A stretch of 45,727 nucleotides of DNA. It comes from Betaproteobacteria bacterium (GTDB lineage: Bacteria > Pseudomonadota > Gammaproteobacteria > Burkholderiales > Casimicrobiaceae). The stretch lies in assembly GCA_005881895.1 (NCBI GenBank), contig VBCG01000056.1, forward strand, positions 1 through 45,727, given 5' to 3'. The translations under genes and the position numbers were made by a program. Of this stretch, positions 1-45,727 are shown one piece after another. Position 1 is the stretch's first letter. Every line of letters begins with the position of its first letter. The notes under the pieces are model-generated. The model was given only the letters and a program-made list of their open reading frames with translations. It did no database searches and was not told where the DNA came from.

Positions 1-609
1 GAGGAAGGCGCATCGCCACCGCAAGTCGACCGCTCGCTGGAAAAATTCGGCATGGCGATGGGACCGTTCCGGATGAGCGATCTCGCCGGCAACGACGTCG
101 GCTGGCGCATCCGCAAGCGCCGCTATGTCGAGAAACCGCAGATGCGCTATTCGCGTGTTGCGGACCGTCTCTGCGAGCAGGGCCGCTTCGGGCAGAAGAC
201 AGGCGCCGGATGGTACCGCTATGAAGTCGGTCGTCGCGATGCGATTCCCGACCCCGCCGTCGATGCGCTGATTGCGGCGTACCGAAAGGAGATCGGTGCG
301 ACGCCGCGAAAGATTGCGGACGACGAGATCGTCGATCGCTTGATCCTCGCGCTCGTGAACGAAGGCGCGCGTATCCTGGAAGAGGGCATCGCGCTTCGCG
401 CGTCCGACCTCGATCTGGTCTATCTGACGGGCTACGGTTTTCCGCTGTATCGTGGCGGACCGATGTTCTATGCCGACACGCTCGGCTTGTACAACGTCGT
501 TCGCCGAATGAAAGAGCTGGCCGCGATTCCCAACGCCGATGCCGATTTCTGGCAGCCGGCGCCGCTGCTTGCCAAGCTCGCTGCCGAAGGAAGGACGTTC
601 AATGGTTGA
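1..609 (+). CDS. 3-hydroxyacyl-CoA dehydrogenase, C-terminal part (5' end outside window)
   Basis: The reading frame is open from base 1, so only the last 202 residues of a larger protein are present. The sequence fits the C-terminal helical domains of FadB/FadJ/PimF-type multifunctional beta-oxidation enzymes, which oxidise 3-hydroxyacyl-CoA with NAD. Visible marks are the [15 protein letters not shown] stretch that begins the first C-terminal domain, the [12 protein letters not shown] motif, and the late [14 protein letters not shown] motif of the second repeat. Its stop overlaps the thiolase start by 8 bases, so the two are translationally coupled and probably act in consecutive beta-oxidation steps. 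With the PimC/PimD-like pair nearby, a dicarboxylate or aromatic-derived acyl-CoA route is possible (inference). Whether an N-terminal enoyl-CoA hydratase domain exists cannot be seen. Confidence 0.9.
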
Positions 610-1780
610 TGCCGTCATCGTTTCCACCGCACGCACCGGTCTCGCCAAATCGTGGCGCGGCGCATTCAACATGACGCACGGCGCAACGCTGGGCGGCCAC
701 GTCGTCAAGCATGCGATTGAGCGCGCGAAACTCGATCCGGCTGAAGTCGACGATGTCTTGATGGGATGCGCGCTGCCGGAGGGCGCGACGGGCTGGAATA
801 TCGCGCGGCAAATCGCGATTCGCGCCGGTTGTCCCGTCTCGGTTCCTGGAATGACAGTGAATCGGTTTTGTTCATCGGGCTTGCAGACGATCGTGCTGGC
901 GGCGCAACGGATCATCGCCGGTGAAGGCTCGATCTACATCGCGGGCGGCGTCGAATCAATCTCCTGCGTGCAGAACGAGCAGAACAAACACATGATGAAC
1001 GAGACATGGCTCACGCAACACAAGCCCGAAATCTACTGGACGATGCTGCAGACGGCGGAGAAGGTCGCCGAGCGTTATCAAATCTCGCGTGAGAGACAGG
1101 ACGAGTACGGCGCGCAAAGCCAGCAGCGCGCCGCGGCGGCGCAGGCGGCGGGAAAGTTCAACGACGAAATCGTGCCGATCACCGTCACGATGGGCGTGGC
1201 GGACAAGGAATCATCGCGCGTGTACACGAAAGAAGTCACGCTCGCGATCGACGAGGGCATTCGGCCCGATACGACGTACGCCGGCGTTGCGCAAATCAAA
1301 CCCGCGTTGCCGGGAGGTGTCGTTGCCGCCGGCAACGCAAGCCAGTTCTCGGATGGCGCCGCGGCGTGTGCCGTCATGAGCGACAAAGAGGCCGCCAAGC
1401 GCGGCTTGAAGCCGATGGGCATCTTTCGCGGTTTCGCCGTCGCCGGATGCGAACCGGAGGAAATGGGCATCGGCCCGGTCTTCGCCGTTTCTAAGCTGTT
1501 TGCCAATACCGGAAAGAAGGTCGGCGACATCGATCTGTGGGAGTTGAACGAAGCATTCGCCGTGCAAGTGATCTACAGTCGCGACAAGATCGGCATTCCG
1601 AACGAACGACTCAACGTCGACGGCGGCGCCATCGCGGTCGGGCATCCGTATGGCGTGTCGGGAACGCGCCTTACCGGCCATGCGCTGATCGAGGGACGCC
1701 GCCGCGGCGCGAAGAACGTCGTCGTGACGATGTGCATTGGTGGCGGAATGGGAGCCGCCGCGTTGTTCGAAGTGGTGTGA
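602..1780 (+). CDS. acetyl-CoA acyltransferase (thiolase)
   Basis: A 392-residue thiolase that cleaves 3-ketoacyl-CoA to acetyl-CoA and a shortened acyl-CoA, or runs in reverse. The nucleophilic Cys lies in NRFCSSGLQ (about residue 90), the His in the [16 protein letters not shown] block, and the second Cys in the CIGGGMGAA block near the C-terminus. Length is normal for the family. The ATG at 602 is chosen because the protein then begins [17 protein letters not shown], the usual thiolase N-terminus; the frame runs further upstream but that part overlaps the previous gene and has no homology. The 8-base overlap with the dehydrogenase gene indicates one operon. Sequence immediately after its TGA is the remnant of an unrelated amidohydrolase, so the downstream part of the original operon may have been lost. 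Confidence 0.95.
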
Positions 1781-2081
1781 AAATTACTCAACCCTTGGTT
1801 AATGCTGTACTACATGGTCACCGGCAAGAACAGCTCGGGGCAGATCATCAATGCCGGACAAACGTTGACGCGCGACGAAGCGCTGCGACTTTACACAGCG
1901 GCGAACGGCTGGTTCGTCAAGGAAGAAGACAAGCTCGGATCGATCGAAGAGGGCAAGCTTGCCGACGTGGTCGTGCTGAGCGACGATTACTACAGTGTCC
2001 CCGACGAATCGATGAAGAAGCTGGGTTCTCGGCGGCCGGATCGTCCACGACGCCGGCGTGCTGCGCGTGCAGGAGCGTTAG
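1781..2081 (+). pseudogene. 3'-terminal remnant of a YtcJ-type amidohydrolase
   Basis: Directly after the thiolase stop, in the same frame, the sequence encodes NPWLMLYYMVTGKN, LTRDEALRLYTAANGWF, DKLGSIEEGKLADVVVLSDD and VPDESMKKL. These are the familiar C-terminal blocks of the amidohydrolase-3 (YtcJ-like) family, a family of roughly 550-600 residues. At about 2024 the frame breaks: the expected continuation VLGGRIVHDAGVLRVQER followed by TAG (2079-2081) is found in another frame, consistent with a short internal deletion. The fragment has lost the metal-binding N-terminal barrel and its own start. It is a dead 3' end, not a small gene, although an ATG at 1802 opens the frame. A strong hairpin follows at 2099-2124. 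Confidence 0.8.
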
Positions 2082-2098
2082 CGCATCGCACATTTTTC

Positions 2099-2124
2099 GC
2101 GGCGGCAGATGCAACTGCCGCCGC
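2099..2124 (+). terminator. hairpin after the amidohydrolase remnant
   Basis: A perfect 10-bp stem (GCGGCGGCAG / CTGCCGCCGC) with a 6-base loop lies 17 bases past the remnant's stop. There is no T-run on the downstream side, so intrinsic termination is uncertain. The position suggests it was the transcript end of the lost amidohydrolase gene. Confidence 0.4.
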
Positions 2125-2153
2125 AGTATCCGCGTACGCGGCCGCGACTGACG

Positions 2154-2173
2154 GGTTACGGGGGGTTACGGGG
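2154..2173. repeat. two tandem copies of a 10-bp unit
   Basis: GGTTACGGGG is repeated exactly twice, head to tail, between the amidohydrolase remnant and the end of the LysR pseudogene. It is probably a small replication-slippage duplication in a region under no selection. Confidence 0.5.
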
Positions 2174-2200
2174 CGACTGCGAACGTTCGGACGTTGTCGA

Positions 2201-4698
<2,498 letters not shown>

Positions 4699-4766
4699 CA
4701 ACGTCTCCCTGGTGTTCAACGATCATTCACAAACGCAGGACCTGCCGGGCCGAGCAATCTCGCAAG

Positions 4767-5759
4767 CTAGGCGAGCCGGACGAGCTGCTTGCCGAAGTTG
4801 TCGCCTTTGAGAAGTCCGATCAATCCGCGCGGCGCGTTTTCGAGGCCGACGATCACCGACTCGCGATATTTGAGCTTTCCGGCAATGACATGACGCGCTA
4901 GTGCTTCGCGCGCTTCCGCGTAGCGATCCTTCCAATCGAACACGATCATCCCCTGCATCTTGATGCGGTTGACGAGAACGGAGCGCAAGCGCGTATAGCC
5001 GTAGGGTTGCCCGGCGTTGTACTCGGCGATCAATCCGCAGACGACAACGCGCGAGAACCGATTCATCAATCGTAACGTTGTGTCGAGAATCTCGCCGCCG
5101 ACGTTCTCGAAGCAGACATCGACTCCCGCCGGGCAAGCTGCGCGCAAGTCGTCGAACACGCGCCCAGCCTTATAGTCGATGCACGCATCGAAGCCGAGCT
5201 CGCCGGTGACGTAATCGCACTTGGCCGCGCCGCCCGCAATCCCGACGACGCGACAGCCTGCGATTTTCGCAAGTTGCCCGACGACACTGCCGACCGCGCC
5301 GGATGCCGCTGACACGACAAGCGTCTCGCCGGACTTCGGTTTGCCGATTTCATTCAACCCGAACCACGCGGTCATTCCCGGCATGCCGAGGATACCTAAG
5401 TAATACGACGCCGGAACGCTGGTCGTATCGATCGTTGTGAGGTCGCTCCCTTTAGCGACGCCATAGAGCTGCCAGCCCAGCGGCGTCAGCACTTTCATGC
5501 CTGGTTTGAATTGTGGGTGGCGCGATTGCAGGACCTCACCGACCGTTTGTCCGACCATGACCGCACTCAGCTCCGCAGGTGGAACATACGATTTGACGTC
5601 GTTCATGCGCCCGCGCATGTAGGGGTCGAGCGAGAGCCACTCGTTCCTGATCAAAACTTCTCCATCGGCGGGTTCGGGGATCGGTTGCTCGACCAGGCGA
5701 AAATTGTTTTCGGTCACCGGACCTTGGGGCCGGCTTGCCAGGAGAATTTGTCGATTCAT
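4767..5759 (-). CDS. curA: NADP-dependent oxidoreductase, CurA/prostaglandin-reductase type
   Basis: A 330-residue zinc-free medium-chain reductase that reduces the double bond of alpha,beta-unsaturated ketones or aldehydes using NADPH. The N-terminus MNRQILLASRPQGPVTENNF, the WLSLDPYMRGRM motif and the nucleotide-binding AASGAVGSVVGQLAK block identify the CurA/YncB family. The ATG at 5759 matches the family N-terminus; the frame extends to about 5855 but that stretch crosses a short interspersed repeat and has no homology. It follows the small acyl-CoA dehydrogenase subunit on the same strand and could remove unsaturated by-products of acyl-CoA oxidation (inference). The curA name reflects family, not a tested substrate. 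Confidence 0.85.
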   Translation of the reverse strand: MNRQILLASRPQGPVTENNFRLVEQPIPEPADGEVLIRNEWLSLDPYMRGRMNDVKSYVPPAELSAVMVGQTVGEVLQSRHPQFKPGMKVLTPLGWQLYGVAKGSDLTTIDTTSVPASYYLGILGMPGMTAWFGLNEIGKPKSGETLVVSAASGAVGSVVGQLAKIAGCRVVGIAGGAAKCDYVTGELGFDACIDYKAGRVFDDLRAACPAGVDVCFENVGGEILDTTLRLMNRFSRVVVCGLIAEYNAGQPYGYTRLRSVLVNRIKMQGMIVFDWKDRYAEAREALARHVIAGKLKYRESVIVGLENAPRGLIGLLKGDNFGKQLVRLA

Positions 5760-5766
5760 CACGTTT

Positions 5767-5809
5767 GTCATCCCGAGTGAGACGAGGGACCTGCTTTTCT
5801 CACAATGAC
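5767..5809. repeat. short interspersed palindromic repeat (REP-like)
   Basis: A 43-bp stretch bounded by GTCAT and ATGAC that reads GTCATCCCGAGTGAGACGAG and then a GGGACCTGC core. It resembles a type of dispersed intergenic repeat seen in many bacteria whose spurious translation gives strings such as EKSRSLVSLGMT. Only one copy is visible here. Its right end overlaps the last codons and TGA (5800-5802) of the acyl-CoA dehydrogenase gene, and its left end lies 7 bases from the start of the CurA-type gene. Confidence 0.5.
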
Positions 5810-6930
5810 GCAAAGCGCTCGAGATGATGATCCGCGTCGCCGAATTGTTGCGCAATCATCGTAAGGCGGCGAAACGTGTGGCTGATCTTCAGCTCGTCGC
5901 TCATCCCCATGCCGCCGTGGAGCTGGATCGATTCCTGACTGACGCGCCGACACGCGTCGGCAACGCGTATCTTCGCCGCCGACACGATGCGCTTGCGGCG
6001 GACCGGATCGGTTTCGGCGTCGACCGTTGCGCAGGCGAGACTCGCCATCGATTTCGCCTGTTCGTATTCGATCACCATATCGACCATCCGATGTTGCAAC
6101 GCCTGGAACGAACCAATCGGAACGCCAAACTGCTTGCGGGTTTTGAGATAGTCGAGTGTCGCGCTGTTCGCGAATCGGATCGCGCCAACCGCTTCAAAGC
6201 ACACGAGCGCCGTCGCGTAGTCGACGACGTCTTCGATCGTCGATAGCGCGCAAGTGGTTTCGCCCAATAACGCATTGGCCGGCACGTGAACATCGGCAAA
6301 GAAAATATCGGCTGCGCGCAATTCATCGAGCGTGCGTGACGCGGCGAGTGAAACGCCCGGCACATCGGTGCTCACGAGGAACAAGCCAATGCCCTCCTGA
6401 TCGGTGTCGTCACCGGCAAGGCGGACGGATACAACGAGCGTCCGAGCGCAAGGACCGTGCAGAACGACGCGCTTGTCGCCATCGATCGTAAATCCCGCGC
6501 CGGTCTTTCGCGCTCGCGTCGTGACGTGCGCAAGGTCATAACGAGCGCCTTGCTCCGAATGAGCGAACGCCAGCGTCAACTTGCCGCTTGCGACCGCAGG
6601 CAGCAAACTGTTTTTCTGCTCGAGCGTTCCCGTGCGCGCGACGAAGCGCGAGCCCATCACCGTCGCCAGGAACGGCTCGACGATCAATGCTTCACCGATC
6701 GCCTCCATGACGCTCGTCAGATCGCCTGCGCCGCCGCCGAGCCCGCCATATTCGGTCGGAATCGCGACGGCGAGCAGTCCGAGGTCCGCAAGTGCCGCCC
6801 ACACGTCGCGGCTATAGCCGTCGTGCGATGCCACAACGCGCCGGCGCGTCTCGAAGGTGTAGTCGCGCGCGACGAAGCGCTCGATCGACGCGGCAAATAG
6901 GCGCTGCTCTTCGGAGGGGTCGAAGTTCAT
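5800..6930 (-). CDS. acyl-CoA dehydrogenase, small-subunit type (PimD-like)
   Basis: A 376-residue member of the acyl-CoA dehydrogenase family beginning MNFDPSEEQRLFAASIERFV, the N-terminus typical of PimD/FadE28-like small subunits. The C-terminal QESIQLHGGMGMSDELKISH block is the conserved FAD/dimer segment, but the usual YEGT catalytic-Glu motif is absent. This fits a partner subunit that needs the large subunit for catalysis (family knowledge). Its ATG overlaps the stop of the large-subunit gene by one base (TGATG), so the two are coupled. The last two residues and the stop fall inside a short interspersed repeat. The likely role is alpha,beta-oxidation of pimeloyl-CoA or a related acyl-CoA, feeding the hydroxyacyl dehydrogenase and thiolase at the left. 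Confidence 0.85.
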   Translation of the reverse strand: MNFDPSEEQRLFAASIERFVARDYTFETRRRVVASHDGYSRDVWAALADLGLLAVAIPTEYGGLGGGAGDLTSVMEAIGEALIVEPFLATVMGSRFVARTGTLEQKNSLLPAVASGKLTLAFAHSEQGARYDLAHVTTRARKTGAGFTIDGDKRVVLHGPCARTLVVSVRLAGDDTDQEGIGLFLVSTDVPGVSLAASRTLDELRAADIFFADVHVPANALLGETTCALSTIEDVVDYATALVCFEAVGAIRFANSATLDYLKTRKQFGVPIGSFQALQHRMVDMVIEYEQAKSMASLACATVDAETDPVRRKRIVSAAKIRVADACRRVSQESIQLHGGMGMSDELKISHTFRRLTMIAQQFGDADHHLERFASL

Positions 6931-8111
6931 CAGAGTCCAAGCGCATGTTTCGCAATGATGTTGCGCTGGATCTCGTTCGATCCGGCGTAGATCGTCGTCT
7001 TGCGATAGTTGCAGTAACGCGGCGCAAGCGACGCCATGAAGCGATCGAAGCGGTCATTTCCTGCGACTGGAGCGAACGGCTGCGCCGCCGGCCCCGCGGC
7101 TTCCATCATCAGCTCGGTCAGCGCCTGCTGGATTTCGGTTCCTTTGATCTTCAGCATCGAGACCTCGGCGCCGGGCGCGCGACCCCCACGCAACTGATCG
7201 AGGAAGCGCAGATTGGTGATCGAGAGCGCCATCAGCTCGATCTCGACGTGCGACAGCTTGTCGCGAAAACGGGGATCGTCAATCAGCGGCTTCGCGTTCT
7301 TGCGCTGCATCGACGCAAATTCTTTCAGGTGCTCCAACTCCCGCTGCGACGTTCCGATGCGCGCCGTATTCATCCGCTCGTGGCCCAATAGATATTTCGC
7401 GACGGTCCAACCTTTGCCTTCGTCGTGCACACGATTCTCGACGGGAACCTCGACGTCGTCGAAGAACACTTCGTTCACCTCGTGTTCGCCGTCCATGAGG
7501 ATCAAGGGACGTACGGTAATGCCCGGGGTACGCATATCGATCAGCAAAAACGAAATGCCGTCCTGCTTGCGCTCGGCCGCCGGCGACGTGCGAACAAGGC
7601 AGAAAATCCAGTCGGCGAAATGCGCGGCGGTTGTCCAGATCTTCTGGCCGTTGACGACGTACCGATCGCCGTGACGGACGGCGGTCGTCCGCAGCGAAGC
7701 CAAATCAGATCCCGCGCCGGGCTCGGAATACCCTTGGCACCAGAACGCGTCGCCGCAGTAGATCGGCCGCAGAAACCGTTCCTTCTGCGCCTGCGTTCCG
7801 AACTTGAAAAGCACCGGCGCGCACATCAGAAGGCCGAAAGGAACGAGCGGTGGCGCGCCCGCATAACCGCACGCTTCGTCGAAAATGTACCGCTGGACGA
7901 CGTTCCAGTCGGTGCCGCCCCATTGCTGCGGCCAAGAAGGCGCAACCCAACCCTTTTGCGCGAGAATCGAGTGCCAGCGTTGCAGATCGTCCCGCGTCAA
8001 ATGCCGATACTCGAGGACCTTTTGCCGCAAGTCCGCTGGCAGATGATCACGCAGCCATTCGCTGACCTCATCGCGAAAAGCGCGCTCTTCGACCGAATAG
8101 TTGAGATCCAT
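6930..8111 (-). CDS. acyl-CoA dehydrogenase, large-subunit type (PimC-like)
   Basis: A 393-residue acyl-CoA dehydrogenase starting MDLNYSVEERAFRDEVSEWL and closely resembling pimeloyl-CoA dehydrogenase large subunits. The flavin/substrate segments WCQGYSEPGAGSDLASL and VNGQKIWTT are intact. At the position of the usual catalytic Glu the sequence is IYAGSNEIQ, so the base is probably the Glu in LLGHERMNTA, as in isovaleryl-type enzymes (inference). It is first in a minus-strand unit with the small subunit and perhaps the CurA-type reductase. It is divergent from the SDR gene; the 136-bp region between them contains repeated ACGACCG/CGGTCGT words that might be operators. Confidence 0.87.
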   Translation of the reverse strand: MDLNYSVEERAFRDEVSEWLRDHLPADLRQKVLEYRHLTRDDLQRWHSILAQKGWVAPSWPQQWGGTDWNVVQRYIFDEACGYAGAPPLVPFGLLMCAPVLFKFGTQAQKERFLRPIYCGDAFWCQGYSEPGAGSDLASLRTTAVRHGDRYVVNGQKIWTTAAHFADWIFCLVRTSPAAERKQDGISFLLIDMRTPGITVRPLILMDGEHEVNEVFFDDVEVPVENRVHDEGKGWTVAKYLLGHERMNTARIGTSQRELEHLKEFASMQRKNAKPLIDDPRFRDKLSHVEIELMALSITNLRFLDQLRGGRAPGAEVSMLKIKGTEIQQALTELMMEAAGPAAQPFAPVAGNDRFDRFMASLAPRYCNYRKTTIYAGSNEIQRNIIAKHALGL

Positions 8112-8159
8112 TTGCGTACGGCATCACGCCGAGTTGGTAGAGTATCGGAGGCCGCACTC

Positions 8160-8215
8160 CGGTCGTCCGAGCCAGAATGTCTTTTATCACGACCGTGCAA
8201 ACGACGCGACGACCG
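8160..8215. promoter_or_regulatory. candidate operator cluster in the acyl-CoA dehydrogenase / SDR divergent region
   Basis: CGGTCGT occurs at 8160-8166 and its reverse complement ACGACCG at 8189-8195 and 8209-8215. The last two copies start exactly 20 bp apart, about two helical turns, so a dimeric regulator could contact one face. A separate CGGAG-N6-CTCCG inverted repeat lies just left. No local regulator gene can be paired with these words, and the GC-rich context lowers confidence. Confidence 0.25.
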
Positions 8216-8247
8216 GGCGGCCGCGCCTTCCATGCCGAAAGCCGACC

Positions 8248-9027
8248 ATGAGCGTCCGCCAATTGTTTGACATCACCGGAAGGACAGCGCTCGTAACGGG
8301 GGGCTCGCGCGGACTCGGTCTGCAAATGGCTGAAGCGCTCGGCGAGATGGGTGCGCGCGTCGCACTGGTGGCGCGCAAACGCGACGAGCTGGAGGCGGCA
8401 GCCGCACATTTGGGCTCACAGGGTATCGAGGCGCTGCCGTTGGCGTGCGACATGTCGAACAGCGGCGCCATCGCACCGATGGTCGAGCAGGCGATGGCCG
8501 CGTTAGGTCCCATCGACATTCTGGTGAACAACGCCGGAGCGACCTGGGGCGCAACAACGCTCGAGCATCCGCTCGAAGCATGGCAGAAGGTCATCAATCT
8601 CAATTTGACGGCGATGTTCGTCGTCTGCCAGGAAGTCGGCCGGCGCTCGATGGTTCCGCGACGCCGCGGCAAGATCATCAACATCGCGTCGATCCTTGGC
8701 CTTACCGGTGGCGGCGAGTCAGGGCGCCCTCCGACACTTGCCTACAACACGGGCAAGGCGGGCGTGATCAACTTTACGCGCTCGCTTGCCGTCGAATGGG
8801 CGCAACACAACGTCAACGTCAACGCGATCGCACCCGGATTCTTTCCAACCAAGATGACCAAGGGCGTCATGGAAATGATGGGTGAGGCGGTGGCGCACCG
8901 CGCGCCGATGAAACGCGTCGGCGGCCCCGAAGACCTGAAAGGCGTCACTGCGCTGTTTGCGTCCGACGCGTGTGCCTTCATCACCGGGCAGGTCATCGCC
9001 GTCGATGGCGGCGTGACGGCAACCTAG
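8248..9027 (+). CDS. short-chain dehydrogenase/reductase (SDR)
   Basis: A 259-residue classical SDR. The cofactor motif TGGSRGLG is at residues 17-24, NNAG at 94-97, and the catalytic Ser148, Tyr166 and Lys170 are in IASIL and YNTGK. The C-terminal FITGQVIAVDGGVT block is standard. ATG 8248 gives the normal N-terminus (MSVRQLFDITGRTALVTGG). It is the first gene of a tight plus-strand unit with an APH-like kinase (19-base gap) and an acyl-CoA dehydrogenase. In the Pseudomonas putida levulinate pathway an SDR (LvaD) interconverts 4-keto- and 4-hydroxyacyl-CoA beside the same two partner families, so a hydroxyacyl or ketoacyl substrate is likely here (inference). A general 3-ketoacyl reductase cannot be excluded. 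Confidence 0.88.
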   Translation: MSVRQLFDITGRTALVTGGSRGLGLQMAEALGEMGARVALVARKRDELEAAAAHLGSQGIEALPLACDMSNSGAIAPMVEQAMAALGPIDILVNNAGATWGATTLEHPLEAWQKVINLNLTAMFVVCQEVGRRSMVPRRRGKIINIASILGLTGGGESGRPPTLAYNTGKAGVINFTRSLAVEWAQHNVNVNAIAPGFFPTKMTKGVMEMMGEAVAHRAPMKRVGGPEDLKGVTALFASDACAFITGQVIAVDGGVTAT

Positions 9028-9046
9028 CCATTGACGCAGCCCGCGG

Positions 9047-10126
9047 ATGATGGCAGCACAGGAAGAATTCACCGGCACGCGTCCCGTCGCGGACGCGCAC
9101 CAATTCGACATTGCTTCGCTCGAGTGGTACCTGCGTGAGCGGCTGCCGGAATTTCACGGTCCGCTCACCGTTGAACAGTTCAAGGGCGGCCAATCGAACC
9201 CGACATACAAGTTGATGGCCGATGGACACGCATACGTATTGCGGCGTAAGCCACCCGGCAAGCTGCTTCCGTCGGCGCATGCGGTCGAGCGCGAGTATCG
9301 CGTGATTTCGGCGCTTGCGCACACCGACGTTCCCGTGCCGCAAACATATTGCCTGTGCGAAGACGCCGCTGTGATCGGCACGCCGTTCTATGTAATGGAC
9401 TTTGTCGATGGACGCGTGTTGTGGGATCCGGCGCTACCGGGGATGACGCCCGCCGAACGCCAAGACGTCTTCGACGACATGAATCGGGTCATTGCCGCGT
9501 TGCATAACGTCGACCACGTCGCCGCCGGTCTCGAGGACTTCGGCAAGCCCGGCAATTATTTCGCGCGCCAGATCGATCGCTGGAGCCGGCAGTACAAGGC
9601 ATCCGAAACCGAGCCCATCGAAGCGATGGACCGCTTGATCGCGTGGCTCCCCAACCATATTCCCGCAGACGCGCGCACCTGCATCGTCCACGGCGATTAT
9701 CGGCTCGACAACCTTGTGTTCCATCCGACCCGCTCGCGCGTGAGCGCCGTTCTCGATTGGGAATTGTCGACGCTCGGGCACCCGCTGGCGGATTTTTCGT
9801 ACCACCTGATGACGTGGCGGCTCGGGGGCAACGAATTTCGCGGACTGCGGGGCGCTGATCTGACTGCGCTCGGCATCCCGTCCGAAGACGAATACGTCGA
9901 GCTCTACTTGAAACGTACGGGCGCGACGCAGACACCGACGGCTTCGGAGTGGAGCTTTTATCTCGCGTACAACCTCTTTCGCCTGGCGGCCATCCTGCAA
10001 GGCATCATGGGCCGCGCCGTCGCGGGCAATGCGGCGAGCACCCGTGCGCTCGACGCCGGTCGCCGAGCACGGCCGATTGCCGAGCTCGGCTGGAAAGAGG
10101 TCGAGCAACTCTCTGCTGGCAGGTGA
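9047..10126 (+). CDS. phosphotransferase family protein (APH-like, ACAD10/11-type kinase)
   Basis: A 359-residue aminoglycoside-phosphotransferase-fold kinase. The catalytic loop HGDYRLDN is at residues 215-222 and the metal-binding DWE at 237-239. The nucleotide-binding part includes [12 protein letters not shown] and [17 protein letters not shown], the latter characteristic of the APH-like domain fused to acyl-CoA dehydrogenase in human ACAD10/ACAD11. Here that partner is a separate gene 14 bases downstream. In ACAD10/11 and in LvaA the kinase phosphorylates the 4-hydroxyl of 4-hydroxyacyl-CoA (established for those proteins); the same reaction is inferred here. An antibiotic-resistance role is unlikely given the context. 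The start is ATG 9047, with a second ATG directly after it. Confidence 0.88.
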
Positions 10127-10140
10127 GCTTGGAGATGCCT

Positions 10141-11340
10141 ATGGATTTCGATTACACACCCAAAGTGAAAGCGCTCCAGGCCCGGCTCGTTGCCTTCATG
10201 GACGAATACGTCTACCCGAACGAAGCGCGTTATTACGGTGAAACGGCAGGCGATGATCGCTGGCAGCCTTCCGCCATCGTCGAAGCGCTCAAGCCTAGGG
10301 CAAAGGCGGCGGGCTTGTGGAACCTCTTCTTGCCGGCATCGGAGCGGGGTGCCGGGCTATCCAACGCCGAATACGCGCCACTGTGCGAGATCATGGGACG
10401 CGTCTTGTTCGCGCCCGAAATATTCAACTGCTCCGCGCCCGATACCGGCAACATGGAAGTGCTCGAGCGCTATGGCACGGAAGCGCAGAAAAAACGCTGG
10501 CTCGAGCCGTTGCTGGGCGGTCACATTCGTTCCGCGTTTGCGATGACTGAGCCAGACGTTGCATCGTCCGATGCGACCAACATCAAGAGCTCGATCGTTC
10601 GCGATGGCGGCTCGTACGTGATCAACGGACGCAAGTGGTGGACGTCGGGCGCCGGCGATCCGCGCTGCGCCATCCTCATCTTCATGGGCAAGACAACGGA
10701 GGAGGGACCCCCGCACCGGCGGCAATCGATGGTGCTCGTGCCGCGCGACACGCTGGGCGTCAACGTTATCCGCCACTTGCCCGTTTTCGGATACGACGAC
10801 GCGCCGCACGGGCACATGGAGATCGCTTTCGACAATGTGCGCGTCCCCGTTGACAACATGCTTCTGGGCGAAGGACGCGGCTTTGACATCGCGCAAGGGC
10901 GGCTCGGACCCGGGCGGATCCACCACTGCATGCGCCTTATCGGCCTCGCGGAACGCGCACTCGAGAAAATGTGCGAGCGAGTGAAGAACCGAATCACGTT
11001 CGGTAAGTCCGTCGCTGAGCGCACGGTCACGCTCGAGCGGATCGCGGAAGCGCGCATCATGATCGACCAGGCGCGGCTGTTGACGCTCAGGGCGGCGTAC
11101 ATGATGGACACGGTGGGCAACAAGGCAGCGCGCGCCGAGATCGCAATGATCAAGGTGGCTGCGCCGACGATGGCCTGCCAAGTCATCGACTGGTCCATTC
11201 AAGCGCACGGCGGTGCGGGTGTCTGCGACGACCACGGCCTCGCGCGCGCTTATGCCCATGCGCGAACGCTGCGGCTCGCTGACGGTCCCGATGAGGTGCA
11301 TCGCAACCAGATCGGCAAGCTCGAGCTCGCGAAGCATTGA
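10141..11340 (+). CDS. acyl-CoA dehydrogenase, ACAD11/LvaC-like
   Basis: A 399-residue acyl-CoA dehydrogenase-fold protein. Conserved segments are [29 protein letters not shown] and [16 protein letters not shown]. Near the C-terminus the usual YEGT catalytic motif is replaced by LADGPDEVH, the signature of the ACAD10/11 branch, which puts Asp where Glu normally sits. In that branch the enzyme removes phosphate from 4-phosphoacyl-CoA to give an enoyl-CoA. Two ATGs compete: GGAG at 10131-10134 is 6 bases from ATG 10141 but touches ATG 10135, so 10141 is chosen. Immediately upstream is the APH-like kinase, its predicted partner. The rhomboid gene follows 52 bases later. Confidence 0.9.
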
Positions 11341-11392
11341 CCCCGGTCGCGGCGGTACTTGCCCGCCACGCGGCCGGCCCCATCTACCCCGA

Positions 11393-11992
11393 ATGCTGCC
11401 CGTCACTTCCGCGCTGATCGCCGCCAACGTCGCGATCTTCCTGCTGCAGGGTCTCTTGCCCGAGTTGGTGATTCCCTTCGCGCTGTGGCCGTGGGGGGCT
11501 TCGCAGGTCGATCCGCAAGTCGGATTCGCGCCGTGGCAGCTCGTCTCCTACGCCTTCCTGCACGGCAGCCTGTTGCACCTCGCGTTCAACATGTTCGCGC
11601 TGTACATGTTCGGCGGCGCGATCGAACGCGTCTTCGGCGGCCGTCGCTATCTGGTCTATTACTTCATGAGCGTCATCGCGGCTGCGGTGACGCAATTGCT
11701 GGTTGCGGCGTTGACCGGCGGCGTGTACCCGACCGTTGGCGCATCCGGCGGGGTTTTTGGCCTGCTGCTTGCGTACGGAATTTACTTCCCGAAAAGCCGC
11801 GTCATGCTGCTGTTTCCGCCAATCCCGATGCCAGCGCGGCTGTTCGTTGTCATCTATGCTGTGATCGAGTTGTATCTCGGCGTCACCGGGACGCAGGAGG
11901 GCGTTGCGCACTTTGCGCATCTCGGCGGCATGCTGGGCGGTTATTTGACGCTCAGGTATTGGCGGGGCAGCACCAGACGGTTGCGCGACTAG
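11393..11992 (+). CDS. rhomboid-family intramembrane serine protease
   Basis: A 199-residue membrane protein with about six hydrophobic segments. The catalytic Ser118 is in VGASGGVFG, the catalytic His176 in HFAHLGGMLGG, and the oxyanion Asn66 in HLAFNMFALYMFGG, so the protease should be active. The start ATG 11393 gives the normal short cytoplasmic N-terminus, MLPVTSALIAANVAIFLLQG. Rhomboids cut single-span membrane proteins within the lipid bilayer; no substrate is evident here. It follows the acyl-CoA dehydrogenase by 52 bases and may be cotranscribed by chance. Downstream is a 590-base gene-free region. Confidence 0.92.
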   Translation: MLPVTSALIAANVAIFLLQGLLPELVIPFALWPWGASQVDPQVGFAPWQLVSYAFLHGSLLHLAFNMFALYMFGGAIERVFGGRRYLVYYFMSVIAAAVTQLLVAALTGGVYPTVGASGGVFGLLLAYGIYFPKSRVMLLFPPIPMPARLFVVIYAVIELYLGVTGTQEGVAHFAHLGGMLGGYLTLRYWRGSTRRLRD

Positions 11993-12374
11993 GGTCATTC
12001 GCACCGCAATCGAGCAACCGCGCCGTGAGATACGCGACTGTAGGTAAGCGTCCATTCCCGCCGTAGGTTGCCGTCCGCTCCCGCAAGCAGAGTTGCAATC
12101 CAGACCTGCAACAGACTCCCTTAGCAGTCGACGTTGTCGGCTGCCAATGCGGTAAATAGCCCGCCCCGCGGTGCAGCAGTAGTCGATTCGGAGAAAATGT
12201 CCGAAAAAATCTGACATCATCATCGCGTCCCTGTTGTAGACGCGCGACGCGACGCGCTGCGTCAACTTGTTGTGTGCAGCGTCAACAAACATCTAGGTAT
12301 AAATCAGCGCACGATTACGCAATGAGCACTGCACAAGCGACGATACTTAGTCAACCTATACACTAGGCGAACCG
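11993..12374. other. gene-free region upstream of the prkA promoter
   Basis: No credible gene is seen on either strand; open frames here lack ribosome-binding sites and homology. The right part is more AT-rich than its surroundings. It carries the inverted repeat at 12267-12288 and two copies of GCGTCAAC, at 12259-12266 and 12279-12286, 20 bp apart. No intrinsic terminator for the rhomboid gene was recognised. Confidence 0.5.
12267..12288. promoter_or_regulatory. candidate upstream activator site for prkA
   Basis: TTGTTG-N10-CAACAA is a perfect 6-bp inverted repeat centred near 12277.5, about 125 bp upstream of the predicted sigma-54 start. That is the usual distance for a bacterial enhancer-binding protein site. 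It overlaps the two GCGTCAAC direct words. Which activator would bind is not known; NtrC-type consensus is not evident. Confidence 0.4.
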
Positions 12375-12391
12375 TTGGCATGACGAATGCT
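12375..12391 (+). promoter_or_regulatory. sigma-54 (-24/-12) promoter of prkA-yeaH-spoVR
   Basis: TTGGCATGACGAATGCT matches the sigma-54 consensus YTGGCACGNNNNTTGCW closely, with GG and GC exactly 10 bases apart. Transcription would start near 12402, giving a leader of about 180 bases before the prkA ATG. Sigma-54 control of this operon is known in E. coli (yeaGH), which supports the call. Confidence 0.75.
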
Positions 12392-12498
12392 TTTCAATCG
12401 ATGGGGGATTGCCCCGGACCGGCCGCAAACTGCAAGAGTGTCGCTGCAGGGCGACGGCAGGAGACGCACTCACTTTGATACATCGCCGAAACAACAAA

Positions 12499-12535
12499 TC
12501 CTTCCTACCCCGGATGCCGGGGGGAGCTTGAAGGA
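12499..12535 (+). other. stem-loop in the prkA leader
   Basis: CCCCGG-ATG-CCGGGG (12508-12522) is enclosed by TCCTTC and GAAGGA (12499-12504 and 12530-12535), so a bulged two-part stem can form. It ends about 50-60 bases before the prkA start. A similar CCCCGC-GGT-GCGGGG hairpin precedes spoVR. Confidence 0.35.
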
Positions 12536-12582
12536 AACGGCCGAATGCTCGGCATCTCACGTACCCTATCGGGAGAACGACG

Positions 12583-14508
12583 ATGACGAAGCTTCTGGAG
12601 CAGTATCGGTCCACGTATTCGGCTACCGCAGATGAAGAGATAAGTCTCGAAGACTATCTCGGGCTCTGCAAAAAAGACCCTACTGCATACTCCTCCGCCA
12701 GCGAGCGGATGCTCGCTTCCATCGGCGAACCCGAACTCTTCGACACCCGCAACGACCCGCGGCTGTCGCGCATCTTCAGCAACCGCCTGATACGCCGCTA
12801 TCCCGCGTTCCGTGAGTTCTTCGGCATGGAGGACGCGATCGACCAGATCGTGTCGTTCTTCCGTCACGCCGCGCAAGGCCTGGAGGAGCGGAAGCAGATT
12901 CTCTATCTGTTGGGGCCCGTCGGCGGCGGCAAGTCGTCGATCGCCGAGCGGCTGAAGGCGCTGATGGAGTTGCGGCCCATCTATGTGCTCAAAGGCTCTC
13001 CTGTCAACGAATCGCCCCTTGGACTCTTCCCGCCGGAACAGTTCGGCGCGACGATGGAGGACGAATATGGCATCCCGCGGCGCTACCTGACCGGCATCAT
13101 GTCGCCATGGGCCGTCAAGCGCCTAGAGGAATTCGGCGGCGACTTGACCAAATTCCGCGTGGCGCGCGTGAAGCCGTCCGCGCTGCGCCAGATCGCGATC
13201 ACGAAGACCGAGCCGGGCGACGAGAACAATCAAGATATTTCATCGCTGGTCGGCAAGGTCGATATCCGCAAGCTCGAGCACCACTCGCAGAACGATCCGG
13301 ACGCGTACAGCTATTCGGGCGGATTGTGTTTGGCGAACCAGGGCATCCTGGAATTCGTCGAGATGTTCAAGGCGCCGATCAAGATGCTGCATCCGCTCTT
13401 GACCGCCACGCAGGAAGGAAACTTCAAGGGGACCGAAGGCTTCTCCGCGATACCGTTCAGCGGCATCATCGTCGCCCACTCGAACGAGTCCGAGTGGCAT
13501 AGCTTCCGCAACAACAAGAACAACGAGGCTTTTCTCGACCGGATCTACATCGTCAAGGTGCCGTATTGCCTCCGCGTGTCCGAGGAAGTACGCATCTATC
13601 GGAAGCTCCTCGCCAATTCATCGCTCGCTGGCGCGCCGTGCGCACCTGGAACGCTCGAGATGATGGCGCAGTTCACCGTGCTTAGCCGACTCAAGGAGCC
13701 CGAGAACTCGAGCATCTACTCGAAGATGCGCGTCTACGATGGCGAGACGCTCAAGGACATCGACCCGAAGGCGAAGTCGTTGCAGGAATACCGCGACTAT
13801 GCCGGGCCCGACGAAGGGATGTCGGGCATGTCGACGCGCTTCTCCTACAAGGTCCTGTCGGCGGTGTTCAATTACGATCAGACGGAAATCGCGGCCAACC
13901 CGGTTCATCTGATGTACGTGCTCGAGCAGCGTCTCGGGCGCGAGGACCTGCCCGAGGAAACACGCCGCCGGGACATGGAGTACGTCAAGGGCCATCTCGC
14001 GCCACGGTACGCCGAGTTCATCGGCAAGGAAATCCAGACCGCGTATCTCGAGTCGTACGCGGAATACGGTCAGAACATCTTCGACCGGTATGTGACCTTT
14101 GCGGATTGCTGGATCCAGGAAGAAGACTTCCGCGATCCGGAGACCGGCGAGAGCTTCGATCGCGCGGCGCTCAACGCCGAACTGGAAAAGATTGAAACGC
14201 CCGCAGGTATCGTCAACCCGAAGGATTTCCGCAACGAGATCGTCAACTTCGTGCTTCGCGCGCGCGCGCACAACGGCGGCCGTAACCCGACGTGGAACAG
14301 CTACGAGAAGCTCCGCGAGGTCATCGAGAAGAAGATGTTCTCCAACACCGAAGATCTGCTCCCGGTGATCTCGTTTAATGCAAAGGCGTCGGCCGACGAG
14401 TTGAAGAAGCACGAGAATTTCGTCGCGCGGATGGTGGCCAAGGGCTACACGGAAAAGCAAGTGCGACTTTTGGCCGAGTGGTATCTGCGCGTTCGCAAGG
14501 CATCGTAG
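12583..14508 (+). CDS. prkA: PrkA-family serine protein kinase (YeaG)
   Basis: A 641-residue PrkA/YeaG protein: an N-terminal AAA-like domain followed by a kinase-like C-terminal region. The P-loop GPVGGGKSS is at residues 111-119. Diagnostic family blocks include LKGSPVNESPLGLFPPEQFG, HPLLTATQEGNFKGTEGF and IIVAHSNESEWHSFRNNKNN. Length and ends match the family. GGGAG lies 8 bases before the ATG. It heads the widely conserved trio prkA-yeaH-spoVR, linked in enterobacteria to nitrogen starvation and stationary-phase stress. The predicted -24/-12 promoter means transcription should need RpoN and an activator. Cytoplasmic; targets unknown. Confidence 0.96.
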   Translation: MTKLLEQYRSTYSATADEEISLEDYLGLCKKDPTAYSSASERMLASIGEPELFDTRNDPRLSRIFSNRLIRRYPAFREFFGMEDAIDQIVSFFRHAAQGLEERKQILYLLGPVGGGKSSIAERLKALMELRPIYVLKGSPVNESPLGLFPPEQFGATMEDEYGIPRRYLTGIMSPWAVKRLEEFGGDLTKFRVARVKPSALRQIAITKTEPGDENNQDISSLVGKVDIRKLEHHSQNDPDAYSYSGGLCLANQGILEFVEMFKAPIKMLHPLLTATQEGNFKGTEGFSAIPFSGIIVAHSNESEWHSFRNNKNNEAFLDRIYIVKVPYCLRVSEEVRIYRKLLANSSLAGAPCAPGTLEMMAQFTVLSRLKEPENSSIYSKMRVYDGETLKDIDPKAKSLQEYRDYAGPDEGMSGMSTRFSYKVLSAVFNYDQTEIAANPVHLMYVLEQRLGREDLPEETRRRDMEYVKGHLAPRYAEFIGKEIQTAYLESYAEYGQNIFDRYVTFADCWIQEEDFRDPETGESFDRAALNAELEKIETPAGIVNPKDFRNEIVNFVLRARAHNGGRNPTWNSYEKLREVIEKKMFSNTEDLLPVISFNAKASADELKKHENFVARMVAKGYTEKQVRLLAEWYLRVRKAS

Positions 14509-14530
14509 CCATGGGGGCGAGGGTAATCAC

Positions 14531-15793
14531 ATGAGCCATCTCATCGATCGCCGGGAAAACGCTCGTGGCAAGAGCGCGGTCAACCGCGCGCGGTTCATGC
14601 GTCGCTATAAGGCACAGATCGGTGCAGCGGTAAAGAAAATGGTCAGCGAACGACGGCTCGCCGACATGGAGAAGGGCGGCGACGTGTACGTGCCGCGGAA
14701 AGACATCTCGGAACCGGCATTCGGATTCGGCCCCGGCGGCGATCGCGAGATCGTGCTGCCCGGCAATCGTACGTTCGTCGCCGGCGACCGCATTCCTCGT
14801 CCCGATGCGGGCGGCGGAGGCGGTGGATCGCAGGCGGGACACGGCGATGGCGAAGACGCGTTCGTGTTTTCGCTATCGCGCGAAGAGTTCATGCAAGTGT
14901 TCTTTGACGATCTCGAGCTGCCCAATCTCGCGCGGACAGCGCTCGGCCGCGCCGAACGTCCAACGTCGGTACGCGCTGGTTATACGACGAGCGGCTCGCC
15001 GGCCAATCTCGCCGTGATTCGGACGCTGTCGCAATCGCTCGCGCGGCGCATCGCGCTACGCAGCGGGATCGCCGAGGAGGCGCTGGCGATCGAAGCCGAA
15101 TTTGGTCTCGCCGTTGCGGCGGGCCAGCAGAAAGAAGCGTACGACCTCTATCTCGAGTTGCAGCGGCTGTTGCGGCGAGAGAACGCATTGCCCTTCATTG
15201 AGGAGCTCGACCTTCGCTACCGCAACCGAGTCGTGCGCCCGGAGCCCGTCGCGCGTGCGGCCATGTTCTGCCTGATGGACGTTTCGGCGTCGATGGACGA
15301 GGAGAAAAAGGATCTGGCGAAACGCTTCTTCACGCTGCTCTATCTATTCCTGACGCGCAAGTATCGCGAAGTGGACTTGGTATTTATCCGCCACACGGAC
15401 GATGCCGAGGAAGTCGACGAAGACACGTTCTTCCACGATCCGCGCACCGGCGGCACGATCGTGCTCTCCGCGCTGGAGCTGGCCGCTGCGATCCATCGCG
15501 AGCGCTACCTGGACGGCTGGAACGTCTATGCCGCGCAGGCCTCCGACGGCGATGCGTTCGGCGCCGATTCTGCGCGAAGCGCCCGCTTTCTGCGTGAGAA
15601 GGTGCTCCCGGCCACGCGCTATTACACGTATCTCGAGCTGAATTCGCCGCATTCCCCGGAGCGGCCCTCGGCACTGTGGGTGGAATACCAGGTGATCGCC
15701 GCCGGCGCAGCCAACTTTGCGATGCGCCGCGCATCGCAGCGCGATCAGATCTATCCGGTGTTCCACGATCTCTTCAAGAAGGATGCGCAATGA
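14531..15793 (+). CDS. yeaH: YeaH/DUF444 family protein with von Willebrand A-like domain
   Basis: A 420-residue DUF444 protein. The N-terminus SHLIDRRENARGKSAVNRAR and the glycine-rich linker at residues 94-100 are typical of the family. The C-terminal half is a VWA-like fold with the metal-ion site DVSASMDE (Asp250, Ser252, Ser254) and a later TGGTIVLSALE segment. VWA proteins often act as partners of AAA ATPases, here presumably PrkA (inference). The start is 22 bases after the prkA stop with GAGGG upstream, so the genes are cotranscribed. No enzymatic activity is expected from the sequence. Confidence 0.93.
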   Translation: MSHLIDRRENARGKSAVNRARFMRRYKAQIGAAVKKMVSERRLADMEKGGDVYVPRKDISEPAFGFGPGGDREIVLPGNRTFVAGDRIPRPDAGGGGGGSQAGHGDGEDAFVFSLSREEFMQVFFDDLELPNLARTALGRAERPTSVRAGYTTSGSPANLAVIRTLSQSLARRIALRSGIAEEALAIEAEFGLAVAAGQQKEAYDLYLELQRLLRRENALPFIEELDLRYRNRVVRPEPVARAAMFCLMDVSASMDEEKKDLAKRFFTLLYLFLTRKYREVDLVFIRHTDDAEEVDEDTFFHDPRTGGTIVLSALELAAAIHRERYLDGWNVYAAQASDGDAFGADSARSARFLREKVLPATRYYTYLELNSPHSPERPSALWVEYQVIAAGAANFAMRRASQRDQIYPVFHDLFKKDAQ

Positions 15794-15887
15794 GCGCCAT
15801 TACAGCGGCCTCGACCTCCTTGTATCGACGAGGCGAATCGCTGCAACAACAGTCGGCCTCGTGTGACGACTCGCATTGGCCGTCGAT

Positions 15888-15902
15888 CCCCGCGGTGCGG
15901 GG
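15888..15902 (+). other. GC-rich hairpin in the spoVR leader
   Basis: CCCCGC-GGT-GCGGGG forms a 6-bp stem with a 3-base loop 45 bases before the spoVR ATG, inside the 154-base gap after yeaH. It resembles the prkA leader hairpin in stem length, loop length and position. It may adjust expression within the operon, or be a GC-rich coincidence. Confidence 0.3.
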
Positions 15903-15947
15903 CCCCTCGCCGGCTGCTCGCGTCACGGCCGCAAGCGTGGGGGAACT

Positions 15948-17432
15948 ATGACTGCACTTTCGCATGGCGCCGATTGGGATACATCGCTGCTCGAGCGCTA
16001 CGACGCTGCGATCGGCGAAATCGCCGCCGAATACACGCTCGACACGTATCCAAATCAGATCGAGATCATCACATCGGAACAGATGCTCGATGCGTACGCA
16101 ACGACCGGCCTGCCGATCGGCTATCCGCATTGGTCCTTCGGCAAGGAATTCATTCGCAACGAGCAGGCCTACCGGCGCGGCGCGCAGGGGCTTGCGTACG
16201 AGATCGTCATCAATTCCAATCCATGCATTGCGTACTTGATGGAGGAAAACACGATCACCACGCAGGCGCTCGTCATCGCGCACGCGTGCTACGGCCACAA
16301 TTCCTTTTTCAAGGGCAATCATCTGTTCCGCCAGTGGACGACGCCTGAAGCCATCCTCGACTATCTCGTTTTCGCGCGCCATTTCGTGATGGAGTGCGAA
16401 GATCGGCACGGCGAAGCGGCGGTCGAGGAGATTCTCGATGCCTGTCACGCATTGATGCCGCATGGCGTCGACCGCTACCGTCGTCCCCCGCCGCTGACGC
16501 TCAAGGCCGAGGAAGCGCGGCTCAAGGACCGCCAGGCGTATCAGGAACGGCAGTTCAATGACCTGTGGCGCACGCTGCCGGACAAGGCAACAACGCCAGC
16601 GAAGCGCAAGGGTACATTCCCGCCCGACCCACAGGAGAACATTCTCTATTTCGTCGAAAAGTTCTCGCCGAAGCTCGAGCCTTGGCAACGCGAGCTCGTG
16701 CGCATCGTGCGGAAGCTGGCGCAGTATTTCTATCCGCAGGGCCAGACGAAAGTGATGAATGAAGGCTGGGCGGTCTTCTGGCACTACACGATCCTGAATC
16801 GCCTGCACGAGAAGGGATTGGTCGACGACGGTTTCATGCTGGAGTTCCTGAAGAGTCACACCAACGTCATGCATCAGCCGGGCTTCGACACGCAGGCCTT
16901 CGGCGGCATGAATCCGTATACGCTCGGCTTCTCGATATTCGCCGACCTGAAACGGATTTGCGAGCGGCCCGACGACGAGGATCGCGAATGGTTTCCTGAC
17001 GTCGCCGGGACCGATTGGCGGAAAACGCTCGACTTCGCGATGCGCAACTACAAGGACGAGTCTTTTATTGGGCAGTACCTCTCGCCTCGGCTGATCCGCG
17101 AGTTGCGCCTGTTTGCGTTGGCGGACCACGCCGACGAAGACGAGCTGGTCGTCGATAGCATTCACAACGAAGCCGGCTATCGTCGCTTGCGCAAGCTGCT
17201 CGCCGAGCAGCATGCACAAGAAACGCGCGTGCCTGATGTGCAAATCGTTCGCTACGATCGCGACGGTGACCGCTCGCTCGAGTTGCGGCATATGGGCTAT
17301 CGTGATCGGCCCCTCGCCGATGCGGCAGGCGAAGTCGTCAAGCATCTCTATCGGCTATGGGGATTCCCTGTTCGATTGGAGACGTGGAAAGACGGCACGC
17401 GCGTCGGCAGGGCCGTCGAATGCCCGGCCTAA
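15948..17432 (+). CDS. spoVR: SpoVR family protein (YcgB)
   Basis: A 494-residue SpoVR-family protein. Family blocks are seen at YPNQIEIITSEQMLDAY, GLPIGYPHWSFGKEF, NSNPCIAYLMEENT, HACYGHNSFFKGNHLF, VMNEGWAVFWHYTI and GGMNPYTLGFSIF. The NEGWA and H-x(n)-H stretches resemble metallopeptidase-like sites, but no activity is established. ATG 15948 is chosen because GGGGGA lies 5-6 bases upstream and homology starts just after; the frame continues 24 codons upstream without support. Third gene of the prkA operon, 154 bases after yeaH. In other bacteria these three genes occur together and act in stress or spore-like programmes; this organism shows no other sporulation genes here. Confidence 0.95.
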   Translation: MTALSHGADWDTSLLERYDAAIGEIAAEYTLDTYPNQIEIITSEQMLDAYATTGLPIGYPHWSFGKEFIRNEQAYRRGAQGLAYEIVINSNPCIAYLMEENTITTQALVIAHACYGHNSFFKGNHLFRQWTTPEAILDYLVFARHFVMECEDRHGEAAVEEILDACHALMPHGVDRYRRPPPLTLKAEEARLKDRQAYQERQFNDLWRTLPDKATTPAKRKGTFPPDPQENILYFVEKFSPKLEPWQRELVRIVRKLAQYFYPQGQTKVMNEGWAVFWHYTILNRLHEKGLVDDGFMLEFLKSHTNVMHQPGFDTQAFGGMNPYTLGFSIFADLKRICERPDDEDREWFPDVAGTDWRKTLDFAMRNYKDESFIGQYLSPRLIRELRLFALADHADEDELVVDSIHNEAGYRRLRKLLAEQHAQETRVPDVQIVRYDRDGDRSLELRHMGYRDRPLADAAGEVVKHLYRLWGFPVRLETWKDGTRVGRAVECPA

Positions 17433-17455
17433 TCGATCGTTGATCGAAAAGCGTC

Positions 17456-17475
17456 GCGACACCTGACGTTGTCGC
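17456..17475 (+). terminator. possible weak hairpin after spoVR
   Basis: GCGACA-N8-TGTCGC forms a 6-bp stem just after the spoVR stop; another small one (TCGATC-GTT-GATCGA) sits at 17433-17447. Neither is followed by a T-run, so termination strength is doubtful. Confidence 0.25.
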
Positions 17476-17508
17476 CCCCGGAGCGGGCTGCGATCGCGTC
17501 GTCCACGT

Positions 17509-17514
17509 TATAAT
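17509..17514 (+). promoter_or_regulatory. -10 element (TATAAT) directly before the formyltransferase start
   Basis: A perfect TATAAT ends 6 bases before the GTG start at 17521, so the predicted transcription start falls on or next to the first codon. No good -35 is seen at 17 bases. This would make the mRNA leaderless. Confidence 0.45.
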
Positions 17515-17520
17515 GTCCGC

Positions 17521-18126
17521 GTGAAAATCACGCTCGTTGGTTCCAAATGGTTTGGCTCGGCCGCCTTCGCAGTTGTAGTCGAAGAGGGCGCCACGATACT
17601 GCGCGTTATCGTACCGGCGGACGACGATCGGCTTGCCAATGCAGCAAGAGCGGCAGGCATCGACGTGTATGTGCCGCCCAATCCCAAGATCATTCCCGCC
17701 GCGGCGATTCCGACGGGGACCGATCTCATCATAACCGCGCACAGTCATGCGCGCGTCAGCAGCGAAGCGCTCACACGCTCGCGGCGCGGCGGAATCGGCT
17801 ATCACCCGTCGCTGTTGCCGCGCCATCGCGGCATCGCCGCGATCGAGTGGACGATCAAGGAGCGCGATCCCGTTGCAGGCGGATCGATCTACCACTTGGC
17901 GGAACGGATGGATTCCGGCGCAATCGCCGCGCAGGAGTGGTGTTTCGTCAAGAAAGGCGAATCGGCGCGGGAGCTGTGGGAGCGCGCGCTCGCGCCGATG
18001 GGACTCAATTTGATCCGCAGAGTCGTCCGTTACGCAAAGGAACACGATCACCTTCCTGCAATGCCGCAGGATGAGCAGTTTGCTACGCTCGCACCGCTGA
18101 TCGAAGAGCCGGTCGCCGCGAATTGA
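17521..18126 (+). CDS. single-domain formyltransferase-family protein
   Basis: A 201-residue protein with the fold of the formyl-transferase N-terminal domain (as in methionyl-tRNA formyltransferase and PurN). Key motifs: N-terminal KITLVGSKWFG, the catalytic HPSLLPRHRG (His about residue 98) and MDSGAIAAQ with the catalytic Asp. The Asn usually before HPSLLP is replaced by Tyr (GIGYHPSLLP). The C-terminal tRNA-binding domain of Fmt is absent, so it is not the initiator tRNA enzyme. It probably moves a one-carbon group from 10-formyl-tetrahydrofolate to a small molecule, or is a hydrolase; the substrate is unknown. The start is GTG 17521, with no ribosome-binding site but a TATAAT just upstream. 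serC follows 73 bases later. Confidence 0.8.
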   Translation: MKITLVGSKWFGSAAFAVVVEEGATILRVIVPADDDRLANAARAAGIDVYVPPNPKIIPAAAIPTGTDLIITAHSHARVSSEALTRSRRGGIGYHPSLLPRHRGIAAIEWTIKERDPVAGGSIYHLAERMDSGAIAAQEWCFVKKGESARELWERALAPMGLNLIRRVVRYAKEHDHLPAMPQDEQFATLAPLIEEPVAAN

Positions 18127-18199
18127 TGCTCGGTCGCGTGGAGCGCAGGCGTCGCTTGCGGCCGGCGTATCTCTCTCCCCTTAAGCATCGGAAATCTTC

Positions 18200-19279
18200 A
18201 TGCGCGTCGTCAATTTCAGCGCCGGACCCGCAGTGATTCCGGAGGTCGTCCTGCAGCAGGCTGCGGCCGAGATGCTCGACTGGCATGGCAGCGGCATGTC
18301 GGTGATGGAGATGAGCCATCGCGGCAAGGAATTCATCAGCATTGCGGCGAAAGCCGAAGCCGACTTGCGGGCGCTCCTCGCAATTCCGGCCAATTACAAG
18401 CTGTTGTTCCTGCAAGGCGGCGCTATCGGGGAAAACGCAATCGTCCCGATGAATCTGCTCGCCGGGCGCACGGTGGCCGACTACGTCAACACCGGCGAAT
18501 GGTCGAAGAAGTCGATCAAGGAAGCGAAGAAGTACTGCACTGTCAGCATCGCCGCGTCAGCGGAGGACAAGGGCTTTACGTACGTACCCACGCAGGAGCG
18601 CTGGAAGCTCACCCCGGGGGCGGCGTATGTTCACGTCTGCACGAATGAGACGATCGGCGGCGTCGAATATCAATGGACGCCGGATACGGGCGACGTGCCG
18701 CTGGTCGCCGACATGTCGTCGCATTTGCTGTCGCGCGCTGTCGACGTGTCGAAATTCGGCATCATCTACGGCGGCGCCCAAAAGAACGCCGGTTCGGCGG
18801 GTTTGACGCTCGTCATCGTTCGCGACGACCTGCTCGACCGCGCGTTGCCCATCACGCCATCGGCTTTTCATTGGAAGGCGCAGGCCGAAGCCGAATCGAT
18901 GGTCAACACGCCGGCGACCTACGCGATCTATATTGCGGGATTGGTCTTCCAGTGGCTTCTCGCACAAGGCGGCGTTGCCGCGATTGAGCGCGTGAACATC
19001 GCCAAGGCCGCGCTTCTCTACGACTATCTCGATCAGACGCCGTTCTATCGAAGCGTCGTGCGCAAAGAGGATCGTTCGCGGATGAACGTCCCATTCAAGC
19101 TGCGCGACGAGTCGCTCGACGAGGCGTTCCTCAAAGGCGCGAACGAGCAGGGCATGGTGCAGCTCAAGGGCCATCGGTCCGTCGGCGGCATGCGCGCGTC
19201 GATCTACAACGCGATGCCCATCGAAGGCGTTCGCAGATTGGTCGACTACATGAAGGACTTCGAGCGGCGACACGGATAA
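18200..19279 (+). CDS. serC: phosphoserine aminotransferase
   Basis: A 359-residue class V aminotransferase that converts 3-phosphohydroxypyruvate and glutamate to phosphoserine; it also serves pyridoxal-phosphate synthesis in many proteobacteria. The N-terminal [15 protein letters not shown] and [12 protein letters not shown] blocks are diagnostic. The PLP-binding Lys is about residue 195 in [11 protein letters not shown]. The C-terminal [16 protein letters not shown] block binds phosphate. Length is normal. The next gene, 13 bases downstream, encodes phosphoglycerate dehydrogenase, the preceding step of serine synthesis, so the two form an operon. The upstream region has no obvious strong promoter; it may be read from the formyltransferase gene. 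Confidence 0.97.
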
Positions 19280-19292
19280 GAAAAAACAAGCG

Positions 19293-20477
19293 ATGAAATA
19301 TCAGATCCTCACGTACAACCAGATTTCCGCGCAGGGGCTGCACCGTTTCCCGAGCGCGCGCTACGCCATCGGGAAGGCGGTCGAACATCCGGACGCGATC
19401 GTCTTGCGTTCGCACGACTTGCGCACGACACCCATTCCGGCAAGCGTCAAGGCGATCGGTCGCGCGGGCTCGGGCACGAACAACATTCCGGTCGCCGACA
19501 TGTCGAAGCGCGGTGTGCCGGTTTTCAACGCTCCCGGCGCGAATGCAAACGCCGTAAAGGAGCTGGTCTTCGCCGCCTTGCTGATAGCCGCCCGCAATGT
19601 CGTTCCGGCGCTCCGTTATGTGACGAGTCTCGACAGCGGTGGGGCGGATCTCGCGCAGCGCGTCGAGGAAGGGAAGAAGAGCTTCGCCGGCGTCGAGCTG
19701 CCCGGGAAAACCTTGGGCATCATCGGACTTGGCGCCATCGGGAGCCTCGTTGCCGATACGGCGATAAAGCTCGGGATGAAGGTAACGGGCTTCGATCCGG
19801 AAATCACCGTCGACGCCGCGTGGCGGCTGCCGTCGAGCGTGCGGCGCGCACACAGCATCGAGGAGCTGTTGAAGCATTCGGATTTCGTGACGCTGCACGT
19901 TCCGCTGCTGGCCGTGACGCGTCATCTGATCGACCAAGAGCGGCTCTCCGCGATGAAGGCCGGCGCTTCACTGTTGAATTTTGCGCGCGACGCGATCGTC
20001 GATGAGCAAGCAGTGATTGCGGCGCTCCGCAACCATCGGCTCAAATATTATCTGTGTGATTTTCCCAGTGCCGCGCTCCTTCACGAGCCCGGCGTCGCGG
20101 CGTTGCCTCATTTGGGCGCGTCCACAGAAGAAGCCGAAGAAAACTGCGCGATCATGGTCGTCGATCAGGTGCGCGAGTTTCTGGAGAACGGCGTGATCGC
20201 CAATGCCGTCAACTTTCCCAACGTCGACATGTCGCGCGAGTCGCCGTTCCGCATCGCGATCGCCAACGCCAACGTGCCCAACATGGTCGGCCAGATCTCC
20301 ACGACGATGGCGAAGGCCGGTCTCAACATTCACAACATGGTGAACAAATCGCGCGGCGAGATGGCCTACACGCTCGTCGACGTCGATAGCCCCATCCAGC
20401 CATCGGTGATCGATGCAATATCGACGATTGACGGCGTGCTGTCGGTGCGCGCGATCCCGGCACAAAGCGCGGGCTGA
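19293..20477 (+). CDS. serA: D-3-phosphoglycerate dehydrogenase with ACT domain
   Basis: A 394-residue D-isomer-specific 2-hydroxyacid dehydrogenase. The NAD-binding GLGAIG is at residues 145-150. The active-site Arg lies in NFARDAIVDE and the His in LPHLGASTEEAEENCA. The C-terminal 70 or so residues (IANANVPNMVGQISTTMAKA, NIHNMVNKSRGEMAYTLVD) form an ACT domain, which in SerA binds serine for feedback inhibition. Compared with E. coli SerA the cofactor domain has FARD instead of SRG, a variation within short PGDHs. It follows serC by 13 bases and completes the first two steps of serine synthesis. Confidence 0.95.
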   Translation: MKYQILTYNQISAQGLHRFPSARYAIGKAVEHPDAIVLRSHDLRTTPIPASVKAIGRAGSGTNNIPVADMSKRGVPVFNAPGANANAVKELVFAALLIAARNVVPALRYVTSLDSGGADLAQRVEEGKKSFAGVELPGKTLGIIGLGAIGSLVADTAIKLGMKVTGFDPEITVDAAWRLPSSVRRAHSIEELLKHSDFVTLHVPLLAVTRHLIDQERLSAMKAGASLLNFARDAIVDEQAVIAALRNHRLKYYLCDFPSAALLHEPGVAALPHLGASTEEAEENCAIMVVDQVREFLENGVIANAVNFPNVDMSRESPFRIAIANANVPNMVGQISTTMAKAGLNIHNMVNKSRGEMAYTLVDVDSPIQPSVIDAISTIDGVLSVRAIPAQSAG

Positions 20478-20493
20478 TACCGCTCGAGGGACA

Positions 20494-21252
20494 ATGCGCA
20501 CCGTCGTTTCGTGCGGCCGCTTGATTTTCGCGGCGCTGGCGATTCATGCAACGCTCGCGAGCGCGGAACTTTGGGGCTACGTGGACGACGGCGGTATCGC
20601 GCATTTCGCGACGCATCGCGTCGACGAACGCTATCAGCTGTTTTTCAGAGGACCTACCAGCCTCGATGCGCCGGATACCCGTGCGCCGGCTCCGCGCGGT
20701 TCGCTGGAGCAGACCGCGCTGTACCGACGCGTCATCGACCACCCGAACCTCCGGCGCTTCGCCTGGCTGATCGAGCGCAACGCAAAATCGCATTCGCTCG
20801 ATCCGGCGTTGGTCAAAGCCGTCATTGCGGTCGAGTCGGCGTTCGAGCCGGATGCCGTGTCGGCGAAGGGCGCGCTCGGCCTGATGCAGATCATTCCGGC
20901 AACGGCCGCTCGCTACGGGCTTGCCGAGCAACGCAATCGCACGATTGCGCAGCAACTTCTCGATCCGCCGACCAACGTTCGCATCGGCGTTCGATACTTG
21001 CGCGATCTTCTCGATCTTTTCGGCGACGACCTCGGCTTGGCGCTCGCGGCCTACAACGCCGGTGAAGAATCGGTCCGTCAAAGCGGCAATCGCATTCCAC
21101 CTTTTCCGGAGACACGCGAATACGTCGCGCTCGTCCGCCAATTTCAGGCGCTGTATCGACCACCGGACGCGACGTCGCCGAGCGTATCGCATCCTCATCT
21201 CGAGTTGCGCTCGACGCGCGATTCGCGTCCCCCAAATTTGCGCACACCCTGA
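20494..21252 (+). CDS. lytic transglycosylase with N-terminal DUF4124-like segment
   Basis: A 252-residue exported murein hydrolase. GAGGGA 3-8 bases before ATG 20494 sets the start; a signal peptide follows (RLIFAALAIHATLASA). Residues 25-60 (ELWGYVDDGGIAHFAT) resemble the short DUF4124 module. The C-terminal SLT domain has the catalytic Glu114 in IAVESAFEPDAVSAKGALGL, then LMQIIPATAARYGL and AAYNAGEESV. It cleaves peptidoglycan between MurNAc and GlcNAc, forming anhydro-MurNAc, in the periplasm. Start overlaps nothing; it follows serA by 16 bases but is functionally unrelated. Confidence 0.93.
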   Translation: MRTVVSCGRLIFAALAIHATLASAELWGYVDDGGIAHFATHRVDERYQLFFRGPTSLDAPDTRAPAPRGSLEQTALYRRVIDHPNLRRFAWLIERNAKSHSLDPALVKAVIAVESAFEPDAVSAKGALGLMQIIPATAARYGLAEQRNRTIAQQLLDPPTNVRIGVRYLRDLLDLFGDDLGLALAAYNAGEESVRQSGNRIPPFPETREYVALVRQFQALYRPPDATSPSVSHPHLELRSTRDSRPPNLRTP

Positions 21253-21394
21253 TAGGGCCCCGCGGGACACACCAACGAGCGTTCCACCGATCTGGCGTAG
21301 AATCAGCTTGCGCCGACGTACACTACAAGAAAGTGGCGCCGAGCCGCTGATTGGCGGGGTGATGTTTCAGGCGTTCTAGCCAGGGGGAATCAAC

Positions 21395-21955
21395 ATGGCC
21401 GATCAAGCTGCAACGAGCGATTCTGCGCGTGTTGCGCGCTGGGTCACGATACTGGGCGTCGTCATGATCGTCGCGGGATTTCTCGCTGTCATAGCGCCGG
21501 GACCGGCGGCACTCGCGGCGACGATCTTCTTCGGCGCGATGTTCTTTGTGGGCGGCGTTGCGGAGGTCGCCCATGCAGTCGCAACGCGCAACGAGACGGG
21601 CTTCGGCTGGAAGCTCTTGTCGGGAATCGCGATGATCGTGCTGGGCGCGCTGTTCGCGATATTCCCGCTCGCGGGCATCGCGACACTCGCGCTTCTCGTC
21701 GGCGGGCTGTTGCTGGTGCACGGCGCAGGCAGCGTGATGCTGGCGCTCAAGCGAAGGCCGGGGCGCGGCTGGGGCTGGATACTGTTCGATGGGGCGCTGT
21801 CGATCGTGCTGGCGATCCTGATCGCTGCCGGATGGCCCGCGAGCTCCATCCCCATCATCGGTTTGCTCGCTGGGTTCTCGCTGATCTCTGCCGGCGTGTG
21901 GCGGATCATGCTGGCGCGCGCGCTGCGCGAGGAGCCGCCGCCCCAGCCGGCGTAG
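21395..21955 (+). CDS. HdeD/DUF308 family membrane protein
   Basis: A 186-residue protein with six hydrophobic segments, for example VTILGVVMIVAGFLAVIAPG, AATIFFGAMFFVGGVAEVAH and LLSGIAMIVLGALFAIFPLA. The paired-helix repeats match HdeD-type proteins, which in E. coli protect against acid at high cell density. CAGGGGGA lies about 6 bases before the ATG. A TAGAAT at 21297-21302 may be its -10, giving an 87-base leader. Its stop is one base from the end of the oppositely oriented ThDP enzyme gene. The function in this organism is inferred only from family. Confidence 0.85.
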   Translation: MADQAATSDSARVARWVTILGVVMIVAGFLAVIAPGPAALAATIFFGAMFFVGGVAEVAHAVATRNETGFGWKLLSGIAMIVLGALFAIFPLAGIATLALLVGGLLLVHGAGSVMLALKRRPGRGWGWILFDGALSIVLAILIAAGWPASSIPIIGLLAGFSLISAGVWRIMLARALREEPPPQPA

Positions 21956-21956
21956 C

Positions 21957-23630
21957 TCAATCGCTCTTCGCTTTTCGTCCTTGTTCGCGTAACGCGTCGA
22001 GTGTCGTGTTCGGCGTCAACGCTTGCGGATCGAGCTTGACGTGCAGCAGCGCGGGCCCGTCCGTTGCGAGCGCACGCTCGAACGCCGGCGCGAATTGCGC
22101 GGTGGAAGCGATCGTTTCGCCCATCGCGCCATAGGCGCGCGCCAACGCCGCGAAATCCGGATTGACGAGTGAGGTACCCGACACACGGTCGGGATAGTGC
22201 CGCTCCTGATGCATGCGAATCGTGCCGTACATGCCGTTGTCGATCACGACGAACACAATCGCCAGGCGATACTGGACCGCGGTGGCGAGCTCTTGTCCAT
22301 TCATCAGGAAACAACCATCGCCGTTCCACGAAAGCACGACACGGTCGCGATGGACGAGCTTCGCCGCGACCGCAGCGGGCACGCCGTAGCCCATCGATCC
22401 CGAATAGGGCGCAAGCTGGGTTCGGTACGACCGGTAGCGAAAAATGCGATGCATCCACGTTGCGTAATTGCCGGCACCGTTTGCGACGATCGCGTTCTCC
22501 GGCAAGCGTTCGTCGAGCCAACGGACGATCTGCCAGAGATCGACGGCACCGGGCACTGTCCGCGGCAATCGCCAGGTTTCGTATTCGGCATGTGCGTCGC
22601 GCGCGAGACTGCGCCAGGAGGTCGCGGCGGGCAGCGACTCCGTGAGCGCCTCGATGAACTCGAGTGGCGTCGCGTTGACCGCGATGGCCGGTTGATAAAC
22701 ACGGCCCAGCTCGTCGCTGCCCGGATGCACGTGAATCAACGTCTGCCGCGGGGTCGGCGCTTCAACCAGCGTATAGCCCGATGTCGTCATTTCGCCCAAG
22801 CGTTCACCGACGACAAGCAGGACGTCAGCATCGCGCACCCGCCCAGCCAAGTGGGGGTTAATTGCGATGCCGACGTCGCCGGCGTATTGAGGATAGCGAT
22901 TGTCGAACAGGTCCTGATGGCGAAACGCGCATGCAACCGGCAGTCCGATACGTTCGGCGAGCACTCGCAGCGCCGCGCAGGCATCGCGGTCCCAGCGGCT
23001 GCCTCCCGCAAGGAGGAGCGGGCGTTGCGCTCGCGCAAGCGCTTCGCACACAGCCGCAATCTGCGTGCGCGTTGGCGCAATCGGCAAAGCGTCGACGCGA
23101 TTGGCATCGTGGATTTCACATCGTGCGGCAAGCACGTCTTCCGGAAGCGCCAAGACGACGGGGCCGGGGCGGCCCGCCATTGCAATCCGAAACGCGTGTG
23201 CGACGTATTCCGGAATGCGCTCGACGCGATCGATCTGCGCGGCCCACTTCGTCGTGCTGCCGTACATGCGGCGATAGTCGATTTCCTGGAAGGCTTCGCG
23301 ATCGGCAAGGTCGCTTCCCACCTGGCCGACCAGTACGATCATCGGCGTCGAGTCCTGCGCCGCGGTGTGGATGCCGATGGCCGCATTCGACGCGCCGGGA
23401 CCGCGCGTCACGAGGGCAACGCCCGGGCGGCCGGTCAATTTTCCGTACGCGTCCGCCATGTATGCCGCGCCGCCTTCGTGCCGGCAGACGACGAATATCA
23501 GTCGATCGGCAACATCGTAGAGCGCGTCCAGTACCGGCAAGTAACTTTCGCCCGGGACGCCGAACGCATGGGTCGTGCCTTGGGCGATCAAGTTCGCGAC
23601 AAGGATTTCGCCGCCGGAGCGCGATGGCAT
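21957..23630 (-). CDS. thiamine-diphosphate-dependent enzyme (acetolactate-synthase-like)
   Basis: A 557-residue ThDP enzyme with the three-domain layout of acetolactate synthase large subunits. The cofactor-activating Glu is about residue 52 in CRHEGGAAYMADAYGKLTG. The ThDP/Mg motif spans NGDGCFLMNGQELATA to VVIDN. The stretch GPGASNAAIGIHTAAQDSTP is also typical. No small regulatory subunit (ilvN) is adjacent, so it is probably not the biosynthetic enzyme. Relatives include benzoylformate decarboxylase-like and oxalyl-CoA-like enzymes, and the substrate cannot be read from sequence. It is transcribed alone, and its 3' end abuts the HdeD-like gene. Confidence 0.88.
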   Translation of the reverse strand: MPSRSGGEILVANLIAQGTTHAFGVPGESYLPVLDALYDVADRLIFVVCRHEGGAAYMADAYGKLTGRPGVALVTRGPGASNAAIGIHTAAQDSTPMIVLVGQVGSDLADREAFQEIDYRRMYGSTTKWAAQIDRVERIPEYVAHAFRIAMAGRPGPVVLALPEDVLAARCEIHDANRVDALPIAPTRTQIAAVCEALARAQRPLLLAGGSRWDRDACAALRVLAERIGLPVACAFRHQDLFDNRYPQYAGDVGIAINPHLAGRVRDADVLLVVGERLGEMTTSGYTLVEAPTPRQTLIHVHPGSDELGRVYQPAIAVNATPLEFIEALTESLPAATSWRSLARDAHAEYETWRLPRTVPGAVDLWQIVRWLDERLPENAIVANGAGNYATWMHRIFRYRSYRTQLAPYSGSMGYGVPAAVAAKLVHRDRVVLSWNGDGCFLMNGQELATAVQYRLAIVFVVIDNGMYGTIRMHQERHYPDRVSGTSLVNPDFAALARAYGAMGETIASTAQFAPAFERALATDGPALLHVKLDPQALTPNTTLDALREQGRKAKSD

Positions 23631-23689
23631 CGTGAATAATCGGACGGACAGGTCGATTCGATTCTACGCGACGCGGGGCTCGGCCACCC

Positions 23690-23695
23690 TATAAT
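23690..23695 (+). promoter_or_regulatory. -10 element (TATAAT) for the MscS-like gene
   Basis: A perfect TATAAT lies 50 bases upstream of the ATG at 23746. No clear -35 is present at 17 bases, so an activator or an extended contact may be needed. Confidence 0.4.
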
Positions 23696-23745
23696 CGCGG
23701 CGTTCCGCCTCTCGCTCAAGCGTCCGTTCAGAAACTCTCACCGTC

Positions 23746-25254
23746 ATGCCGACCTTCGACACGCTGTACGACGCCTTCTGCTACACGCTGGCGGGCATCT
23801 TGTTCGCCGTGATCACGATGCGGGTGCGGCGCGACCTCCGCGCGGGCTCCGTGCAGATGATCGTGCTGTTGCTCCTTGGCCTGTTGATGCTGACGCTGCT
23901 TTACGAGTTCGGCGCCGGATTCGCCGACGGCACGCTGGCTGTCGTGATACGAGAAGCGCTGCTCGCGCTGCTCGCGATCGGGTTCGCGCGGATTGCGATC
24001 AGCTTCGTTTTCCAGACGCTGCTTCGCAAGGCCGACATTCCGCGGATCCTCGCCGACGTGCTGTTCGTGCTGGTGCTCGTTGTCTATGCGCTCTACCGCA
24101 TGCATGTCGATGGCGTCAATCTGGTCTCGATCGTCGCCTCTGCAGGGGTGCTGGCCGGCGGAATTGCGTTCTCGCTGCAACAGACGCTGAACAACCTTTG
24201 GGGCGGGGTGGCGCTGCAGCTGGACAACACGTGCCGAATCGGCGACTGGGTGCGCATCGATAACATCATCGGACAGATTATCGACATCCGTTGGCGCTAT
24301 CTCTCGATCGCAACGAACAGTGGCGAAACCGTCATCATCCCGAACGCGAACCTGATGCAGAATCGCGTGACCGTCCTCGCGCGCCGCGGCGACGTGCGAA
24401 CGTCGTGGCGGCGTGAGCTCGAATTCAGCGTGTCGTACAAGACGCCGCCAAGCCACGTCATCACCACGGTGCAGACGGCGCTCGAGCGAGCCGAGATGAC
24501 AAACGTCGCGAAGGCGCCGTCGCTCGAGGTCACTTGCCGCCACTTCTCCGACAGCGGCATCACGTACGCGGTGCTTTACTGGCTTGCCGACCTTCGCTAC
24601 GACCTGCAAACCGACTCGAACGTGCGCGTGCACATCCACGCGGCTCTGCGGCGCGAAAAGATGGAGATTCCGTTCCCGCACCGCGTTTTGATCGACGGCG
24701 GCGAACTGTCTCGGGGCGGCGCAAGCGACGAAGCGTTGGCGAAGCGATTCGCAACGCTTTCCGAGATCGAGCTGTTTGCGCCGATGACACCGGAGGAGCG
24801 GCGCGCTTTGGCGTCCGAATTGACGGATTGCGTGTACGTCCGCAACGACGTGATCTCGCGGCGCGGCGAAGTGGCCGATTCGCTGTACGTTCTCGCGCAA
24901 GGCAAAGTCGCGATCTATGGCGAGGCCGACGGCGGACAGACGCGACCGCGACTCGCGACGCTCGCAGCGCCGGCGAACTTCGGTGAGATGGGTCTGCTGA
25001 CCGGCCAGGCGCGCACCGCGACGGTCATCGCAGAAAGCGACGTGCTGTGTTATCGGCTGGATAAATCCGGTTTCGACGCGATCCTGCGCGCTCGCCCGGA
25101 GCTCGCCGATGGGTTCGCGAAAGTCGTCGCCAAACGTCAGGCCGAAAACGACGCGACGCTGCAAGCTGCCGACGCCGATGCCCGCGCACGGATGGCGGTC
25201 AGCCGGGCTTCGGAGCTCGTGCGCCGGATTCGTCAGTGCTTCAATATCACGTAG
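23746..25254 (+). CDS. MscS-family mechanosensitive channel with cyclic-nucleotide-binding domain
   Basis: A 502-residue inner-membrane protein. Four or so N-terminal hydrophobic segments come first (for example QMIVLLLLGLLMLTLLYEF and DVLFVLVLVVYALYRM). The MscS pore and beta domain follow: ASAGVLAGGIAFSLQQTLNN, LWGGVALQLDNTCRIGDWV, and NSGETVIIPNANLM. From about residue 350 a second domain has the layout of a CRP-type cyclic-nucleotide-binding fold (LFAPMTPEERRALA, VYVRNDVISRRGEVADSLYV, FGEMGLLTGQARTATV). Such fusions exist in other bacteria (MscCG/MSL-CNB type) and suggest gating by a nucleotide as well as by tension (inference). The PTARTA-like phosphate contact is seen as GQARTATV. Ends one base from prmB. 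Confidence 0.9.
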   Translation: MPTFDTLYDAFCYTLAGILFAVITMRVRRDLRAGSVQMIVLLLLGLLMLTLLYEFGAGFADGTLAVVIREALLALLAIGFARIAISFVFQTLLRKADIPRILADVLFVLVLVVYALYRMHVDGVNLVSIVASAGVLAGGIAFSLQQTLNNLWGGVALQLDNTCRIGDWVRIDNIIGQIIDIRWRYLSIATNSGETVIIPNANLMQNRVTVLARRGDVRTSWRRELEFSVSYKTPPSHVITTVQTALERAEMTNVAKAPSLEVTCRHFSDSGITYAVLYWLADLRYDLQTDSNVRVHIHAALRREKMEIPFPHRVLIDGGELSRGGASDEALAKRFATLSEIELFAPMTPEERRALASELTDCVYVRNDVISRRGEVADSLYVLAQGKVAIYGEADGGQTRPRLATLAAPANFGEMGLLTGQARTATVIAESDVLCYRLDKSGFDAILRARPELADGFAKVVAKRQAENDATLQAADADARARMAVSRASELVRRIRQCFNIT

Positions 25255-25255
25255 A

Positions 25256-26152
25256 TCAGCGCACTAGGTCGTCGCGCGTCAGCAGAAACACGGAATCGGT
25301 CGACGGGCGCGTCGCCAGCCACACGAACGGCACGCGCGGGAAAGCGGCTTCGACGGCGGCCTTGCCGCGACCCACTTCGACGACGAGCACGCCGCGCGCA
25401 TTCAGATGGCTTGGCGCCCCGTCGATGATTGCGCGCACGACGTCCAGTCCATCATCGCCGCCGGCCAATGCCAACTCGGGTTCGTGACGGAACTCCGGCG
25501 GCAGCTCCTCCATCGCCATGCTCGTTACGTACGGCGGATTGCTGATGATGAGGTCGTAGGTCTTGTCGCGCAGATTATCGAAGAGATTGGAGCGGATCAG
25601 ATTGATTCGACCGGCGAGGTCGTAATCGCTGACGTTGTGCTGCGCAACCGCCAACGCGTCCGGCGACACATCGACAGCGTCGATATCGGCGTTCGGGTAC
25701 GCGTGCGCAAGCAAGATCGCAAGGCAGCCGGAGCCGGTGCAAAGGTCGAGCGCTTTGCCCACCGCGTCGGCGCTCTCGACGTAGGGCACAAGGCCATCGG
25801 GCAACAACTCGGCGATGTACGAGCGCGGAATGACAACGCGCTTGTCGACATGGAAGCGGAAATCGCCGAGCCATGCTTCGCCCGTCAGATACGCTGCCGG
25901 AATGCGCTCGTCGATGCGGCGGGCGAGCAACGCTGCGATGTCGGCTTGTTCGGCCGACGTCAGGCGCGCATCGAGAAACGGCTCGAGGCGATCCAGCGGC
26001 AGTGACAGCGCATGCAGCAGGAGGTACGCGGCTTCGTCGTATGCGTTCGTCGTTCCATGACCGAACGCAAGGTTCGCTTCACCGAACCGCGTCACGGCGA
26101 AACGCAGCCAATCACGCAGCGTCTCTAATTCCTGCGGCCCTGCGGCGCTCAC
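25256..26152 (-). CDS. prmB: 50S ribosomal protein L3 N5-glutamine methyltransferase
   Basis: A 298-residue SAM-dependent methyltransferase of the HemK/PrmB branch. Motif I is [15 protein letters not shown], and the glutamine-binding NPPY is present as SNPPYVTS. PrmB methylates a glutamine of ribosomal protein L3; PrmC would be expected to be next to prfA, which is not here, and the N-terminus ([20 protein letters not shown]) fits PrmB. It overlaps the dapE stop by 4 bases (ATGA), so both are in one transcript, a pairing seen in many betaproteobacteria. Confidence 0.92.
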
Positions 26153-27288
26153 ATTAGCAGTTGTTCCAGCATCCGGCGATAGATCAGCGCCAGGGGCTCG
26201 AGGTCGGCGATCGCGACGTGCTCGTTCAATTTGTGAATCGTCGAATTGACTGGACCCAGTTCGACGATTTCATCGCAAAGGTCCGCAATGAAACGCCCAT
26301 CCGAGGTCCCGCCCACCGTGGACAATACCGGCGTACGACCCGTGACTTCGCGCACGCAGGCCGTCGCGACATCAACCAGGCGACCGCGCTTCGTGAGGAA
26401 CGAGCGGCCGTGGCCGGTCCACACCAGCGCGTAATCGAGCGCATGCCGTTTGAGAATCGATTCGAAGCGTGTCGCGAGCGACTCGCGCGTGCTGGCCGTC
26501 GAATAGCGAAAATTGAACCACAGCTCGAGCGTCCCTGGAATAACGTTTCCGGCGCCCGTGCCGGCGCGAATATTCGAGCATTGCCAGGTGGTGGGCGGAA
26601 AATCGGCATTGCCGTCGTCCCAATGCGTTGCCGCGAGCTCGGCGAGCGCTGGCGCCACCAGATGAATGGGATTGCGGGCAAGGTGCGGATACGCGACATG
26701 GCCCTGAACGCCGTGCACGATCAGCGTACCGGAGAGCGTGCCGCGCCGGCCGTTCTTGATCATGTCTCCCAGCGCGTCGGTTGATGAAGGCTCGCCGACG
26801 ATGCAATAGTCGATTCTTTCGCCGGCAGTTTTGAGCCACTCGACAACGCGTACAGTTCCGTCGATCGATGGACCTTCCTCGTCGGACGTGATCAACAGCG
26901 CGATCGAGCCCGATGGGGATGGCGTCTCGGCGAGATACCTTTCGATCGCAGTGACGAACGCTGCGATCGAGCTCTTCATGTCGGCGGCGCCGCGCCCGTA
27001 GAGATAACCATCACGCTCTGTTGCGATGAACGGATCGGACTGCCACTGATCGAGCGGACCGGACGGAACGACGTCGGTATGTCCGGCGAAGCAGACGAGG
27101 GGATGCGTTTCGCCGCGGCGTGCCCACAAATTCGTGACGCCATTCGCGACGAACGATTCGCAACGAAATCCGAGCGGCGCAAGGCGTGCGGTAAGCAGCG
27201 CCTGGCACCCGGCGTCGTCAGGTGTGATCGAGCGGCGGGCGATCAGTTCGCGCGCGAGCGCAAGCGTGGGCTGGGCCGCCATGTCCAT
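26149..27288 (-). CDS. dapE: succinyl-diaminopimelate desuccinylase
   Basis: A 379-residue M20-family metallohydrolase of the succinylase lysine/DAP pathway that releases succinate and LL-diaminopimelate. The di-zinc site is visible in [13 protein letters not shown] (His, Asp) and [14 protein letters not shown] (Glu pair), with the catalytic Asp in [15 protein letters not shown]. The C-terminal [14 protein letters not shown] is the typical DapE end. Length is normal. MDM at the start allows ATG 27288 or 27282. Coupled to prmB by a 4-base overlap; dapD and dapC lie 10-14 kb away on the same strand. Confidence 0.96.
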
Positions 27289-27327
27289 GCGGCAATGTTA
27301 GCATCGGCGTATCGCAGTTAACGTTTC

Positions 27328-28494
27328 CTAGCGGTCCAACAGTTCGGGATTAATTGTCATCCCCGCAAAGTCGGCGGCGGGCACGCGCTGCGATTCACCC
27401 TTGTCCTGCTGTTCCATCGAGGCAACGCGCGAGGTCGGGGAGTTCTGGTTGATCTGCCACGCGAGATTCGTCGGCGAGTCGGACGCCGACATCGCATCGT
27501 CGTAGCTGATGACACCATCGAGGTACATCCGGCAGAGCGCCTGCTCGAACGTTTGCGACCCCGGATAGAGCGACTGCTCCATTGCTTCCTTGATCTGCGA
27601 GAATTCGCCGCTTTTGATCAGTTCGGCGATCAGCGACGTATTGAGCAGGATTTCGACGGACGGCTGCTGGCTGCCCTCCTTATTGCGCACGAGCCGCTGC
27701 GAAACGATCGCGCGCAAGCCGATTGACAGGTCGCTCAACACGGCGGGCCGGGCGTCGTACGGAAACATGTTGATGATGCGCGACAACGCGTGGTAACTGT
27801 TGTTCGCGTGGATCGTGGAGAGGCAAAGGTGGCCGGTAAGCGTATGAATGAGCGCCGACTGCATCGTCTCCTTGTCGCGAATCTCGCCGACCATGATGAG
27901 GTCCGGCGCTTCGCGCAGCGCGTTGGCGAGCGCGGCGTGGTAGTTCATCGTGTCGATGCCGATCTCGCGCTGGTTGATGATGCTCTTTTTGTGCTGGAAC
28001 AAATATTCGATTGGGTCTTCGATCGTGAGAATGTGTCCTGTCTGGTTGGTGTTCCGGTGATCGACCATGGCGGCAAGCGTCGTCGACTTGCCCGACCCCG
28101 TAGCGCCGGCGATTAACACGAGACCGCGCTTCGCTGACACGATATCGAGCAGCACCGCCGGCAACTTCAATGCCGCGAACGGCGGTACGTTGCTGCGCAC
28201 ATAGCGGATGACGAGCGAAATCGTCCCGCGCTGGCGGAAGATGTTGATCCGGTAATTGCCGTAGGCGCCGTCGAGGTGCGACAGATTCATTTCGAGCTCG
28301 TTCTCGAACTCGCGCGCCTGCTCTTTGTTCATCAATTCGTAGGCGATCCGGCGCACCGTCTCGACGTCCATCTTTTGCGTCGTCACGGGGGCAACGACGC
28401 CGTTGATCTTGATATTGATCGGCGCGCCGCAGGTGATGAATATGTCCGAGGCAAGTCGCTCGGCCATCAGCTTGAAGTAGGGATCGAGGTACAT
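27328..28494 (-). CDS. pilU: type IV pilus retraction ATPase PilU
   Basis: A 388-residue secretion ATPase of the PilT/PilU group. Walker A is GATGSGKSTT (about residue 136), the Asp box is ILTIEDPIEYLFQHKKS, the Walker B region is DLIMVGEIRDKETM, and the His box is HLCLSTIHANN. The N-terminus MYLDPYFKLMAERLASDIFI and the C-terminal SPTNLAWQIN fit PilU rather than PilT. No pilT is next to it. It helps depolymerise type IV pili for twitching and DNA uptake. It reads toward dapE with a 39-base gap. An 8-bp inverted repeat sits 30-52 bases upstream of its start. Confidence 0.92.
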   Translation of the reverse strand: MYLDPYFKLMAERLASDIFITCGAPINIKINGVVAPVTTQKMDVETVRRIAYELMNKEQAREFENELEMNLSHLDGAYGNYRINIFRQRGTISLVIRYVRSNVPPFAALKLPAVLLDIVSAKRGLVLIAGATGSGKSTTLAAMVDHRNTNQTGHILTIEDPIEYLFQHKKSIINQREIGIDTMNYHAALANALREAPDLIMVGEIRDKETMQSALIHTLTGHLCLSTIHANNSYHALSRIINMFPYDARPAVLSDLSIGLRAIVSQRLVRNKEGSQQPSVEILLNTSLIAELIKSGEFSQIKEAMEQSLYPGSQTFEQALCRMYLDGVISYDDAMSASDSPTNLAWQINQNSPTSRVASMEQQDKGESQRVPAADFAGMTINPELLDR

Positions 28495-28523
28495 GGCAGG
28501 ACCTTCGCAGCTAGAATGAGAGG

Positions 28524-28546
28524 CCGGTACGCTCGCATCGTACCGG
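28524..28546. promoter_or_regulatory. inverted repeat upstream of pilU, possible operator
   Basis: CCGGTACG-N7-CGTACCGG is a perfect 8-bp inverted repeat. If CATTCT (28519-28514, minus strand) is the pilU -10, the repeat covers the -35 zone, where a regulator would block or activate. It lies in the 186-bp gap between pilU and the divergent methylthioinosine phosphorylase gene and could serve both. It lacks a T-run, so it is not a typical terminator. Confidence 0.35.
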
Positions 28547-28680
28547 AGGTTTCGATGATAATGTCATGAATTGACGCGCGTTCCTGTTCGCCCGGTGACC
28601 GTGTGTTGCGAATTTGGCGCCGAAAGCTACCCGACGTGCCTATCAATCGCCCAATGAAACTTCCCACCTAAGCAAGTTCC

Positions 28681-29433
28681 ATGCTTGCAATTATTGGCGG
28701 CACCGGGCTCACGCGCCTGTCGACACTGGCGGTTGCGCATCGGGAAGTGGTGCGCACGCCGTACGGAGAGCCGTCGGCTGCACTCGTCTTCGGACAGCTC
28801 AACGCTCAGGACGCCGTATTCCTGGCTCGCCACGGGCATGGTCACACGATCCCGCCTCATCGTGTCAATTACCGCGCCAATCTGTGGGCGTTGAAGGACC
28901 GCGGCGCGACGGCTGTCGTTGCGGTCGCGTCGGTAGGGGCAATCTGCCGCTGTGCGCCCGGAGACCTCGTGGTGCCGCACCAGTTGATCGACTATACGTC
29001 GGGGCGCGAGCACACGTTTTTCGACGGCGGCGATCAACAGGTGGTCCACGTCGACTTTACCCAGCCTTATTCGACCGAGTTCCGCGCTCGTCTTCTCGCT
29101 GCGGCAAAGGAGGCAAACCTTGCAGTGGTCGACGGCGGAGTCTATGGCGCGGTGTGCGGCCCGCGACTGGAGACCGCCGCCGAGATCGATCGGATGGAGC
29201 GCGACGGGGCGACGCTGGTCGGCATGACCGGAATGCCCGAGGCGACGTTGGCGCGCGAGCTGGGCTTACCCTACGCGGCGATCTGCGTCGTCGTCAATCA
29301 CGCCGCCGGACGAGGCGACAGCGCCGAGGAAATCTCGATGGAAAGGATCGCGAAGGTGCTTGAGACCGCCATGGATCGCGTCCATATCCTTCTGAAGCAC
29401 GTTGCTCCACTCGCCAAAGGACATCAGAGATGA
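28681..29433 (+). CDS. S-methyl-5'-thioinosine phosphorylase
   Basis: A 250-residue MTAP/PNP-family nucleoside phosphorylase. Family blocks are IIGGTGL at the start, [20 protein letters not shown], and [20 protein letters not shown]. The later [20 protein letters not shown] motif is that of MTA/MTI phosphorylases; the PEA form agrees with the methylthioinosine group known from Pseudomonas aeruginosa (PA3004). It would split methylthioinosine into hypoxanthine and methylthioribose-1-phosphate. Its substrate could come from the deaminase at 43765-45081. The ribosome-binding site is weak. It overlaps def by 4 bases. Confidence 0.87.
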
Positions 29434-29966
29434 TTCGAGAAGTGCTGCGCATGGGCGATCCGCGTCTGCTCGAACGCTCGCAGGAAGTTGCGCGGTTCAA
29501 CACGCCGGCGATCGACGCGCTGCTCGCCGACATGCGCGATACGATGAGAAAGTACGAGGGCGCGGGTCTCGCGGCGCCGCAGATTGGCGTTCCGCTGCGC
29601 GTCGTGATATTCGGTGTCGAGCACAATCCGCGCTATCCCGATGCGGAGCCTGTTCCTTATACCGAGATCATCAATCCGGTGCTGGTTCCGCTCTCGGACG
29701 ACATGGAAGAAGGGTGGGAGGGTTGTTTGTCGGTGCCGGGGCTTCGCGGCGTCGTGCCGCGCTACTCGCGGATCGGTTACACGGGTTACGACCCGAAAGG
29801 CGGCAGGATCGAACGCGAAGCGAGCGGCTTCCACGCGCGCGTCGTTCAGCACGAATGCGATCACCTGGACGGCATCCTCTATCCGATGCGGGTACGAGAC
29901 TTCGCGCGTTTCGGTTACACCGACGTACTGTTCCCCGACATTGCCGAAGCGCCGGCTGACGATTAG
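29430..29966 (+). CDS. def: peptide deformylase
   Basis: A 178-residue peptide deformylase that removes the formyl group from nascent proteins. All three family motifs are intact: [10 protein letters not shown] (residues 44-53), [11 protein letters not shown] with the metal-binding Cys99, and HECDHLDG with His141, Glu142 and His145. The start overlaps the preceding gene by ATGA. The coupling with a nucleoside phosphorylase rather than with fmt is unusual; this may be a second deformylase copy in the genome, which cannot be checked here. Length is normal for the family. Confidence 0.96.
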
Positions 29967-30018
29967 CCGCTTGCCGCCGAGCTTCGATCGCACCCGTTCG
30001 CGGGCTTGTCACCCGCCT

Positions 30019-31182
30019 GTGGCAAGGGCGTGGCTGCTGGCGTTCGTCGCGGGTCTCGCCTGCGATCCTCCGTTTGCCGCGATGCTTCTCGTCGGACCCG
30101 GCGCGCCGATCGCACGAATTGCCGATGCCGCACGTCTCGCGCACGACGGCGACACGGTCGAGATTCTTCCCGGGGAATACCGCGGCGACGTCGCGGTCTG
30201 GACACAGAAGCGCCTGACGATTCGCGGCATCGGGAGCGGTCCAACGCTGATCGCAGACAACCAAAGCGCCGAGGGGAAAGCAATTTGGGTGTTTCGCGAA
30301 GGGGATTTTCTCGTCGAGAACATTGCGTTCAGCGGCGCGCGAGTCCCCGACCTGAACGGCGCGGGGATACGCTTCGAGCGTGGGCGGATGCGTGTCGTCC
30401 GATGCCGATTCACCGACAACGAGAACGGCATCCTGACGAGCAACGATGGCGATAGCGAGCTCGTGATCGAAGACAGCGAGTTTTCAGCAGCGCCGACCGA
30501 TCGCGGGCCACTGAAACACTTGCTGTACGTCGGCCGAATTGCGCGATTCGCACTCTCGGGCAGCCGGTTTCATCACGGGTACCAGGGACATCTTGTCAAA
30601 TCGCGTGCGAAAGAGAACGTCGTCCGCTACAACCTGCTCTACGACGGCGCCGGTGGATCCGCGGCTTATGAGCTCGAGTTCCCCAACGGTGGATTGGCGT
30701 ACGTCATCGGCAACGTGATCGGGCAAAGCCGCGAGACCTCGAACCCCGTCGTCATCGCGTATGGGGCGGAAGGCGCGGCGTGGCCTGACAGTGCGCTGTA
30801 CCTTTCGCATAACACGCTGATTAGCGAGCGCATGATCGGCGCGTGGTTTTTGCGTATCTGGTCGGAGAATCTTCCGGCCACCCTTTCCGTCATCGCGGTC
30901 AACAATCTGACGGTCGGTCTAGGCGTCTTCAGCATCGGCGCGCCCGGTGAGTTCGCCGGCAATTTTCCGACCCTGTCGTTTGCGTTGAGTGATCCCGCGA
31001 CGCTCGATTTCACGCTGGGCTCGAACTCATTGATCCTCGGAACGGGCGTCGAACCTCCGATCGTGCGCGGCCGCTCCCTCGCTCCCGACGCTGAGTTCCA
31101 TTTGCCCGTAGGAACGCGTCCGCTTGCGCGGCCAAAGACCTGGACGCCCGGCGCGTTTCAGACGACCGATCCGCAGCGCTGA
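30019..31182 (+). CDS. secreted right-handed beta-helix protein
   Basis: About 387 residues. The start is uncertain: GTG 30019 gives MARAWLLAFVAGLACDPPFA, a signal-peptide-like start; TTG 29971 just after def is the alternative. The body shows the periodic pattern of parallel beta-helix proteins: GDTVEILPGEYRGDV, LTIRGIGSGPTLIADNQ, IAFSGARVPDLNGAGIRF, RFTDNENGILTSNDGDSEL, YNLLYDGAGGSAAYELEF, LYLSHNTLISE. Such folds often bind or cut polysaccharides, but no catalytic set is recognised. It follows def by about 50 bases. Its TGA (31180-31182) directly abuts the orphan glnD tail at 31183. Confidence 0.75.
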   Translation: MARAWLLAFVAGLACDPPFAAMLLVGPGAPIARIADAARLAHDGDTVEILPGEYRGDVAVWTQKRLTIRGIGSGPTLIADNQSAEGKAIWVFREGDFLVENIAFSGARVPDLNGAGIRFERGRMRVVRCRFTDNENGILTSNDGDSELVIEDSEFSAAPTDRGPLKHLLYVGRIARFALSGSRFHHGYQGHLVKSRAKENVVRYNLLYDGAGGSAAYELEFPNGGLAYVIGNVIGQSRETSNPVVIAYGAEGAAWPDSALYLSHNTLISERMIGAWFLRIWSENLPATLSVIAVNNLTVGLGVFSIGAPGEFAGNFPTLSFALSDPATLDFTLGSNSLILGTGVEPPIVRGRSLAPDAEFHLPVGTRPLARPKTWTPGAFQTTDPQR

Positions 31183-31218
31183 TCACAACCGCAGCTGTTC
31201 GTACAAAGCCGTTTCGAG
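31183..31218 (-). pseudogene. orphan 3'-terminal fragment of glnD
   Basis: On the minus strand the sequence reads LETALYEQLRL followed by TGA (31185-31183). The intact glnD at 33873-36494 ends LETALYDQLKI. Over the 26 bases 31193-31218 and 33883-33908 the two copies match at 24 positions, in the same orientation; the two mismatches fall at third codon positions. Upstream of the LETAL codons the frame stays open for a few residues (VPYARDLRRR) but does not resemble the intact gene, then runs into the cupin gene. This is the tail of a glnD gene cut off from the rest of it. Confidence 0.7.
31193..31218. repeat. left copy of a 26-bp direct repeat flanking the cupin/regulator segment
   Basis: Partner of 33883-33908. 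24 of 26 bases are identical and in direct orientation. The copies are 2,690 bp apart and enclose only the cupin and ToxR-like genes. This is the layout expected at the two ends of a segment integrated at a gene 3' end, although no integrase is present. Confidence 0.65.
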
Positions 31219-31255
31219 TCGGCGCCGCAAATCACGCGCGTAGGGGACCGAGATG

Positions 31256-31744
31256 CTAGAAACCGCAGTACGGGTTCGGCGCAGCGAGCTCACCTCGGAA
31301 CCCCGATCCCACGGGGGCGAGGATCACGGAGACGTCCAGCGCGGGCTGCTCGGTCCGGTTCACGCCAATATGTCCATGACCATCGTCGACGTAGCCCTGG
31401 CCCACGGTTACGACCTTCGGTGTGCAGGTCGGGTCATCGTACTCGTAGAAAGTTACCGTGCCCTGCAGGACGGTGATCAATACGGGACCGGGATGCGTGT
31501 GCCAGCCGGTCGAAGCGCGAGGCAAGTAGTCGTGCTGGCGCACGACGATGTCGAACGAGGACTTGGCTTTCGCTTCGAAATCGACCAGAGAGTCGTGCTG
31601 GGTCTTCACATTGAACGGTTCGTATGTTCCGCGGCTGATGACCTTGGGCGTAACGCCGACGGGTGGTGACGCCAAGGCGGCCATTGCACAGGCTGCAACC
31701 ACAAAAACGCACGACACACCGAGCAGTTTCTTCATTGCATCCAT
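31256..31744 (-). CDS. secreted cupin-domain protein
   Basis: A 162-residue exported protein. AGGGAG lies about 6 bases before ATG 31744. The signal peptide is MKKLLGVSCVFVVAACAMAA with likely cleavage near ALA-SPP. The single cupin barrel shows the metal-binding HTHPGPVLITVLQGTVTFYE (two His) and, in the second motif, GYVDDGHGHIGVNRTEQPA (His). Single cupins of this kind may be dioxygenase- or isomerase-like or simply bind ligands; no substrate is evident. It is divergent from the ToxR-like regulator and is its most likely target. Both lie between the duplicated glnD tails. Confidence 0.8.
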   Translation of the reverse strand: MDAMKKLLGVSCVFVVAACAMAALASPPVGVTPKVISRGTYEPFNVKTQHDSLVDFEAKAKSSFDIVVRQHDYLPRASTGWHTHPGPVLITVLQGTVTFYEYDDPTCTPKVVTVGQGYVDDGHGHIGVNRTEQPALDVSVILAPVGSGFRGELAAPNPYCGF

Positions 31745-31763
31745 GATTCGCTCCCTTATAAAT

Positions 31764-31779
31764 GCGCCGCACCCGGCGC
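31764..31779. promoter_or_regulatory. inverted repeat in the cupin / regulator divergent region
   Basis: GCGCCG-CACC-CGGCGC is a 6-bp inverted repeat 20 bases upstream of the cupin start, next to a TTTATAA stretch that may be its -10. It could be an operator for the neighbouring winged-helix regulator or a leader hairpin. The divergent region is 209 bp long and is more AT-rich than the genes beside it. Confidence 0.3.
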
Positions 31780-31953
31780 GTCATGACAAAATGCGTCGGC
31801 AAGGTCAACATCTCGCCTTTCTCATTTGACGTCGATGCAGGACACGCTACGTACTTCGCTTTGTCGATCGCAGCCGCCCGACGGTATGTCACCGTTTGGT
31901 TTGGGTAACGAAATACGCGCTATGAAACCTCGAAACTTCCGCTAAATCGCGTC

Positions 31954-33876
31954 ATGGACACACGCGTATCGAGGACAAGCGCGCTTCAGCGCGTCTACTC
32001 GTTCGGCGATTTCACGCTGGACCTCGAACGCGGCGCGCTGCAAAAGTGCGGAGCCGACGTCCGACTGCGGCCGAAGTCTTTCGAGATGCTCTGCTACCTC
32101 GTCGAGAACCACGGCCGCCTGGTATCGAAAGACGAGCTTCTGAATGCGGTCTGGGGCCGCACAGTGGTCACGGAAGGGTCGATTACGCAATGCTTGATCG
32201 ACATTCGTCGCATACTCGGAGACAAATCGCAGTCGCTCATTAGGACCGTTCCCCGCCGTGGATACATCTTCGACGCGCCCGTGTCCGAGTCTGTCGAGAC
32301 GGCGTCACCGGTAGCGGCCGATACCGTTTCGGTTGCGCGAAGCGCGAGTGATCGTGCGCAGGCGATCAAAAATCGACTCACGTGGATCTTCGCTGGGTGC
32401 CTGCTGCTGGTTTTCGCAGGGGCTTGGGTTGCCGTAGAGACCTTCGGGATGAAAACGCGGCACGACGTCGGAGCGACACGCCGTTCGATCGCCGTGCTGC
32501 CCTTCGTGGATTTGAGCCCCGAGCAAGATCAGGGGCACTTAGCCGACGGCGTCGCCGAAGAAATTCATGATCTGCTAGCCCACGTCCGTACGCTTCGAGT
32601 GATAGCCCGAACATCGTCGTTCTCGTTCAAGGGAGCCAATACCGATCTCAGGACTATCGCCGAAAAGCTCAACGTCGCTTATGTTCTCGAGGGCACTGTA
32701 CGGAAGTCGGCCGATCGAATCCGCATCACGGCGAAGGTCATCGATGCGGTGACCGGTTCTCCGGCGTGGTCGCAGACGTACGACCGAAAGCTTGAAGACG
32801 CCTTCGCAGTTCAGACGGAGATCGCGACCGCTGTCGCGCAAGCATTGAACGTCACGCTGGCCAATGTGACCGAGCGCGATATTCGAGCGTCGGTGAATTC
32901 GGAGGCGTTCTCGGTATATCTGCAGGGTCGCTTTTTCTACAATCGCCGTGCATCCGGCGACGTCGAAAGAGCCGTGAAGCTTTACGAGGAAGCGCTTCGG
33001 CTCGATCCGCGCCTTGCGCGCGCTTGGGTAGGCCTCGCAGCCGCCTATACGGCGCAAGCCGGCGACGGCACCATTTCGAATGACGTCGGCCTCGCAAAGC
33101 GTCGTCTTGCCATTGGAGAGGCGTTGATGCTGGACCACCACCTTGCCGAGGCGCATATACGCGCGGCCGAGCTTGCATGGGATACCGGCGACATTGCAGC
33201 GGTCGCGAAACATCACCGCGAAGCCGTTGCGTCCGAACCGGACAATCCAATTGTTCTTGCATTCTCTTCGAACGAGGCCGCGTGGAACGATCGACTTGAC
33301 GATGCGATCGTGCTCGCCCGCCGCGTCGTAACGCTCGACCCGCTCTCGGCTGTGATGCATGGGCATTTGGCGAGTCTCCTGCTTGCAGTCGGCAGATTTG
33401 AAGATGCGAAAACCGAATTCATCAAGCAGTTGCAGCTTAGTTCGATCGCTACGCCGGACACGGACCCTGCCATTGGTTTCATTCTTATTCTCGAACACAA
33501 ATTCGACGAGGCTTTGGCGTTGATCGAACACTGGCCGGCGGGCGACGACAAGGACCAGGCTGTCGCAATGATTGGCCGAGCGGTCGCTCGTGAAGCGGAC
33601 GCCGGTGCAGCGATGCAGAGATTGAATTCATCGAAGCAACTCGGCAGCGCGGTCCGGTTAGCCGAAGTCCACGCTTTCCGAGGCGATTCGGACCAGGCGT
33701 TCAACGCGCTACAAACCGCACGCAACAAGATAACAAGCGATAGCTGGTCGTCGCCCGACTGGATCTGGATGTGGCAGCTGCGGTTTTCGCCGTTTCTGCG
33801 GCCGCTGCATACCGACCCGCGTTGGCCGCAACTGCGTCCGCCCAAGCCGCCCCTCAGGACTGTCGCTGCACGTTAG
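31954..33876 (+). CDS. ToxR/CadC-like membrane regulator with TolB-like and TPR domains
   Basis: A 640-residue protein. Residues 16-108 form an OmpR-type winged helix (FGDFTLDLERGALQ, RPKSFEMLCYLVENHG, VTEGSITQCLIDIRRILGD, LIRTVPRRGYIF). About residues 142-162 is a single membrane span (LTWIFAGCLLLVFAGAWVAV). Residues 177-300 resemble the TolB/FlgO-like domain (SIAVLPFVDLSPEQDQGHLA, ARTSSFSFKG, YVLEGTVRKS), and the remainder is a tetratricopeptide-like helical repeat. The layout is a DNA-binding head in the cytoplasm and a sensory part in the periplasm, as in CadC and ToxR. No response-regulator receiver is present. It overlaps the end of glnD by 4 bases (convergent) and faces away from the cupin gene. 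No proven ligand. Confidence 0.88.
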   Translation: MDTRVSRTSALQRVYSFGDFTLDLERGALQKCGADVRLRPKSFEMLCYLVENHGRLVSKDELLNAVWGRTVVTEGSITQCLIDIRRILGDKSQSLIRTVPRRGYIFDAPVSESVETASPVAADTVSVARSASDRAQAIKNRLTWIFAGCLLLVFAGAWVAVETFGMKTRHDVGATRRSIAVLPFVDLSPEQDQGHLADGVAEEIHDLLAHVRTLRVIARTSSFSFKGANTDLRTIAEKLNVAYVLEGTVRKSADRIRITAKVIDAVTGSPAWSQTYDRKLEDAFAVQTEIATAVAQALNVTLANVTERDIRASVNSEAFSVYLQGRFFYNRRASGDVERAVKLYEEALRLDPRLARAWVGLAAAYTAQAGDGTISNDVGLAKRRLAIGEALMLDHHLAEAHIRAAELAWDTGDIAAVAKHHREAVASEPDNPIVLAFSSNEAAWNDRLDDAIVLARRVVTLDPLSAVMHGHLASLLLAVGRFEDAKTEFIKQLQLSSIATPDTDPAIGFILILEHKFDEALALIEHWPAGDDKDQAVAMIGRAVAREADAGAAMQRLNSSKQLGSAVRLAEVHAFRGDSDQAFNALQTARNKITSDSWSSPDWIWMWQLRFSPFLRPLHTDPRWPQLRPPKPPLRTVAAR

Positions 33877-36494
33877 ATCTTGAGCTGATCGTACAACGCC
33901 GTTTCGAGCCGCAGCAATGCGTGCTCATCATACAGACGCGCGCCGTCGATCAAGAAGACATCCTCTGCGCGCTCGCCGAGCGTATTGATCTTCGCACTCG
34001 CAACGTTCACGTTCGCTTTCGCGAGCACGTAGGCAATTCGCGCGAGCAGCCCGGGCCGGTCTCCTGCAACAACTTCGAGGATATAGTGCGTTCCCTTGTC
34101 GTCGGGAAAAATCTGGATCTGCGGCGTCAGCGGGAAGTGCTTCAGCTGACGCGGAATGCGGCCCTCCACCGGCGCTTCGAGCGGCGGCTGCTCGGCCAAA
34201 CGTCGCGTCAATTCGAATTCGACGTACTGAATCGCCTCTCGATACGATGCGAGCGGGTTCGCGGGGTCGTGCACGGCGAACGTATCGAGCGCATAGCCAT
34301 GCCGCGTCGTATGGACCTTCGCTTCGAGAATCGACAGGCCGGCACGCCCGAAGAATCCGCAGACGCGGGCGAACAATTCCTTTTGGTCCGGTAGATAGAT
34401 GAGCACCTGCAGACCGGCGCCGTCGCGCGCAAGCCGCGCCTTGACGACCGGCTCCTTCCGCTCGACACGCCAGTACAAGTGACGGGCGTGCCACGCGATC
34501 TCATCGGCGGTGTGGCGCTGGAAATACGGCGTGTCCAGATGACGCCACAGCGCGCGCTCGGTTGCTTCGGGCACTGCATAGAGCCGCAGAAGACGCTTTG
34601 CCTCGGCCTGACGCGCCTCGATGCTGTCCTGAATCGTTTGCCACGCGCTTCCGCCGGCAAGCTCGGCCCGCGTCGCGTGAAAAAGATCTTCCAAGAGCTT
34701 GGCTTTCCAGGCGTTCCACACCCGCGGACTGGTGCCGCGGATGTCCGCCACCGTCAACAGGTACAAGGCAACCAGCCGCCGTTCATTCCCGATTTTCCGC
34801 GCAAATGCGGCGACCACGTCGGGATCGGCGATGTCCTGCTTTTGCGCAGTCGACGACATCGTCAGGTGATGCAGGACGAGCCAGGCGACGAGGTTCGCGT
34901 CCTCCTTGGGGATGGCGTGCTGGACACAAAAACGCAGCGCGTCGCGCGCGCCCTGGGTCGAATGATCACCGCCGCGTCCCTTCGCGATGTCATGAAACAG
35001 ACCGGCGATATAGAGCACTTCCTTGTGCTCGAAATCGGCGATCAGTCGCGAGCACAGCGGATACTCGTGCGCATGCTGCGCCTCGGTGAAGCGGCGCAGG
35101 TTGCGGATCACCATCAGGATGTGCTCGTCCACCGTGTAGACGTGGAAGAGGTCGTGTTGCATCTGTCCAACGATCCTGCCGAACGCCGGCAGGTACTCGC
35201 CCAGAACGCCAAACAGGTTCATGCGGCGGAGCTCGTGCGTCAGACCGCGTGGCTCGCGGAACATCTGCAGAAAGCGCGCGCGATTCGCGGGATCGCGCCG
35301 AAATGCGACGTCGATCCGATGCCGTTCGCGCCAGAGCGCCCGCAACGTACGCGCGGACATTCCGGTGAGCTCGGCGTGCCGTTGTAGCGTCAGGAACGCA
35401 TCGAGCATCGCCGCGGGCCGGCGGGCGAACAAATCATCGTGGCGCACATCGAGGAGCTCATCGACTCGCTGGAATTCGGCATCGATCGGTACCGGTTCGG
35501 TCGCCGCCGGATAGAGCCGCGCGTGAATGTTCTGCAGCAGAATCGTGTTCACCTGCCGCACGAGCTTGGCCGCACGGTAATAGTGTTGCATCAGTTGTTC
35601 GCTCGCTCTTCGTGTCGGCGTATCGGTCAGCATGACCTCGCGCGCCAATGCCGCTTGCTGGTCGAACACGAGCCGGTCCTCGCGCCGCGCAGCGAGATAA
35701 TGCAAACGCACGCGCAAGCCGCCAATGAAGCGCTCTTCTCTTGCGACGGCACGCGCCTCGGATGCCGTCATCAAGCCATGCCGCGCCAGATCGCGCCATG
35801 TCCTGCCCATGCCGGCGGCGCGTGCGATCCATAGCACCGACTGCAGGTCGCGCAATCCTCCCGGACTCTCCTTGACGTTGGGCTCGAGGTTGTATGCGGC
35901 GTCGTGATACTTCAAGTGGCGCTGCTGCTGCTCGAGCATTTTCGCAGCGAAGAACGCGCGCACGTCGAGCGCGTCGTCGAACATCCGGGAAAAGTGGCCG
36001 TACAGGCGGCGCGAGCCCGCGATATGACGATTCTCGAGGAGGCTCGTGCGTATCGTGACGTCGGCCTGCATTTCCGTTTTGCATTGGGCGAGCGTCCGGA
36101 CCGCGTGCGCAATCTCGAGTCCGATATCCCACAACGCTGCGAAGAAGCGCTCGACCGCCTGCTTGCCATCGTCGTCCGGATCCGCGGGCAGCAAGATCAC
36201 GACGTCGATATCGGAATGTGGAAACAGCTGGCCGCGACCGAATCCGCCAACGGCTACAAGCGAATACACAGACGGCATCGCCGCTTCCGACCAGACCGCA
36301 CGCAACACCCGATCGACGAGCCGCGCGTGCTCGCGCAACAGACGGCTGGTGTCGGGATCAGCGAAGAACGCTTGCTGCAAAGCGTGCCGCTGGCGCGCCA
36401 GTTCAGCGCGCCAGAATGCAATACGCGGGCGGGCGACAAGCGGCGTCTCGCATACCGCCGTATCGGCGGACGCGGTCTCGGGAACGTGGCTCAT
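33873..36494 (-). CDS. glnD: [protein-PII] uridylyltransferase / uridylyl-removing enzyme
   Basis: An 873-residue GlnD, the main nitrogen sensor that uridylylates PII when glutamine is low and removes the group when it is high. The nucleotidyltransferase motif GGFGRGQLFPHSDID is at residues 83-97 with the metal Asp pair. The HD phosphohydrolase motif is YIAGLFHDIAKGRGGDHS. Two ACT domains close the protein (LIYLPDQKELFARVCGFFGR and LEVVAGDRPGLLARIAYVLA). Length is normal. The last residues LETALYDQLKI are duplicated as an orphan fragment 2.7 kb to the left. It follows map with an 11-base gap. The sigma-54 operon in this window would be downstream of the same nitrogen signal, if NtrC-controlled (inference). 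Confidence 0.97.
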   Translation of the reverse strand: MSHVPETASADTAVCETPLVARPRIAFWRAELARQRHALQQAFFADPDTSRLLREHARLVDRVLRAVWSEAAMPSVYSLVAVGGFGRGQLFPHSDIDVVILLPADPDDDGKQAVERFFAALWDIGLEIAHAVRTLAQCKTEMQADVTIRTSLLENRHIAGSRRLYGHFSRMFDDALDVRAFFAAKMLEQQQRHLKYHDAAYNLEPNVKESPGGLRDLQSVLWIARAAGMGRTWRDLARHGLMTASEARAVAREERFIGGLRVRLHYLAARREDRLVFDQQAALAREVMLTDTPTRRASEQLMQHYYRAAKLVRQVNTILLQNIHARLYPAATEPVPIDAEFQRVDELLDVRHDDLFARRPAAMLDAFLTLQRHAELTGMSARTLRALWRERHRIDVAFRRDPANRARFLQMFREPRGLTHELRRMNLFGVLGEYLPAFGRIVGQMQHDLFHVYTVDEHILMVIRNLRRFTEAQHAHEYPLCSRLIADFEHKEVLYIAGLFHDIAKGRGGDHSTQGARDALRFCVQHAIPKEDANLVAWLVLHHLTMSSTAQKQDIADPDVVAAFARKIGNERRLVALYLLTVADIRGTSPRVWNAWKAKLLEDLFHATRAELAGGSAWQTIQDSIEARQAEAKRLLRLYAVPEATERALWRHLDTPYFQRHTADEIAWHARHLYWRVERKEPVVKARLARDGAGLQVLIYLPDQKELFARVCGFFGRAGLSILEAKVHTTRHGYALDTFAVHDPANPLASYREAIQYVEFELTRRLAEQPPLEAPVEGRIPRQLKHFPLTPQIQIFPDDKGTHYILEVVAGDRPGLLARIAYVLAKANVNVASAKINTLGERAEDVFLIDGARLYDEHALLRLETALYDQLKI
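33883..33908. repeat. right copy of the 26-bp direct repeat (inside glnD)
   Basis: Partner of 31193-31218; it lies within the last codons of intact glnD. See the orphan fragment entry for the comparison. Confidence 0.65.
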
Positions 36495-36505
36495 CGCCAG
36501 TGGGG

Positions 36506-37321
36506 TTAACTCGCCTGCGCGAGCGTCGGTTCAGGTGGCGGCGCCGGCGTACCGGCCGACTGCGTCATGATCTCGTACCCATCGTCGGTCACGAGCACCG
36601 TGTGCTCCCATTGCGCGGACAGCGAGTGGTCGGCGGTGACGATCGTCCAGCCGTCGGCCAGGCAGCGGATGCCGGGGCGTCCGGCATTGATCATCGGCTC
36701 GACGGTGAACACGATGCCCGGCTGCAGCTTATAGCCGGTCCCCGGGCGCCCGTAGTGCAACACCTGCGGCTCCTCGTGAAACTGTTTGCCGATGCCATGG
36801 CCGCAGAATTCGCGCACAACGGAGAAGCCGTGACTTTCGGCGAAGCGCTGAATCGCCGAACCGATATCGCCCAGATGCGCGCCCGGACGCACGGCACGGA
36901 TGCCGCGCCACATCGCTTCGTACGTGACTTCGACCAACCGCCGTGCCTGAATCGACGGCTTGCCTACGAAGAACATGCGGCTTGTGTCGCCGTGGTAACC
37001 GTTTTTGATCACCGTCACGTCGATGTTGACGATGTCGCCGTCCTTCAACTTCTTGTCGCCCGGAATCCCGTGGCAAACGACATGATTGACCGATGTGCAC
37101 AGCGACGCGGGGTAGGGGGTGTGTCCCGGTGGCGCATAGTTGAGTGTCGCCGGAATCGTTCCCTGTTCGTTGACCATGTAGTCGTGCGCAAGCGCATCGA
37201 TTTCCTGCGTTGTCACGCCCGCCTTAACGTGAGGCGTCAGGTAATCGAGGAGCTCGCCTCCGAGCCGGCCCGCTTCGCGCATGCCGGCAACGTCTTCCGG
37301 AGATTTTAAGGTGACAGACAT
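36506..37321 (-). CDS. map: methionine aminopeptidase, type I
   Basis: A 271-residue type I enzyme that removes the initiator methionine. The metal ligands are recognisable in GDIVNIDVTV (Asp), HGDTSRMF (Asp), GHGIGKQFHE (His) and in the TVEPMIN and SAQWEHTVLV stretches (Glu). The N-terminus MSVTLKSPEDVAGMREAGRL is standard. It lies between dapD and glnD on the same strand; map-glnD is a common betaproteobacterial pair. The extended C-terminal tail, TPAPPPEPTLAQAS, is a short low-complexity addition of no known role. Confidence 0.97.
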   Translation of the reverse strand: MSVTLKSPEDVAGMREAGRLGGELLDYLTPHVKAGVTTQEIDALAHDYMVNEQGTIPATLNYAPPGHTPYPASLCTSVNHVVCHGIPGDKKLKDGDIVNIDVTVIKNGYHGDTSRMFFVGKPSIQARRLVEVTYEAMWRGIRAVRPGAHLGDIGSAIQRFAESHGFSVVREFCGHGIGKQFHEEPQVLHYGRPGTGYKLQPGIVFTVEPMINAGRPGIRCLADGWTIVTADHSLSAQWEHTVLVTDDGYEIMTQSAGTPAPPPEPTLAQAS

Positions 37322-37329
37322 CGGGTCGT

Positions 37330-38160
37330 TTAGGCGCGCAGCAATTCGTTGATGGCGGTCTTCGCGCGCGTCTTGGCGTCAACCTGTTTGACAATGACGG
37401 CGCAATAAAGGCTGTGGCTCGCGTCGGAGGCCGGCAGGCTGCCCGCGACAACGACCGATCCGGCCGGGACGCGGCCGTAGGACACTTCCCCCGTCGTGCG
37501 GTTGTAGATCTTCGTGCTCTGCCCAATGTAGACGCCCATACCCAGCACGGAGTTCTCTTCGACGACGACGCCTTCGACGACTTCGGAGCGCGCGCCGATG
37601 AAGCAGTTATCCTCGATGATTGTCGGATTCGCTTGCAGCGGTTCGAGCACGCCGCCGATACCGACGCCGCCCGATAAATGGACGTTCTTGCCGATCTGCG
37701 CACACGAGCCGACGGTGACCCAAGTATCGATCATCGTCCCTTCGTCGACATAAGCGCGAATATTGACGAAAGAGGGCATCAGCACGACGTTTCGCGCGAC
37801 GAACGCCCCACGCCGCGCCACCGCGGGCGGAACGACACGCACGCCGGCTTTTTCGAATGCGGCCTCATCGAATTGCGCGAACTTCGTCGGCACCTTGTCG
37901 TAGAAGCGAAACGGCACGTGCGGGCCCGCCAGTCCGATCGGCATGTTGTCCGCGAGACGAAATGACAGCAGCACGGCCTTTTTGATCCACTGGTGCGTCG
38001 TCCACGCGCCGTCGCGCTTTTCGGCGACGCGCAAGCGCCCCGCATCGAGGTCATCGATGATGCGGGCGACGGCATCGCGCACCGCCGCAGGCGCGCCCGC
38101 GGGCGAAAGGTTCGCGCGCGATTCCCACGCGGCGTCGACGGTTTGCTGAAGGTCATCCAT
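37330..38160 (-). CDS. dapD: tetrahydrodipicolinate N-succinyltransferase
   Basis: A 276-residue left-handed beta-helix acyltransferase that transfers succinyl from succinyl-CoA to tetrahydrodipicolinate. Hexapeptide repeats are evident from [20 protein letters not shown] and [20 protein letters not shown] to [20 protein letters not shown]. Length and start ([18 protein letters not shown]) are typical. It acts as a trimer in the cytoplasm. The next steps are dapC (40160-41356) and dapE (26149-27288). In many relatives dapC and dapD are adjacent; here a LytTR two-component system separates them. A TAGAAT upstream is its probable -10. Confidence 0.97.
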
Positions 38161-38177
38161 GGCGGCAACAGCACCAA

Positions 38178-38183
38178 ATTCTA
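38178..38183 (-). promoter_or_regulatory. extended -10 of the dapD promoter
   Basis: On the minus strand TGTGTAGAAT gives an extended -10 (TAGAAT 38183-38178) about 18 bases before the ATG at 38160. This allows dapD to be transcribed separately from the LytTR genes upstream. Confidence 0.4.
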
Positions 38184-38236
38184 CACACTGGGGTCAAACG
38201 CTCGATTTCCAAGAGCGGACCGCCGTCGGGACAACG

Positions 38237-38980
38237 CTACATTGATTTGAATCGGTGCGCGAAAGTCCGTGAGACAGTGAGCTTCTCCGGCCGCGAACGC
38301 AGCGTGATCACGGGCTGGTCGCGCCAGTCGCGCTCGACGCGCGCGATCGCGCGCAGATTGACGATCGTGCCGCGATGGATCTGCCAGAACGCCTCGGGAT
38401 CGAGCTCCTCGTAGAGCTCCTTGATCGGCTTCTTGATGAGCGCTTCGCCGCCGTCCGTGACGACCTTCGTATATTTGTCCTCAGCCTGAAAATAGACGAC
38501 GTCGGCGACTGCGATCATTTGCATTATCGAGCCGAGCGACGCGCGGATCCATTTGAGTGGCGTCGCTGCAATTTCCCGTTCGGCGAGCCGTGCGAGGAGC
38601 GCGCCCAAGTCGAGCGGAGGCGTCGCGAGCCTTGCCTTGACGCGCGTCACGACTTTCGCCATGCGCTCCGCTGTCACCGGCTTCAATACGTAATCGACGG
38701 CGCCTTCTTCGAACGCCGCCACCGCGTATTCGTCATAGGCGGTGACAAAGACGATGTGACACCTACCGCCCAGTCGTTGTGCAACATCGATGCCCGACAT
38801 CGCCGGCATGCGGATGTCGAGGAAGACAACATCCGGTTTCAGCTCCGCGATCAACGCGAGCGCCTGTTCGCCGGTTTCCGCTTCGCCGATGAGGTCGAGG
38901 TCCGGCCACGCATCGACGAGACGCGCTTTGAGCTGCGCGCGGAGCAGAGGTTCGTCTTCGGCGATGAGCGCGCGTGGCAC
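38237..38980 (-). CDS. LytTR-family response regulator
   Basis: A 247-residue response regulator. The receiver domain has the acidic pair EDE near the N-terminus (residues 8-10), the phosphoacceptor Asp in DVVFLDIRMP, and Lys in VDYVLKPVTAER. The C-terminal LytTR DNA-binding domain is seen at VVYFQAEDKYTKVVT, LEELDPEAFWQIHRGTIVNL and ITLRSRPEKLTVSRTF. The start is a GTG at 38980, 2 bases after the histidine kinase stop, so the two form a two-component operon of the AgrA/AlgR type. Target genes are not identifiable; LytTR proteins bind imperfect direct repeats. The operon sits between dapC and dapD. Confidence 0.94.
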   Translation of the reverse strand: MPRALIAEDEPLLRAQLKARLVDAWPDLDLIGEAETGEQALALIAELKPDVVFLDIRMPAMSGIDVAQRLGGRCHIVFVTAYDEYAVAAFEEGAVDYVLKPVTAERMAKVVTRVKARLATPPLDLGALLARLAEREIAATPLKWIRASLGSIMQMIAVADVVYFQAEDKYTKVVTDGGEALIKKPIKELYEELDPEAFWQIHRGTIVNLRAIARVERDWRDQPVITLRSRPEKLTVSRTFAHRFKSM

Positions 38981-38982
38981 AG

Positions 38983-40053
38983 CTATATGCGGAGTTCGTA
39001 CGGAAGCGCCAGCGTGGCGCGTGCGCCGTGCGGCACGAGAGACTCCAGTGTAAACCGGCCGCGCGAACCGTACAGCGCGGCCAGCCGCTCGCGGATATTC
39101 GAGAGTCCCACGCCTTGCTCTGCAGACGCGGCATCGCCAGTAAAGCCCTTTCCTGTATCCGATACGCTGACGACAACCGAATCGCCATCGCGGCGCGCGC
39201 TGAGCGTCACTGTTCCGCCGCCGGCAGCGGGTTCGATACCATGCTTGATTGCGTTTTCGACCAGGGAGATCAGTAAATTCGGTGGAAACGGGTGCGCTTC
39301 GAGCTCCGCCGGGATGTCGATCACAAAGCTCATCCGTCCGCCGATACGCATCTTCAGAACGTTGAGATAGGCCTCAGCCAGTTCGGTCTCCCTGCCGAGC
39401 GTCGTCGAGCTGGCGCGCAACTGCGGGAGCGCCGCGCGCAAATAGTCGATCAAATGTCCGAGGAGCGCGCTTGCTTCCTTGGGATTCGTCTCCGTCAAAT
39501 ACTGCACCGACGCCAGCGTGTTGAACAGAAAGTGCGGCTCGACCTGAGCTTGCATCAGCTTGAGCTCGGCCTCGATCGCCTGTTTTGACAGCAAGTGACG
39601 GTCGGCTTCGGCTTTCTGTAGCGCGGCGGCCGCGCGCGTCTCGCGAAATTTCACAAGGAAGATCAGGCTGATCAGCAGTCCGTTGAAGAACGCGGCGAAC
39701 ACGTTGTATGCGAAGGACATCATGTGCTGCTGCGCATATTCGAGTGAGTAGCGCTTGACCAGGATCACGAGCACGAGACCGATCAATGCGCCGATCGCCG
39801 ATGCCACAGCGAGGCGAATAATCGGCGAACGCTTGTCCCAGGGAGCGGCGACGTTGACGCAGTACGCGATCGCGAAGCCGTTCAACTGAACGGTGACAAA
39901 CGGATGCCAGAATGGCCGCGTGTCGTCGATCCACAGCACGGCCGCGATGCCGGTGTTGATCGCGGCAATCAGCAGAAACGTTTGCCAGTTGAAACGGAAG
40001 CCCTCGATCAGAGGGTAGTATCGACGGGACAAAGGTGGCGGTGTGAGCTCCAT
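38983..40053 (-). CDS. LytS-type sensor histidine kinase
   Basis: A 356-residue kinase. Four or so membrane segments fill the N-terminal 140 residues (WQTFLLIAAINTGIAAVLW, LNGFAIAYCVNVAAPW, LAVASAIGALIGLVLVIL, FAAFFNGLLISLIFLV). The dimerisation and phosphoacceptor segment has His in LMQAQVEPHFLFNTLASV, typical of the His_kinase/LytS group. The ATPase part shows LLISLVENAIKHGIE and DTGKGFTGD. ATG 40053 is used because the frame upstream lacks homology. No strong ribosome-binding site is seen. It pairs with the LytTR regulator directly downstream. The sensed signal is unknown. Confidence 0.93.
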   Translation of the reverse strand: MELTPPPLSRRYYPLIEGFRFNWQTFLLIAAINTGIAAVLWIDDTRPFWHPFVTVQLNGFAIAYCVNVAAPWDKRSPIIRLAVASAIGALIGLVLVILVKRYSLEYAQQHMMSFAYNVFAAFFNGLLISLIFLVKFRETRAAAALQKAEADRHLLSKQAIEAELKLMQAQVEPHFLFNTLASVQYLTETNPKEASALLGHLIDYLRAALPQLRASSTTLGRETELAEAYLNVLKMRIGGRMSFVIDIPAELEAHPFPPNLLISLVENAIKHGIEPAAGGGTVTLSARRDGDSVVVSVSDTGKGFTGDAASAEQGVGLSNIRERLAALYGSRGRFTLESLVPHGARATLALPYELRI

Positions 40054-40108
40054 GGGGACGAATATTAGGGTCGACCGGCGTTGATCGGGCGATCCGCCGA
40101 CGGAACGC

Positions 40109-40136
40109 CGCAATCGGCGACAAGAAGCCGATTGCG
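40109..40136 (-). terminator. hairpin between dapC and the histidine kinase
   Basis: CGCAATCGGC-N8-GCCGATTGCG is a perfect 10-bp stem, starting 23 bases past the dapC stop. It is not followed by a T-run, so it is either a weak terminator or a processing or protective structure that separates dapC expression from the LytTR genes. Confidence 0.45.
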
Positions 40137-40159
40137 ACCATGAGCCGCCGAAACCGCGC

Positions 40160-41356
40160 TCAAAACTGCCGCGCGAAGGCGACGATCCGGCCGATCGCTT
40201 CGGCGCACTCGACTTCATTGGCGACGAGCGCTATGCGAATGCGATTGCGGCCTGGATTCGAGCCGTGGGCATCTCGCGCCAGAAAGCTGCCGGGCAACAC
40301 CGTGACATTTTCTTCAGCGAGCAGACGCTGTGCAAAGACCGTATCGTCGATCGGCGTCTGCGCCCAGAGATAGAAAGCCGCATCGGGCATCGGGCACGAC
40401 AGCGCCTGTGCGAGCAGCGGTTGCAGCGTCGAAAATTTGCTGGCATATAGCGCGCGGTTGGCGCGCACATGTTCTTCGTCATTCCACGCCGCGATGCTGG
40501 CCGCCGCCACGGCGGGCGACATCGCCGAGCCATGATAGGTCCGGTACAACAGAAACGCTTTGATGAGATCGGCATCGCCCGCGACGTAGCCCGAGCGCAA
40601 GCCCGGCGCATTCGAGCGCTTCGACAAGCTGCCGAACACGGCCAGGCGTTTGAAATCCACGCGTCCGAGCGTCTGCGCCGCGGAGAGCGCGCCGAGCGGG
40701 GGCCGCGTCTCGTCGAAATAAACTTCGGAGTAGCACTCATCGGAGGCAATGACGAATCCATGTCGATCCGATAGCGCGAACAAGTTGCGCCAACCGTCGA
40801 GATCGAGCACGCGTCCGGTCGGGTTGTCCGGCGAGCATACATAGAGCAGCTGTGTACGCGCCCAGACGGCATCAGGAACCGTGCGCCACGAATGCGTAAA
40901 GCCGGATTCGGCGTCGGCGTTGACGCAATACGTTTCGGCGCCCGCGAGCAGCGCTGCGCCCTCGTAGATCTGATAAAACGGGTTGGGTACTACGACAGTC
41001 GCGTGAGGCCGGCTGGCATCGACGACGGTCTGCGCGAACGAGAACAAAGCCTCGCGGCTGCCCAGCACCGGCAATACCTGAGCCGCAGGATCGAGCGCCG
41101 ACGGATGATGTCGTGCCCGAAGCCAACGCGCGATCGCCTCGCGCAGCGAGATTGCACCAACTGTCGTGGGATAATGCGCGAGTCCCGTCGTCGCGCCCGC
41201 AGCGAGCGCATCGAGCACGAGCCGCGGGGTCGGATGGCGCGGCTCACCGATCGACAAGTTGATCGGCGGCTTTTTCGGATTCGGAACGACCGTCGACACA
41301 AGCGTGCGCAGCCGCTCGAACGGGTACGGCTGTAGAAGCGTCAATCGAGGATTCAA
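40160..41356 (-). CDS. dapC: succinyldiaminopimelate transaminase
   Basis: A 398-residue class I aminotransferase that converts N-succinyl-2-amino-6-ketopimelate to the succinyl-diaminopimelate used by DapE. Sequence marks: INLSIGEPRHPTP, VLPVLGSREALFSFAQ, CSPDNPTGRVLDL, SDECYSEVYF and the PLP lysine in FGSLSKRSNAPGLRSGY. The N-terminus MNPRLTLLQPYPFERLRTLV is the betaproteobacterial DapC form. It is divergent from the GspC-like gene. Confidence 0.94.
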   Translation of the reverse strand: MNPRLTLLQPYPFERLRTLVSTVVPNPKKPPINLSIGEPRHPTPRLVLDALAAGATTGLAHYPTTVGAISLREAIARWLRARHHPSALDPAAQVLPVLGSREALFSFAQTVVDASRPHATVVVPNPFYQIYEGAALLAGAETYCVNADAESGFTHSWRTVPDAVWARTQLLYVCSPDNPTGRVLDLDGWRNLFALSDRHGFVIASDECYSEVYFDETRPPLGALSAAQTLGRVDFKRLAVFGSLSKRSNAPGLRSGYVAGDADLIKAFLLYRTYHGSAMSPAVAAASIAAWNDEEHVRANRALYASKFSTLQPLLAQALSCPMPDAAFYLWAQTPIDDTVFAQRLLAEENVTVLPGSFLARDAHGSNPGRNRIRIALVANEVECAEAIGRIVAFARQF

Positions 41357-41431
41357 TGAGTCGAGGTCTTGGGGAACCGCGGCGATTATACCGGCGCGAA
41401 TTTCGAGATTCGGGATCGTGACGGTTCACCG

Positions 41432-42286
41432 ATGACGCCAATGTTCGCAGACACCGCACCCCCATCGCCTTCGCGTGGCTGGCGCGCGTTAGCGGTTGTT
41501 GCGACGCTGGCCGCCTTGACGCTGCTCGCGTTCGTGATTGCCTATTGGTTATGGCAACTTTTCGGTCCGCCGCGCGTGCATATTCCACCGGCAACGCCCG
41601 CCGATCCGGCGAGCGTTCTGCTTGCCTCAGGTCTGTTCACTCGCGGCGCTGCGAATTCCAACGCAACGACTGACGCGGCGCCGCAAGCGCTCGGCGGCGA
41701 CGCACGATTGCTCGGCGTGTTCGCCGAAGCGGATGATCGAGGTTACGCGTTGTTTCGCCTGTCCTCGGGGCCGAAGCTCGTTGCCGTTGGGCAGGAGATC
41801 GCGCCAGGCGCCACGTTGGCGGCCGTGCGCCCGGACGGAATCGTCGTTCGCGAAGCCGTCGGCGAACGGAGCATCGGCCTGCGCAATGCGCAGCCTAAGA
41901 CGGTCCCTGCGGCAACGGCGAAACAGGAAAAGACATCGGCATCGGCATCGAGGGCCGCGTGCTCACCACCTTCGGGCTTCAAAGGTCAGATCGTTGCGCT
42001 GAACGCCGAGCTCATGAATGGCTTGATCGCACAGCCCGACAGTTGGCGTGCGCTCCTCGAGCCCTCGACCGGCGCGCTCCTGGTGCGTGACGAAAGCGGG
42101 TTTGCGGCAATGCTGGGATTGAAGCGCGGCGATCGCATCGAACAGGCGAACGGCATCGCGCTTTTGTCGGCCGACGATGTCGTCAGCGCAGTGCTGCGGC
42201 CGCTTGTGTCGAATCAACCGGTTCGGTTAACGGGTTCCCGCGATGGGCAGCCCCGCGAGCTGTGGCTTCGCAATACCGCTTGCTAA
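41432..42286 (+). CDS. GspC-like protein with C-terminal PDZ-like domain (orphan)
   Basis: About 284 residues from ATG 41432 (ATG 41441 also possible). After a short cytoplasmic start there is one membrane span (ALAVVATLAALTLLAFVIAY). The periplasmic part has a homology-region-like segment (DARLLGVFAEADDRGYALF, VAVGQEIAPGATLAAVRPDG, VREAVGERSIGLR), a linker, and a C-terminal PDZ-like domain (MLGLKRGDRIEQANGI). This is the layout of GspC, the inner-membrane link to the secretin in type II secretion. No other gsp gene is nearby, so it may serve a locus elsewhere or act alone. Cys in the segment AACSPPSGF is unusual. It reads away from dapC. Confidence 0.7.
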   Translation: MTPMFADTAPPSPSRGWRALAVVATLAALTLLAFVIAYWLWQLFGPPRVHIPPATPADPASVLLASGLFTRGAANSNATTDAAPQALGGDARLLGVFAEADDRGYALFRLSSGPKLVAVGQEIAPGATLAAVRPDGIVVREAVGERSIGLRNAQPKTVPAATAKQEKTSASASRAACSPPSGFKGQIVALNAELMNGLIAQPDSWRALLEPSTGALLVRDESGFAAMLGLKRGDRIEQANGIALLSADDVVSAVLRPLVSNQPVRLTGSRDGQPRELWLRNTAC

Positions 42287-42288
42287 AG

Positions 42289-42327
42289 AAAGCTGAGGAA
42301 AACTGAGGGAAACTTAGGAAACTGCGG
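42289..42327. repeat. degenerate short tandem repeat after the GspC-like gene
   Basis: Four imperfect copies of an AAACTGAGG-like unit, 9-11 bases long, lie just after the GspC-like stop: AAAGCTGAGG, AAAACTGAGGG, AAACTTAGG and AAACTGCGG. It fills the 49-base gap to the gph stop. It resembles a slippage product and is AT-richer than the neighbours. No hairpin is formed. Confidence 0.55.
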
Positions 42328-42335
42328 AAACGTCG

Positions 42336-43028
42336 CTACGCGAGCCAGGAAAGCAACTCACCCGGCGAGGCGATCCAGCCTGTCGCCGGCCAGCCAGTGC
42401 AGTCGCCGGTCTCTCCCAGGTAGCCATACGCCGCCACGATCGTCGGCATGCCCGCAGCGTTGCCTGCCTGCACATCGCGAAGGTCATCGCCGACGTAGAC
42501 GCAGCGATCGACTGCAATCGATAGCGAATCGGCCGCGTAGAGCAGGGGAGCCGGATGCGGCTTCGCATGCGTGGTCGTGTCACCACAAACGACAACTGAC
42601 GCGCGCTTCGCGAGTCCGAGCGCTGTGAGCACCGGCCACGTGAATCGCTCCGCCTTGTTGGTCACCACGCCCCAGCGGAGCGACCGCTGTTCAAGCACCT
42701 TCAACAACGCGTCGATGCCATCGAAGAGCCGCGTCGTATCGGCAAGACCGGCTTCGTAATACGCGAGAAAAGCGTCGCGCAACGCGCGATAGCGATCATC
42801 GTCCGGTCCGATGCCCATGCCGGCGCCGATAAGGCCCCGCGCACCCGACGACGCGTGCGCACGAAGCGCCGCGGTTGACAGCGGCGCGAGGCCACGTTCC
42901 GCTCTCACCCGATTGAGCGCACCGACGAGATCGCCCGCGGTGTCCGCGAGCGTACCGTCGAGATCGAACAGGATCGCTGCAGCGGGCAACAGGCGAGGTG
43001 CCGAGCGCAACGGCGCCGTTTCAGTCAT
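42336..43028 (-). CDS. gph: phosphoglycolate phosphatase (HAD family)
   Basis: A 230-residue haloacid-dehalogenase-family phosphatase. Motif I is [13 protein letters not shown] with nucleophile Asp22 and acid/base Asp24, motif II is GVVTNK, and motif III/IV are HAKPHPAPL and [10 protein letters not shown]. It removes phosphate from 2-phosphoglycolate and similar compounds. It overlaps ubiG by 8 bases, the usual ubiG-gph pairing in betaproteobacteria. Confidence 0.93.
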
Positions 43029-43752
43029 GCAGCGCGGGCTTGCGAAACGCCATCAAGTAATTGACGGACACGTCGTGCTCGAGACGATAACGTCGCGACA
43101 ACGGGTTGTACGTCATTCCAATCACCTCGATCATGTCGAGTCCGACGCGACGGCCCCACGCGGCAACTTCAGAGGGCTTGAGAAAGCGCGCCCAATCGTG
43201 CGTGCCCTTCGGCAATAGCTGCAATACGTATTCGGCGCCCACGACTGCATAAAGATACGATTTCGCATTGCGGTTGAGTGTTGAGATCACGACGATACCG
43301 CCCGCCCTGACGAGAGTTCCCGCGGCGGCAATGATGGACGCCGGGCCGGGGACATGCTCGAGCATTTCCATGCACGTGACGACGTCGTACGCGTTGGGCG
43401 ATTCCGCGGCGAGTGTTTCGGCCGCCACGAGGCGATATTCGACAGGTGCCGCTGATTCGAGCTTGTGCAGGCGTGCGACACCGAGCGCTTTTTCCGACAG
43501 ATCGATGCCGGTGACATGCGCGCCCTTCGCCGCCATCGCTTCGGAGAGGATGCCGCCGCCGCATCCGATGTCGAGAACGCGTTTGTTGCGCAGCTCACCG
43601 ACAATGCGCTCGATCCAGCCGAGGCGCAGCGGATTGATCTCGTGCAACGGCCTGAATTCGCCCTCGGGATCCCACCATCGATGCGCAAGCGCCGAGAACT
43701 TCGCGAGCTCCGCCGGATCGACGTTGGGGGTTGCGGTGCTCGAAGTCGTCAC
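43021..43752 (-). CDS. ubiG: bifunctional ubiquinone O-methyltransferase UbiG
   Basis: A 243-residue SAM methyltransferase that carries out both O-methylation steps of ubiquinone synthesis. The SAM site is [16 protein letters not shown], with later [13 protein letters not shown]. The signature [20 protein letters not shown] and INPLRLGWI confirm UbiG. Acts at the inner membrane face. The start is ATG 43752, 12 bases from the deaminase stop. The product S-adenosylhomocysteine is a possible substrate of that deaminase. Confidence 0.97.
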
Positions 43753-43764
43753 GTCAGCCAGAAG

Positions 43765-45081
43765 TCATTGAAGGCGCTGCTGCCATGCGCGCGCCCGCGC
43801 AGCGACGGCGCTTTCGTCGATCGTGGTCAGACGCCGCGCGTCCACAACGCGCTCGCCGCCGATCCATACGTCGGTCACTTGCTCACGTCCGGCGACATGG
43901 AGGAGATGCGAAACAGGATCGTACATCGGCAGTACATCTACGCCCGACAGATCAATTGCGACGACGTCGGCGTGTTTGCCGGGGGCAATGCTGCCGATCT
44001 CGCGCTCGAGGCCGAGCGCGATTGCGCCACCGAGCGTAGCCATGCGCAGCACCGCAGAAGCCGGGAGGGTCCCGGCATCCTCGGTAGCCACCTTGGCGAG
44101 CAAACTTGCAATTCGCATTTCGGAAAAGAGATCCAACCGATTGTTCGATGCTGCGCCATCGGTGCCGAGCGCGACGTTGATGCCGCGGGCGGCGAGCGCT
44201 GCCACCGGCGCAATGCCGCTCGCAAGCTTCATGTTGGACACGGGGCAGTGCACAACATTGCATTGCTGCGTCGCGAGCGTCTCGATGTCGGGCGGCTGAA
44301 GATGCACGGCGTGGACGCCGATAAACGACGGTCCCGTTGCGCCCAGGCGATCGAGCCGCAAAACGGGTGATTCGCCGCTCGCGGCGCGCGCATTGTCGAC
44401 CTCGGTCTTCGTTTCTGCGATGTGCGTGTGGATCGGCAAATCGAGTTGCCGCGCGTACATCACGATCTTGCGCCACGTCTCATCGGCAACCGTATACGGC
44501 GCGTGAGGCGCCAGCGCAAACGCAAGTCGTGGCGAATGCTTGAACGCATCGCGCGCAGCGAAGCCCTTGGCGAGATAAACGTCCGCGTCGGATGCGTAGG
44601 GCGTTGGAAAGTCGAGGACCGGCATTCCGATCAGCGCCCGCATTCCAGCGGCTTCGTATGCGTGCGCCGCCGCATCGGGATAGAAATACATGTCGTTCGC
44701 ACACGTGATGCCGCCTTTGAGCATTTCGGCGGCAGCGTGAAGCGTTCCGTCGGCGACGAATTCCGGCGAGACGTGCCGGCCTTCGCGCGGCCAGATATGG
44801 TCTTCCAGCCACGGCTTGAGCGGCACATCGTCGGCGATTCCGCGCATCAGCACCATCGCGGCGTGCGTATGCGCGTTGACCAGCCCGGGAATCAGCGCGT
44901 GCGTCGGCAAGGCCACACGCACTTGCGCGACATAGTCCCGCTCGATTGACGCGGTCGGCGCCAGCGCGATGATTCGCCCGTCGTCGATGACGAGGGAGTG
45001 ATCGACGAGCGTACCCGCCGGCTCGATCGGAACGATGTAGCGCGCGTCGATGACCAGGGCGACGGGTTTGGGCGTGTGCAT
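43765..45081 (-). CDS. mtaD: 5-methylthioadenosine / S-adenosylhomocysteine deaminase (TRZ/ATZ amidohydrolase)
   Basis: A 438-residue metallo-amidohydrolase. Metal-binding motifs: LVNAHTHAAMVLMRG, HTHIAETKTEVD, GVHAVHL and LGTDGAASNNRLDL (catalytic Asp). The N-terminal and C-terminal beta-sandwich (IEPAGTLVDHSLVIDDGRII, GEREVVDARRL-like end) complete the fold. Such proteins next to ubiG in betaproteobacteria deaminate methylthioadenosine or S-adenosylhomocysteine. In combination with the methylthioinosine phosphorylase at 28681 it would give the MTA - MTI - hypoxanthine route. Other amino-purine or triazine substrates cannot be excluded. Confidence 0.87.
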   Translation of the reverse strand: MHTPKPVALVIDARYIVPIEPAGTLVDHSLVIDDGRIIALAPTASIERDYVAQVRVALPTHALIPGLVNAHTHAAMVLMRGIADDVPLKPWLEDHIWPREGRHVSPEFVADGTLHAAAEMLKGGITCANDMYFYPDAAAHAYEAAGMRALIGMPVLDFPTPYASDADVYLAKGFAARDAFKHSPRLAFALAPHAPYTVADETWRKIVMYARQLDLPIHTHIAETKTEVDNARAASGESPVLRLDRLGATGPSFIGVHAVHLQPPDIETLATQQCNVVHCPVSNMKLASGIAPVAALAARGINVALGTDGAASNNRLDLFSEMRIASLLAKVATEDAGTLPASAVLRMATLGGAIALGLEREIGSIAPGKHADVVAIDLSGVDVLPMYDPVSHLLHVAGREQVTDVWIGGERVVDARRLTTIDESAVAARARAWQQRLQ

Positions 45082-45177
45082 ACGGAGACAAGTGTATCGA
45101 ACCGGCGCTCGTTTCTTCGTCGGATTTGCTACGAGGAAGGCGAAAGGCCGCCCCCGAGCCTTCCGCGGAAGTATCTA

Positions 45178-45209
45178 ACGGGCAAAAGTAGGTTTTTACT
45201 TTTGCCCGT
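45178..45209. other. 13-bp perfect inverted repeat between mtaD and ompA
   Basis: ACGGGCAAAAGTA and TACTTTTGCCCGT are separated by 6 bases. It lies 97 bases upstream of mtaD and just beyond the ompA terminator. There is no T-run on the minus-strand downstream side. It may be a second transcript-end structure or part of the mtaD control region. Confidence 0.55.
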
Positions 45210-45215
45210 CCGAAT

Positions 45216-45248
45216 AAAAAACCCCGCCAAACATCGGCGGGGTTTTTT
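45216..45248 (-). terminator. bidirectional rho-independent terminator of ompA
   Basis: A 7-bp GC stem (CCCCGCC / GGCGGGG) with loop AAACATC is flanked by AAAAAA and TTTTTT, giving a T-run in both directions. It lies 16 bases after the ompA stop and fits a highly expressed outer-membrane protein gene. Confidence 0.9.
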
Positions 45249-45264
45249 CGAGAGGAGAACGCGG

Positions 45265-45727
45265 TTATCTGCGGACGACGCCTTCGCCCTTCACTTCGAC
45301 CTCGACGCGGCGGTTCGGCGCGAGACACGCGACGAGCGCCTTGAAGTTGGTCATCGTGCAGACAACGCCCGGAACTGGCTGCGTCTTGCCCATGCCCAGC
45401 GTCTCGATCTTGTCGCGCGGTACTCCCTTGCTGACGAGGTAATCGCGAACGGCATCGGCGCGACGCTCGGACAGCTTCTGGTTGTACTGCTGCGTGCCGA
45501 TGCGATCGGTATGGCCGGTCACAAGCACGAGTTCGAGCTTCTGGACCTGCGACAGCTTGGAAATGATTTCGCTGTCGATTGCCGCCTTGCCTTCCGGCTT
45601 GACGACTGCCTTGTCGAAGTCGAACAGCGCCTTCGATGCCAGCGTGATCTTCTGCACGGCCGGCGGCGGTGGCGGCGGGGGTGGCGGGGGTGGAGGCGGA
45701 GGCGCAACAGCGGGCGGCGGCGCCGGC
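45265..45727 (-). CDS. ompA: OmpA-family outer membrane protein, C-terminal part (5' end outside window)
   Basis: Only the C-terminal 153 residues are present; the frame is open at the right edge. The visible start is a proline-rich linker of a dozen or so consecutive prolines (45660-45727), then the OmpA-like peptidoglycan-binding domain: LASKALFDFDKAVVKPEGKA, VTGHTDRIGTQQYNQKLSER, RRADAVRDYLVSKGV and the conserved Asp/Arg-bearing end NFKALVACLAPNRRVEVEVKG. The CTMTN and ACLAP cysteines may form a disulfide, a feature of betaproteobacterial OmpA. It anchors the outer membrane to peptidoglycan. The N-terminal barrel is not in the window. A strong terminator follows the stop. Confidence 0.95.
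   Translation of the reverse strand, partial: PAPPPAVAPPPPPPPPPPPPPPAVQKITLASKALFDFDKAVVKPEGKAAIDSEIISKLSQVQKLELVLVTGHTDRIGTQQYNQKLSERRADAVRDYLVSKGVPRDKIETLGMGKTQPVPGVVCTMTNFKALVACLAPNRRVEVEVKGEGVVRR

Follow-up and report, generated by a model that had tools for sequence, protein, structure and literature searches.

The 3′ end of glnD occurs twice in the genome segment considered here, once at the end of the intact gene and once beyond two unrelated genes, and the question that this locus raises is by what kind of event the second copy came to lie there. The window (the whole stretch of DNA that was analysed, 45,727 nucleotides) is part of contig C218 (54,471 bp), which belongs to a draft genome of 4.29 Mb in 260 contigs. 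The usual gene order in most of the relatives examined is pilU, mtip and def, followed by glnD on the opposite strand; the names def, pilU and mtip, unlike that of glnD, are those that we take the genes to bear from reading their proteins by eye. In the window, def is the left fixed neighbour of a variable spot, which holds the features listed in Table 1.

Table 1. Features between def and glnD and at its borders (positions are those of the window)
Feature	Position	Strand	Remarks
def (peptide deformylase)	29430..29966	+	Order with glnD kept in relatives; name read from the protein
Beta-helix gene	29959..31182	+	Exact start not fixed; Pfam Beta_helix 25.1 bits, cut-off 25.9
Orphan glnD 3′ end (the displaced tail in the preferred reading), RLETALYEQLRL-stop	31183..31218	-	Tail-profile 37.1 bits; 28/36 to live tail
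Presumed junction zone, orphan tail to cupin stop	31219..31255		glnD similarity past the tail not significant
Cupin-domain protein, hydrophobic N-terminus (secreted, by eye)	31256..31744	-	Pfam Cupin_2
Winged-helix (Trans_reg_C)/membrane segment (by eye)/TPR regulator	31954..33876	+	Pfam PF00486, PF14559
Live glnD 3′ end, RLETALYDQLKI-stop	33873..33908	-	Tail-profile 40.1 bits
glnD, intact	33873..36494	-	Pfam GlnD_UR_UTase, HD, ACT

Judged by eye from the list of open reading frames, the segment between the two glnD ends contains the cupin and the regulator only. The Pfam match of the cupin (Cupin_2, E 8e-06, 25.9 bits) lies below the curated cut-off of 27.2. The regulator gene is divergent from the cupin gene, a layout from which we judge that the cupin gene is probably under the control of the regulator. 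The packing of genes at both borders that had been described in an earlier note on this DNA agrees with the coordinates: the stop of the orphan fragment (31183-31185) directly adjoins that of the beta-helix gene (31180-31182), and the stop of glnD (33873-33875) is overlapped by that of the regulator gene (33874-33876).

The two glnD ends

The earlier note had reported that 24 of 26 bases are alike between 31193-31218 and 33883-33908 in direct orientation, with both mismatches at wobble positions, and both statements were confirmed. The repeat can be extended to 29 nt (26/29 alike, spacing 2690), and it heads the 16 families of direct repeats listed for 29900-34200 (as family D1). Over 36 nt the two tails show 8 differences, and the longest exact stretch common to both is 11 nt. 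The glnD similarity of the left copy spans about 36-38 nt. A longer remnant (tail extension, two in-frame gaps) did not rise above shuffled sequences; upstream of the 36 nt, the shuffle fractions were 0.10-0.997 against 26 tails, namely the live one and those of 25 relatives.

A profile built from the glnD tails of 23 relatives gave the left copy 37.1 bits, close to the score of the live tail, and up to 33 kb into the window the next-best site reached 8.7 bits. The best site other than a glnD end in the stretches of 28 relatives, some of which are short because their contigs end there, scored 14.3 bits. When the last 36 nt of each relative's own glnD were compared with its downstream stretch, the best second match in 35 stretches was 24/36; a few of these glnD genes have a longer C-terminus, so that a different part of the gene was compared there. 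The left copy is thus truly an orphaned 3′ end of glnD, and its match to glnD exceeds chance, a point on which the earlier proposal depended.

The two tails have 27 of 33 nt in common, the differences at the three codon positions numbering 1, 1 and 4, and 47 of the 253 pairs of relatives' tails reach the same value, so the tails of the window differ as those of species do. Between relatives of like identity, the differences by codon position amount to 121, 51 and 246. The core of the orphan, RLETALYEQLR (11 residues), is the exact consensus of the tails of 23 relatives, whereas the core of the live tail, RLETALYDQLK, departs from it. Since it is the orphan that carries the consensus, it looks like a former working glnD tail rather than a degraded duplicate of the live tail. 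On the codon pattern and the consensus core, the simplest reading is that the two tails come from different lineages, and the earlier suggestion of different but related glnD genes gains support from both. What speaks against this reading is that the orphan aligns slightly better to the live tail (score 57) than to the tails of 25 relatives (50.5 at most), so that either the donor must have been close or the tails are of recent common ancestry.

Relatives and the order of events

The search for glnD covered 61 genomes, the window's own included, and 58 of them matched. We compared 35 stretches downstream of the relatives' glnD, in 27 of which we could place def as well as the stop of glnD. The def-glnD gap in these 27 loci ranges from -82 to 6061 bp and exceeds 400 bp in 10 of them. 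The open reading frames in the gaps of 15 loci, inspected by eye, are differing genes or doubtful frames only; they include an oxygenase-like gene (G005), a substrate-binding-like pair (G002) and a PEP-CTERM-like gene (G012), and two genomes of one genus (G030 and G024) have one gene common to both gaps.

One relative, G021, has the layout that the earlier note had named as a sign of insertion: its beta-helix gene stands before glnD, with 10 nt between the stops, and neither the cupin gene nor the regulator gene is present. Together with the orphan tail, this locus supports the claim that the pair was inserted at glnD, and an insertion with exchange of the tail is the form of it that is supported. 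G021 belongs to another clade of the same genus as the window. The sister of the window is G020, whose GlnD is 83% identical to that of the window and in which 3 nt separate def from glnD; the two pair on the trees of the left flank and of glnD, with support of 100/100 and 100/99, and thus there is no sign of the flanks having moved. Each tree had 24 rows, the window and the 23 of 60 relatives having both flanks taken; in the glnD tree three of the rows were less than half full, and the positions of G009 and G003 differed between the two trees. In G021, def and the first part of the beta-helix gene are on a second contig, which overlaps the first by 401 bp (C401 and C223; L085 and L020); the overlap agrees at only 97.5%, suggesting that the G021 draft contains more than one strain.

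We consider, with a probability of about one half, that the locus is the scar of a horizontal exchange by homology-facilitated illegitimate recombination, reportedly the model put forward to explain how 3′ ends were displaced at T6SS and Rhs loci. The starting layout would have been def, beta-helix gene and glnD, as in G021. The incoming DNA of a related bacterium would have brought a 3′ end of glnD and, behind it, the regulator and the cupin genes; it would have recombined homologously in or near the glnD end, and its far end would have joined illegitimately inside the old tail. The live glnD would thereby have gained a new tail, and what is left of the old one, its final ~12 codons, would now lie as a relic 2.7 kb downstream. 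The direction of this event, its donor and its recombination route are what we infer from the scar.

The starting layout has a cost, because the beta-helix gene is absent from the sister G020, so that losses or transfer are needed. The gene was matched in 2 of 64 genomes of the family, the window's own included, beside glnD in both, and these two genomes are not sisters on the trees. Such a distribution speaks for the reverse polarity, a reading that we regard as possible but rather doubtful: the order cupin-regulator-glnD would have existed first, and the beta-helix gene would have come later with a scrap of the glnD tail of a G021-like donor, which makes the left tail the foreign one. The beta-helix proteins of the window and G021 are 65-67% identical, though, against 78-81% for the glnD, def, mtip and pilU proteins of the same two genomes, and this lower identity makes a recent transfer of the gene from the G021 line unlikely. 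Across mtip and def, moreover, 10 of 14 bins of 90 nt are nearer to G020, 3 are nearer to G021 and 1 is tied, and the last def bin favours G020. The tails decide neither way: the orphan shares 26/33 nt with G021 (tied with G014) and the live tail 27/33 (tied with G015), and by this measure neither tail singles out G021 over the other tail. A search for a foreign tract in def showed no clear switch of affinity.

The cupin and regulator genes have few kin, which speaks for the preferred reading. With an E limit of 1e-12, the cupin was found in its own genome only, among 64 genomes of the family and 398 of the phylum. Kin of the regulator within the genus show 36-41% identity over the C-terminal two thirds (E limit 1e-60), and at E 1e-90 none of 398 other genomes of the order matched, among the three candidates scored per genome listed. 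The regulator found at best 48% identity over a short segment in 29 public loci, and 33% over the longest match. No cupin occurred near regulator kin within the flanks of 41 other regulator loci (E 1), and none of the genomes and public loci searched has the regulator and cupin genes beside glnD as a donor would. A plasmid origin was considered and rejected: the cupin had one match (a Rhodococcus plasmid, 42.5% over 44% of the length), and the regulator matched 685 plasmid records, every one at <60% identity. The GC3 of the regulator gene is 0.68 and that of eight other genes 0.74-0.84, a difference too small to decide.

The route into glnD

The right border of the segment lies inside glnD, and on the left no significant resemblance to glnD goes past the orphan tail. 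Homologous recombination with its anchor in glnD and an illegitimate joint at the far side would account for three things together: the exchange of the live tail, the displacement of the old one and a junction that lacks homology. The genome contains ComEC and DprA family matches, which make DNA uptake possible but do not in themselves prove competence. A search for foreign sequence in the last part of glnD detected none, since the last 15-40 codons showed no significant change of affinity (15 relatives) and, against G020, 17-33% of the windows were as low; the relatives are too distant for such a tract to be visible.

According to the extracts of PMC3240628, homology-facilitated illegitimate recombination takes place in bacteria that are competent and during conjugation of E. 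coli, and the process proposed here would resemble it in combining homologous recombination at one end with illegitimate joining at the other; there it was shown experimentally, whereas here it is read from a scar. Another parallel is found at the T6SS loci of V. cholerae, where displaced effector 3′ ends with immunity genes have been attributed to the same recombination model and where, as far as the extracts of that paper go, such events are rare in comparison with plain homologous exchange and no integrase is known to its authors (PMC5361080). As in that system, a module with one homologous anchor would have replaced a gene end, shifting the old 3′ end downstream as an orphan. In contrast to the effector genes or domains changed there, the replaced part here would be ~12 codons in the gene of a housekeeping enzyme that is conserved, and the genes brought in have no relation to glnD. 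Among the papers listed in literature searches with glnD as a term, no such insertion came up, a thin negative; the single match of one search concerned, by its title, Streptomyces regulators.

Integrative elements at gene 3′ ends are flanked by a direct repeat, and att cores can be as short as 11 nt. An improbable reading of the locus is that a small element, now without an integrase, entered at an att site where glnD ends and supplied a replacement tail. The occurrence of the glnD end on either border, in direct orientation, and the wholeness of glnD would agree with it, and the exact common stretch of 11 nt between the tails could be a short att core. The earlier note had preferred an element aimed at gene 3′ ends while observing that no integrase is present. 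The observation stands for tyrosine recombinases: there are 9 matches to the tyrosine-recombinase family PF00589 in the genome, 8 of them above the cut-off, and none is on contig C218. The preference is not supported, given this lack on the contig and the absence of a second glnD tail from the 28 relatives' stretches scanned with the profile (some of them short), an absence seen although 10 of the 27 loci with both genes located have gaps of over 400 bp. The 8 differences in 36 bases, furthermore, are what the coding ends of two species would show. Homologous exchange, which the earlier note had listed as the alternative, thus fits better than a site-specific element.

Known cases at gene 3′ ends, in the extracts of PMC8409611, are SGI1 at trmE and islands at dusA; like these, the present segment would place foreign genes at a gene end and leave the host gene whole, but unlike them it lies on a contig that lacks a tyrosine-recombinase match, and the scan of relatives showed no second case. 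No inverted repeat of at least 14 nt pairs the two borders. An inverted pair at 31336-31352/34043-34059 (88%) was set aside, being within the cupin and glnD genes and away from the borders, and a weak direct repeat at 29984-30013/31864-31893 (77% over 30 nt), in the start of the beta-helix region and the cupin-regulator spacer, was chance-like and resembled the lesser pairs of that list.

A within-genome duplication of the glnD end, with genes inserted between the copies and drift thereafter, is very improbable. The orphan is indeed nearer to the live tail than to the tail of any relative, as a duplication would have it. Drift from the live tail would hardly yield the consensus core that the orphan has, and it would be odd if the orphan, as an unconstrained copy, had stayed the same and only the live tail had changed. 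In 20,000 simulations of six random changes to the live tail, which assume that all changes fell in the orphan, none gave the consensus peptide and 0.4% reached the similarity score of the orphan. An assembly artefact or chimeric contig, for which the fragmentation of the draft might speak, is barely credible, since the longest exact stretch common to the tails is probably too short for a misjoin and the flanks on both sides pair with G020.

The def-glnD junction in the family

Under the preferred reading of exchange anchored in glnD, the event is an example of an already known kind of gene exchange and a clear, if fairly ordinary, trace of it. The scar, which is well preserved, would show a small cassette entering beside a housekeeping gene that stays unbroken, with no mobile element apparently involved. 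The locus further suggests that def-glnD is a spot of gene turnover in the family, and it leaves the general picture unchanged.

We put forward, as a tentative extension, that the convergent def-glnD junction may be a small exchange hotspot in the family, in which the conserved glnD end would offer the homology by which short cassettes of related bacteria are captured with no integrase involved. The orphan tail might then be the rare exchange that left a visible scar, a suggestion that we hold equally loosely; the rarity of such events in V. cholerae would fit one scar among many variable gaps.

In the relatives as well, the convergent gap between def and glnD is a spot of gene turnover. The glnD frame of G017 (L040, C148) overruns its usual end and overlaps the def gene of the opposite strand by about 80 nt. 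In G007 (L050, C1), a different winged-helix regulator of 810 residues is encoded on the other strand within a few hundred bases of glnD, and it shares 39% identity with the regulator of the window over 101 residues of the DNA-binding part.
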